A stretch of DNA of 42,434 nucleotides, taken from the IMG/VR virus record IMGVR_UViG_3300035698_002806, positions 1-42,434 of that record. One strand, given 5' to 3'. Positions 1 through 42,434 of this stretch are shown here, one piece after another. Under the pieces are notes generated by a model that worked only from the letters and a program-made list of their open reading frames with translations, was not told where the DNA came from and searched no databases. Position numbers and translations under genes: made by a program. The stretch is from a virus. Numbering within the stretch: position 1 is the stretch's first letter; each line of letters begins with the position of its first letter.

Positions 1-52
1 CACCATTGACATCAGCAATGTCAACCTCTTTAATGAATTTTGCAGTTTCCAT
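1..52 (-). CDS. 5' end of a gene running off the left edge
   Basis: Only the first 17 codons are present, so no function can be given. Two adjacent ATGs (55 and 52) follow a strong GGAGG; the second has the better 7-base spacing and is used here. The readable N-terminus is METAKFIKEVDIADVNG. The start overlaps the stop of the upstream gene, as elsewhere in this operon. Confidence 0.6.
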   Translation of the reverse strand, partial: METAKFIKEVDIADVNG

Positions 53-255
53 CATGTCGCCTCCGTCACTACATTACAGGTGATTATCCAATCGTTTCTT
101 GGGTGTACTTTTCTTGCAGTCTCTAATACGTGTATAACCTCATGTATGTTATCATATGACACACCAAAGTGTTCAGAATCCATACTGCCTTCAGTACCCT
201 CAAAATGCTGAACGCAATAAGTTATTGTGTAAGTTCTCTTAATTTCAAGTTTCAT
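52..255 (-). CDS. small hypothetical protein, 67 aa
   Basis: Unrecognised. A soluble, mixed-charge protein with no membrane segment and no obvious motif beyond two cysteines. It sits in a tightly packed minus-strand cluster of small genes downstream of the DNA polymerase, and its stop overlaps the start of the next gene. Coding status rests on length, start context and tight packing. Confidence 0.6.
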   Translation of the reverse strand: MKLEIKRTYTITYCVQHFEGTEGSMDSEHFGVSYDNIHEVIHVLETARKVHPRNDWIITCNVVTEAT

Positions 256-267
256 TGTCTTGTCCTC

Positions 268-486
268 TTAGTTAAAACCGTTAATAAATCTACTCATTTC
301 TTTATAGTTAGATAGCTTTCCACCCATCATTAAAGCCATTCCAAGAGATATACCTGAATGCCCTTCAGTTCCTGGGTGCTTACCCAAATCAGAACACATT
401 GAGGTATATGCATTAGGGTAATCTCCCTTTTCAACAAATTCCATAGCTCTATCTTTGCACCATTGTAAATGCTCGCTTCTAGTCAT
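268..486 (-). CDS. small conserved phage protein (EHLxWCK...GH...EMxRFIxGFN type), 72 aa
   Basis: The N-terminal EHLQWCKDRAMEFVEKGD and the C-terminal EMSRFINGFN resemble a small soluble protein that recurs in tailed-phage early regions; its function is unknown to me. The central stretch has a HPGTEGH motif. Start ATG at 486 overlaps the stop of the preceding gene by 4 bp (ATGA), indicating translational coupling. Family resemblance is from memory; no function is inferred. Confidence 0.65.
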   Translation of the reverse strand: MTRSEHLQWCKDRAMEFVEKGDYPNAYTSMCSDLGKHPGTEGHSGISLGMALMMGGKLSNYKEMSRFINGFN

Positions 487-863
487 TGTTTCCCCTCTAG
501 TTTTTTCATTATTTTACTTACAATAACAATTTGACTTATACCAGCTACTATAGCTAATATCGTGACATAAGTACCAAGTAACAATGTAATCAATAACATA
601 CCCTTCACGTCATAAGGTAATAACAACAAAGTACCTACTGTCATAAAGATTATTAATGCTATGGCTATAGAAAACAAAGACCATACAACCTTATCAATAT
701 GTAAATTAACATTAAATAATAAGATTTTCTTAATCATTTCTTTTCTTTCTTTTTTATGATGACATTGGCAACTACATGTCCAACCTCCAAAGTGACCTTC
801 CTCAGATTCACCACCTGAACATGTAAAACAATCACAGTCCTTTGCATATCTTATTTGTACCAT
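483..863 (-). CDS. two-helix membrane protein with Cys-rich N-terminus, 126 aa
   Basis: The first about 40 residues carry six Cys plus His (CDCFTC, CSCQCHH), a possible metal-binding head. Two hydrophobic segments follow, around residues 60-82 and 88-113, separated by a short polar turn, then a basic tail. The predicted topology is a membrane hairpin with a Cys-rich cytoplasmic head. Size and topology could suit a holin, but the position among early genes and the Cys head argue against naming it one. Confidence 0.6.
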   Translation of the reverse strand: MVQIRYAKDCDCFTCSGGESEEGHFGGWTCSCQCHHKKERKEMIKKILLFNVNLHIDKVVWSLFSIAIALIIFMTVGTLLLLPYDVKGMLLITLLLGTYVTILAIVAGISQIVIVSKIMKKLEGKQ

Positions 864-864
864 T

Positions 865-1149
865 TTATTTATCCTCTAACCCCTTTCTTACTTGCTCTAA
901 TCCACATGTACATGGGTACATATAATGTTTACTTTGCTCACACATTACACAGGTTATTTTATTCCCATGTGTTGCATATGTTTCTAAAGCATTACGGAGT
1001 GTAGCATTTTCTAATGCTATTTTCATATACTCAACTTCTTCTGCTTCTAATTCATCAATACGTTGTTGTAATTTTTCATATGCATCATACTTAGTAAACA
1101 TACATTTACAACATTCACAGAACGCATCATTTTCTTTGTGTTTCTTCAT
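865..1149 (-). CDS. Cys-rich small protein beginning MKKHK, 94 aa
   Basis: Has an N-terminal CECCKC cluster, a central helix rich in Glu and Leu (coiled-coil-like, residues 28-60) and a C-terminal CVMCEQ...CTCG pair, so it may bind zinc. The first five residues (MKKHK) are shared with the small Cys-containing protein at 8977-9150, suggesting related domains. It lies directly between the polymerase stop and a membrane protein gene. Function unknown. Confidence 0.6.
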   Translation of the reverse strand: MKKHKENDAFCECCKCMFTKYDAYEKLQQRIDELEAEEVEYMKIALENATLRNALETYATHGNKITCVMCEQSKHYMYPCTCGLEQVRKGLEDK

Positions 1150-3416
1150 TATTTATCCGCCCATGAGTTAAGGTTATTCTTCCAGTTTAACTTGATTAAT
1201 GGAATCTTCTCCCTATAACCTGCTACCGTTGCATCAACTGTTTCTTTAACTTCATCAACATACTCTTTTAGTGTAGGACATAAAACTTCATCATGACTAT
1301 TAAACGGCATGACTCTGAAAGGGTGTATACCAGTAGGTTGTATGTCCCATATCTTTCTTTGTACGTTCTTAGTGATTTGCGCGCCAGTTGCTTGTATAAC
1401 ATGATTACCTGCTGCTCGCATATTTGAACCTTGTATAGCAAAAGCTGCACCGTAAAGTGCTGACTGTACTGAACCAGATGCAGTTTGTTCTCTATCTCTC
1501 CTTACTACTTTAACATTTAGATTCTTCCAATCTTCGGGTGGTTTCTGTGCAAGATTGAATAATGTTTTACATATCTTATTCTCTAAAGTAAAGTACCTCT
1601 TGAAGCCAAACATACTATCAATACTCTCTGCTGGTTCATGCCATTCTACAGCTGTGCCAATACCTCCAGGTTGTCTCATAGAACAGAACATACCTACTAC
1701 ATACTTGCGCTTTTCAGCAAAGACTGGATAATCTCTTAGTATCTGCTGATAGGCTTCCTCCGCCACCTCTTCATCTTCCAACCCGACTCTTGTAACCAGT
1801 GTATAACCTTCACCAAAGTAACAGATAGCGAAGACACCATTCTTACATCTAACATAGTAATCTGGTTCACGTCCAGAGGATTGAATAATCTCTTCATAAG
1901 TCATAGTAGTGAAGAAGTATCTTTCTCCCCAGAGTGCATGAATCTTTTTATCTCCCATTAATTCTTCGTGCATTTTTGGATCATGGTAGACTGCATCCAT
2001 CAGTGACATTTCAAAAGCATCAAAGTCACCACCAGTTAAACTGTACTTATCAAAGTCAAATACGAATGGGAATGATGCTCTTACTTCTTTGATTCTGTTA
2101 ATCCCTTGAGCATTTAACCCATCAGTACCTGCCATACGTGTGCTTTTTGTACCAATAACTTTAAAGCTAGCATGAAATACACCAGCTCTAATAAATTTAT
2201 TATATAAGTCAACTTCCTTTAATGCTTTACGACAATTTAATACTTCTGTTGCTCTCTTAGCTGCTTCATGACTAATACCTTTGCCATCATCCCATCTGGC
2301 AATAGCCTCTAAAGTAATTTTCTTTGTGTCTGTTACAACTAATTTTTCAACATCATCCATCACCTCGGTAATATAATGTTTTACTTTTTGCGGTGAATTA
2401 CAGAACGGAATTTTCTTAGAAGCATCAATAGCTTTCTCTTTAAGAGCTTTAATCTTATCAAGAGCCACCTTATATCCGTGCCATCTAATAGTGCCGACCA
2501 TACAAGCAAGTACACTATCATCATCATTAAACTCAGGATAACCAAAATACTCATATAATCCTCTGGTATAGACAATATCATCATCAGCATATTTACGTGC
2601 TAACTTATTGTAACTCCAATAAGTAATATGCTCCATAATCTTTTCAGCCCATGTACCTTCCCAGTTCCATACGCCAGACTCTCTCCTATATGGTTTGCAA
2701 TGTTTGCCTTTCTTATTAACATAACCTGCTAGAGCAAAGGGTGCATAACCCAACTCATTAGGCTTTGGTAAATCAAATGTATCAAACTTGATAGTCTTTT
2801 TAATCTTTAGTGCATCTACCGCTAGAGCTTTTAATGCACTTGATGGTGCAAACTTTAATAAAACGTCCCTAAACTCTGAGTCAGTAACTCCATCTTCATC
2901 AGTAATATCAACAGAATGCCATTGTTTATTATTAGGCATTCTCTCAAAATATATAGATGGTAACTTGATTAATACATTTAATTTATCAGCTAGTCTATCT
3001 GCAAGTTGACAGGGGACTTTCTTGATTCTAATATCCTTTCTATCCATTGTTGATTGATACGGTCCTTTACGTGCATGTAACATTAAGTCCATTACACCTT
3101 TAGGCTTTAAACACAAAGCATTAAAACGAGCTTGTTCTTCGATTACTGCAATCTCGTCAATATGGTCCATCGGTATCCAGTCCATATCTGGACAACACCC
3201 TAGTACATTATACAATTTAGTCAGATGAAACCAGTCAAACGCTGCATTGAAAAATACTAACTCTTCTTCACAAAATCGTTCTATCAACTTTAATGTGTCA
3301 AAGATAGGTACTTTCCATACATCATGTAAAATCACTGGTCCATCATCAATAGCATATTGTATTAATACTATGATACCATGAAATCCACAAGTCTCTGTGT
3401 CAATCGTTGTTGCCAT
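1149..3416 (-). CDS. family A DNA polymerase with 3'-5' exonuclease domain
   Basis: Replicative phage DNA polymerase of the Pol I family, 755 aa from this start. The N-terminal proofreading exonuclease shows motif I DTETCGFHG (near residue 7) and a motif II-like FNAAFDWFH. Polymerase motif A is GGDFDAFEMSLMDA (around 460), motif B is RCKNGVFAICYFGEG (around 525) and motif C is HDEVLC (around 709). There is no 5'-nuclease domain, as is usual for phage enzymes. The start at 3416 is chosen over an upstream alternative start at 3449 because AAGGAA lies just upstream and the first residues then lead directly into exonuclease motif I. It probably works with the helicase and primase-helicase encoded in this window. 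Confidence 0.92.
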   Translation of the reverse strand: MATTIDTETCGFHGIIVLIQYAIDDGPVILHDVWKVPIFDTLKLIERFCEEELVFFNAAFDWFHLTKLYNVLGCCPDMDWIPMDHIDEIAVIEEQARFNALCLKPKGVMDLMLHARKGPYQSTMDRKDIRIKKVPCQLADRLADKLNVLIKLPSIYFERMPNNKQWHSVDITDEDGVTDSEFRDVLLKFAPSSALKALAVDALKIKKTIKFDTFDLPKPNELGYAPFALAGYVNKKGKHCKPYRRESGVWNWEGTWAEKIMEHITYWSYNKLARKYADDDIVYTRGLYEYFGYPEFNDDDSVLACMVGTIRWHGYKVALDKIKALKEKAIDASKKIPFCNSPQKVKHYITEVMDDVEKLVVTDTKKITLEAIARWDDGKGISHEAAKRATEVLNCRKALKEVDLYNKFIRAGVFHASFKVIGTKSTRMAGTDGLNAQGINRIKEVRASFPFVFDFDKYSLTGGDFDAFEMSLMDAVYHDPKMHEELMGDKKIHALWGERYFFTTMTYEEIIQSSGREPDYYVRCKNGVFAICYFGEGYTLVTRVGLEDEEVAEEAYQQILRDYPVFAEKRKYVVGMFCSMRQPGGIGTAVEWHEPAESIDSMFGFKRYFTLENKICKTLFNLAQKPPEDWKNLNVKVVRRDREQTASGSVQSALYGAAFAIQGSNMRAAGNHVIQATGAQITKNVQRKIWDIQPTGIHPFRVMPFNSHDEVLCPTLKEYVDEVKETVDATVAGYREKIPLIKLNWKNNLNSWADK

Positions 3417-3690
3417 CTTGAAATTCCTTGATTTCTTTGTTAACAGCATCTAATTTTTTGGTGGCTAACTTTAATAATAAAGCTGGTACTGCTACACAAC
3501 CCCCAACATCATTTATTCTAACACTACCTACAATAGCATCTTCACCTATTTTACCACTTTTTCCAGTAAATAACATTGTACCAGCATTATATTTTAAAAA
3601 CTTTAATTCACGTATTACAGTACTGTAATGTGCTGAATCACCGATCAACCTATCTAATTGGCACTGGCATTTTGGTAGATACTTAGTCAT
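3400..3690 (-). CDS. hypothetical protein, 96 aa
   Basis: Unrecognised soluble protein with a Gly/Val-rich middle (GKIGEDAIVGSVRIND) and a charged C-terminal helix. It overlaps the polymerase start by 17 bp and the preceding gene by 4 bp, so it is translationally coupled to the polymerase. No catalytic motif is visible. Confidence 0.6.
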   Translation of the reverse strand: MTKYLPKCQCQLDRLIGDSAHYSTVIRELKFLKYNAGTMLFTGKSGKIGEDAIVGSVRINDVGGCVAVPALLLKLATKKLDAVNKEIKEFQDGNND

Positions 3691-3902
3691 ATTGGCTCCT
3701 TATCTTGTAATTCATTCCATGGATTAATGTTTGGTTTTTCAATTGCTCCATTGTTTTTAATATCAGCCCAAGACCAACCTTCTGCACCTTCAACATGTAA
3801 ATGAAATTGTATTTCGTCCTTTGGTAATTCTGGATGAAGTGTTTCTTTCAAGATCCCTTGAATCTTGTTGGCTATATCTCTTTTCTGTTTTACTGAGAAC
3901 AT
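3687..3902 (-). CDS. hypothetical protein, 71 aa
   Basis: A small charged protein with an N-terminal helix (FSVKQKRDIANKIQGILKE) and a histidine-containing FHLHVEGAEGWSW stretch. It overlaps both neighbours by a few bases. Unrecognised. Confidence 0.55.
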   Translation of the reverse strand: MFSVKQKRDIANKIQGILKETLHPELPKDEIQFHLHVEGAEGWSWADIKNNGAIEKPNINPWNELQDKEPI

Positions 3903-4264
3903 GTTAGTCCCATCCTTTCACAGAGTTCTTCAATGCTAATGTTATCATTTAGCCATGGATTAAGTATGCTTTTCATAATAGGTTGATGTATATCTACTAC
4001 GAAACTACTACCTATATCATCTTCAACAAAATCATGCCTTACTATAGACTTAGGTACGCAGACTTGTTTACCTTGACACTCAATCTGTAGACTTTTACAA
4101 TTGATTGCTAGAATCTCAATATCATAACTAGCATCATGTGGATTGTGTCTATTTACATTTATGTCATGATTGTCATAGTAATCCATGTAATGATTACCTT
4201 GGTCCATTATATCATCAATATCTGGATTTGGATAATCACCTCTACCATCAAGCATGTCACTCAT
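3890..4264 (-). CDS. acidic hypothetical protein, 124 aa
   Basis: An upstream start at 4279 exists, but the internal ATG at 4264 sits 8 bases after GGAGG and overlaps the stop of the previous gene (TAATG), so it is preferred. The N-terminal third is rich in Asp, Asn, His and Tyr; the rest looks like a compact beta domain. No known family recognised. Confidence 0.6.
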   Translation of the reverse strand: MSDMLDGRGDYPNPDIDDIMDQGNHYMDYYDNHDINVNRHNPHDASYDIEILAINCKSLQIECQGKQVCVPKSIVRHDFVEDDIGSSFVVDIHQPIMKSILNPWLNDNISIEELCERMGLTCSQ

Positions 4265-4467
4265 TACTTCCACCTCCATTCACCATCAGCATAATCAGCA
4301 TGACCTAATGCAATAGCTTCAGCTCTTACACCAGATTCACCCATTAACATACCCATATAGAATACAACAGCCATGATTACTAAAATCACTAAGGCTAATA
4401 CTGCATTCCTGTGGTCATTAGCTGTAACATATTCAGCGAGTTTATCAGCTTCAGTATCATCCAACAT
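4264..4467 (-). CDS. single-pass membrane protein, 67 aa
   Basis: Acidic N-terminus (DDTEADKLAEYV), then one hydrophobic segment (AVLALVILVIMAVVFYMGM) and a short C-terminal tail ending WRWK. Start ATG at 4467 is preferred over a TTG two codons upstream. The stop is fused to the next start as TAATG. No function assigned. Confidence 0.6.
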   Translation of the reverse strand: MLDDTEADKLAEYVTANDHRNAVLALVILVIMAVVFYMGMLMGESGVRAEAIALGHADYADGEWRWK

Positions 4468-4681
4468 TTGCAAGTTCTCCCATCATTTTAGCCACAAGTT
4501 CTTTGCCAACTCTAATAGACTTACAACGTAGGAAATTATCTTCATCCATACCCATTTTCCAGTAACCCCATTGCACTATTTCAGTCTTCCTATTTCTAGC
4601 AACACAGAATTTGTAGTTACCTAAAGTAGTAGTCTGCCGTGTGTACTCTTTGTTATCTTCTTTTTCCCATTTTATATCCAT
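4457..4681 (-). CDS. hypothetical protein, 74 aa
   Basis: Small protein rich in Trp and Lys with a C-terminal amphipathic helix (GKELVAKMMGELANVG). It overlaps the preceding gene by 10 bp and the following gene by 11 bp. Unrecognised. Confidence 0.55.
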   Translation of the reverse strand: MDIKWEKEDNKEYTRQTTTLGNYKFCVARNRKTEIVQWGYWKMGMDEDNFLRCKSIRVGKELVAKMMGELANVG

Positions 4682-5112
4682 GTTATTAACCTCATAGCTT
4701 TCTTACGGAATTTAAGATATTCATCAACATTATAAATCTTGATGCAAACTATACTACTTGTATCCATAAATGCTTTATCTTTACCTAATATGTGTATCCA
4801 GTTATAACACCCTACAACATCATCATATCTTCTATTACCTTTAATTTCAAATTTATTAAAAGGACATGATATACAAACTTCATTATCCATACATAAATCA
4901 CATTTTTCATTAACACGATAAGTGGCTAGCTTACTTTTAGGTGGAAATCTTCTAAAGAATGATTTCTTGTACTTAATTGGTATCTCGACTCTTAAATTTT
5001 TAAATTTTAATTTAGTTTTCATTGTAGTCTCTCTTATAATTTCAATAAATGCTAGATTATCTTCAAATGATTTAGTAAATCTTTCTTCATATTGTGGTGG
5101 TATGTAACTCAT
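4672..5112 (-). CDS. putative zinc-binding protein with CxxC...CxxCPF motif, 146 aa
   Basis: The middle holds CDLCMDNEVCISCPF followed by GCYNW: two close Cys pairs and a fifth Cys, the pattern of a structural zinc site. The N-terminus is basic (KTKLKFKNLRVEIPIKYKK). I do not recognise a named family; a nucleic-acid-binding role is possible from charge and Cys arrangement but unproven. Start ATG at 5112 overlaps the preceding gene by one base. Confidence 0.6.
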   Translation of the reverse strand: MSYIPPQYEERFTKSFEDNLAFIEIIRETTMKTKLKFKNLRVEIPIKYKKSFFRRFPPKSKLATYRVNEKCDLCMDNEVCISCPFNKFEIKGNRRYDDVVGCYNWIHILGKDKAFMDTSSIVCIKIYNVDEYLKFRKKAMRLITWI

Positions 5113-5477
5113 TATAAGTCCACATACATTAATTTCATATTACTTGGTGAATAATCTAAGTCACCTAATGGTTGGTACTTGAGGGGATTATACTTCCTAT
5201 CCCACTTATGCATCTGTCTTGAATACCGTCTATAAGCACGTCTATAGTATTTAGAAGACTTGCCCTTCTTCATTAATCTATAACGGTATTTCTTCCAAAT
5301 ACGATACTTAGCACGACTTTTTCGTGATACCCTGCTAGGTATCTTTTGGTCATAGTATTGTTTATACTGATCTGTAGACCACTTTTGATATCTGTTATCC
5401 CATGGTGCTGTATCATCCCATGCACCATAAACACTCATGCTAAGCATAACCAATATGATTGTTGTAATCCTTTTCAT
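5112..5477 (-). CDS. small exported basic protein with signal peptide, 121 aa
   Basis: Begins MKRITTIILVMLSMSVYGA: two positive residues, a hydrophobic core and a likely cleavage site after VYG, i.e. a Sec-type signal peptide. The mature part (about 100 aa) is very basic and Tyr/Arg-rich (RKSRAKYRIWKKYRYR) without cysteines. This suggests a protein placed outside the inner membrane during infection, perhaps an envelope-active factor. Function unknown. Confidence 0.6.
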   Translation of the reverse strand: MKRITTIILVMLSMSVYGAWDDTAPWDNRYQKWSTDQYKQYYDQKIPSRVSRKSRAKYRIWKKYRYRLMKKGKSSKYYRRAYRRYSRQMHKWDRKYNPLKYQPLGDLDYSPSNMKLMYVDL

Positions 5478-5485
5478 ATTATACC

Positions 5486-5884
5486 TCAGTAAGCGTTGCT
5501 TTTAATATTGCTAACTATATTTTGACCCATAGTCATTAAGTCACATTGGAACTTACTATCTAGTGAATTGATAATAGATTGAGTAATCCCTTGCTCTATT
5601 ACTTTTTTGATTATTATTTTTATGTCATCTTTATGTTCTAACATATATATAACAACATGTTCTCTGACTTGGGGTTCTAATAATTCTTTCACTATGCCAT
5701 GAAGCAATGATGGTTCAATTTCTTTATTATACCTGTCTAATACAGGCTTAAAAAATATGTCATTTACACTAGATTGTATCATCATTGATAATTCTTCATC
5801 AGTGATTAAGTCGCCAATGTCATCCTTAATACGTTCTTTCAATCTATCTTGAAAGCTACCTTGTACTACTAGGTCATCACTCAT
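5486..5884 (-). CDS. hypothetical protein, 132 aa
   Basis: A mostly helical, acidic protein with Ile/Leu-rich amphipathic segments and no Cys motif apart from one C. It overlaps the ParB-like gene behind it by 4 bp, so the two are probably co-translated. Unrecognised. Confidence 0.6.
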   Translation of the reverse strand: MSDDLVVQGSFQDRLKERIKDDIGDLITDEELSMMIQSSVNDIFFKPVLDRYNKEIEPSLLHGIVKELLEPQVREHVVIYMLEHKDDIKIIIKKVIEQGITQSIINSLDSKFQCDLMTMGQNIVSNIKSNAY

Positions 5885-6699
5885 ACCAGCACCCCATCTT
5901 CTGGAGGATGGTATTCTTTACCAACCTTAACTGCTGTTACCTTCATAGTTTCAATCAATTCAGCATCACTCAATTCACCAGTCGTCCAAGCTAAGCAACG
6001 AGTAGTTAAGCCAAAGCCAAAAGTCTTAGAAACATCTTGCATGATTTTCCTAATCTCAAACTTGTTTCTTTGTCTCTTTGTGGACTTGGCTTTATTCTTA
6101 CCACCACGTATTGTTCCACTCTTGCCCATTAACTTATGTTCTTTTATCTTCTTTATCAGTTCAACCTGTGCTTCTCTGTCACCACGTAGACTATACAGGT
6201 CTCTGACATTCACTTGATTAATCAATCCTGCTTTTATTTCAGCTTGGATATCTTCATCAAGTCTTAGCACCATAGTACGTACTTGAACCCAACCCTTTGG
6301 CTTTCCAATACGGTCAATGATTATTTTCTCAGATAAGCCAGCAGTTACTAACTTTTCAATAGCTAGACTTTCTTCATAAAGTGACAGGTTACTGCGTTGT
6401 AGATTCTCAGCTAAATTGAGTATACGTGCTGATGCATCATCTAAGTCATCCCTCACCATACATGGTATCTCAACTCTACCTTCAATAATCTTGAAAGCCA
6501 TATGCCTTCTGTGACCAGCTATAATACGATAAGTGAACCCATCCTTGTTATAATGTTGCACTATAATTGGTGTTAATAATCCATTCTTTTCAATGTCTTT
6601 AGCCAACTGCAAAACATCCATTGGTATAATTTGACCACGGCAATTGAATTCTGGATCTGAGAATATATCATCCAACTTAATTAAATTTGTTTCATACAT
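5881..6699 (-). CDS. ParB/sulfiredoxin-fold DNA-binding protein
   Basis: 272 aa. Shows the ParB N-terminal nuclease-like fold: GLLTPIIV, then RIIAGHRRHMAF (ParB box II around residues 60-72), ENLQRSNL (box III) and a helix-turn-helix region around 125-165 (GLSEKIIIDRIGKPKGWVQ). Phage proteins of this family act as DNA-binding regulators or CTP-dependent clamps. Start ATG 6699 with GGGAG 8 bases upstream is preferred to a TTG at 6717. A second, different ParB-like protein lies at 10558-11559. Confidence 0.8.
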   Translation of the reverse strand: MYETNLIKLDDIFSDPEFNCRGQIIPMDVLQLAKDIEKNGLLTPIIVQHYNKDGFTYRIIAGHRRHMAFKIIEGRVEIPCMVRDDLDDASARILNLAENLQRSNLSLYEESLAIEKLVTAGLSEKIIIDRIGKPKGWVQVRTMVLRLDEDIQAEIKAGLINQVNVRDLYSLRGDREAQVELIKKIKEHKLMGKSGTIRGGKNKAKSTKRQRNKFEIRKIMQDVSKTFGFGLTTRCLAWTTGELSDAELIETMKVTAVKVGKEYHPPEDGVLV

Positions 6700-8623
6700 T
6701 TTGCAAGCTCCCTTCAAAAGCTAGTTCATCACTACGTTTCGTTGTGTTTTCAATGGCATCTCTTAACTTCACCATTGACAGATTCTGTAAATCTTTCTTA
6801 CGTTGTAGATTACTTAATATTAATTTGTCTGTATCTAAATTAACTATATCTATAATCGTTGCTCCTTTGTTAGTATCCATTCCTGGTCTATGTATTCTAT
6901 CCTCAGACTGCATACGACTTTCAGCATTAAAATCATTACTGAAATATATTTCAACTGGAGAGGCAGTAAGTGTCAGTCCCATACCACCTGCTCCAGGTTG
7001 TGCTACAAATGCTATTAAGGGTAAAGTTCCTTCCTGAAATTCAATCAGCATTTGCTCCAGATTCTCAGCTCCCTCAATATCAGTTGTATGCCCTCGTCCA
7101 TCCACCTTGATATATTTCCATCCAGCTTTAGAAACTATATCTATAACCTTGTCTACTGAACCTTGGAATCCAGCATAGATTACCACTCGCCCATATTCCT
7201 CAAATTCATCCAATAAGTCTTTTAATACTGCATCCTTTGGTGACTTAACCATTTGAGCCACACGTTTTATTTGTTCCTCCTTTCCTTTTCCATTACACCT
7301 TGTACATTGTGGCATTTCAGGGTCAGCCTGAAATGGATCTTTACCAGTACCCTTACAGATTTTACAATCGATAATTTTACCAGTTGGTACTTCCTTATAT
7401 TGAAACCCATCACTTAGTTCTCTACATTTACTTAAAGCTGTGATAGCTCTTGGTGCTGTACTAACTATTAACTTTTGTGCCCTTAGTGTTGCTGGGTCAG
7501 GTTCACATTCAATGATTCTATAAATCTTGTCAGGTAATTCTAAGCAATCCTTTTTGAACTTCACTAAAGTTAAACCCTTCATCCGTTCACCCAGATACTC
7601 TACTTCGTTTCTTGCTTCTATAAAGATATGAAAAGCTGGATTTAATACCTTTGTTGGTGCTTCCATCAGTTTATCAAAGGAAAATGCTTCACCTTCAACT
7701 GGGTCGGGCATACTATCTATCCAACGTTGTGTGTGATTAACATCATCACGATCAAGACCACATTTAACACAGATGCCATCACAATCAAACCATGTAACTA
7801 AATGTGGGTACATATTACCTGCAATACCTTCACGTTGCTCAATAAATCCTAAACGCTTTTTGAACTTGTGTATGTTACCTTCTACAAAGAACCCAGGACA
7901 TGCTATTTCTGTTAACCAATACCAGTCACTAGGGTTCTTAGGTGAAGGTGTACCAGACATTAAGATTACATAACCATCTGCTGAATGTTTATTTCTGATT
8001 TTCTCAGCAATAAGCATAGCATTTGTGCTACGTTTGGCATTGGGATTCTTGAGTTTGGAACATTCATCAAATACTACACCATCATATTGTATATCTATTA
8101 CTTTATGTAATGATGCATAGGTGCTGAATGTTGGATAGATCTTAGTTTTCCATTTACGGAATTCTAATTTCACAGCTGAGATAGCAGACTTAGGACCAAC
8201 CCATAACCATTTAGTAAAGCCACGTTTGGTAGCATACTCCATAGTTTCGATTGCTGCAAGTGTTTTACCAACACCCATTTCCTCAGCAAGTATGCATTGG
8301 TGTCTGGTGATGGTGTGTCTTACAGTTTCAGTCTGATGATCATATAATCCACGCTGTGATGTGTAAGGTAGTAGTTCAGCATCATAGAGTTTATATGGTT
8401 CTAGACCCTCTAATGCTTCTAATTGGAAGATATTTCTATTGTTTGCTTTGATGCTCCAAGTCTTATTTTTTGGTTCCCATCTAGCACCATCCATATTCTT
8501 AATAGATTTTAATAGATGTTGATTGTAGGAAAACGCTAAGATTATGACATCTTTTACCCAAGTCAATTTGACTGGTATCATAAATCTATCAGCTTTTAGT
8601 CTGGTTAGCTCTGTGGTAGACAT
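6692..8623 (-). CDS. SNF2-family helicase with HARP-like N-terminus
   Basis: 643 aa superfamily 2 ATPase. The N-terminus (MDGARWEPKNKTWSI) resembles the HARP domain of annealing helicases such as SMARCAL1. Motif I is EEMGVGKT (around 114), motif II FDECSK (around 188), motif III MSGTP (around 223); the C-terminal core shows GAGGMGLTLT and the motif VI SEDRIHRPGM (around 573). Unusual insertions lie between the lobes: CVKCG near 280 and CKICKGTG...CTRCNGKG (around 419-442), a DnaJ-like CxxCxGxG pair. Probably remodels forks or branched DNA during replication. The C-terminus overlaps the ParB-like gene start by 8 bp. Confidence 0.9.
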   Translation of the reverse strand: MSTTELTRLKADRFMIPVKLTWVKDVIILAFSYNQHLLKSIKNMDGARWEPKNKTWSIKANNRNIFQLEALEGLEPYKLYDAELLPYTSQRGLYDHQTETVRHTITRHQCILAEEMGVGKTLAAIETMEYATKRGFTKWLWVGPKSAISAVKLEFRKWKTKIYPTFSTYASLHKVIDIQYDGVVFDECSKLKNPNAKRSTNAMLIAEKIRNKHSADGYVILMSGTPSPKNPSDWYWLTEIACPGFFVEGNIHKFKKRLGFIEQREGIAGNMYPHLVTWFDCDGICVKCGLDRDDVNHTQRWIDSMPDPVEGEAFSFDKLMEAPTKVLNPAFHIFIEARNEVEYLGERMKGLTLVKFKKDCLELPDKIYRIIECEPDPATLRAQKLIVSTAPRAITALSKCRELSDGFQYKEVPTGKIIDCKICKGTGKDPFQADPEMPQCTRCNGKGKEEQIKRVAQMVKSPKDAVLKDLLDEFEEYGRVVIYAGFQGSVDKVIDIVSKAGWKYIKVDGRGHTTDIEGAENLEQMLIEFQEGTLPLIAFVAQPGAGGMGLTLTASPVEIYFSNDFNAESRMQSEDRIHRPGMDTNKGATIIDIVNLDTDKLILSNLQRKKDLQNLSMVKLRDAIENTTKRSDELAFEGSLQNV

Positions 8624-8999
8624 TTTTAAATAATTCCTTATCTACTGAGTACAGGGTACGTAATAACTCGTCAAATTGTTTCGGGTTGATTAGCGAATCC
8701 TGACTCATTAATTTCATAATTACATTATACCAACTTACTATGTTACCAGTACATAAAAACGTAGTACCTAAGTTGGTTACCTTTAAAAACTCACCTAGTG
8801 TGACTGCCAAAAGACAGTCAAGCTCTAATACAAAAGACACATAAATATGTTCTCTAATATCAGAATTATAGCTCTCATTAAATAGTTTGAAGAAAGCAGA
8901 TGTATCCATTTTCTGATTACTTGAATCAAACTTACGCACTAAGTCTTTGTCTAACAACTTTAGTGCATCTTGGAAATTAACTTGTGTGTATAATAACAT
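8589..8999 (-). CDS. hypothetical protein, 136 aa
   Basis: Helical protein with no recognised motif. The frame is open from a GTG at 9026, but adjacent ATGs at 9002 and 8999 follow TAAGGA at ribosome-site distance, so 8999 is used. It overlaps the helicase start by 35 bp and the small gene before it, giving a coupled set. Confidence 0.6.
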   Translation of the reverse strand: MLLYTQVNFQDALKLLDKDLVRKFDSSNQKMDTSAFFKLFNESYNSDIREHIYVSFVLELDCLLAVTLGEFLKVTNLGTTFLCTGNIVSWYNVIMKLMSQDSLINPKQFDELLRTLYSVDKELFKNVYHRANQTKS

Positions 9000-9150
9000 C
9001 ATGTTCCTTAGGGTGGAAATATTCACAACTTACTTCTTCTATATCTATATTTGTTAATACTTTACATTTATTTTTACTCCTAGAATCACAACAAATATAT
9101 GTGCCATCTTTATTATCATGTAAAAAAGCACAATCTTTATGTTTCTTCAT
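8977..9150 (-). CDS. small Cys-containing protein beginning MKKHK, 57 aa
   Basis: A short reading frame preceded by GGGAG eight bases before ATG 9150. The protein begins MKKHKDCAFLHDNKDGTYIC and contains CC, C and C in the rest, so it may bind metal. Its first five residues match those of the Cys-rich protein at 865-1149. It is the first gene after the tRNA-like region and overlaps the next gene by 23 bp. Function unknown. Confidence 0.65.
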   Translation of the reverse strand: MKKHKDCAFLHDNKDGTYICCDSRSKNKCKVLTNIDIEEVSCEYFHPKEHDVIIHTS

Positions 9151-9167
9151 TATGTTCTCCCAGTAAA

Positions 9168-9209
9168 TGGAGCCGTGGAGTTTATGCTAGTATCTCTCTA
9201 GCCCACGGC
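9168..9209 (-). ncRNA. 42-nt mini tRNA-like hairpin ending in CCA
   Basis: On the minus strand GCCGTGG pairs with CCACGGC (7 bp), followed by T and CCA. Inside is a second arm, GCTAG with a 7-base loop and CTAGC, then a 7-base linker. This is the outline of a very small tRNA: acceptor, one 5-bp/7-base arm and an encoded CCA. It starts 7 nt after the larger tRNA-like element. The loop AGAGATA lacks the U expected before an anticodon, so decoding is doubtful; it could be a processing or stability hairpin. Confidence 0.35.
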
Positions 9210-9216
9210 ATGAAAA

Positions 9217-9332
9217 TGGTAGCCGAGGTAGGATTTGAACCTACATATGGTCGAGTATGCTTAGACTCAACGGCATGCGATATCAACATAAGCGTTATAT
9301 AATACTTATGATTTATACGCTTCTACTCGGCT
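9217..9332 (-). tRNA. atypical tRNA-like gene with encoded CCA, 116 nt
   Basis: The minus strand shows a perfect 7-bp acceptor stem (AGCCGAG with CTCGGCT), discriminator A, encoded CCA, and a canonical T arm (GTAGG, loop TTCAAAT, CCTAC) directly before the 3' acceptor strand; T8 and A9 are also present. The 79 nt between position 9 and the T arm are about 40 longer than in a normal tRNA and I cannot fold them into standard D and anticodon arms: an AAGCGT/ACGCTT hairpin and a GTTGAGT/ACTCGAC hairpin (like a long variable arm) are visible. No anticodon is assigned. It may be a diverged type II tRNA, one with an insertion, or a tRNA mimic. Confidence 0.5.
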
Positions 9333-9705
9333 ATGAAAGATTTAAACAGCAGACAGAACAGTTTGATAGTTAATTTATGCTATCCCCCCAGTCGGAAAGC
9401 GAGTAGTACTATCATTACTCTTCTCTTGACGCTCACAACCATCAAGCTGTGACCTATCAAGCGCATTACACATTACTGTCTAGAATATAATGTACCATCC
9501 TATCTGCCGTTTGAATCTCAATGGCTGGTCACCCTTACTAATGATTAGCCAATCATCTACCAGCCATTGAGAATAAAATTGGGAAACACAGTATTTATTA
9601 TGCGCCCTGTGTCTCAACGGTGCCGTGAGCATGTTAATCGCCCCTGTCAGACTTGACGCTCCGTTCATAGTATTATCTACTCTCGGTCACGCCTCATACT
9701 CAAAC
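9333..9705. other. non-coding stretch with several hairpins
   Basis: No convincing gene; a 62-codon frame on the minus strand (9480-9668) has no ribosome site. The stretch contains GATAG/CTATC and ACACAG/CTGTGT hairpins and the large nested inverted repeat listed separately. Presumably it is a leader or structured RNA upstream of the tRNA-like genes. Confidence 0.4.
9516..9572. repeat. perfect 14-bp inverted repeat with a nested 6-bp hairpin
   Basis: TCTCAATGGCTGGT at 9516-9529 is the exact reverse complement of 9559-9572. Between the arms, ATGATT (9541-9546) and AATCAT (9551-9556) form an inner hairpin with loop AGCC. Neither side has the T-run of a terminator, so it is more likely a structured RNA or protein-binding site. 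Confidence 0.6.
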
Positions 9706-10371
9706 TTATGTTGCTCTTTCTGTTCCAGTTGCTGCTGCTGTAGCCATTTCAGCACCACTTGCAGCTGGATTATAGAATCTTTTCACTTCTTCTTTCATTT
9801 TAACAGCCTCAGGCAGATTTTCAATCGGAACACTACAAGCCGTGATTTTTGGAGCATGCCATGTATATGTAGCCTTTTTGACTAACTGCGCTGATATTGT
9901 TGCTGCTCTACCAATAGATGCAGAGAAAGCCTTACTTACATACCTTGATGATTTGTTACCAAGAAAGTAAGGAACAAAGCGATCCAGTTCAGGTACCCAT
10001 AAGAGATACTCAGGTCCATACATATTACCCTGTGATACCTCTTTATTCTTACTGTCTGAGTCTTCCTGAACCTTTTGAAATTCAGCACTATCTATGTCAT
10101 AATAGGCATTAACAGTGTCGCCTAGGATTAACATAGCTTTTGGTTGCCATACAACTGGTATGCAGTCGAATGAATTACCAAGGTCTTGAATGTCTTGACC
10201 TATGACACAACCAAAATGACCCATTGCTATTTTTTCAGTTTTAACATCTTCTGAATTTGCACCATACAATTGAATCCTTGCAAACTCAGTGTTGTTAACA
10301 ATCTTTTCCATATCATCTTCACTGTATCTCTGTGGTATGGAAGCCTGTGGTATTAGTAAGTCGTTACTCAT
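9706..10371 (-). CDS. hypothetical protein, probably early DNA-metabolism, 221 aa
   Basis: I do not recognise the family with confidence. Central motifs GPEYLLWVPELDRFVPYFLGNKSSR are the most distinctive part; the C-terminus is a disordered Ala/Thr tail (GAEMATAAATGTERAT). An acidic/aromatic mix with a flexible tail would suit a single-strand DNA-binding or recombination accessory protein, but this is inference only. Start ATG 10371 has GAGG 8 bases upstream. The gene stands alone between two non-coding stretches and has GATTA-type repeats just ahead of it, so it may have its own regulated promoter. Codons look more GC-rich than in most neighbours. Confidence 0.65.
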   Translation of the reverse strand: MSNDLLIPQASIPQRYSEDDMEKIVNNTEFARIQLYGANSEDVKTEKIAMGHFGCVIGQDIQDLGNSFDCIPVVWQPKAMLILGDTVNAYYDIDSAEFQKVQEDSDSKNKEVSQGNMYGPEYLLWVPELDRFVPYFLGNKSSRYVSKAFSASIGRAATISAQLVKKATYTWHAPKITACSVPIENLPEAVKMKEEVKRFYNPAASGAEMATAAATGTERAT

Positions 10372-10394
10372 TTTTAATTCCTCATTAGTTATAA

Positions 10395-10423
10395 CTGATT
10401 AAGTAATCTCTGATTACTGATTA
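10395..10423. promoter_or_regulatory. three CTGATTA direct repeats
   Basis: CTGATTA occurs at 10395, 10410 and 10417, and the first forms a near-palindrome with TAATCT. The core GATTA matches the half-site of the palindromes in the divergent control region. They lie 24-52 bp upstream of the 221-aa gene, a natural operator position. Confidence 0.45.
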
Positions 10424-10426
10424 AAA

Positions 10427-10520
10427 GGGTGTCGCAGGACTCAGCCTAAATAGATAGTCTACATGAGCTTTACCTGCATATTGTGAGTTAGCGCCCACTG
10501 CTCTTATCAGCCACACACCC
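10427..10520 (-). ncRNA. structured, tRNA-like non-coding element, 94 nt
   Basis: On the minus strand GGGTGT pairs with ACACCC, and a further GCAGG pairs with CCTGC next to it, giving a tRNA-like closed structure. The 5' part (GGGTGTGTGGCTG...GAGCAGTG) resembles a tRNA acceptor and D arm, and GTGGG/CTCAC could form an anticodon stem, but the loop is 6 nt and no standard T loop is present. It is followed by TTTT. A degenerate tRNA or a small regulatory RNA are both possible. A 34-codon frame through it lacks a ribosome site. Confidence 0.35.
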
Positions 10521-10540
10521 AACATTTTGTATCTTAACAC

Positions 10541-10555
10541 TGATTGGTATAATCA
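10541..10555. promoter_or_regulatory. 15-bp palindromic operator-like site
   Basis: TGATTG, 3-bp spacer, TAATCA: one mismatch from the NGATTA-N3-TAATCN palindrome repeated at 11623, 11647, 11678 and 12180. It lies just after the stop of the 333-aa ParB-like gene and upstream of the tRNA-like RNA and the 221-aa gene. Confidence 0.45.
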
Positions 10556-10557
10556 GC

Positions 10558-11559
10558 TTAGACTATTGTTGTTTCCTCGCCTTCAGTTACAGGAGGTGCT
10601 TCTTTGACTCCAAGCAATGAGGCAGCAGTATCAGTTGCTTCTGTTTCTGCTTTCTCTTTTTTCTTGGCTTCACGTTCTTCTTTCTTGCGAGCTTTTGCTT
10701 CTTCCAAGGATGCTTTACGTGCTTCCCATTTAGCTCTTGCCTCTTCAACAGAGTCATCATCAAGATGAAGAACCCATTTCAGTACAAGTGCTGCTGCTTC
10801 AACAGGATCAGTAATCCCTGCTGCAGAAAGCATTGATGCAATGACCGTAATATCTTCATTAACATCTTTAACTTCCTGAGGTTTCCGCATATGTGCAGTA
10901 GCAGTAAATATTTCCTTCTCTGCTGCACGACCTTCACGGTTAGCTGTATTAATCTCTTTGACTCTGGCTTTCACATCACCACCGAATTGTGCAGGTGCGT
11001 CAGTCATAGCACGGTCAACGAAATTGTTTTGCTCTGTGTCCGGAAGTTTTGCCAACAGATAAGCATTGGTCAAACCAATTTTACCTTCGTCAACAAGTGC
11101 TTGGATATCAGGGCTTAACTTCAGAAGATTCAAACGTTCACTAATCCAGGTTGTGTTTGTATTGAGTTTACCAGACAACTCGATTAAGGTCATCAGCGGA
11201 TGGGCTGCTAAGATTTTCTTAATCTGTTCGGCATACTGAACAGGCTTGGTGTCAACTTTGTGATAGTTGGCAATAAGCTGTAATTCCTGTGCATGTACAT
11301 CATCCCTGACTTCCAGGATATGCAGTGGAATCTCAGTGAGACCAGCGCGTTTTGCACCCAGATAGCGATGAAGACCATCAATCAGGATATACTTACCTGA
11401 ACCAGCGCTGTCAACATGAGCATTGGGAGGATTAAGAATACCTTCTGCTCTTACTGAATCGACTATTTCTTGAAAACGTTCGCTCTCTTCATCAACCGTT
11501 CTAAGGGCGACAGGGGACTCAATGATGTCACTGAGTGCTACGGTTTTTTGTTCTGACAT
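10558..11559 (-). CDS. ParB-like nuclease/DNA-binding protein next to the control region
   Basis: 333 aa. The ParB N-terminal domain is clear: EGILNPPNAHV, then GKYILIDGLHRYLGAKRAG (the GxHR-type box) and IANYHKVDTKPVQYAEQI. A helix-turn-helix follows around residues 120-165 (TLIELSGKLNTNTTWISERL). The C-terminus is a highly charged Lys/Glu helix (about 270-310) and an acidic tail. It is the first gene leftward of the divergent region, with AAAGGAG ahead of ATG 11559, and its own upstream DNA carries four palindromes that are good candidates for its binding sites. Base composition is visibly more GC-rich than the nearby early genes, as for the coat gene, suggesting strong expression. Confidence 0.82.
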   Translation of the reverse strand: MSEQKTVALSDIIESPVALRTVDEESERFQEIVDSVRAEGILNPPNAHVDSAGSGKYILIDGLHRYLGAKRAGLTEIPLHILEVRDDVHAQELQLIANYHKVDTKPVQYAEQIKKILAAHPLMTLIELSGKLNTNTTWISERLNLLKLSPDIQALVDEGKIGLTNAYLLAKLPDTEQNNFVDRAMTDAPAQFGGDVKARVKEINTANREGRAAEKEIFTATAHMRKPQEVKDVNEDITVIASMLSAAGITDPVEAAALVLKWVLHLDDDSVEEARAKWEARKASLEEAKARKKEEREAKKKEKAETEATDTAASLLGVKEAPPVTEGEETTIV

Positions 11560-11580
11560 ACTCCAAACTCCTTTTGTTTT

Positions 11581-11606
11581 GACTATCGATTTAATAATCT
11601 ATAGTC
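11581..11606. promoter_or_regulatory. imperfect 26-bp palindrome
   Basis: GACTAT at 11581-11586 mirrors ATAGTC at 11601-11606, and the interior contains CGATT and AATC half-sites (CGATTTAATAATCT). It is the operator-like site nearest to the ParB-like gene start. Confidence 0.45.
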
Positions 11607-11622
11607 GGTTAATAAATAATTC

Positions 11623-11637
11623 CGATTACCTTAATCA
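11623..11637. promoter_or_regulatory. 15-bp operator-like palindrome
   Basis: CGATTA, spacer CCT, TAATCA; one base from perfect symmetry. Part of a regularly spaced series upstream of the ParB-like gene. Confidence 0.5.
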
Positions 11638-11646
11638 ATATCTATT

Positions 11647-11661
11647 CGATTAATATAATCG
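11647..11661. promoter_or_regulatory. 15-bp perfect operator-like palindrome
   Basis: CGATTA, spacer ATA, TAATCG: perfect symmetry and the clearest copy of the 15-bp core. Confidence 0.55.
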
Positions 11662-11671
11662 GAGATTTTCT

Positions 11672-11698
11672 CGATTATGATTAAAATAATCATAATCG
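11672..11698. promoter_or_regulatory. 27-bp perfect palindrome (left operator)
   Basis: Arm CGATTATGATTA at 11672-11683, 3-bp spacer, and its exact reverse complement at 11687-11698. The inner TGATTA-N3-TAATCA is the same core as the other sites. It lies 21 bp outside the left arm of the 44-bp inverted repeat, the mirror position of the site at 12175-12199. Confidence 0.65.
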
Positions 11699-11719
11699 CT
11701 CTGACTTGGTGTTACGTTC

Positions 11720-11763
11720 CTTACACTATCTAATACGTCAAAAAGTAGAAAAAATTCAATGAA
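11720..11763. repeat. left arm of a perfect 44-bp inverted repeat
   Basis: Every base of this arm is the reverse complement of 12106-12149; the match ends sharply at both sides. Read outward (minus strand) it contains TTGAAT and, 18 bp on, TATTAG, as well as TTGACG, so each arm may carry an outward-facing promoter element. Confidence 0.85.
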
Positions 11764-11775
11764 AATAAAAAATAA

Positions 11776-11804
11776 TTGAAAAAAAGTTTTTCCCTTTATA
11801 TAAT
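11776..11804 (+). promoter_or_regulatory. sigma70-like promoter inside the control region
   Basis: TTGAAA (11776-11781), a 17-bp spacer and a perfect TATAAT (11799-11804). Transcription would start near 11811, about 400 nt ahead of the first plus-strand gene, and run through the possible origin. Confidence 0.65.
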
Positions 11805-12105
11805 AAGGTAATGCGTGTGCGTAGTGCCGTATTTGCCTTGTAACGCCATTCTAACGGGACTTATTGACTTTGACGGTTCAAGGTACGGGAATACATTAAA
11901 AGCCTGTCACATGCTTAATACGACTAAATAAGTCAAAATAAGCAATTTCGAGCGTGAAATATTTACTTATTTACTTATTGAAAAAGTCATATCCCATATA
12001 TACGCAACATGTTATGACTTATTTATATTTCATAAAATAAAGTAAGTAAGTAAGTAAGTAAATAAGCTAGGTACAAAAAGCCGTATTTATACATATTTTT
12101 TCGTA
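11805..12105. other. candidate replication origin, between the inverted-repeat arms
   Basis: About 300 bp without a gene, AT-rich and full of structure. AAGTCATA (11984) pairs with TATGACTT (12013), and CTTATTTACTT (11967) pairs with AAGTAAATAAG (12055) around it. GCCGTATTT occurs near 11826 and 12079. The setting (divergent replication operons, repeats, an internal promoter) is typical of a phage or plasmid origin, but origin function is inference. Confidence 0.4.
12040..12065. repeat. AAGT tetranucleotide tandem repeat
   Basis: Five AAGT units followed by AAATAAG. A looser copy of the complementary motif (ATTTACTT twice) lies at 11961-11978, so the two can form a stem. Such arrays can act as iteron-like binding sites or DNA-unwinding elements. 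Confidence 0.6.
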
Positions 12106-12149
12106 TTCATTGAATTTTTTCTACTTTTTGACGTATTAGATAGTGTAAG
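12106..12149. repeat. right arm of the perfect 44-bp inverted repeat
   Basis: Reverse complement of 11720-11763 without a mismatch. The distal part supplies the TTGACG of the promoter feeding the plus-strand operon. Confidence 0.85.
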
Positions 12150-12156
12150 CTAGTAT
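12128..12156 (+). promoter_or_regulatory. probable promoter of the rightward operon
   Basis: TTGACG (12128-12133), 17-bp spacer, TAGTAT (12151-12156). The -35 is inside the inverted-repeat arm and the -10 just outside. The palindromic operator at 12175-12199 is just downstream, where bound protein would block transcription. Confidence 0.5.
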
Positions 12157-12174
12157 TTTATACAATATTTCAGC

Positions 12175-12199
12175 GATTATGATTATTATAATCATAATC
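12175..12199. promoter_or_regulatory. 25-bp perfect palindrome (right operator)
   Basis: GATTATGATTA, spacer TTA, TAATCATAATC. The two half-sites are identical to the inner 11 bases of the left operator, so one protein should bind both sides of the divergent region. It lies 30 bp ahead of the primase-helicase start. Confidence 0.65.
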
Positions 12200-12228
12200 A
12201 CAATTTAGGAAAGGATTTAGTAATCCAT

Positions 12229-14814
12229 ATGAGAGGCGAAATTGTAAGAGAGTTTCTAAAGCTAAAAGCATTACCAGATTTATACAATCTGTATGATGTG
12301 AATATGCAATGCCATGTCCTAGTCGCACAGGATAATGGTAAGCGTGATTCTGAGAGCAACACATGGACTGATGGTGTTGAGACATGGTATCCGTTTGTTA
12401 TAACAGATGATATTTCTTTACAGAAAAGACTCTTTTATAACTTCGATAATCATGTTGAAGCTATTGGACTCACAGGTTGGAACTGGAAAGAGAAGACTAC
12501 TCATTGGGTAGCCTTCGATTTTGATGCCATAGTAAATCATAAACAAGGATTGAATGAGGAAGAAATTAATGAGATTATAGAATCTGTTTCACAAATAGAA
12601 TGGGTGACTGTTAGATATTCCACAGGTGGTAAGGGCTTACATGTTTATGTGAATCTTGACCCAGTAATACCTACATTAGATAGAGCAGAACATGCTGCTC
12701 TTGCACGTGCGATACTTCATAAATTATCTGCTTTAACTGGTTACAACTTCAAAGATAAAGTTGATATCTGTGGTGGTAATATGTGGGTATGGCATCGTAA
12801 GATTGTAAATTCTGGCTTAGAGATTTTAAAATCTGGTATTCCATTAACTGATGTTGCTAATTGGAAAGAACATATTAACATAATACATCAGCGTGATAAT
12901 AAGCGTAGTTATGATGATGTAGTTAAGGCTAAAAGTCACGTAGCACTAGACAAACACCATAAGGAATTAATTAATCACTTACAAGATAATAATTGTGTAT
13001 GGTGGTGGGACAACGATAGACACTTATTAGTAGCACATACCTCAGATTTGAAGGAAGCACATACAAATTTAAATATGGCTGGTATTTTTGAGACAAGTAG
13101 TTCTCATACATCCACGCATAATGTATTCATGTATCCAATACGTTCAGGTGGTTGGGTAGTTAGACGCTTCTCCAAGGGTTGTACTGAACATGTTTCTTGG
13201 GATCAAGATGAAGCTGGTTGGACTAGGTGTTATTATAATGTAGAATTAAATCTTGTTACAGCTTCACGTTGTTTTGGTGGAATGGAACGTCCTTCTGGTG
13301 GTTTCGCTTTTCATAGTGTAGAGATGATGCAGAAAGCTGCTGAGGCATTAGGTATTTATCCTGACTTACCAGCTAGTGCATTACGTTTTAAAGCATCATT
13401 AAAGGAGCATAAAGACGGCAGACTGATTATTGAAATCGAAGATAAAGAAAATCTATTGAACAAAGATTTACTTGATTCATGGCTCAGAGAAAAGAATGTC
13501 TGGAAACGTATGTATAATAAGGTTAGAACCTTACAACTTAATGAAGACCTTTTAAAGTATGATGATAAAATCAGGCACTTGATAAGTCCTACTGGTGAAG
13601 ATTGTGGCTGGGTTATAAGTGCTAGTAGTGAATGGAACTTTGAAGCACTAGCTCATGTAAAATTAGCCCTTGAATCAATGGGATTAAAGTATGCAGAAGT
13701 TAAAGAGATACTTGGTAGTAGTGTATTAAAGTGCTGGAAAATGGTTAATATACCTTTTGCTAATGAATATCCTGGTGGTAGACAATGGAATCATAATAGT
13801 GCTAGAATTAGATTTCAACCTTCGATAGAATCATCAATAGATTTAATGCAAAAATGCCCAACATGGTATAAGATATTAAATCACATAGGTAATGGATTAA
13901 ATGAGAGTCTTACAACAAGTCAATGGGCAATTAATGGGTCTATATTGTGTGGTGTGGATTACCTAATCTGTTGGATAGCAAGTATGTTTCAAGAGCCTAC
14001 ACAACCTTTACCTTACCTGTTTCTATATGGTGAGCAAAATGCAGGTAAGAGCATACTACATGAAGCCTTGAGTACATTAATCATAAACGGTGTTACACGT
14101 GCTGACAATGCATTAATCAACACAAGCGGTTTTAATGCTGAATTAGAGTCATCAGTTCTATGTGTTGTTGAGGAAATTGACTTATCAAAGAGTAAGATTG
14201 CTTCAAACCGTATTAAAGATTGGGTCACTTCGCCTGATATCCAGATACATAAAAAATCAAAGACACCTTATACTATGACAAATGTTTCTCATTGGATTCA
14301 ATGCGCTAATGATTATAACTTCTGTCCTGTATTTCCTGGTGATACACGAGTTGTTGTCATATGTGTGAATGAGTTAGTCAACCCAATCCCGAAGAAGCGA
14401 TTAATTAATCAGTTAATCGATGAAGCATCCAACTTCATGGCTTACATACTTAACTTTCAGATTCCTGAATCGAATGACAGGCTCAATGTGCCAGTGATAA
14501 CAACATCTGATAAGTTAAATATTCAAGATATAAATATGTCTTTGGTCCAGCAATTCATAGAAGAGAAATGTCACAAGATAGATGGTCAATTAATAAAGTA
14601 TACTGATTTCTTTAATCAATTCTTAACATGGCTGGGACCAACTACTGATTATTGGAGCAAGCGAAAGGTTGGTAAAGAGATACCGCCTAAATATAAACGA
14701 GGACGTTCAATAAAAGATAACCAAGTCTACTTAGCTAACCTATCTTTTATTAGAGATGCAAAACCTGGAACACCATATGTCATAAGTGAGGGGAAGTTAC
14801 ATGAGCAACGATAG
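12229..14814 (+). CDS. primase-polymerase (AEP) fused to superfamily 3 helicase
   Basis: 861 aa replication protein. The N-terminal part carries archaeo-eukaryotic primase motifs: VAFDFDAI with the metal-binding DxD (around 95-102) and STGGKGLHVYV, the SxGxGxH-type motif (around 132-142). The C-terminal part is a hexameric-helicase ATPase: Walker A GEQNAGKS (around 601), Walker B CVVEEID (around 645) and a sensor-like HWIQCAND. This D5-like architecture primes and unwinds DNA at phage and plasmid origins. It is the first rightward gene from the control region, consistent with origin-linked initiation. The ribosome site is unusual: AGGAAAGGA lies 12-20 bases from ATG, with GGATT/AATCC able to form a hairpin between. 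Confidence 0.88.
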   Translation: MRGEIVREFLKLKALPDLYNLYDVNMQCHVLVAQDNGKRDSESNTWTDGVETWYPFVITDDISLQKRLFYNFDNHVEAIGLTGWNWKEKTTHWVAFDFDAIVNHKQGLNEEEINEIIESVSQIEWVTVRYSTGGKGLHVYVNLDPVIPTLDRAEHAALARAILHKLSALTGYNFKDKVDICGGNMWVWHRKIVNSGLEILKSGIPLTDVANWKEHINIIHQRDNKRSYDDVVKAKSHVALDKHHKELINHLQDNNCVWWWDNDRHLLVAHTSDLKEAHTNLNMAGIFETSSSHTSTHNVFMYPIRSGGWVVRRFSKGCTEHVSWDQDEAGWTRCYYNVELNLVTASRCFGGMERPSGGFAFHSVEMMQKAAEALGIYPDLPASALRFKASLKEHKDGRLIIEIEDKENLLNKDLLDSWLREKNVWKRMYNKVRTLQLNEDLLKYDDKIRHLISPTGEDCGWVISASSEWNFEALAHVKLALESMGLKYAEVKEILGSSVLKCWKMVNIPFANEYPGGRQWNHNSARIRFQPSIESSIDLMQKCPTWYKILNHIGNGLNESLTTSQWAINGSILCGVDYLICWIASMFQEPTQPLPYLFLYGEQNAGKSILHEALSTLIINGVTRADNALINTSGFNAELESSVLCVVEEIDLSKSKIASNRIKDWVTSPDIQIHKKSKTPYTMTNVSHWIQCANDYNFCPVFPGDTRVVVICVNELVNPIPKKRLINQLIDEASNFMAYILNFQIPESNDRLNVPVITTSDKLNIQDINMSLVQQFIEEKCHKIDGQLIKYTDFFNQFLTWLGPTTDYWSKRKVGKEIPPKYKRGRSIKDNQVYLANLSFIRDAKPGTPYVISEGKLHEQR

Positions 14815-14876
14815 CAAAGAAATGAGCAACGATAGCAAAGAAATGAGCAACGATAGCAAAGAAATGAGCAACGATA
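14801..14876 (+). repeat. 21-bp tandem repeat at the start of the methylase gene
   Basis: Three complete 21-bp copies plus 13 bp of a fourth, each beginning ATGAGCAACGATA and encoding MSNDSKE. The repeat keeps frame and each unit offers another ATG. Confidence 0.9.
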
Positions 14877-15733
14877 AAGATGCAATGCTTGACCTACTAA
14901 CAAGTTTTGGTAGTGATGAAGAACGTACTAGAGAGAAGATAGTCAAGGCTGGGTTCCGTTGGCACGGTGGTAAGAGTCGATCAGTTAATCAGATACTGGA
15001 ACATTTACCATTATACAATACTTATGTAGAACCGTTTGGAGGTTCGGGTGTGGTACTTATTAATCGAAAGAAGGTAAAATGTGAGGTTTTTAATGATCGT
15101 TTTAGTGGTGTGGTTGATTTTTATAAATGTATTGCAGATAGGGACAAATGCGCCCGATTAATTAATCAGCTTGATGACCTCATTTACTCAAGAGAATTAT
15201 TTATAGAGTACCGTAATAGCTGGAAAAAGATATTAGACCCTGTTGAACGTGCAGCTAAATGGTATTACATGATGATGACTTCTTTTAATACTCTAGGTAG
15301 AAACTTTGGACGATCACTCAAGGAATCACATAGTGTAAAAACAGGACACTTAAAACAATTACATGATAGATTTAAGGGTGTACTATTTGAGAACTCTGAT
15401 TATCGTAATCTGTTGCGTGACTACGACAGCCCTGAGACAGTGTTTTATTTAGACCCACCCTATATGAATGAGTTAATTACGACTGATGAGTATGATTTTA
15501 AAATAAATCATGAAGAAATGCTTGATATGGTTTTTGAATTAAATGGGTTTGTAGCTATCAGTAGTTACCCCAATGATTTATATGATGGTTATGACTGGGA
15601 TGAAATACATGAATGGGAAGTAATGATCTCAGCACAAAGCGTATCTTATAATGAAGGCAACAATAAGGCTGGTCTTGAGGGATTCGATAATCGAGGAAAA
15701 AGAAAGGAGGCACTATATGTTAGTTATAATTGA
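14801..15733 (+). CDS. DNA adenine-N6 methyltransferase, D12 (Dam-like) class
   Basis: 310 aa. Motif I-like FRWHGGKSRSVNQI and PFGGSGVVLINR (SAM binding, around 50-90) and the catalytic motif YLDPPYMNE (DPPY, around 222) identify a class alpha adenine methylase of the Dam/D12 family. It transfers methyl from SAM to adenine in a short target. The preferred start is ATG 14801, 7 bases after GAGGGG; it overlaps the primase-helicase stop by 14 bp. The N-terminus is a repeated MSNDSKE stretch before the enzyme domain. It has no partner restriction gene nearby, so it is an orphan methylase, probably for protection from host restriction or timing of replication. Confidence 0.9.
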   Translation: MSNDSKEMSNDSKEMSNDSKEMSNDKDAMLDLLTSFGSDEERTREKIVKAGFRWHGGKSRSVNQILEHLPLYNTYVEPFGGSGVVLINRKKVKCEVFNDRFSGVVDFYKCIADRDKCARLINQLDDLIYSRELFIEYRNSWKKILDPVERAAKWYYMMMTSFNTLGRNFGRSLKESHSVKTGHLKQLHDRFKGVLFENSDYRNLLRDYDSPETVFYLDPPYMNELITTDEYDFKINHEEMLDMVFELNGFVAISSYPNDLYDGYDWDEIHEWEVMISAQSVSYNEGNNKAGLEGFDNRGKRKEALYVSYN

Positions 15734-16181
15734 AAAAGACAATAAGATATTTACCTGCATCAATGACAAACTAACTATGGTTAGTGCTGTAATTAATGAG
15801 GAAAGCGTATTACTGTATGCACATGAAACGCATCAGTTATTTTTAACATCTCCCAAGATTATTGAGTCAATGCAGATTATAGTACCTAAAATAGTTAATG
15901 TAAAACCCTTAGATATTAGCATTAAGTTTGTACATAATGATGGTGAAATATTTATTGTTAAATGCACCTATGGTGATTGGTCAATCGAACTAAGTGGCAT
16001 TTACAATAATGAACTGAAAATAATGGAAGTTGATTTTGTAGACTATAAATTATCAATTAAGTCTGATAATTTTGCATTACTTAATTGCATTTTATTGGTG
16101 GCACGGTTATACTATGTAACACCAACAGGTGTACCACAAATTGATGAAGAGACTATAAAAGGGAGCGATGAAGAATTATGA
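15717..16181 (+). CDS. hypothetical protein, 154 aa
   Basis: Beta-rich small protein without recognised motif (MLVIIEKDNKIFTCINDKL...). The reading frame is open from 15651, but AAAGGAGG lies 7 bases before ATG 15717, so that start is used; it overlaps the methylase by 17 bp. The fold could be proteasome-like judging by the N-terminal beta pattern, but this is weak. Confidence 0.6.
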   Translation: MLVIIEKDNKIFTCINDKLTMVSAVINEESVLLYAHETHQLFLTSPKIIESMQIIVPKIVNVKPLDISIKFVHNDGEIFIVKCTYGDWSIELSGIYNNELKIMEVDFVDYKLSIKSDNFALLNCILLVARLYYVTPTGVPQIDEETIKGSDEEL

Positions 16182-16507
16182 TAGCTGCGATTAGACTAAT
16201 CAAAGAAGAACGAGAACGTCAAATAGCAAAATGGGGTAATGGTCATGATGATATGCATACCCATGATGAATTAACTGATGCAGCTTGCTATTACGCCTTA
16301 GCTGATTCAAATGATGCAGAGAATTTATACCCCATACATTGGTGTGACAGCCATAGAAATCGAGATAAAAAGACTAGATTTCAACAACTTGTTATAGCTG
16401 GTGCCTTAATAGTTGCTGAGATTGAAAGGTTAGAAAGATTAAAGGAATCAGTTTTAACTGATATTGAGGAGAAGTATAAAACAACATTAGAAGAAGGAGC
16501 TGAATAA
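16178..16507 (+). CDS. MazG-like/nucleotide-hydrolase-related small phage protein, 109 aa
   Basis: IKEERERQIAKWG...HDDMHTHDELTDAACYYA is the signature of a common phage protein family often described as MazG-like or dATP/dGTP pyrophosphohydrolase-related. Acidic residues EE, HDD and E..D in helices could bind metal. The C-terminus is a Glu-rich coiled helix. Neighbours include nucleotide enzymes, which fits, but catalysis is not shown by the sequence alone. ATGA overlap with the previous gene. Confidence 0.55.
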   Translation: MIAAIRLIKEERERQIAKWGNGHDDMHTHDELTDAACYYALADSNDAENLYPIHWCDSHRNRDKKTRFQQLVIAGALIVAEIERLERLKESVLTDIEEKYKTTLEEGAE

Positions 16508-16710
16508 TGTTTGGATATGAAGAGACATGTGATGAATTAATTGAGGTGATTTTAAAATTGATACCAGATAATCCTAGTATATTAGAGATAAAAGACCCAT
16601 TTAAACTGTTTAAAATTGATGGATTTAAATCTAATGGTGCATCTTTAGCTCAGGCAAGTTGTTCTTTATCAAAGGCTTGTGCAATTTATAGGAGGAATAA
16701 TGAGAACTAA
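16507..16710 (+). CDS. hypothetical protein, 67 aa
   Basis: Small acidic helical protein; not recognised. AAGGAG lies 8 bases before the ATG, and its 3' end overlaps the next gene by 11 bp. Confidence 0.6.
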   Translation: MFGYEETCDELIEVILKLIPDNPSILEIKDPFKLFKIDGFKSNGASLAQASCSLSKACAIYRRNNEN

Positions 16711-16900
16711 AATACTTACAGGCACAGCTAAGGAATTGGAAACTGATACTAATGAACTACTTATAGAAGGTTGGGAGTTGCATGGCAGCCTCTTGTCTAA
16801 TCAGATACTTAAAAAGATTTACTCCGAACAATATATAGTTCTTGATCGAGTAGAAACCTATACACAAATGATGGTGAAATATAATGAAACACCTAAATAA
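16700..16900 (+). CDS. DUF1737-like small protein, 66 aa
   Basis: The pattern LLIEGWELHGSLLSN matches the DUF1737 core (VNxLIxEGWxxxGG). Start ATG 16700 lies 5 bases after GGAGG and is preferred to 16679. The biochemical role of the family is unknown. Confidence 0.55.
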   Translation: MRTKILTGTAKELETDTNELLIEGWELHGSLLSNQILKKIYSEQYIVLDRVETYTQMMVKYNETPK

Positions 16901-17474
16901 TAATCTATTGTGTAGTGTTGCAGTCCAGCTTACAGGATTGAATTATAAGACTGATGATATGATTCAAATTTGTATACTGCCACTGGGTAATAATTTAAGA
17001 CCGCATCCTGACAAGTTACCTTTTGTTGCTAACATAAAGCAACGTAGGAAAGGCATAGATAAAGACTATGTTAAGATGAATCGTATTATTAAAATCTTGC
17101 AGAATGCAGAAGATCCTGATTTTGTAATCGATAGACTTGTAGAATGGTTTGAAAGAGTAAGGTTACGTGAGAACAAAAAGATAATGCCTCTAGCATACAA
17201 CTGGAGATTAATGTCACCTTTCTTACAAGACTGGCTTCATGAAGATTATGAATATGTATTTGATTACAGGTATAGAGATTTATTACCAATGTCACTATAC
17301 TGTAATGACAGAGCAGACTATCATATGGAAAAGTACCCATATCCAAAGCATCATTTAACTTACCTAGCTAGTCAAAGTGGCGTAACTTATCTAGCTAAAA
17401 TGGATATAATGATGCAAGCAAATGCAGTTGCTGAGATTTATAAACGTTCATTTAGCAAATATTTGGGAGTGTGA
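16884..17474 (+). CDS. degenerate DnaQ-like exonuclease fold protein, 196 aa
   Basis: The N-terminal strand pattern VAVQLTGLNYKTDDMIQICILPL has the spacing of the DnaQ motif DxETTGL...IIQIAxV, but the first catalytic Asp/Glu pair is replaced by V and Q. The middle AYNWRLMSPFLQDWL parallels the HNxxFDxxFL motif, again without the Asp, and the C-terminus AKMDIMMQANAVAEIYK resembles the HDAxxDA motif region. If so, it is a catalytically dead relative, perhaps a binding or structural protein. The assignment is by eye and needs a profile search. Confidence 0.45.
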   Translation: MKHLNNNLLCSVAVQLTGLNYKTDDMIQICILPLGNNLRPHPDKLPFVANIKQRRKGIDKDYVKMNRIIKILQNAEDPDFVIDRLVEWFERVRLRENKKIMPLAYNWRLMSPFLQDWLHEDYEYVFDYRYRDLLPMSLYCNDRADYHMEKYPYPKHHLTYLASQSGVTYLAKMDIMMQANAVAEIYKRSFSKYLGV

Positions 17475-17620
17475 TGGAAATATCTGAATTAAAACTTGCA
17501 ATAGCAATCCTAGCTGGTTGCCAAGTTAAGATTGAAAATGGCAGACTTGTGACTGTTAATAGAGTAGCAATACATTATGATACATATAATAATGTATGGA
17601 GAGTAATGGAAAGGAAGTAA
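17474..17620 (+). CDS. short protein, 48 aa
   Basis: Small frame starting in the stop of the preceding gene (TGATG), with GGGAG 6 bases upstream. The protein, MEISELKLAIAILAGCQVKI and a C-terminal YDTYNNVWRVMERK, has a compact alpha/beta look with IENGRLV in the middle. Unknown function. Confidence 0.6.
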   Translation: MEISELKLAIAILAGCQVKIENGRLVTVNRVAIHYDTYNNVWRVMERK

Positions 17621-17630
17621 TAGGTGTATA

Positions 17631-18002
17631 ATGGACAGGCACTTTATCAATAATCTATGGAGATGGAAATGCGGTCTTCCAGAAATAGAAAGAAAGATTT
17701 ATAAGACAGGGAGAATAAAATTAGAAGAACTTGAAAAAAGTGAGTGGAGCGATGAATTTGAGTTGTTGATGCGTAATAGATTATTGTTTGGTGCTTTTAG
17801 ATACGGTTTATTTAAGAATGCAGAACCAAATATTGAATTAATCAAGGACGTAATAAGAAGAATAAAAGAATATATTAAAACCGGCAATCAAGAATTCCTA
17901 GTAGATGCTGCCAATTTATGTATGTGTGAGTTTATTACTCCTAGTGTGTCTAATGCTCATTTCCTATCTATAGATGATGGTAAACATTATAACAAGAAAT
18001 AA
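17631..18002 (+). CDS. conserved phage protein (GAFRYG...DAANLCMCEF type), 123 aa
   Basis: RNRLLFGAFRYGLF, RIKEYIKTGNQEFLVDAANLCMCEF and NAHFLSIDDGKHY form a pattern I have seen in many tailed phages in nucleotide or DNA-metabolism clusters, with unknown function. All-helical fold with conserved Asp/Asn/Glu (VDAAN, EF), reminiscent of the MazG-type all-alpha NTP pyrophosphatases, but not proven. Confidence 0.6.
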   Translation: MDRHFINNLWRWKCGLPEIERKIYKTGRIKLEELEKSEWSDEFELLMRNRLLFGAFRYGLFKNAEPNIELIKDVIRRIKEYIKTGNQEFLVDAANLCMCEFITPSVSNAHFLSIDDGKHYNKK

Positions 18003-18010
18003 GGATTAAT

Positions 18011-18214
18011 ATGAAGGCTATATTAACTATTGGTAAGATGAAAATTGAAGGTACTTTGAATTCCGTGGATGATATGTTTGGTTGTGCAAATGCTGAATTT
18101 GAAACACATCTTGATGAAATTATAATTAAAGATATAGGGCATAAATACATACTTAGAGATTGCGCAATCGATATTAATATACGTGCTGAAAAAGGGAGCA
18201 TAGAAACAGTATGA
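18011..18214 (+). CDS. hypothetical protein, 67 aa
   Basis: Small, likely all-beta acidic protein without motif. AAGGA lies 5 bases ahead of the ATG; overlaps the next gene by 4 bp. Confidence 0.55.
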   Translation: MKAILTIGKMKIEGTLNSVDDMFGCANAEFETHLDEIIIKDIGHKYILRDCAIDINIRAEKGSIETV

Positions 18215-18510
18215 AAATATATTTAGCAGGACCAATAAACAGTAGTGGTAGCCTAATTAAAAACATTAATCATTTTAATAAAGTTGCCAAGGCATTAAGA
18301 GTACAAGGACATGAGGTATATAATCCTGTAGAATTTAATGATGTGAATCGGGAGTACAGTGCTTATATAAGACGTGCAATTAATATACTATATGACTGCG
18401 ACTTTGATACTTTAATGTTAATCGGTGATTGGCATACATCAAAAGGTGTTAGCATAGAAACAATGATTGCTGATATTTTAGGCATAAAAATTGAAAGGTA
18501 TGAAGAATGA
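18211..18510 (+). CDS. nucleoside 2-deoxyribosyltransferase-like protein (DUF4406)
   Basis: 99 aa. Starts MKIYLAGPI, the conserved first strand of the nucleoside deoxyribosyltransferase fold, followed by GHEVYNPVEF, CDFDTLMLIGDW and SKGVSIETMIADILG, where the Glu of SIET aligns with the catalytic Glu. The family transfers or hydrolyses deoxyribose-base bonds and is common in phage nucleotide-salvage clusters. Coupled to the dNMP kinase by a 4-bp overlap. Confidence 0.75.
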   Translation: MKIYLAGPINSSGSLIKNINHFNKVAKALRVQGHEVYNPVEFNDVNREYSAYIRRAINILYDCDFDTLMLIGDWHTSKGVSIETMIADILGIKIERYEE

Positions 18511-19043
18511 TAGTAGGACTAACAGGGTATAAGCAAAGCGGTAAATCCACTTTTGCTAAACATGTCGTAGCATTTAATGGCGCACGTAAATTAAGATTTG
18601 CCGAACCTATAGTGCCAATCATGAAAATGCTAGGTTTTACTGATGAACAAATCTCTGGTGATAAGAAGGAAGTACTAGATACTTTTTGGAATATTATACC
18701 ACGAGACTTGATGAAGTTAATCGGTATAACCATGTTTCGTGATAATTTTAGAGCAGACGTTTGGATTAAATTAGCTAAAAAGGAAATCGTAGCCTACAAA
18801 GATACTTATGATTTAGTCATAGAGAATGTAAGATTCCCTAATGAGGCAGAATTAATTCGAATACACGGAGGCATAATAATTAAGATAGATAGAGGACTAG
18901 AACAGAATGACAATAGCATATCTGAAACACCCTTACCAGATAATTTGATAGATTTTATAATCACTAACTTTAATTCTAAAGAGAATTTTAAGTTACGGGT
19001 AACGGAGTTATGGGATGAATTACAAAATCGTAAAAAACAATAA
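18507..19043 (+). CDS. deoxynucleoside monophosphate kinase (P-loop)
   Basis: 178 aa. The P-loop GYKQSGKSTF near residue 7 and the middle ENVRFPNEAELIRIHGGIIIKIDR pattern match phage dNMP kinases such as T4 gene 1, which phosphorylate dNMPs for DNA synthesis. The lid-like basic region and the C-terminal FIITNFNSKENFKLRV end are also typical. It sits after the deoxyribosyltransferase-like gene in a nucleotide-supply cluster. Confidence 0.82.
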   Translation: MIVGLTGYKQSGKSTFAKHVVAFNGARKLRFAEPIVPIMKMLGFTDEQISGDKKEVLDTFWNIIPRDLMKLIGITMFRDNFRADVWIKLAKKEIVAYKDTYDLVIENVRFPNEAELIRIHGGIIIKIDRGLEQNDNSISETPLPDNLIDFIITNFNSKENFKLRVTELWDELQNRKKQ

Positions 19044-19272
19044 TGGCATCCACATCATAGATGGTGAAACACATGAACCTATCGCAAAAATGTATAAGGA
19101 TGATGGATTAGCAGAGAAAATAATCAATACTGAGTTTGAAACGATGCAGAGACAAGCATTAGTTTTAAGTGCAGTACTGGATTATTCAACCAAAATTGCC
19201 ACAGTAGAACAATGGGCTAAAGATAATGAAATCAAAGGACCACCAACCACGAAATGGAGGAATTTCCTGTGA
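19015..19272 (+). CDS. hypothetical protein, 85 aa
   Basis: Unrecognised soluble protein. The ATG overlaps the kinase gene by 29 bp and has GGAG 7 bases upstream. Confidence 0.55.
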   Translation: MNYKIVKNNNGIHIIDGETHEPIAKMYKDDGLAEKIINTEFETMQRQALVLSAVLDYSTKIATVEQWAKDNEIKGPPTTKWRNFL

Positions 19273-19568
19273 TTAAATTTAAGGATTGTATTATAGAAGA
19301 AAGAGGTAGTCAACGCACTGATTTTAAATTCACTGTAGGGTGTTCTGTTAATAATGATATATTAGATGGTAATAAAGTTAATAAAGAAATGGCTATAGAT
19401 GCTATAAAGCATAATATACTTGACCTTGATATTGTAAAGAAGGACTGGTCTATACAGCAATATAACAAGATACAAGATTACGTAATCAAAAATGGATTAT
19501 ATAAAGGGTATCCCTCTGACATGTCACATGCTGACATATTAATTAGAAAACTTGAGGAGTCAACATGA
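19269..19568 (+). CDS. first of two tandem paralogues (VIKFKDCI family), 99 aa
   Basis: Start GTG 19269 overlaps the previous stop (GTGA) and lies 8 bases after GGAGG; it aligns with the ATG of the next gene: VIKFKDCIIEE here, MIKFKDCIKEE there. Both continue with a FxxxC pattern, an AIDAIK/AIAAIK helix and DLDIV/ELDIV. Unknown function. A start at 19254 is possible but has no matching residues in the paralogue. Confidence 0.65.
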   Translation: MIKFKDCIIEERGSQRTDFKFTVGCSVNNDILDGNKVNKEMAIDAIKHNILDLDIVKKDWSIQQYNKIQDYVIKNGLYKGYPSDMSHADILIRKLEEST

Positions 19569-19990
19569 TTAAATTTAAGGATTGCATCAAAGAAGAAATG
19601 GTAGATTTTAGAACTAATTACACTTTTAGCATGACTTGTTCTATGGACAATAATTGTTTAGATAATTATGCCAAAACACTTCTAAGTGAAATGTCTATAG
19701 CAGCTATTAAAGAACAATTACTTGAGCTTGATATTGTGCATGAGAGAGTAACAGAAGGTGAAAGTAGACACACTCAAAATGTAAAAAGAGAGTATTATCG
19801 ATTAGGTGATTATCTAATCCAAAATAAGATAGACAGAGATCATCCTAAAGAATCCATTGCCGATGCTATAATTAAGGAAATAGATAATTTAAAACATTTT
19901 AAAGAATTAGTTATGGAGTGTCAACATGATACAAGCAAAGATGAACAAGGTAAACAAAGATTAAAGGAGCTTAAAGATGAAATGGCTTAA
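19565..19990 (+). CDS. second tandem paralogue (MIKFKDCI family), 141 aa
   Basis: Similar to the preceding protein over its first about 100 residues (MIKFKDCIKEE, SMTCSMDN, MSIAAIKEQLLELDIV, ADAIIKEI) and then has an extra charged helical tail of about 40 residues. It overlaps the preceding gene by 4 bp, consistent with local gene duplication. Function unknown. Confidence 0.65.
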   Translation: MIKFKDCIKEEMVDFRTNYTFSMTCSMDNNCLDNYAKTLLSEMSIAAIKEQLLELDIVHERVTEGESRHTQNVKREYYRLGDYLIQNKIDRDHPKESIADAIIKEIDNLKHFKELVMECQHDTSKDEQGKQRLKELKDEMA

Positions 19991-20207
19991 GAGATTAAAA
20001 GAATCAAGATTTCTCAGTCGTTCGACACGTTATCTACCACACCTGCACTTTTGGCTAGATTTAAATATTGTGCAAATTCGCACGGCTTTGTACTATGAAA
20101 ACTTTAATAATTGTACCCAAGAATGGGTGATGGTGGAGACTACATTATTCCATAAATGGGGTTTTAGATTTAGACTTTATTCACCCTATAGGTGTAAACA
20201 TGGTTAA
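19977..20207 (+). CDS. basic aromatic small protein, 76 aa
   Basis: Starts MKWLKRLKESRFLSRSTRYL (strongly basic, amphipathic) and ends with HKWGFRFRLYSPYRCKHG. AAAGGAG precedes the ATG. Unrecognised. Confidence 0.5.
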   Translation: MKWLKRLKESRFLSRSTRYLPHLHFWLDLNIVQIRTALYYENFNNCTQEWVMVETTLFHKWGFRFRLYSPYRCKHG

Positions 20208-20343
20208 GTTACTACTTTGGTTCTTAGGTGCAACGTTGAATATTGCTGGTTGGTTAGTAATAATTATATATTATGGCTGGCTTTTATGGTTAGCTATTTT
20301 CCTAATACTAGCTGGTATTATTATTTGTCAGGCAAACAAATGA
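20200..20343 (+). CDS. 47-aa two-helix membrane protein
   Basis: Hydrophobic throughout: MVKLLLWFLGATLNIAGWLV, then a short turn (YYGW) and LLWLAIFLILAGIIIC, ending QANK. AGGTG sits 6 bases before ATG 20200. A longer frame starting at 20217 in another register masks it. Small two-helix membrane proteins are common phage inhibitors or lysis accessories; no role can be assigned. Confidence 0.6.
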   Translation: MVKLLLWFLGATLNIAGWLVIIIYYGWLLWLAIFLILAGIIICQANK

Positions 20344-20462
20344 AAAAGAAAAAGAAATTAATACCAATACCAGTACCAATACAAACTTTCTACTGGCAAG
20401 ATATAATAAGACAAGAATGTATAAAAGTATTAGAAAGGATAATTAATCATGCAAAGGTATAG
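20340..20462 (+). CDS. 40-aa basic protein
   Basis: MKKKKKLIPIPVPIQTFYWQ then an amphipathic helix ending INHAKV. Starts in the ATGA overlap with the membrane protein. The frame is open further upstream, but that part is out of register with the two-helix protein and has no ribosome site. Confidence 0.5.
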   Translation: MKKKKKLIPIPVPIQTFYWQDIIRQECIKVLERIINHAKV

Positions 20463-20652
20463 ATTAGAAGCAAGTAATAAGCAGGATATACCTAAAGTAA
20501 CTTTAGAATCATCTGCTGATAATATAAAAGTTATAGTAGGCATATTATTAGATGAAGGTCTGGAAAATATAAGAATAGTACGCAGTATAGATGTGGCATA
20601 CCTTAATCCAATTGAACATGCGAGGGCAAATGAAAAGTCTTCCTGTCCTTAA
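20449..20652 (+). CDS. hypothetical protein, 67 aa, last gene of rightward operon
   Basis: Small alpha/beta protein (VTLESSADNIKVIVGILLDE). AAGGA lies about 9 bases ahead. Its 3' end overlaps the 3' end of the convergent glycyl-radical frame by 50 bp; no terminator hairpin is seen between the two operons. Confidence 0.5.
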   Translation: MQRYRLEASNKQDIPKVTLESSADNIKVIVGILLDEGLENIRIVRSIDVAYLNPIEHARANEKSSCP

Positions 20653-20830
20653 ATTCTTCTTTCTTACCTCTGTTCCAATTCTTCACAGGTCTAAAATAAC
20701 CACAGACCCGTGAATAAATTTCACATGGAAGACCGCATTTACGAGGGTGTGATGTACTTGTAAGTTTTGCAGAGCTTTTCAATACGGACTTTTTGTCTGG
20801 GATGCCACCTACATATGGTTTCTCTATCAT
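20603..20830 (-). CDS. stand-alone glycyl-radical domain resembling the NrdD C-terminus, 75 aa
   Basis: Residues 32-65 contain CGLPC, then EIYSRVCGYFRPVKNWNRGK and EEFKDRKTF. RVCGY is the glycyl-radical motif of class III (anaerobic) ribonucleotide reductase, and the rest matches the C-terminal tail of NrdD; the radical Gly would be residue 44. The full enzyme (about 700 aa) and its activase are not in the window. ATG 20830 has AAGG six bases upstream, but its first 30 codons overlap the preceding gene in another frame. Either a spare-part radical domain (as YfiD/GrcA is for pyruvate formate-lyase), a remnant of lost nrdD, or the end of a +1-frameshifted upstream protein. Confidence 0.55.
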   Translation of the reverse strand: MIEKPYVGGIPDKKSVLKSSAKLTSTSHPRKCGLPCEIYSRVCGYFRPVKNWNRGKKEEFKDRKTFHLPSHVQLD

Positions 20831-21419
20831 AATAACCTTGTGCTCCTGTTGCTGATGCATCACATGAAATGATTTCAAAATCATGACACCCATAAAAATT
20901 AGCAAATCTTATTGCAAACTCTAACGTAAAACAAATATCATTGTTAATACCTAACTCATAGTAACTGTAAATGTTACGTCTAGGATGATCTTCGTAGAGC
21001 CACATATTACGTGTACCTATTATCATCATACCCTTTTTAGACCAGCACTTTTCCTTAACGTTTCTATGGTCAGTCTGTATACAGAAGATCACCTGCTCGG
21101 CAGGTAAGTCTAATTTCTCTATAGCGTGTATAGCATAGTTTAAGCAGAGAATAGGAAAGCCACCGCTGAAATGATCAGCGGTGACATGATTCAAGCTTGG
21201 ACCAGAACCAACTAAATAACACTTATTAAATGGTATTATTGTGTTCCTCGGTAGAGGGTTCAGCAACTCCCAAGTCCGACACTTCAGAATCCGACAGTAC
21301 TTCTTCAGTTTTGCTATCGTTTCCATTCTCTGACTCGGAAGGATAAACTCTCCCCGTAGATTCTTTTTCAGGTTCTGGTGTAACCATAACAGGTTCGCTT
21401 CCATCTTTACTGCTTCCAT
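20739..21419 (-). CDS. MptE/DUF115-like Rossmann protein (possible glycosyltransferase), 226 aa
   Basis: The core begins at about residue 66: KCYLVGSGPSLNHV, a G-x-G-P-S-L nucleotide-binding loop, then LCLNYAI, VIFCIQTD, IIGTRNMW and a late TLEFAIRFANFYGCHDFEIISCD. This is the layout of MptE-like DUF115 and related sialyl/glycosyltransferase-like proteins. ATG 21419 has AGGTGA at good distance, but the first about 65 codons overlap the acidic tail of the upstream gene in another frame, so a shorter product is possible. Local base composition is more GC-rich than on either side. Confidence 0.6.
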   Translation of the reverse strand: MEAVKMEANLLWLHQNLKKNLRGEFILPSQRMETIAKLKKYCRILKCRTWELLNPLPRNTIIPFNKCYLVGSGPSLNHVTADHFSGGFPILCLNYAIHAIEKLDLPAEQVIFCIQTDHRNVKEKCWSKKGMMIIGTRNMWLYEDHPRRNIYSYYELGINNDICFTLEFAIRFANFYGCHDFEIISCDASATGAQGYYDRETICRWHPRQKVRIEKLCKTYKYITPS

Positions 21420-21576
21420 CGTCAGTCACCTTTCTATACACATGTAATTTTTTATCATCCTGTCTGTAACCTGGTACACTCTTTGGGTTCTTTTGTCTAA
21501 TGCCCTGTACAACCATGAGTGTTGAATCGTTTCCGTTAATGTGTAAAAACTTCGTACCTTCTATTGTAATCTGCAT
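21226..21576 (-). CDS. hypothetical protein with acidic disordered tail, 116 aa
   Basis: Residues 1-50 look like a compact basic beta domain (MQITIEGTKFLHINGNDST, KKLHVYRKV); residues 51-116 are a Glu/Ser/Pro-rich linker (PEPEKEST, TEEVLSDSEVSD). AAGGA is 8 bases ahead of ATG. The tail overlaps the next gene by 194 bp in another frame. Function unknown. Confidence 0.55.
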   Translation of the reverse strand: MQITIEGTKFLHINGNDSTLMVVQGIRQKNPKSVPGYRQDDKKLHVYRKVTDDGSSKDGSEPVMVTPEPEKESTGRVYPSESENGNDSKTEEVLSDSEVSDLGVAEPSTEEHNNTI

Positions 21577-21580
21577 CTTA

Positions 21581-21853
21581 TTATCCTTTATTTAAATTGC
21601 AATCTTTGCAATCTTTAAATACTACTTTACGTTCCATAGCTTTACAATAATAACGATTTATTGTACCTTTACAACAAGCTCTCTCTTCTTTCACTATAGT
21701 TCTATATTTGCACTCATTATACACAGGATGAAATTTTGATGGATTCATTGTATCCTGTATATAGCCATCTATGTAATATATCTTTTTTAAAAATAAGATT
21801 GTACCATCATAGCGTTCGACATATTTTCGCTTATCTATTTCATTTATCTTCAC
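21581..21853 (-). CDS. Cys-rich hypothetical protein, 90 aa
   Basis: Starts at GTG 21853 inside the preceding gene, with GAGGAG 10 bases upstream. The C-terminal half has CKYRTIVKEERACCKGTINR, YYCKAMER and CKDCNLNKG: six cysteines in pairs, probably a zinc site. Unrecognised. Confidence 0.5.
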   Translation of the reverse strand: MKINEIDKRKYVERYDGTILFLKKIYYIDGYIQDTMNPSKFHPVYNECKYRTIVKEERACCKGTINRYYCKAMERKVVFKDCKDCNLNKG

Positions 21854-22364
21854 TGACTAAAAGCTCCTCAATATTATCTAATACGAACTGTAATATATTA
21901 GGTAATTCATCTTTATTATGTCTATTTTCCGAAATATCTAAACGGTATAATCTTATCTTAACTGCTAATTGTATATCTTCTTTTATTATTTCATCTTCTG
22001 CATGACCTAAGTCAGCTACAATTAACCATATATGTAACTTGCTATCTTCATAACCATTTAATACTTCAATTATAGTTCGTCTAGCATAAGCTAAATGCTT
22101 TAACATACAATCTCTACAAGCTGGTCTAACATTTCGTGGGTTCTTTTTCTTCTTAGGTTCTACACCATTTATATAATCTTTTATCTTTTCAGGTAAATCC
22201 AAACTATCAATATCTCTATTTGGTAAAGATTTAATCATCTGCCAAATATCAGTAGTATATTTATTCCTGCCACAAGTACCACATCCATCAACCTTTTCAT
22301 AGATTGGTATTGTTTCAGGGTAAACTTTAATTATGTCATCTCTTTTGTCTATCAATGTATCCAT
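21840..22364 (-). CDS. conserved phage protein with CxxCxLKHL motif, 174 aa
   Basis: CGTCGR near residue 28 and RPACRDCMLKHLAYARRTIIEV near 80 are followed by GYEDSKLHIWLIVADLGHAEDEI. The CRDCMLKHL...A..E...GY..H....LGHAE pattern is familiar from other tailed phages, near tail or modification genes, without known function. His/Cys/Glu spacing suggests a metal site. Confidence 0.6.
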   Translation of the reverse strand: MDTLIDKRDDIIKVYPETIPIYEKVDGCGTCGRNKYTTDIWQMIKSLPNRDIDSLDLPEKIKDYINGVEPKKKKNPRNVRPACRDCMLKHLAYARRTIIEVLNGYEDSKLHIWLIVADLGHAEDEIIKEDIQLAVKIRLYRLDISENRHNKDELPNILQFVLDNIEELLVSEDK

Positions 22365-22368
22365 TAGC

Positions 22369-23361
22369 TTATCCCTTATTAACTAGCCAACTATGTTCTT
22401 TAATGCTCTGTTCAATGCTAATTGCTTTATTATCAATATCGTAACCACATTCAAATGTACAAGGGTAACTTTTCCAATCATACTTAAGGTCATCACAATA
22501 TTTTATTTTATGAGGATAAGTACCCTTACAAGCATGACACAATTTCTCCCTAGTAAATCTTCTAGTTCTCAGACAAATCCATTCTCTCACTTCACGATTC
22601 ATATTCCTTTTAATATCTTTAGAATATTTTAATATAGAATAAAACTTTTTCTTTTTAAATAATTCATAGATGTTTTCAGCATCTTCCCATAGGTCACTCT
22701 TTACATCTTCTGGTAAACTACGCCATAATTGTGGCTTTATTACTGCCTCAGCTTTAGACCAGTCACCTTTAATAGGGTAATGCTTTTCTAAGAACTTCTT
22801 CATTCTAGTTATCTGTGCTTTAGGTTGATGTACTAATTTTTCAGATTCAATAATCAACAATGGTACTTTTTTAAATTTATGGAACCAGAGTGCTGCAGTT
22901 ATAGTATCATTTATAAATTTTAAAGGCGTATGTACTTTATGGTCATCAACTTTTATTTGTCTACCTAATTTTTCTTGAGATTTGGCTACATTACGTGGAT
23001 GCCTTAACATATAAAGTACAGCATCTACATATCGTGGATGTGTAGAATGCAATCCGCAAGAAACAATCTTCATAAACATATTTTTACTATATTTATTTAA
23101 GAATGCTTCATTATTTAAATTCCAATGTATGCCTTGAACAGTAAATGGACATTCCCAAAATCCATCTGGATTCATATCTTTAGCACGTCCATCATCCTCT
23201 GGTTTTGTAACATCATAGATTAATTGATCTATTTTCATTTTATATTTTGGCTCAACAAAACCACTGCCACCAAATATGTGCTTCTTGCCATATACTGCTC
23301 GCAATAAGAACATAGCCATTGATGAACATGACCTTGGTACTCCTGATACTAGGTAACTCAT
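22369..23361 (-). CDS. sulfotransferase-like P-loop protein, 330 aa
   Basis: Starts MSYLVSGVPRSCSSMAMFLL: the 5'-phosphosulfate loop of sulfotransferases (xSGxPRSGSS), with Cys in place of the usual Gly. Around residue 118, YMLRHPRNVAKSQEKLGR matches the 3'-phosphate motif (RxPxxVxxS) that binds PAPS. The C-terminal third has C..C, CDD, CTFEC clusters that may bind zinc. ATG 23361 with GAGGAG is preferred to an earlier start at 23412. Being next to tail genes, it could modify virion or surface glycans; target unknown. Confidence 0.7.
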   Translation of the reverse strand: MSYLVSGVPRSCSSMAMFLLRAVYGKKHIFGGSGFVEPKYKMKIDQLIYDVTKPEDDGRAKDMNPDGFWECPFTVQGIHWNLNNEAFLNKYSKNMFMKIVSCGLHSTHPRYVDAVLYMLRHPRNVAKSQEKLGRQIKVDDHKVHTPLKFINDTITAALWFHKFKKVPLLIIESEKLVHQPKAQITRMKKFLEKHYPIKGDWSKAEAVIKPQLWRSLPEDVKSDLWEDAENIYELFKKKKFYSILKYSKDIKRNMNREVREWICLRTRRFTREKLCHACKGTYPHKIKYCDDLKYDWKSYPCTFECGYDIDNKAISIEQSIKEHSWLVNKG

Positions 23362-23378
23362 TTTGCTCCTCTTCTCTT

Positions 23379-24290
23379 TTATGGTGGTGGTATTGGTACT
23401 GCTCCTGGGCATGGTCGCCAGTGTACTGGCTTATAAGGTTGCCATTCTGCATGAATACCATCTACATATTCTACCCAACCAGTTGCATATACATTTTTTG
23501 GGCAACCTTCCTGTAAGTGTGGATGGGCTACATAGGATTTAATAGGTATTAATAAATTGTTATGTACATAATATGATGGTGGATTTGGTATTACACCAGA
23601 TTGATGTCCTGCTAGTCTACCATGATTGCCATCAAATGCCATTCTATTTACTGCAAAATTCTGAGTAAAGGTAGTAGTCCAAGTAAAACCTGGACTAATT
23701 ATTGTCTTAAATATTGTTTTTATATACTTACTAATAAAATCAAATGCAGGTGCTGCTCCAGGCAAAAATACCCATCTAGCAATACACCAATTACCACCAT
23801 TAATTGTAACACCTGATGCACATTCCCAAGCTGGTGGATAACCACTCACTGCTGGTGGACAGATATACTGTGTTTGACCATTACACCAGAGATGATTAGG
23901 TGCATGACCAAATTTAAGACCATTCTCAAAAGTACCAGTTTGGTCTTCAACAAATACCCATGGTATAACTACATAAGTACCCTTAACTGGGTCAGTACCT
24001 ACAGCATCCACACGAAGTGGATTATATGGATAATCATCAATCCCTCTTACACAAATAATATTACCAATAACAAATGGTCCACCTAAAGTATAAGTAACAT
24101 AAATCCTACTCTGATGACTTGACTCACTTTCCATACTGGTTATTGTACCTGTTATTGTTATCGGAAATGTGACAGTTAGTTGTAACATTGGAAATTGGCA
24201 ATATGGTGGTTCATCACAACAACAATCTTCGTGCATTGCAATCTTACCACCTTCTAAAAGCATTTCGCCTTCCCAGAAATAAACACTCAT
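23379..24290 (-). CDS. putative virion protein, 303 aa
   Basis: A beta-rich, Pro/Gly/Trp-rich protein with no helix, typical of tail-tip or fibre-associated proteins. The N-terminal CCCDEPPYC cluster and later Cys residues suggest metal or disulfide bonds. GGAG lies 8 bases before ATG 24290, which overlaps the stop of the long fibre-like gene. The C-terminus (PGAVPIPPP) is proline-rich. Family not recognised; role inferred from position. Confidence 0.55.
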   Translation of the reverse strand: MSVYFWEGEMLLEGGKIAMHEDCCCDEPPYCQFPMLQLTVTFPITITGTITSMESESSHQSRIYVTYTLGGPFVIGNIICVRGIDDYPYNPLRVDAVGTDPVKGTYVVIPWVFVEDQTGTFENGLKFGHAPNHLWCNGQTQYICPPAVSGYPPAWECASGVTINGGNWCIARWVFLPGAAPAFDFISKYIKTIFKTIISPGFTWTTTFTQNFAVNRMAFDGNHGRLAGHQSGVIPNPPSYYVHNNLLIPIKSYVAHPHLQEGCPKNVYATGWVEYVDGIHAEWQPYKPVHWRPCPGAVPIPPP

Positions 24291-26524
24291 TATGGACACT
24301 CCGTTCCAGATGCAAATGTAGTCCAACCTAAGACTGAAGCTGTGCTAAACAGTCTTACACGTAAGGTATATTTTTGTAAATTAAGACCATTTAATCTTAT
24401 ATTACTTACAACATCTACTTCATGAGCATTATGGTAACCTAATCCACCATCATCTGTACCATACCAATTCCAGTCTGGTACTTCATCTAGGTCATTTACT
24501 AGGTGCAACTTTTTATCTTCTTCATCAATTTCTATGCTTTGTTTAGCTTCTGCAATTAAGGGATACCAACCTTTAGCATTGTTTTCATCTACCCCATAAT
24601 ATTTTGGACCATCAGTTACTTCATCTATATCACCTACTAATTGAAAATGGTCATCTTGTAAAACTATGCTCATTGCACCATCAGGTGACCAGAATTCTAT
24701 ATTATCATTAACGGTTTCCACCGTCATAGCATTATCGCCAACTTTCTTTTTAACACCCATAAATTCCATAGCTAAACCCAACATATGTGCGACAGGTTCA
24801 GGTTTCATAATCTTTTGTTCAGCACCAGTAGCATTAATCATTTTATTGAATAGGTAATCAGGATTACCATCGTTATCTTTTACTGCAACTTGGTAAGATG
24901 GTCCACGTATTGAACCCAAATGTCTTTGTTTGAGTTTATCATTAGCAACCTCACTAATAGGAAAGAACAGTTCATCTTGTGTATTTCCTGGAAAACTAGA
25001 ATCTTTCTCAATATTACCTATCGTTTGTGTTCTACGACTATATCTTATAAAATACTTATCACCATTAGACATAGCATTATCAATATAGTTAGTTAACGTA
25101 TAACGCTGATTCCGTACTGTAAGGTAGCCAGCATTTATATTCATAGTTGATTCACCAATCTTAGCAGCAAAGTCTACGTCACCAATACCTTCAAAATCAT
25201 AGATATCCCCGTACTGATTTTGTTGTATTAATCTAGTAGTTGTATCAACATGACCTAATAGTTTATAGTTAGGATTAGGTTCAGCTCCAATCTCTAAAGC
25301 CATATGTTCTATATCTAGCATGATATAACTTGAACCAGCAAACGCCATAAAAGTTTTAGGAAATGATGTTATCACTTCACCAAATACATAACCACTGTTT
25401 ACAGAAAATCCATTTTCACCAAATTGTAAAGCAAATGGACCAGTGTATATATCTACCTGTTCATAGACATTACCGTATTGTTCTTGATAGACACTTTCAT
25501 CAACAGTATTATAACTTCCTATTGTATAATAAAAATTATAAGGATTAGCAATCCAATCTGTTGTTAATAATGGTGCAGGGTGTTCTATAAATGAATGTGT
25601 CCAAATAGCGTGATTACTATCTTTATGCATATGTAAGATTATATAACCATTAACAAAAGTAGGTGCAAAATTCTGAGCAGGTATTGAATCAAATTGACTA
25701 TCTATCCAAGCTACACCATGCTTCATTGTTATTAAATTATTATCAGTATCATAAGCTAAAGCAAAAGGTCCATCATACTCACTTGCATCATAGACAAATA
25801 TGTGACCAAAATGTTTTTGACCTAAAGTATGTTTAACACCCTGTAAATCCATTTTAGCCAATAGTATTCTAGTAAATTCACCATCATACCAATCTTTCTC
25901 AACATTTGCCACCTCTAATACTGCCACACGATCTTTATCTATTTTTAGGTAGATAAAATATATGCCATTTACTACCAGTACTTGTGAGGTTTGTGCTATC
26001 TTATGTACTTTGGTCTTTTCTACAAGTTCGCCTTTATCCATCCATATTTTACCATCAAAAAATGATATAGCAAATGGTCCATCATACAGATTTACTAGAA
26101 GATTAATATCACCATATTGTAATTGATAAATGCCTTCTTGGTAAGTAATATTATTGTATGTTAAATCTTTACGTAAGACTAGAGCTATTGGTATATTATA
26201 AAAATTAGTAGAGTTTAATGGTAAATACTCATTCAATTTTGTATAATCAGTTATAGTTACCTGTCTATACTCACATTCCCAAAGCCCAAAAGCATTAGTA
26301 CAGTTTAGGTATATTAATACATAGACATTATTAGGTAAAGTTAAAGTTTCTTCTTCTATAAAATAGTTATCTTCATCTATAGCTAATAAATTATTATTAT
26401 TTAATACTATATAATCATTTACATTTGTATCATCTTTAACTACAGTAAATGGTCCATTATAAGCATCGCTACTATCATCAAGTGATGAAATTACTGTCCA
26501 ATCTAATTTTTCATGAGTTGACAT
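24290..26524 (-). CDS. repetitive tail fibre-like protein, 744 aa
   Basis: Contains five imperfect copies of a roughly 100-120-residue unit marked by Y(D/T/N)GPFA(L/I) near residues 18, 145, 253, 360 and (weaker, VDFAAKI) 450; QYGDIY-type motifs join the units. The C-terminal part has DNAMTVETVNDNIEFWSPDG, VTDGPKYYGV and PDWNWYGTDDGGLGYH, which look like fibre-tip domains. Probably part of the adsorption apparatus. Overlaps the large tail protein by one base. Confidence 0.65.
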   Translation of the reverse strand: MSTHEKLDWTVISSLDDSSDAYNGPFTVVKDDTNVNDYIVLNNNNLLAIDEDNYFIEEETLTLPNNVYVLIYLNCTNAFGLWECEYRQVTITDYTKLNEYLPLNSTNFYNIPIALVLRKDLTYNNITYQEGIYQLQYGDINLLVNLYDGPFAISFFDGKIWMDKGELVEKTKVHKIAQTSQVLVVNGIYFIYLKIDKDRVAVLEVANVEKDWYDGEFTRILLAKMDLQGVKHTLGQKHFGHIFVYDASEYDGPFALAYDTDNNLITMKHGVAWIDSQFDSIPAQNFAPTFVNGYIILHMHKDSNHAIWTHSFIEHPAPLLTTDWIANPYNFYYTIGSYNTVDESVYQEQYGNVYEQVDIYTGPFALQFGENGFSVNSGYVFGEVITSFPKTFMAFAGSSYIMLDIEHMALEIGAEPNPNYKLLGHVDTTTRLIQQNQYGDIYDFEGIGDVDFAAKIGESTMNINAGYLTVRNQRYTLTNYIDNAMSNGDKYFIRYSRRTQTIGNIEKDSSFPGNTQDELFFPISEVANDKLKQRHLGSIRGPSYQVAVKDNDGNPDYLFNKMINATGAEQKIMKPEPVAHMLGLAMEFMGVKKKVGDNAMTVETVNDNIEFWSPDGAMSIVLQDDHFQLVGDIDEVTDGPKYYGVDENNAKGWYPLIAEAKQSIEIDEEDKKLHLVNDLDEVPDWNWYGTDDGGLGYHNAHEVDVVSNIRLNGLNLQKYTLRVRLFSTASVLGWTTFASGTECP

Positions 26525-29097
26525 TATGCTACCTCTACTAAGTTTTTTGCACCATAAGCTGCAACTACAATACTGCCAGCTTTAACTTTTTGTGATTTAG
26601 GTACATACACCTGATAATATTCACCTTCATTATTTGGATTCGTAGTATTATTTACATTTGCATCCACTTCATTTACATCACCAATAGCACAAGGTTGGCA
26701 TTTAGCTATCCTAGTCTTAGTATCAAAATCGATAATTTTAAATTTCCTTATTATATTCTCAGCAATATCAGTTAAAGCATTTTCACCAGATTGTTGTGCT
26801 GTTGAACCAGAATTTAATCTACCAGTAGATTTGGTAATCATAGGTAGATAGGTTCTAGGTCTGCTTAATAGATTGTTATTGAAGTTATCAAAGACTGAGG
26901 CTATTAAGTCAGCAGGTAAATCATCATCTAATATTGGAAATGGATTACCACCGCTAACAGATTCAGGTGTCCATATTTTTAAGTTACTGCTATTCTCTGA
27001 ACTAGCAAAATCATAATTCTGTAACTCACCTATAGTTGCAGCAGTAAACGGTAAGTCTAGTCGTAATTTATCAAAGGTTGTTAGACTCAAGGCTGTTAAG
27101 AATGTAGACATATCTACTTCTAACCAAACGTTGCTATACCTTTCTAGCCAAAACTCTATACTGCGTAATACACAGATAGCTATGTTGTATATCAAGTAGT
27201 CATATTTAAAATCAAACTTATCAAACTTATCAACGTTGTTAGATTTTACTATATTTCTATGGTAATCATGTGGAAAATAAGTCTCATACCAATTACAATT
27301 GAATTTAGTAAAGATATCAGTAACATCAGTTTGATTCATTTTACAAGTATCAACTTCAGAATTACCAACGTTTAAAATGTAAGGTGGTGTATCTGATCTA
27401 AAGTCTCTAGATAAATCATAAATAGTTGCTACACCATTATAAACGCTGAGTCCTAGTCTAGCCTCCCAGCAAATAACTTTTAATGCTGCCAATGCATCGG
27501 TTAATTCACGAATAGCAAATCCAATAGGGTAGTTTTTAATGGCTATATTCTGTCTAATACCTGCATCTGTGAATGACGCGTCTGTTGTTACATAAGCACC
27601 ACTGGCTACCTTTAAATAATTCTCTACAATATATTTTACTACATCAACCACATTTGGTCCAACAGTAGATTTAAGAATCGCATACACATTTGTAGGTTCA
27701 TCAAATTCTACCGTAGTAGCATTATAAAAAGTAGGGTCACTCAGTGACAAAACATAATCACTTTGTGGTATTGTTACCAACTTATTGCTTTCAATATATT
27801 TAAATAATCCATAAACTGGGTCTGATGGTAATTGATTTATACAATATTTTTCTTTACCTGTAGTGTAAAGTTCTATAGGTGTTCCTGGTGGTATCTCCCA
27901 GTAACTAGGATAGTTGTACTGTATTTTCCCTGGCCAGTATGTACCATTTAATTGATATTTACCATTGATACTTAACACTCTTTCATTACCAACATTTGAA
28001 CCAGCTTCTCTATAACCCAATAATACAGGTCTACCGAAATAGTCTTGTGGTTGATTGGCTAAGATACATTTGTTACCTAGTTGATCTGTTACTTTATTAT
28101 AAGATAATGATTCATCACCAACTGGTAATTTATTTGGTGCAAATTCATCAGCTTCTGCAAATCTTTCGTCTTCTCCTACCTTAGTTTTTATTGCCATCTT
28201 ATAAAGACCAGTAACATGGTACTCTAATTTTACAAATTTATTCTTTAATAATCCAGTACTATTATTACACCAAAATACATTTGGATTACTGAAATCTGGG
28301 TCATCGCCTTCACCTAAGCGTGAATTAATACCTACTAAGCCATAACTCTTATTTAACAATCTAATATTAAATCTGTTATTGGGCTTATCTAAAGTACCAA
28401 CAAACAAAGTATTATCTATTCTTAAAGTAATCTCGCCATCAGGAAACTTATCAGCATTTGTTAAGAAAAAATGACCAGATTGAACAGTAATATGTGCACC
28501 AGCATTATCAGTTAATTTACCATATGATTCCTGTTTTATTATACTGGTTGTAATTGAATCTATTATTACTTTAGTGTTAGTACCTTCAATACCTAAAACT
28601 GTACCAAAACACATTGGTGGATATGCTACTTGGTAGTCATCATCATCACCAATTTCATCTGGTATGATTGTTAGATCTTCACTTTTTAAAGTCTGTACAG
28701 CCATCATACTTACAATGCGTGTGTCTTCATTCCAAGTAATAGGTGAAGATATTTTACCATCAAATAATATTACTGGTGCAGTTAAGGCACTAGATTTCCA
28801 AAAATAACACTTGATTCTACACCTTTTATTAAATAAAGGTTCAGTGTCAAATCTATTTTTAATATTGCCACTACTGTCACTAAGATCAAAGCTAACATCA
28901 CTGACTTGACTAACAGATTCCTTACTAGCTTCCGTTGTAATCTCACCTAAAGACACAAGATTTTGTATACCTATTCTTTCAGATCCAGAGTATTCAGTTT
29001 CAATATCATCAGTCCAATAAATACTAACAACCATAATTGGCTGAGTACCATACTGTCTAGTTAATTCACTTAATGCATTTGCTGGTATATTAATCAT
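26524..29097 (-). CDS. large tail-tip/hub-like protein, 857 aa
   Basis: The N-terminal 110 residues (IMVVSIYWTDDIETEYSG... VSDVSFDLSDSSGNI... ILFDGKISSPITW) resemble the start of tail-hub/baseplate proteins that describe loops as rotated fields. A long middle section holds beta domains and VDVVKYIVENYLKVASG, IRELTDALAALKVICWE, typical of tail-tip proteins binding the central hole. C-terminal TAQQSGENALTDIAENIIRKF and a beta domain (KVKAGSIVVAAYG) follow. It lies where Tal-like hubs are placed, downstream of the tape measure. Assignment is by position and architecture. Confidence 0.6.
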   Translation of the reverse strand: MINIPANALSELTRQYGTQPIMVVSIYWTDDIETEYSGSERIGIQNLVSLGEITTEASKESVSQVSDVSFDLSDSSGNIKNRFDTEPLFNKRCRIKCYFWKSSALTAPVILFDGKISSPITWNEDTRIVSMMAVQTLKSEDLTIIPDEIGDDDDYQVAYPPMCFGTVLGIEGTNTKVIIDSITTSIIKQESYGKLTDNAGAHITVQSGHFFLTNADKFPDGEITLRIDNTLFVGTLDKPNNRFNIRLLNKSYGLVGINSRLGEGDDPDFSNPNVFWCNNSTGLLKNKFVKLEYHVTGLYKMAIKTKVGEDERFAEADEFAPNKLPVGDESLSYNKVTDQLGNKCILANQPQDYFGRPVLLGYREAGSNVGNERVLSINGKYQLNGTYWPGKIQYNYPSYWEIPPGTPIELYTTGKEKYCINQLPSDPVYGLFKYIESNKLVTIPQSDYVLSLSDPTFYNATTVEFDEPTNVYAILKSTVGPNVVDVVKYIVENYLKVASGAYVTTDASFTDAGIRQNIAIKNYPIGFAIRELTDALAALKVICWEARLGLSVYNGVATIYDLSRDFRSDTPPYILNVGNSEVDTCKMNQTDVTDIFTKFNCNWYETYFPHDYHRNIVKSNNVDKFDKFDFKYDYLIYNIAICVLRSIEFWLERYSNVWLEVDMSTFLTALSLTTFDKLRLDLPFTAATIGELQNYDFASSENSSNLKIWTPESVSGGNPFPILDDDLPADLIASVFDNFNNNLLSRPRTYLPMITKSTGRLNSGSTAQQSGENALTDIAENIIRKFKIIDFDTKTRIAKCQPCAIGDVNEVDANVNNTTNPNNEGEYYQVYVPKSQKVKAGSIVVAAYGAKNLVEVA

Positions 29098-29477
29098 TAT
29101 ACAATCTCTAGGTTAATTTGAAAATCCATATATTCTTCTTTTTCATCTGTACCTGTTACCATTGGACCACCTTGTACAGTGGTTAAAGTTATTGTTTCAT
29201 CTGTGAACTTAACTTGATGTTCATCTTCATTAATATCTATATAAGTAAATTCTCTGCCAACATTATCTTTTATAAAAGCACGAACTTCATAAAACTTATA
29301 CCTAGTTAATCTTATAAAATCTAAAACTAATGACTTAGTAATAGGTGTTTGACGAGTAGTATGTATTGCTCCAGCATAATCACGTTTTAACTCTACATGA
29401 CCATTTAAGCCCAAAGTATCCTCTAACTCTGGATTAGGTAAAGTAAGATCTACTATATATCCTTTAAATGTAATCAT
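29097..29477 (-). CDS. putative tail protein, 126 aa
   Basis: Beta-rich protein with ITKSLVLDFIRLTRYKFYEVRAFI and a C-terminal EEYMDFQINLEIV. Very similar in size and architecture to the following gene product (132 aa), suggesting both are distal tail or hub-adaptor proteins. AGGAAAC precedes the ATG; an AATGATTAC direct repeat lies across the start. Confidence 0.5.
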   Translation of the reverse strand: MITFKGYIVDLTLPNPELEDTLGLNGHVELKRDYAGAIHTTRQTPITKSLVLDFIRLTRYKFYEVRAFIKDNVGREFTYIDINEDEHQVKFTDETITLTTVQGGPMVTGTDEKEEYMDFQINLEIV

Positions 29478-29492
29478 TGTTGTTTCCTGTAA

Positions 29493-29891
29493 TCATTGTT
29501 TAATGCCTTCAAAAGTGAAACCCCAAGTTGCTTTACAATTTTTATCAGCTGGATTATAATCTCTTTGTTTTATTTCCACTACATCAATTATAGTACCTAC
29601 CCAATCTTGCTTCCACATATTGGTTAAAGTTATTTCTTCACCAGCATATGTTTCGTAGAAAGTAACAAACGCTGCATAATTATTCATCACTTCAAACTCA
29701 TATACTAAACGCTCATAAACTATAGTCTGTGGTGTTCTAAATATATCAGATTTACCATTAAGTAAAGTATTAATTTTAACATTAGTTTGTAGGTCTTGAG
29801 TATCACCAATCATAGGATTACGTAAATCAATATGATCAACATCTGATGTTAAAGTAATATGGTCATTAATTGGATATGTAGTTTCAGCCAT
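29493..29891 (-). CDS. putative tail protein, 132 aa
   Basis: Beta-rich: YPINDHITLTSDVDHIDLRNP, IFRTPQTIVYERLVYEFEV, and WGFTFEGIKQ at the end. The strand order and lengths parallel the neighbouring 126-aa protein (RQTPITKSLVLDFIRL; MDFQINLEIV), so the two are likely related virion components. Confidence 0.5.
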   Translation of the reverse strand: MAETTYPINDHITLTSDVDHIDLRNPMIGDTQDLQTNVKINTLLNGKSDIFRTPQTIVYERLVYEFEVMNNYAAFVTFYETYAGEEITLTNMWKQDWVGTIIDVVEIKQRDYNPADKNCKATWGFTFEGIKQ

Positions 29892-30744
29892 AATTAATCA
29901 TTTCTCCACTATAATTACTACCACCATCACGTAATGGTACTTCTCTCCAACCAGAAACTCTGCTTGTCAATTTCAATAGACTAGTTCTATTAAGATTTAT
30001 TAATCTATTAACAAATAATGTTTGTGATAATACTAAGTTATGTCTAGTCAACTTGCTAATGAAATAATCAACAGCTTGACTAAATACTAACGAAGTATTA
30101 ATGCCTCTAGTTCCTAGTTCTGCAGTCAAACTTTGACTTAACTCAAAAGCATGCTCTATTGTCCTAATGTAACCCCTATAGTAATCTACACTATGCGCGA
30201 TTTCTAAATCTTGTTTAAGATTTTGAACTACTTTAGCCATTGTTGTAAGTATCAAAGAATCAGTTAAAGCTCTATTGAAATTTTGACTTGCATCAACACT
30301 TTGTGTTAATTCTAAAAACATATCTATATCTCTAACTATAGATGCAACATGACTTAAGGTAATACCTTGGTCAATATCATGAATATAAGTTAATAACTGA
30401 CTAACTATTAAATTACTCTTAGGGTCTTGTACTTTATGCAAAGTTTGTAATAACTCTAAGACTTGCTTAGGATTATTAACTAAGTCTAAAGTTTGTGTTA
30501 ATTCCAATTCAATCTTCAAGTCATTAACATACTGCAAAAGTTGTGTTACCTCTAATGAACTTGATTCATCTTTAGCATTAACTTTATTACTTTCAAGTGC
30601 TTGTGTTATCTCTAACTCATGTTTAACATTATTAACTATAGCCAATAATTGCTCGATTTCTAAATCAGACAATAAGGATTCAACCTCATCTTTTTGCTGT
30701 GAGAAATTTATGCTATGTGTAATTGTTCTATTAAATATAGTCAT
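29884..30744 (-). CDS. 16-residue repeat virion protein, 286 aa
   Basis: About twelve copies of a 16-residue unit with consensus hydrophobic-E-hydrophobic-T/S-Q-x-L-x-x-V-x-D-x-K-x-x, for example LELTQTLDLVNNPKQV, LELLQTLHKVQDPKSN and LIVSQLLTYIHDIDQG, run from residue 28 to about 230; the C-terminal 40 residues are basic. Such a short regular period suggests an extended helical or solenoid rod. No ribosome site is evident before ATG 30744. Position between tape measure and tail-tip genes suggests a tail component. Confidence 0.65.
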   Translation of the reverse strand: MTIFNRTITHSINFSQQKDEVESLLSDLEIEQLLAIVNNVKHELEITQALESNKVNAKDESSSLEVTQLLQYVNDLKIELELTQTLDLVNNPKQVLELLQTLHKVQDPKSNLIVSQLLTYIHDIDQGITLSHVASIVRDIDMFLELTQSVDASQNFNRALTDSLILTTMAKVVQNLKQDLEIAHSVDYYRGYIRTIEHAFELSQSLTAELGTRGINTSLVFSQAVDYFISKLTRHNLVLSQTLFVNRLINLNRTSLLKLTSRVSGWREVPLRDGGSNYSGEMINYG

Positions 30745-30821
30745 AATGTATAATTGTTACAAACTGACCCAGAGAAGAAGAGAGCTAGAAGTCCCTAAGC
30801 CAGTCTGCAACAAAATCCTTT

Positions 30822-31310
30822 TTATGCGTGTGCTGCGTCAACTGTATAAGTCAACTTGATTTCATCTGCATTTACTACTGAGATTGTTGAAGCAAATGAA
30901 GCAGTTGCCCATAATGTACCTACAGTACCTGATGTAGCAGAATTAACAAAGATACCTTTAATGACTTTTGTAGCATTCATAACAAAAGTAACTACCGTAG
31001 TATTGGTAATACTTTGCCCACTAGCTGCATCCTCTGTCCATTCTTTACGAGTTCCAGCGTAGTCTGTATTCTCTAACCAACCTGCATGCGATGCTAAAGT
31101 ATCTGCGTCTGCAAATGCTGTCCAACTAGCATTGTCTACTAGTCCAATGTACCAGGGATTGATCGGTGTTGTACCGTGAAATTGTACATCCAATAATTTG
31201 TCGAGTCCTTCATCAACAATGTCATTGTGTCCTTTGAGTACTTGTAGCAGTTTACCATTTCTCCAATGTTCGAGTTGATAACGACCTTTCATTTTGAATC
31301 CGTTCCTCAT
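30822..31310 (-). CDS. virion surface protein (WYIGL family), 162 aa
   Basis: KGRYQLEHWRNGKLL, NDIVDEGLDKLLDVQFHG and WYIGLVDNASW match a recurring phage structural protein family in many genomes, often found beside coat or tail genes and thought to be a fibre or decoration protein. The second half is Thr/Ala-rich beta (TTVVTFVMNATKVIKGIFV). GC-rich codon choice like the coat gene suggests high expression. GGAG lies 6 bases before ATG. Confidence 0.65.
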   Translation of the reverse strand: MRNGFKMKGRYQLEHWRNGKLLQVLKGHNDIVDEGLDKLLDVQFHGTTPINPWYIGLVDNASWTAFADADTLASHAGWLENTDYAGTRKEWTEDAASGQSITNTTVVTFVMNATKVIKGIFVNSATSGTVGTLWATASFASTISVVNADEIKLTYTVDAAHA

Positions 31311-31325
31311 TTTGTCTCCTTTAAT

Positions 31326-34300
31326 TTATCTTGTGATTTTATTTTTAGAATTTTTTGTCATACCACTAGAAATTATACCATATTCTGTTTCTAAAGCAGT
31401 ACCTTTATTGTTACTAACTTCTGATGTTATACCTTGTTTTTTCATTCTATTGGAATGACCTCCAACACTCTTAGTTATGAGTTTGCCATCCAAATAGACT
31501 GGTACTACAACAACACCACTTTCACTTTCTCTATTTGGGTCATTTTTATCCAATGATACATCTTTAACACCCCATTTATGCGTATTTGTAACTGGTCTAC
31601 GTTGATCAAATACTGCATCTCCCCAGTCAGATTTTCTATCTTTGGCTATTTTTGCTGGGTCCAATTTCTTAGCACCCCTTGTAGTGAAACCACCTTTTAA
31701 ATCTATCTTATTATCTTCAAAGGCTTTTGCTATTTTGTTTTTATCTAATTGATCACGTAATCCAAATCCCTTAGATTCTCTTGGATCAATAAATGATTTT
31801 CCTCTAGCAGTACCACTTTGTAAGCTATATGCACCTTTCTTACCAGATGCCTCATACAATGCTTTTTCTTTATCATCCTGTTTCAATTTTCCAAATTCTA
31901 AAGCCATCTTAGTACCAATTTCAAGACCAAATTTTCTTACATAATAATCTAACATTTGTGCATTTACACCAGTAGCTAAAGCTTTTTCAGCCGTTGCACC
32001 TCTTTTTTCATTAAGTAATATTAATTTATTTAGACCTTTTACAATCTCCGTAGCCACTATTGGTATCGGTTTTAGTTTTGCTGTAGTACCTTCTTTAATT
32101 TCTTTTCCACCCTGAATCCTAATAAGTGTATCTTCAATTATTTTTAACTTTTCACTATATAAAGCATCTTCCAGTTTTTTAGGTTCTTTAGTCTTTTCTT
32201 TAATTACCTTAGACTTTTCTGCTATTTTAGTTATTGTTTCTTTAGCTATTGTTTCTTTAACTGTCGACCCTTTTCCACCTTGAATCCTGTTAAGTGTGTC
32301 TTGAATTGTTTTTAACTTTTCACTATATAGAGAATCTTCCAATTTCTTAGATTCCTCTTTAGGCTTCTCCCTAATTTCTTTACCTTTACTTACTAATTTA
32401 GCTAAATCTTCAGCCTTAGTTTCTTCTTTAGGTTTTGTTTTAGCTATTTCTTTAGCTGTCTCTTTAGCTGCTTCTTTAGGTTTTTCTTTGGAGTTTTCTA
32501 ATTTAGTTCTTTTATCAAATAGATCTTTATAAATAGCATTCCAATTATCTAAGATTTTTTGTAACTCTCCATCTTTACCACCACCTGCTATGAAATAAGT
32601 CTTTTGTAATTTCAATATATCATAAAGAATCTTTTGTGTCTTTTGTGAAGATTCACCTGACCCAAATTTGCTTTGTATACCTTCTAATAATTTAGGAGTA
32701 ATGTCACTCAAGTTATTATTTGATACATTTGCTGTTATTTCTTCAAGATTCTTAAATACATCTAACTTAGCATACAAACCTTCCAACATATCAACTGTAG
32801 CTTGGCTTGTCGCACCTAAAGCATCTGTAATCTTTTTAGCTGCCTCAGCTCCAGCTATTGCATCAGTTAGACTCTTTATATCTAATTCTTCACCTAGACT
32901 TTTTACTGTTTCTCTTAATTGTTCACCATATAAATTAACCTTACCTTGAAAATTAGTCTCTACACCTTGTGATTCTTTAGCTGCTTTATCTAAATGTTTT
33001 GTAGCATATTTTTCTTTTTCTTTTAATTTATTTACATCATTGATCTTCTCTTGGAATTTTGATTGTTCAATCAATAATTCTGCTATTTTATCTAATTTTT
33101 TACTATTTTCATTTTGCAGTGTCCCTAATAATGTATCTCTAGCAGTAGCCAGTGTACTGTATTTCTCAGTCAATGCAGTAGTCTGATCATAAATGCTATC
33201 CTTAACTATAAAACTCTTGTCCAATTCTATTTGTATTTTAGCTAAAGTTTTAGTATCTATTGATTTTACTATATTGTCTTTTCTTGCACCTAAATCCCGT
33301 AATTTTTGTGTAGCTGCAGACTTATCTGAACCTTTAGTCTTAAGTTCTTTTTGTATTATTTTTTCTTGTTTTGATATGTCATTTAATTCTTTAGCTGCTT
33401 CTATAGCTTTTTTCTTTAATTCTAGTAATTTTAATTCCTTTTTCTCTTGGTCTTTTATATACTTAGCTTCCAATTCCTTTTGCTTAGCAAATAATCTATC
33501 ACGTTCTTCCAAAATTTCATTATAAGAAAAGCCATAATCACGTAATTTACTAGTTAAGGAAATTAGATTATCAAAATACTTGCGCCCTAATGCAAGTCTG
33601 CCTTGGCTATATGCTTCACCCGTACTCTCAGCAAGATTGTCTCTTAGTTTTAAGACATAATCTAATTGTTTATTATGTACACTACCTTGATTACCTTGTG
33701 CTTTATATTGTGCTAATTGTTGTCTAGCTTTTAACCATGATTGCTCTATTATTCCAATTTTATCTATAATAGAATTATAAAAACCAAGATTTCTTTCACC
33801 AATGTTAATGCTTTCTATTACTTTTAAAGATCCATATATGTTACTACGGACTTTACTTATGGCGGAATTAATTTGGGATAAGTATTTATTTATTAATGCA
33901 ATACCACCAGTAGTAGATACATTAATTTCTTTAATCATTTTAGTAATACTACCAGTAACTTTAGACAGACTAGTATTTATTTTAGCTATTTTACTAGCTG
34001 CATCTTGTAAGAAGGATTGTCTAATCGCCTCATTACGCTTCTTTATAGCGTTATATTCTGCGTTGATAGCTAATATTCTGGCTTTTGCATTCTTCTTATA
34101 TTGCTGTGAGGATGTTTTTTCAAGTTTTTCTAACTGTAAATATTTGACATTTATTTTATTTAACCAAGCCATATATTCAAAGATTTTTGTGATTGCAAAA
34201 TCAATAGCAAAAATTAAAGCTGCAGATTTTACTAAAGATGCAAATGCTACCCCTACACCCTTCAATGCTGCGCCAAACCTAACTGCTGCTACTCTAGCAA

Positions 34301-36317
34301 ATTGTATACTATAGGATGTTTTCAAAAATCCAGCACCAACTCTTTGTGCTGCAACAGCAGTTTTTAGGGCAGTGACATGAATCTTTTTGAGATTCAAATT
34401 CATTTTGAAAAACTGCTTATTCATACTTATTAATCGTAGGGCTTTGAATGATAAAAATACAGTAGTTAACTTCGTAGCAACCTTAATTAATGTTTCTATA
34501 ATATTAACCATGCCACCATATTCTCTTGATACTTGCAAGAGTGTAGCTACAATTTTTCTAGCAAAAACATCTTGAAAATAGTTTTCTACTCGCTGAGTTT
34601 GAATACCTAATTGCTTAGCATTTGACTCAAATCCAATTTCTACAGCTTTTAATAGATTCTTAGTTTTATCTGCATAACCAGCTAAGGTCTCATTGTATTT
34701 CTGTAGGTCATTTTTACCTAAAGTAATTACACCAGAAATAGCACGCATTCTACCAAGTAATTCACCTATAGCTGGTGTTCCCTGAGTTGAAGCTATAGTT
34801 GCTAATTTCTGCATAACTCCAGAAAAACCAAAAGTTCTAAAAGCAGCCTCGCCAGATTCTACACCCCATTCTTTAAACAAATCCTTCATAGCCGTAGTAG
34901 GCTTGATGAATTTTAACATTACATTTCTTAATTGCGTAGCTGCATTATTAAATTTTAATCCCTGTATAGTCATAGTTGCTATTGAGGCATTTACTTCATC
35001 AAACTGAATACCTAATTGACTAGCAATAGGTAAAATTCTACCTATCGTGCTTGACATTTCACTAGCACGTACACGACCAAGTTCTATGGTTTTAAAGAAA
35101 GATGCAGCAGTCTCAGTTGTATCAGCTACACCCCTGTCATAAGCGTTAAGTCCAGCAGTAAGTAAATTAACTGCAGTCGCTGAATCTGAAACTACTGCAA
35201 CACTAAATTCTAAAGCCTCACCCATGAACTGTGCAGCTTCTGCACCTTTTGCAACTTGATTGGAGATTGTTTGATAGACACCCTCAGAGACACCAGTCAT
35301 AGCATTGCCATAAGTGTCAGATAGTTTCTTTATCTGATTGAACCATTCATCAACTGGTAGTTGATCATCTTGACTAATTGTTCTAACTTCACTAATCTTA
35401 ATTTGGAGTTCTTCTAAAGCATAGATACCATTCCGTATAGAATCTACAAAACGATACATCAAACGATTTATAACTAAGACTCGCAATGAACGTGTCCAAT
35501 AATCATGGAATTGTAATGCTAACTTCTTAGTAGCACTATCTACATTTTTAAGTGTTCCTATTATTTTTCTTGCATTATCACGTGTTGCTGCTACAGATTT
35601 TTTACTTATTACAGTTTGCTTAGCACGCTCAGCTGTCGTTTTCTTATTAGCATTAAGTAATTTGACTTTTAAATCTAATACTTTTTTATCTAGTGTAGCT
35701 TGTAATGACGTAGCTGCATTTTGTTTTTTGATTTCTTTATTTATATGAGCATAAACATCTACATCTGATTGTCTAGGTGCTGCACCTTTATCACCTCTAC
35801 CATCTATACCATGACTTCTAGAAGTGCCACCATCACCAGACGTAGAACCTGTATAGCTACTCGTAGATTTACCAGCAGAACCATAACCTGAATAAGTCTT
35901 TGCTTTCTTTGCTGCATTATAATAGTTATTGGCAGATGTTGTTGCTCTTTTATAAGAATCGGATATTTGATTTACTGCACCAGCAACCTTAGTGCCTAGA
36001 TTAGCTTGTTCTCTATATGCATCAGCTTGCCTATTGACAGCTTTAGTCATTTCGTTAGTAACATCTATTAAGACCTTACCAGATTGTTTTACTAACTCAT
36101 AACTATTACCAACTTTAACAAATGAGGCAGATACCTGTTCTCCAGCTACACTAACACCAGTTAACTTAGTGATATTTTGATCTAATTGTTTATCAAAAGT
36201 TTCAGTAACAGTGACAACGCCTTTAACCTGAATATTATACTTATTAATAGCCTCAGCTAAACGGTCTATGTCTTTTAAGTTAGTTATATTTATGTCATAT
36301 CTAAAATCATCTGCCAT
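31326..36317 (-). CDS. tail tape measure protein
   Basis: 1663 aa, the longest gene in the window; its length sets the tail length, predicting a tail of roughly 250 nm by the usual 0.15 nm per residue rule. Residues around 320-550 (AVSDSATAVNLLTAG, SSTIGRILPIASQLGI, FNNAATQLRNVMLKF) match the TP901-type tape measure domain. Hydrophobic segments near 640-720 and long Lys/Glu coiled coils (850-1300) follow. The C-terminal third contains two copies of KLEDxLYSEKLK...IQGGK. ATG 36317 is used instead of an upstream TTG. Confidence 0.9.
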   Translation of the reverse strand: MADDFRYDINITNLKDIDRLAEAINKYNIQVKGVVTVTETFDKQLDQNITKLTGVSVAGEQVSASFVKVGNSYELVKQSGKVLIDVTNEMTKAVNRQADAYREQANLGTKVAGAVNQISDSYKRATTSANNYYNAAKKAKTYSGYGSAGKSTSSYTGSTSGDGGTSRSHGIDGRGDKGAAPRQSDVDVYAHINKEIKKQNAATSLQATLDKKVLDLKVKLLNANKKTTAERAKQTVISKKSVAATRDNARKIIGTLKNVDSATKKLALQFHDYWTRSLRVLVINRLMYRFVDSIRNGIYALEELQIKISEVRTISQDDQLPVDEWFNQIKKLSDTYGNAMTGVSEGVYQTISNQVAKGAEAAQFMGEALEFSVAVVSDSATAVNLLTAGLNAYDRGVADTTETAASFFKTIELGRVRASEMSSTIGRILPIASQLGIQFDEVNASIATMTIQGLKFNNAATQLRNVMLKFIKPTTAMKDLFKEWGVESGEAAFRTFGFSGVMQKLATIASTQGTPAIGELLGRMRAISGVITLGKNDLQKYNETLAGYADKTKNLLKAVEIGFESNAKQLGIQTQRVENYFQDVFARKIVATLLQVSREYGGMVNIIETLIKVATKLTTVFLSFKALRLISMNKQFFKMNLNLKKIHVTALKTAVAAQRVGAGFLKTSYSIQFARVAAVRFGAALKGVGVAFASLVKSAALIFAIDFAITKIFEYMAWLNKINVKYLQLEKLEKTSSQQYKKNAKARILAINAEYNAIKKRNEAIRQSFLQDAASKIAKINTSLSKVTGSITKMIKEINVSTTGGIALINKYLSQINSAISKVRSNIYGSLKVIESINIGERNLGFYNSIIDKIGIIEQSWLKARQQLAQYKAQGNQGSVHNKQLDYVLKLRDNLAESTGEAYSQGRLALGRKYFDNLISLTSKLRDYGFSYNEILEERDRLFAKQKELEAKYIKDQEKKELKLLELKKKAIEAAKELNDISKQEKIIQKELKTKGSDKSAATQKLRDLGARKDNIVKSIDTKTLAKIQIELDKSFIVKDSIYDQTTALTEKYSTLATARDTLLGTLQNENSKKLDKIAELLIEQSKFQEKINDVNKLKEKEKYATKHLDKAAKESQGVETNFQGKVNLYGEQLRETVKSLGEELDIKSLTDAIAGAEAAKKITDALGATSQATVDMLEGLYAKLDVFKNLEEITANVSNNNLSDITPKLLEGIQSKFGSGESSQKTQKILYDILKLQKTYFIAGGGKDGELQKILDNWNAIYKDLFDKRTKLENSKEKPKEAAKETAKEIAKTKPKEETKAEDLAKLVSKGKEIREKPKEESKKLEDSLYSEKLKTIQDTLNRIQGGKGSTVKETIAKETITKIAEKSKVIKEKTKEPKKLEDALYSEKLKIIEDTLIRIQGGKEIKEGTTAKLKPIPIVATEIVKGLNKLILLNEKRGATAEKALATGVNAQMLDYYVRKFGLEIGTKMALEFGKLKQDDKEKALYEASGKKGAYSLQSGTARGKSFIDPRESKGFGLRDQLDKNKIAKAFEDNKIDLKGGFTTRGAKKLDPAKIAKDRKSDWGDAVFDQRRPVTNTHKWGVKDVSLDKNDPNRESESGVVVVPVYLDGKLITKSVGGHSNRMKKQGITSEVSNNKGTALETEYGIISSGMTKNSKNKITR

Positions 36318-36321
36318 TTTT

Positions 36322-36912
36322 TCACCCAATGATTACAAAATCCTTTATACGCGGTTTATACCTGCCAACATTGCTTCTCATATAATTACTAAATGCTTCT
36401 CTAGCTTCTGCTATAGTTTGCCATGGTGTTGATTTCTGTCCTTTTTTAAATCCTTGTGCACTTGTATCATTTCTTGTATAATGCCATACATCTGACTTAA
36501 AATCAAAACTAATATTTCTACCCTTACCACTTGTGCTAAAGGTATATTCTGATACCTTAGCACCTAGATGTTCATCTTTTACAACGCCATCTTTAAATCT
36601 ACGTTTCTTTATAAATCTACCAGATTTACCCTGTTTCTTACGACTAATTGGTATACTAACACCTAAGTATTCATTCAATGGTTGTCTACCACCATCAAAC
36701 GTTGTACCTTGGGCTTTAAATGAACCCTTAGCCATTCCAGAATCTACTGGTACACCTGATACACCACTTGCCCACTTAGCTCTATTTGCAGCAACATCAA
36801 CATATTCTGCTGCTGCATTGAGAACTAACTCTTGCATGTTGGATACAATAGTTTCACGAAAAGCATTTTTGTGAAATCTAATTTTATTAATTGTTAATTT
36901 AGAACCTGCCAT
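36322..36912 (-). CDS. putative minor tail or tail-completion protein, 196 aa
   Basis: Basic protein: N-terminal helix with ELVLNAAAEYVDVAANRAKWASG, then VPVDSGMAKGSFKAQG, which resembles the PVDTGxLRxS motif of HK97 gp10-like tail proteins. Position between the chaperone and tape measure fits a tail-tube-associated protein. Stop overlaps the tape-measure start region. Confidence 0.55.
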   Translation of the reverse strand: MAGSKLTINKIRFHKNAFRETIVSNMQELVLNAAAEYVDVAANRAKWASGVSGVPVDSGMAKGSFKAQGTTFDGGRQPLNEYLGVSIPISRKKQGKSGRFIKKRRFKDGVVKDEHLGAKVSEYTFSTSGKGRNISFDFKSDVWHYTRNDTSAQGFKKGQKSTPWQTIAEAREAFSNYMRSNVGRYKPRIKDFVIIG

Positions 36913-37094
36913 TACATCACTGCTTTCGCTCCTACCATGGCTTCCATGTCTTGCAATTCTTCGTATTGTCTTATTTCATCATAAGCTAATAATAAAGATT
37001 GCCCTTTAGCACTTAAATCTTCCCAGTTACTTTTATCTATCTCAGGTGGATTTACTTTCCATCTTTCACAACCTCGCCAAATACTATAAAGCAT
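36912..37094 (-). CDS. tail assembly chaperone, frameshifted C-terminal part (60 aa from ATG)
   Basis: Lies in the -1 frame relative to the gene just upstream; that frame is open across the upstream stop, from GGA GGC AAA AGC AAA GTA onward. As in lambda G/GT, a -1 slip near the Lys codons AAA GCA AAG would make a fusion of about 225 aa ending here. It may also be translated on its own from ATG 37094. The C-terminal helix (LAYDEIRQYEELQDMEAM) is typical of chaperone extensions. Confidence 0.6.
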   Translation of the reverse strand: MLYSIWRGCERWKVNPPEIDKSNWEDLSAKGQSLLLAYDEIRQYEELQDMEAMVGAKAVM

Positions 37095-37111
37095 TGTACG
37101 TCCTGATGGTG

Positions 37112-37588
37112 TTACTTTGCTTTTGCCTCCTGAGTAACCGAAGCTAAAAAACTGTTTCGTGCCTCAATTATCTTTTCTTCATTCAATGAATTAGCCTCAA
37201 AAGTAGCATCAATCAGACGTACCATTTCTACGTCATTTATACCTGCTGCTTTTAAGTCCTTTTCATAATTCTTCCAAGTTTCAGGCTTAGTTATAACTAC
37301 AGTATCCCACTCAAGATTGTCAGTAGCATCCAAAGATTTAACAATCATATAATCTACTCTTAATTTTGAATGTTTTTGAATGTTATCAACATATGCAGGG
37401 TCATCCATTACTGCAAAAGGTGGCTCACCAGGTTTTCTTCTCATTGGTGGTTCTGGTGTTGGACAAATTTTATCAAATTCATCCATACTGGATACAGATT
37501 TTGCTTTAAAAATGAAATTACCTTCTTGTCTTAGAATTGGTACGATAATTAGATTACCACCTTTTAATACTTTTCCGCCGATTTTCAT
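37112..37588 (-). CDS. tail assembly chaperone, 158 aa
   Basis: Acidic/mixed helical protein (VKSLDATDNLEWDTVVITKPE) between the tail tube and tape measure genes, the conserved position of chaperone G. The end GAG GCA AAA GCA AAG TAA contains AAA/AAG codons suited to -1 slippage into the frame of 36912-37094. These chaperones bind the tape measure before tube assembly. GAGGAG precedes ATG 37588. Confidence 0.65.
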   Translation of the reverse strand: MKIGGKVLKGGNLIIVPILRQEGNFIFKAKSVSSMDEFDKICPTPEPPMRRKPGEPPFAVMDDPAYVDNIQKHSKLRVDYMIVKSLDATDNLEWDTVVITKPETWKNYEKDLKAAGINDVEMVRLIDATFEANSLNEEKIIEARNSFLASVTQEAKAK

Positions 37589-37631
37589 AATTGCTCCTCT
37601 TCTTTAAAATTAAGCTCTCTTCTATTGATTA

Positions 37632-37666
37632 CTGAATCATTAAGATCTTATAATCTTATGACTCAG
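37632..37666. terminator. stem-loop directly after the tail tube gene
   Basis: CTGAGTCAT-AAGAT and ATCTT-A-ATGATTCAG form a 14-bp stem with one bulged base and a GU pair; the loop is 6 nt. It begins 2-3 bp after the stop of the tube gene. On the coding (minus) strand no T-run follows, so it is probably a partial attenuator or mRNA 3'-end protector rather than a full terminator. Confidence 0.55.
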
Positions 37667-37668
37667 TT

Positions 37669-38151
37669 TTATGTACTTGAATGTACTACGGTTGCTAGGT
37701 TAGCATTACACTTCCCAGGACCAGAAATCTGTCCTGCATCAATATCATAATCCAATTGATCGTTACGGTAATATGGCAACAGAATAACTTCCTGTTCCGT
37801 AACAGCACCACAAATCTTAGCAATCGTAATTTCAATATCGATTGATGGAGGTCTACATTCGTCAGAGTCCGTAGACGTCCAACCAGCCAAATTCTGTAGT
37901 ACCTCACGTGGTGTTGGAGGTGTGCCAGTACCAAATGCTTCTAGCCACTCCCAATTAAAGTCCATACTCACATCCATGGGTTGTTCATCCCCTTCACGGA
38001 CTTCGTCCAATAACCCTCTATCAAGCGTGTAGTCTCGATTTTGATACTCAGTATAGGTAACAGCTCCATCACCAATTTTAAGCGTGATTTCTTCGCCAGT
38101 ACCTCCACCTTTCAGCTTGACTGTTGCATCTTTTAAACTTACTTTACTCAT
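37669..38151 (-). CDS. major tail (tube) protein, 160 aa
   Basis: Beta-rich tail tube monomer: KVSLKDATVKLKGG, GAVTYTEYQNRDYTLDRGLL, VSMDFNWEWLEAFG and LLPYYRNDQLDYDID are the familiar pattern of small siphovirus tube proteins. GC-rich codon use and clean intergenic spacing (stem-loop behind) fit high expression. It polymerises around the tape measure. Confidence 0.75.
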   Translation of the reverse strand: MSKVSLKDATVKLKGGGTGEEITLKIGDGAVTYTEYQNRDYTLDRGLLDEVREGDEQPMDVSMDFNWEWLEAFGTGTPPTPREVLQNLAGWTSTDSDECRPPSIDIEITIAKICGAVTEQEVILLPYYRNDQLDYDIDAGQISGPGKCNANLATVVHSST

Positions 38152-38176
38152 TTTATGACTCCGATCTTAATATTGT

Positions 38177-38641
38177 TTAGAATTCAAATTCGTTAGAATA
38201 ATGACCTTCTACTTGGGTTTGATTTAATGGTTCAGTCGGTCTAGATTCACCCACATCTCTTATAGTTAATGGTCTTTTGCCATCCATGTTTAAATTCAAA
38301 CAACCTACAAAAGATTCATCATCAACCAACTCACCACCATACCTATATATATCTATGTGGTCTGTAAAAGCCTCAGCAATAATACCACTATTGGTAGAAT
38401 TAGTATATAATTTTTCTCTTTTTCTGATAGTTTGTACTAGAACATTTACTTCTATATAGACATTCCATTCTATAGCAGTTAATTTCTTAAAGAATGGTCC
38501 ATCCATACGTAATTCAGCATATGCCTGTTTTTCATTAGTAGAGCGTTTGTCACCCTCTAAAAATAAAGGTACTCCTTGTTTCCTATCATCAAAATGCTTA
38601 TACACCGATGCTTTTATCCAACGTGGTAAGTATTGCTTCAT
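38177..38641 (-). CDS. putative tail terminator/completion protein, 154 aa
   Basis: N-terminal amphipathic stretch LPRWIKASVYKHFDDR followed by a beta domain (WNVYIEVNVLVQTI) and a C-terminal EPLNQTQVEGHYSNEFEF. The place between head-tail joining proteins and tail tube matches tail-terminator proteins, but the family is not clearly recognisable. Overlaps the previous gene by 4 bp. Confidence 0.55.
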   Translation of the reverse strand: MKQYLPRWIKASVYKHFDDRKQGVPLFLEGDKRSTNEKQAYAELRMDGPFFKKLTAIEWNVYIEVNVLVQTIRKREKLYTNSTNSGIIAEAFTDHIDIYRYGGELVDDESFVGCLNLNMDGKRPLTIRDVGESRPTEPLNQTQVEGHYSNEFEF

Positions 38642-39069
38642 GATACAACCCGATTTAATACGAATAATAAAGCTAAATTATGGCTAAAGTCGCTAATCTT
38701 TTTAAGATTATAGACATTATCATTAATTTTCACAGTATCATTAGTGGTTTCTTTTCGTGTTCTGTATACCTTAGGTATATCTCTAATATCAACAATAACG
38801 AGTGTTGACTCTTTATCATAATCTCCACCGTAGATAAAATTATTACCTGCAGCGAGAAATGATAAAGAATAATGAAAAATTCTATCAGTAATTTCGGGCA
38901 TAATTATTGCCTTCCTTACTATAATAGGTTCTTCATCAACAGCAATAGTACCATTAATGATATCAGTATCAGAACTGCTAAATTGATTCCATACTAATCG
39001 AGAACCATATCTCTTTTTCAAGTTATATAGTATCTTTCGTATTTCACGTTTGTTGTATGCATCTGGCAT
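38638..39069 (-). CDS. putative head-tail joining (stopper) protein, 143 aa
   Basis: N-terminal helix REIRKILYNLKKRYGSRLVW, then strands around IVDIRDIPKVYR and DNVYNLKKISDF. Position directly after the coat gene suits a head-closure protein that connects capsid vertex to tail. Family not recognised with confidence. Confidence 0.5.
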   Translation of the reverse strand: MPDAYNKREIRKILYNLKKRYGSRLVWNQFSSSDTDIINGTIAVDEEPIIVRKAIIMPEITDRIFHYSLSFLAAGNNFIYGGDYDKESTLVIVDIRDIPKVYRTRKETTNDTVKINDNVYNLKKISDFSHNLALLFVLNRVVS

Positions 39070-39083
39070 TTTATCTTCCTAAC

Positions 39084-40484
39084 TTAACCCAACATTAAGA
39101 ACCCTTGACCAGTATCAAATACTGCGATACCACAAAGCATATCAACAGTTACGAGATGACCCTGTTTATTACCATCATAAGTCATTACAACCCTGATTGA
39201 TAAATCGTTAAAGGAAGCTACTGCACCTCTAACTCCAGTATCAGCGCGAGGTAATGCCAATGGCCGTGTAACCAGTCCGAGAGCATCACGAGCGAAACAG
39301 AAGTTATAAGAACCTCCTGGTCCAAATCCAAGTACATCATTGTCAGCCATAGTACTAACAACTGGACGATTCAACAGGATATCTGCTTCCGTACCTGTAT
39401 TACCAGTAATGGACATAATGGTGTAAATATCAGCACCGTGAGATACAATCTGACCAACCTGAGGCGGATAAGTTGCATCAAGCCCATCAACATGGATACG
39501 TTTTACCCAACCAGCAGCATAACCAGCACCCAAATCAATTGCTCCAGTGCGGTAAACAGAAACTACTGCATTATCTGCAACAGGTTCACGCAATGCAGGT
39601 GTAACTGTCATAGATGTAGGAGTACCTGCACCAATAGTAGCAGTTACACGATACGGATACATTGAACCAGCTATAGTAACATAAGAACCATTAACTATAG
39701 CAGCTGAGAATCCATCAATCAGGATTATAGTACTTCCAGCAACATAGCCACCACCACGATTAACAGCACCAGTTGCTTTGTAGGCAGTAGCGGTGTTAAC
39801 ATAAGGTGTATTCTGTCCCATGAACCAATTCATGCCATATTTGCGTCCAATACTTGCTTCACGTAAAGCAGTACCATCATCACCAACTTTATCTGCTTCT
39901 GTGAAAATAGGCAATTCCAAGAAAATAGCCTCAGTAGCAGGAGTGATTAATCCATCTTTTGCAGCAGGAAGCAAACCATCAACCATCATCTTACGAGTCT
40001 GGATGATATAGTTCTTAGCATTTGCCTCAGTCATTCCATCCAACTGACCATAAGCATTACCAAGAAACTGAGGTGCAAATCCCAGGATTGCTTTATCCAA
40101 ACCCGAAGCAATAGACTGAACTGCTGGAGTAAGGAACATATCAAACAATGACTGCATAGATTTAGAAACCTGAGCATCTCTAAGCAGGAAGGAAGTATGA
40201 AGATGCTGATTCAATGTGATAGGCAGTTGATTAGAATCTGCATTCTGTACAACTACATCATCATTAGCGCCTTTTCTTTCAACTTCAAACTTAGCAGGTC
40301 TGTTGGCATTAACTACTTCGCCAAATTCCTGTACTTTGTTTTCATAATCACGATTGATACGTGTAGATGCAATCATCTGCTCCTCAAGAACAGCAAGTGA
40401 TTCTTGCGCCCAAATTGTGGGATTAAGGCTATCTACATCATTATCATAAACTGGTACGAAATATCTTTTGTAAAAAGATTTCAT
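39084..40484 (-). CDS. major capsid protein, P22-coat-like
   Basis: 466 aa. PTIWAQESLAVLEEQMIAS, then ANRPAKFEVERKG...VVVQNADSNQLPITLNQHLHTSF and LRDAQVSKSM match the P22 coat family (HK97 fold). An inserted beta-rich domain with GGGYVAGSTIILIDGFSAAI and MTVTPALREPV (around 215-310) resembles the P22 insertion domain. Its N-terminus KRYFVPVYDND is similar to that of the scaffold gene upstream. GC-rich codon choice compared with neighbours suggests the highest expression in this operon. Confidence 0.85.
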   Translation of the reverse strand: MKSFYKRYFVPVYDNDVDSLNPTIWAQESLAVLEEQMIASTRINRDYENKVQEFGEVVNANRPAKFEVERKGANDDVVVQNADSNQLPITLNQHLHTSFLLRDAQVSKSMQSLFDMFLTPAVQSIASGLDKAILGFAPQFLGNAYGQLDGMTEANAKNYIIQTRKMMVDGLLPAAKDGLITPATEAIFLELPIFTEADKVGDDGTALREASIGRKYGMNWFMGQNTPYVNTATAYKATGAVNRGGGYVAGSTIILIDGFSAAIVNGSYVTIAGSMYPYRVTATIGAGTPTSMTVTPALREPVADNAVVSVYRTGAIDLGAGYAAGWVKRIHVDGLDATYPPQVGQIVSHGADIYTIMSITGNTGTEADILLNRPVVSTMADNDVLGFGPGGSYNFCFARDALGLVTRPLALPRADTGVRGAVASFNDLSIRVVMTYDGNKQGHLVTVDMLCGIAVFDTGQGFLMLG

Positions 40485-41318
40485 TTATTTACTCCTGTCT
40501 TTAATTGCTTTTCTGTTTTTACGATACTCTTCGGTATTGCTATAATCAATTTTAGCATTACCATCGGTACTTACGTTTTGACTCCCAAGACCACTTTTGG
40601 CTCCAGATTTAAAAAGATTACCATAAATATCTGGTATTTCTTTCATCCTCTTTACTGTCTCTGACGGTGTTAAAACCAACATTATTTCTTTGCCATCCTT
40701 ATCTTTATCTGCAAAGTTAATTTTAGGTTCTAACACTTTAGTTTCAGCATTTTCCACCAACTTAGTCTGTTGTCTTAGTATTTGTTGAATCTGCTTTGGA
40801 TTAAATGAATCATGTTCAATAGCTGCATCCAATAATGATCTATCAATCTTTTCAGTGGTATATAGATTTTCCCAATTACTTACGGTTGCCTCTAATACCT
40901 TGACTTGAGATTGATGGGTTTTTTGTAACTTATCACGCTCTCTCTGACCTTTTTCCTTTTCAGTCATAGATGAAGTCTTTAACTGTTCAATCTGGGTTGC
41001 TAATCCTTCTTTTTCAGACTCAGTTAAAGTCGTACTATTCCTTAAAGTGTCAAGATCTTGAATGAGTTGCTGATTCTGATCACGCAATTTGCGCTTATCA
41101 GATGCCATCAACGTATTAACTTCTTCCTGCGTGAAAGTCTTAGTACCAGTATCAGTACCCTTACTGGTACCTGTACCTGCTCCTGCTCCTGCGCCTGCGC
41201 CATCACCACCTGCATTTGCATCAGCACCTGCACCTGCACCTGCGCCATCACTACCTGCATTTGCACCTGCAGCATCATCATATATTGGAACGAACCATCT
41301 TTTAGATCTATTAATCAT
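40485..41318 (-). CDS. scaffolding protein, 277 aa
   Basis: After RSKRWFVPIYDDA comes a Gly/Ala/Asp repeat (GAGAGAGADANAG, twice) and then a charged coiled coil (residues about 55-160: LRDQNQQLIQDLDTL, EKEGLATQIEQLK). The C-terminus is basic (EEYRKNRKAIKDRSK), the usual coat-binding end of scaffolds. Immediately upstream of the coat gene, the standard location. No protease motif is visible. Confidence 0.75.
   Translation of the reverse strand: MINRSKRWFVPIYDDAAGANAGSDGAGAGAGADANAGGDGAGAGAGAGTGTSKGTDTGTKTFTQEEVNTLMASDKRKLRDQNQQLIQDLDTLRNSTTLTESEKEGLATQIEQLKTSSMTEKEKGQRERDKLQKTHQSQVKVLEATVSNWENLYTTEKIDRSLLDAAIEHDSFNPKQIQQILRQQTKLVENAETKVLEPKINFADKDKDGKEIMLVLTPSETVKRMKEIPDIYGNLFKSGAKSGLGSQNVSTDGNAKIDYSNTEEYRKNRKAIKDRSK
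41180..41275. repeat. GC-rich tandem repeats encoding Gly-Ala
   Basis: Two near-identical copies of a segment (CCTGCGCCATCACCACCTGC and the same with one change) plus CCTGCT/CCTGCA hexamer runs encode the Gly-Ala-Asp stretch of the scaffold protein. It is the most GC-rich spot in this AT-rich operon. Confidence 0.7.
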
Positions 41319-41336
41319 TTTCTTACCCTTCTTAGG

Positions 41337-41774
41337 TTATACCCTCACTATAGAAAAGTTCTGAGAATTACGAAGGTATGGTAGAAGTAAGTTCCAAGCT
41401 GTTGCACTTGGGACTCCTACTACCAGATACTCAGGAACAAAACTTCTATCGTAAGTATTTTTAACAGTTGCGAAAGCATTACTCTGAATATTACTATTCT
41501 CGCTTTCCATATCCGGGTCATACCCGTCTAATAGTTTTAATGCGATTTCATACGTTGCTTGTAAAATGTTTGCTGGTATGTCTGTGTCACCTCCCCTTGG
41601 AAATTGATTAGTTTGATTTGTATCTGTTTTTTCTCCTAAAAAATTAAATTTGTCTATAATACGAGTAGCCATTTCAAGAGCTTTAATCTGATCTGGTTCA
41701 CCAGCATCTTCCCAAGTGTCTGACTCTAATCTAGTATTAAAATATGCATTACCTAATGGTACAGTTCCGTACAT
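41337..41774 (-). CDS. head-tail connector, DnaT-like family, 145 aa
   Basis: Starts GNAYFNTRLESDTWEDAGEPD, followed by ALEMATRIIDKFNFLGEKT and PANILQATYEIALKLLDG: the pattern of the putative DnaT-like/head-tail adaptor family that sits next to scaffold or coat genes in many phages. Expected to be part of the portal-adaptor ring. Overlaps the next gene by one base (TAATG). Confidence 0.65.
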   Translation of the reverse strand: MYGTVPLGNAYFNTRLESDTWEDAGEPDQIKALEMATRIIDKFNFLGEKTDTNQTNQFPRGGDTDIPANILQATYEIALKLLDGYDPDMESENSNIQSNAFATVKNTYDRSFVPEYLVVGVPSATAWNLLLPYLRNSQNFSIVRV

Positions 41775-42160
41775 TATTTGTTACCCTCCTGCCAAGCTGA
41801 CCAACCATGTTCATCACAAAAATAATATAAAGTTTTCGCAGCTCGTTTTAATAAATATTTAGATAAGAAAGCATACCAAGGTAATTTATCTCTCAATATT
41901 TCCATATTCTTTAAAGCTCTATCATTAGAAATATTAAAACTTTTTCTTGTCCTATCTACACAGTATTTAAAATCAAAGTCATGTATGACAAAAACTAATC
42001 TATAAAATTCCAGAGCCTTGGTTATACTTTTGCGTATAGCATTTGATAACCACTCAGGACCAATACCATTCCAAGCACTCATTATGTCTTCATTAGTTGT
42101 ATTCCAAAATAATGCATCAACTTTAAGACCAGCTTCCATTATTTGTTCTTTTTCATTCAT
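41774..42160 (-). CDS. conserved phage protein with NGIGPEW...HDFDF motif, 128 aa
   Basis: AWNGIGPEWLSNAIRK, then VFVIHDFDFKYC and RKSFNISNDRALKNME. The Gly-rich entry followed by a conserved His-Asp pair recalls small phage proteins with a phospholipase A2-like GCGPG...HDxxY arrangement; here the Cys residues are missing, so activity is uncertain. Located between connector genes, so it may be a virion-associated factor. Confidence 0.5.
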   Translation of the reverse strand: MNEKEQIMEAGLKVDALFWNTTNEDIMSAWNGIGPEWLSNAIRKSITKALEFYRLVFVIHDFDFKYCVDRTRKSFNISNDRALKNMEILRDKLPWYAFLSKYLLKRAAKTLYYFCDEHGWSAWQEGNK

Positions 42161-42434
42161 TATTTCTTATCCTCTATACGAAAACATTGGTAACCATTAC
42201 CCTCACCCTTTATAAGTGAGATATCACTAAATCCAAACTTGGAATCATATATTTGACCCTTACTAACTCTAGCAGATTCATATTTTATAACTCCAAATCT
42301 AAATGTTGGAATCTTAGTTGTAACATCAATACCTACATCAAGACCATAAACTCTTATAGAATAGAATGTACTGTTTTCATATTCTATAATCTCTTTAGTT
42401 AAAAGAGACTTACCATCTACTATGGTATATTCTC
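42160..42434 (-). CDS. 3' end of a gene entering from the right edge
   Basis: The open frame runs off the window; the last 90 codons are present, ending SDISLIKGEGNGYQCFRIEDKK. A beta-rich protein (VYGLDVGIDVTTKIPTFRFG). Stop TAA overlaps the next start region. No function assigned; neighbours imply a virion or head-assembly role. Confidence 0.6.
   Translation of the reverse strand, partial: EYTIVDGKSLLTKEIIEYENSTFYSIRVYGLDVGIDVTTKIPTFRFGVIKYESARVSKGQIYDSKFGFSDISLIKGEGNGYQCFRIEDKK

Follow-up and report, generated by a model that had tools for sequence, protein, structure and literature searches.

A mirror-symmetric region, a probable divergent control module and candidate replication origin, between a ParB-like gene and a primase-helicase gene of uncultured tailed phages

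In the 42,434-bp IMG/VR virus record IMGVR_UViG_3300035698_002806, the whole of which we call the window, a ParB-like gene and a primase-helicase gene diverge from a gap that carries two near-copies of one sequence arm in mirror image. The mirror recurs in dozens of relatives of this phage, and the sequence of the two arms changes jointly from one phage to another. Judged from sequence, the region would be a divergent promoter/operator module of mirror-symmetric build, probably under autoregulation by the ParB-like protein and likely combined with a replication origin for the adjacent NrS-1/D5-like primase-helicase; we give this reading a probability of roughly 0.5.

Results

Genomic context

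The window encodes proteins of a tailed phage, namely a major head protein, a tape measure protein, and a family A polymerase, and also an SNF2-type helicase, a D12 methyltransferase, and a deoxynucleotide kinase; scans for tRNA and against Rfam gave zero matches. Its main divergent gap separates the leftward genes, which reach up to the ParB-like start at 11559, from a rightward operon beginning at 12229 (Table 1). The GC skew switches sign at this gap, merely tracking gene direction, and is thus unusable as evidence for an origin because gene direction sets its sign. Apart from the gap, we noticed two tandem repeats. A 21-bp repeat (ATGAGCAACGATAGCAAAGAA) stands in 3.6 exact copies at 14801-14876, the beginning of the D12 adenine methyltransferase gene, where each unit of ATGAGCAACGATAGCAAAGAA brings its own ATG; a different number of copies would change the N-terminus (MSNDSKE units) and make several start codons available. 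The tape measure gene has a 168-bp tandem repeat in 1.9 copies (32102-32425).

Table 1. Features of the divergent gap and its two flanking genes (window coordinates; an empty cell means that no value is given).
Feature	Position	Strand	Basis or remark
ParB-like protein, 333 aa, gene 1 of leftward operon, candidate autoregulator	10558..11559	-	Pfam, PHROG, gene order in relatives
Imperfect palindrome GACTATCGATTTAATAATCTATAGTC, ParB leader	11581..11606	.	read from sequence
Two more GATTA-N3-TAATC palindromes	11623-11637, 11647-11661	.	
Outer palindrome, left copy, operator candidate, CGATTATGATTA-AAA-TAATCATAATCG	11672..11698	.	sequence
Left arm, perfect 44 nt, onward to 11783 at 88%	11720..11763	-	inverted-repeat search
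Best sigma-70-like site of region, TTGAAA-N17-TATAAT	11776..11804	+	11/12 consensus; left arm inner end, rightward
Outward AGTAAATA-type array, degenerate, TATTTACT x2.5	11960..11979	- (leftward)	repeat scan, family motif
AT-rich core, 77% AT, between arrays, candidate unwinding element (putative function)	11980..12039	.	composition
Outward (AAGT)6.8 array	12040..12066	+ (rightward)	repeat scan, family orientation
Right arm, perfect 44 nt, inward extension from 12086	12106..12149	+	inverted-repeat search
Fair sigma-70-like site TTGACG-N17-TAGTAT, right arm	12128-12156	+	
Outer palindrome, right copy, operator candidate, GATTATGATTAT-T-ATAATCATAATC	12175..12199	.	sequence
Primase-helicase, 861 aa, DUF5906, NrS-1/D5-like, gene 1 of rightward operon	12229..14814	+	

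Mirror arms in the window

A first-pass annotation of this DNA had reported a perfect 44-bp inverted repeat around some 340 bp, with the same palindrome outside each arm at 21 and 25 bp, and both statements hold: the two perfect arms are separated by 342 bp, and the outer palindromes lie where they were placed. The arms form the longest inverted repeat of the window, and an imperfect continuation of the match brings its length to 64 nt at 88%. The self-mirror score of the region was 59 as compared with 11.4 +/- 1.4 in dinucleotide shuffles, none out of 100 of which reached it. A search of the whole window for the arm core gave two hits, which are the arms themselves, against 0.05 expected. Outside the arms, the mirror is imperfect because the left side adds three related palindromes at 11581-11606, 11623-11637, and 11647-11661; with four palindromes on the left and one on the right, symmetric control is therefore not required.

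Conservation of the mirror among relatives

Phage and plasmid records, searched at the nucleotide level, gave no DNA relative, and a protein search among cultured phages hit no relative of the primase. Viral contigs, on the other side of the search, gave 21 matches with the primase alone and 250 with a primase alignment, of which 80 were kept; eight relatives came from bacterial assemblies, mostly Planctomycetota MAGs. The primase contigs L104-L111, binned as Planctomycetota (one of 444 kb), Anaerolinea, and Thioalkalivibrio, may be prophages or products of misbinning, and might give a hint of hosts.

For the analysis of the mirror, we used 80 loci (66 non-redundant) in which the primase and a ParB-like orthologue diverge from a gap 120-1200 bp long; each gap was aligned to its reverse complement (minimum loop, 60 nt), and 100 dinucleotide shuffles served as the comparison. 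The mirror had z>4 in 64 of the 80 loci, and in 67 the observed score was reached by no shuffle, while none of 51 coding control stretches had z>4. About 16 of the 80 loci share the gene order and fall below z=4, so that the mirror is not indispensable; in a few of them (e.g., L022), the arms are nearer to each other than the loop limit allows. The mirror was absent in four relatives (L010, L011, L013, and L015) whose upstream genes are co-directional with the primase. Furthermore, where small genes lie between ParB and primase (L066 and L073), it is ParB that the mirror adjoins (z 18-19), rather than the primase. What the mirror goes with is therefore the divergent start, not the primase gene as such.

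Two loci have repeats of their own. Upstream of the primase in L105, which has no recognisable ParB neighbour there, are two perfect 37-bp copies (3446-3482 and 3665-3701), each near-palindromic (GCCCTTAAACTTTGG...CCAAAGTTTAAGGGC). The ParB/primase gap of L020 (5634-5991) contains a direct repeat of ~27 bp, TAGAACATTGAATTTATTAGACTTACA, inside the mirror with one copy per side.

Joint change of the two arms

The arm sequence varies greatly among phages and agrees inside each phage. To keep arms from being picked by their match, we compared whole halves of the gap: scores averaged ~24 within a locus as opposed to 10-11 for pairs of loci whose primases are 40-60% identical, the latter being close to the shuffle level. 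An instance of such change may be seen in L030 and L037, whose primases are 78% identical; in both arms, the outermost 20 nt have given way to the same new sequence, and the inner parts retain side-specific differences, which is the pattern that block-wise conversion or a factor reading both arms would leave. Because the arms differ between phages, a de novo motif search on the family arms gave a weak motif only. Halves that are alike within a phage and almost completely changed between phages suggest one switch that turns both operons on and off, and possibly a place where copying of the genome begins.

Arms that change jointly would also be expected if they paired as a cruciform or a long hairpin, in supercoiled or single-stranded DNA, with the stem kept by compensatory change. 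We consider this highly improbable, given that the loops are mostly ~70-560 nt and that many arms have spacers differing in length and sequence from one side to the other while the blocks are kept (e.g., L021, L076, and L089), as for protein sites; oriented but non-complementary features (outward AGTM and CGTA) are, moreover, conserved beyond what pairing asks for. Perfect inverted repeats that enclose a promoter-containing segment, on the other hand, call to mind recombination sites, with the 342-bp segment as an invertible switch. This we can hardly credit: the arm sequence is unconserved, unlike a recombinase site, and no site-specific recombinase was seen among the window proteins scanned (most, not all, ORFs). 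The switch is disfavoured because near-identical loci always share one orientation of the centre in the pairs compared (e.g., L029/L030, L033/L034, L058-L061, L076/L077, and L091/L093).

The ParB-like protein and its candidate operators

The protein at the head of the leftward operon matches Pfam ParB_N (5e-8) and HTH_ParB (1e-7) and is ParB-like in PHROG; in most relatives, its orthologue is likewise divergent from the primase. DGLHR replaces the canonical GERR of the GERRxRA CTP-binding motif in the window protein, and none of 12 aligned ParB-like proteins has GERR, all of them having DGLHR or a variant. No ParA was recognised among the window proteins scanned, which are not every ORF of a possibly incomplete contig. 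With the canonical ParB motif absent and no ParA among the scanned proteins, we therefore do not claim membership in ParABS. A second ParB-like gene (278 aa, ParB_N and HTH_ParB) lies in the same leftward operon at 5881-6717 and is also present in some relatives.

Palindromes, which are candidate parS-like sites, cluster in the ParB/primase gap. The half-site GATTTGATT occurs in 34 of the 66 non-redundant gaps, compared with 0.9 in shuffles and 1 in coding stretches; among the loci having it, its density is 5.3 per kb of gap versus 0.023 per kb outside, i.e., ~230-fold. The window gap uses GATTATGATTA in place of GATTTGATT, the form in about half of the family, and an exact search for the window palindrome among viral contigs returned none. 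At the position of window residue 137, which adjoins the invariant Trp of the HTH region, Gln is found in 15 of 34 loci with GATTTGATT and in 1 of 31 others. This association is suggestive of operator recognition but weak; it is confounded by relatedness, for which it is uncorrected, as it is for multiple testing. Another small cluster of GATTA/TAATC palindromes is located at 10372-10557, upstream of a conserved gene of unknown function (9706-10371), and the same protein may therefore also control that gene.

According to the first-pass annotation, the two operons start from near-mirror images and can be controlled by one protein at once. The recurrence of the mirror at divergent starts, the near-confinement of the palindromes, and a neighbour with ParB_N and HTH_ParB speak in part for this proposal, whereas the near-mirror itself is to be taken with the imperfect symmetry outside the arms. 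New with respect to that annotation are the conservation across the family, the joint change of the arms, and the outward AGTM arrays with an AT-rich core, an origin-like arrangement described below.

Candidate promoter elements within the arms

The same annotation had the right arm contribute TTGACG to a promoter. Indeed, TTGACG-N17-TAGTAT is present, but in the left arm the mirrored TTGACG lacks a -10 of like quality, and the promoter claim is hence one-sided. Sigma-70-like sites in the window region are no more numerous than in shuffles. Across the family, plain scanning of the arms for sigma-70 sites revealed no preference for the outward direction (p=0.5), nor did TATA-type hexamers by themselves; a footprint scan, which was the second of the two versions used and demanded a -10 at one aligned position shared by the arms, gave a modest outward excess, in that conserved -10/-35 elements scored higher outward (p=0.003). 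Mirrored promoter pairs are convincing in some loci, such as L067 (TGGACA/TGAACA-17-TATAGT) and L063 (TGGACG/TGGACA-17-TATAGT), and positional profiles across the arms have a minor maximum where the arms end on the outside. Putative sigma-70-like promoters within the arms are thus moderately supported.

Transcription might instead start from the core, so that the arms become identical 5' leaders of both mRNAs and one regulator acts on RNA. Both outward RNAs would then carry the same arm sequence; the arms end 79-160 nt ahead of the start codons, and the left arm, at its inner end, overlaps the strongest sigma-70-like site of the window gap, which points rightward. Such leaders appear improbable to us, however, as an Rfam match is absent and the footprint test puts conserved promoter-like elements inside the arms.

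The primase-helicase and the outward arrays

All 14 members of the primase-helicase family that were tested contain DUF5906. The helicase part matches NrS-1 polymerase (PDB 6k9c/6k9e, E 1.5e-9) and can be placed among D5/NrS-1-like SF3 helicases. The predicted structure (pLDDT 80.5) was matched by Foldseek (E 2e-14) to NrS-1, ASFV PrimPol, poxvirus D5, and the SaPI5 primase-helicase, the whole-length alignments to ASFV PrimPol and poxvirus D5 being of low TM. AEP families gave weak Pfam hits (0.02-0.04), and an N-terminal AEP domain is likely, if weakly supported. The DUF5906 stretch (14023-14328, residues 599-700) coincides with the NrS-1/D5-like helicase core, and the name of this family of "unknown function" could therefore be updated.

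Next to the symmetry centre, the family has arrays of AGTA/AGTC (AGT[AC]AGT), 51 of which run outward, in 23 loci, versus 3 inward; their distance from the centre has a median of 41 nt and is typically 33-50 nt. The right copy is clear in the window and the left copy is degenerate. Oriented short repeats here adjoin an AT-rich core as well as an initiator-type gene, as would befit an origin.

These observations raise the possibility that the region is primarily a bidirectional origin, where the arms and AGTM arrays serve as initiator or priming sites, one per strand, and transcription is secondary. The adjacent gene encodes a PrimPol-type/D5-like primase-helicase, and the outward short arrays flank an AT-rich core with constant spacing from the centre of symmetry; inverted sites surround an AT-rich spacer in HSV oriS (PMC12543377), and NrS-1 primase initiates at specific template sequences (PMC8718748). 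Nonetheless, the mirror follows ParB and not the primase once genes separate the two, it is missing in relatives that have the primase without a divergent ParB, and arms that are almost wholly changed at 60% primase identity would be evolving fast for initiator sites. We accordingly regard a primary origin as possible but rather unlikely.

Discussion

On the reading that we prefer, a divergent promoter/operator module with an origin attached, the region would act as the central control module in a lineage of uncultured tailed phages. Two outward promoter arms, near-copies of each other, would drive the ParB-like operon on the left and the primase-helicase operon on the right. The ParB-like protein would bind the palindromes just downstream of each arm and, once bound, would repress or co-ordinate both operons together with its own gene. 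The outward AGTM arrays around the AT-rich core would be a probable bidirectional replication origin used by the primase-helicase. The arms stay alike by evolving together, which may come about through recombination between the inverted copies, through one trans-acting factor reading both, or through both of these. In a bolder version, which we consider doubtful, origin and divergent promoter are combined, and an active process keeps their two mirror halves uniform; template switching or recombination of the inverted arms with each other, at each start of replication, could be such a process. The specificity of the switch would hence change as a unit, much faster than the surrounding proteins.

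Mirror symmetry that dozens of phages preserve without preserving the sequence itself would offer a clean natural example of concerted evolution in regulatory DNA. The region may also provide a handle on operon switching and on the start of replication in a large group of uncultured PrimPol-carrying phages, with the outward AGTM arrays as a specific candidate initiator site for phage primase-helicases of the NrS-1/D5-like type.

Both divergent control regions and symmetric-site origins have precedents; of a conserved mirror region with joint turnover of its sequence, we found no account in the open-access literature, a limited negative. Divergent operons that share an operator and are governed by an autoregulatory repressor of the ParB/KorB type are alike in having a divergent start by a parB-like gene, palindromes near both starts, and the DNA-binding protein alongside. 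In the phages, in contrast, it is the promoter arms that mirror each other, as near-perfect copies that change jointly between phages, and the protein has DGLHR instead of GERR with no ParA among the proteins scanned. In RSF1010, ssiA and ssiB are two oppositely oriented priming sites for a dedicated AEP-type primase; these ssi sites are conserved hairpins, whereas the phage arms are unconserved between phages.

HSV oriS also sits between divergent genes. The phage region resembles it in having inverted repeated sites around an AT-rich core, which in oriS are inverted initiator boxes around an AT-rich spacer (PMC12543377). The two differ in that the phage is a bacterial virus with a putative initiator of the AEP/D5-like type, while oriS is served by the SF2 helicase UL9, and in that the phage arms, whose origin function is putative, are long and unlike between relatives. 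NrS-1-like PrimPol phages and the SaPI/P4 primase-helicase replicons share with our phages an adjacent gene of the same helicase class. We know of no described counterpart of the mirror arms in NrS-1-like or SaPI/P4 origins. Specific template motifs are required by NrS-1 primase (PMC8718748), namely 5'-TTTGGTTA-3'/GTG, whereas the motifs of the phages described here are arrays of AGTA/AGTC.
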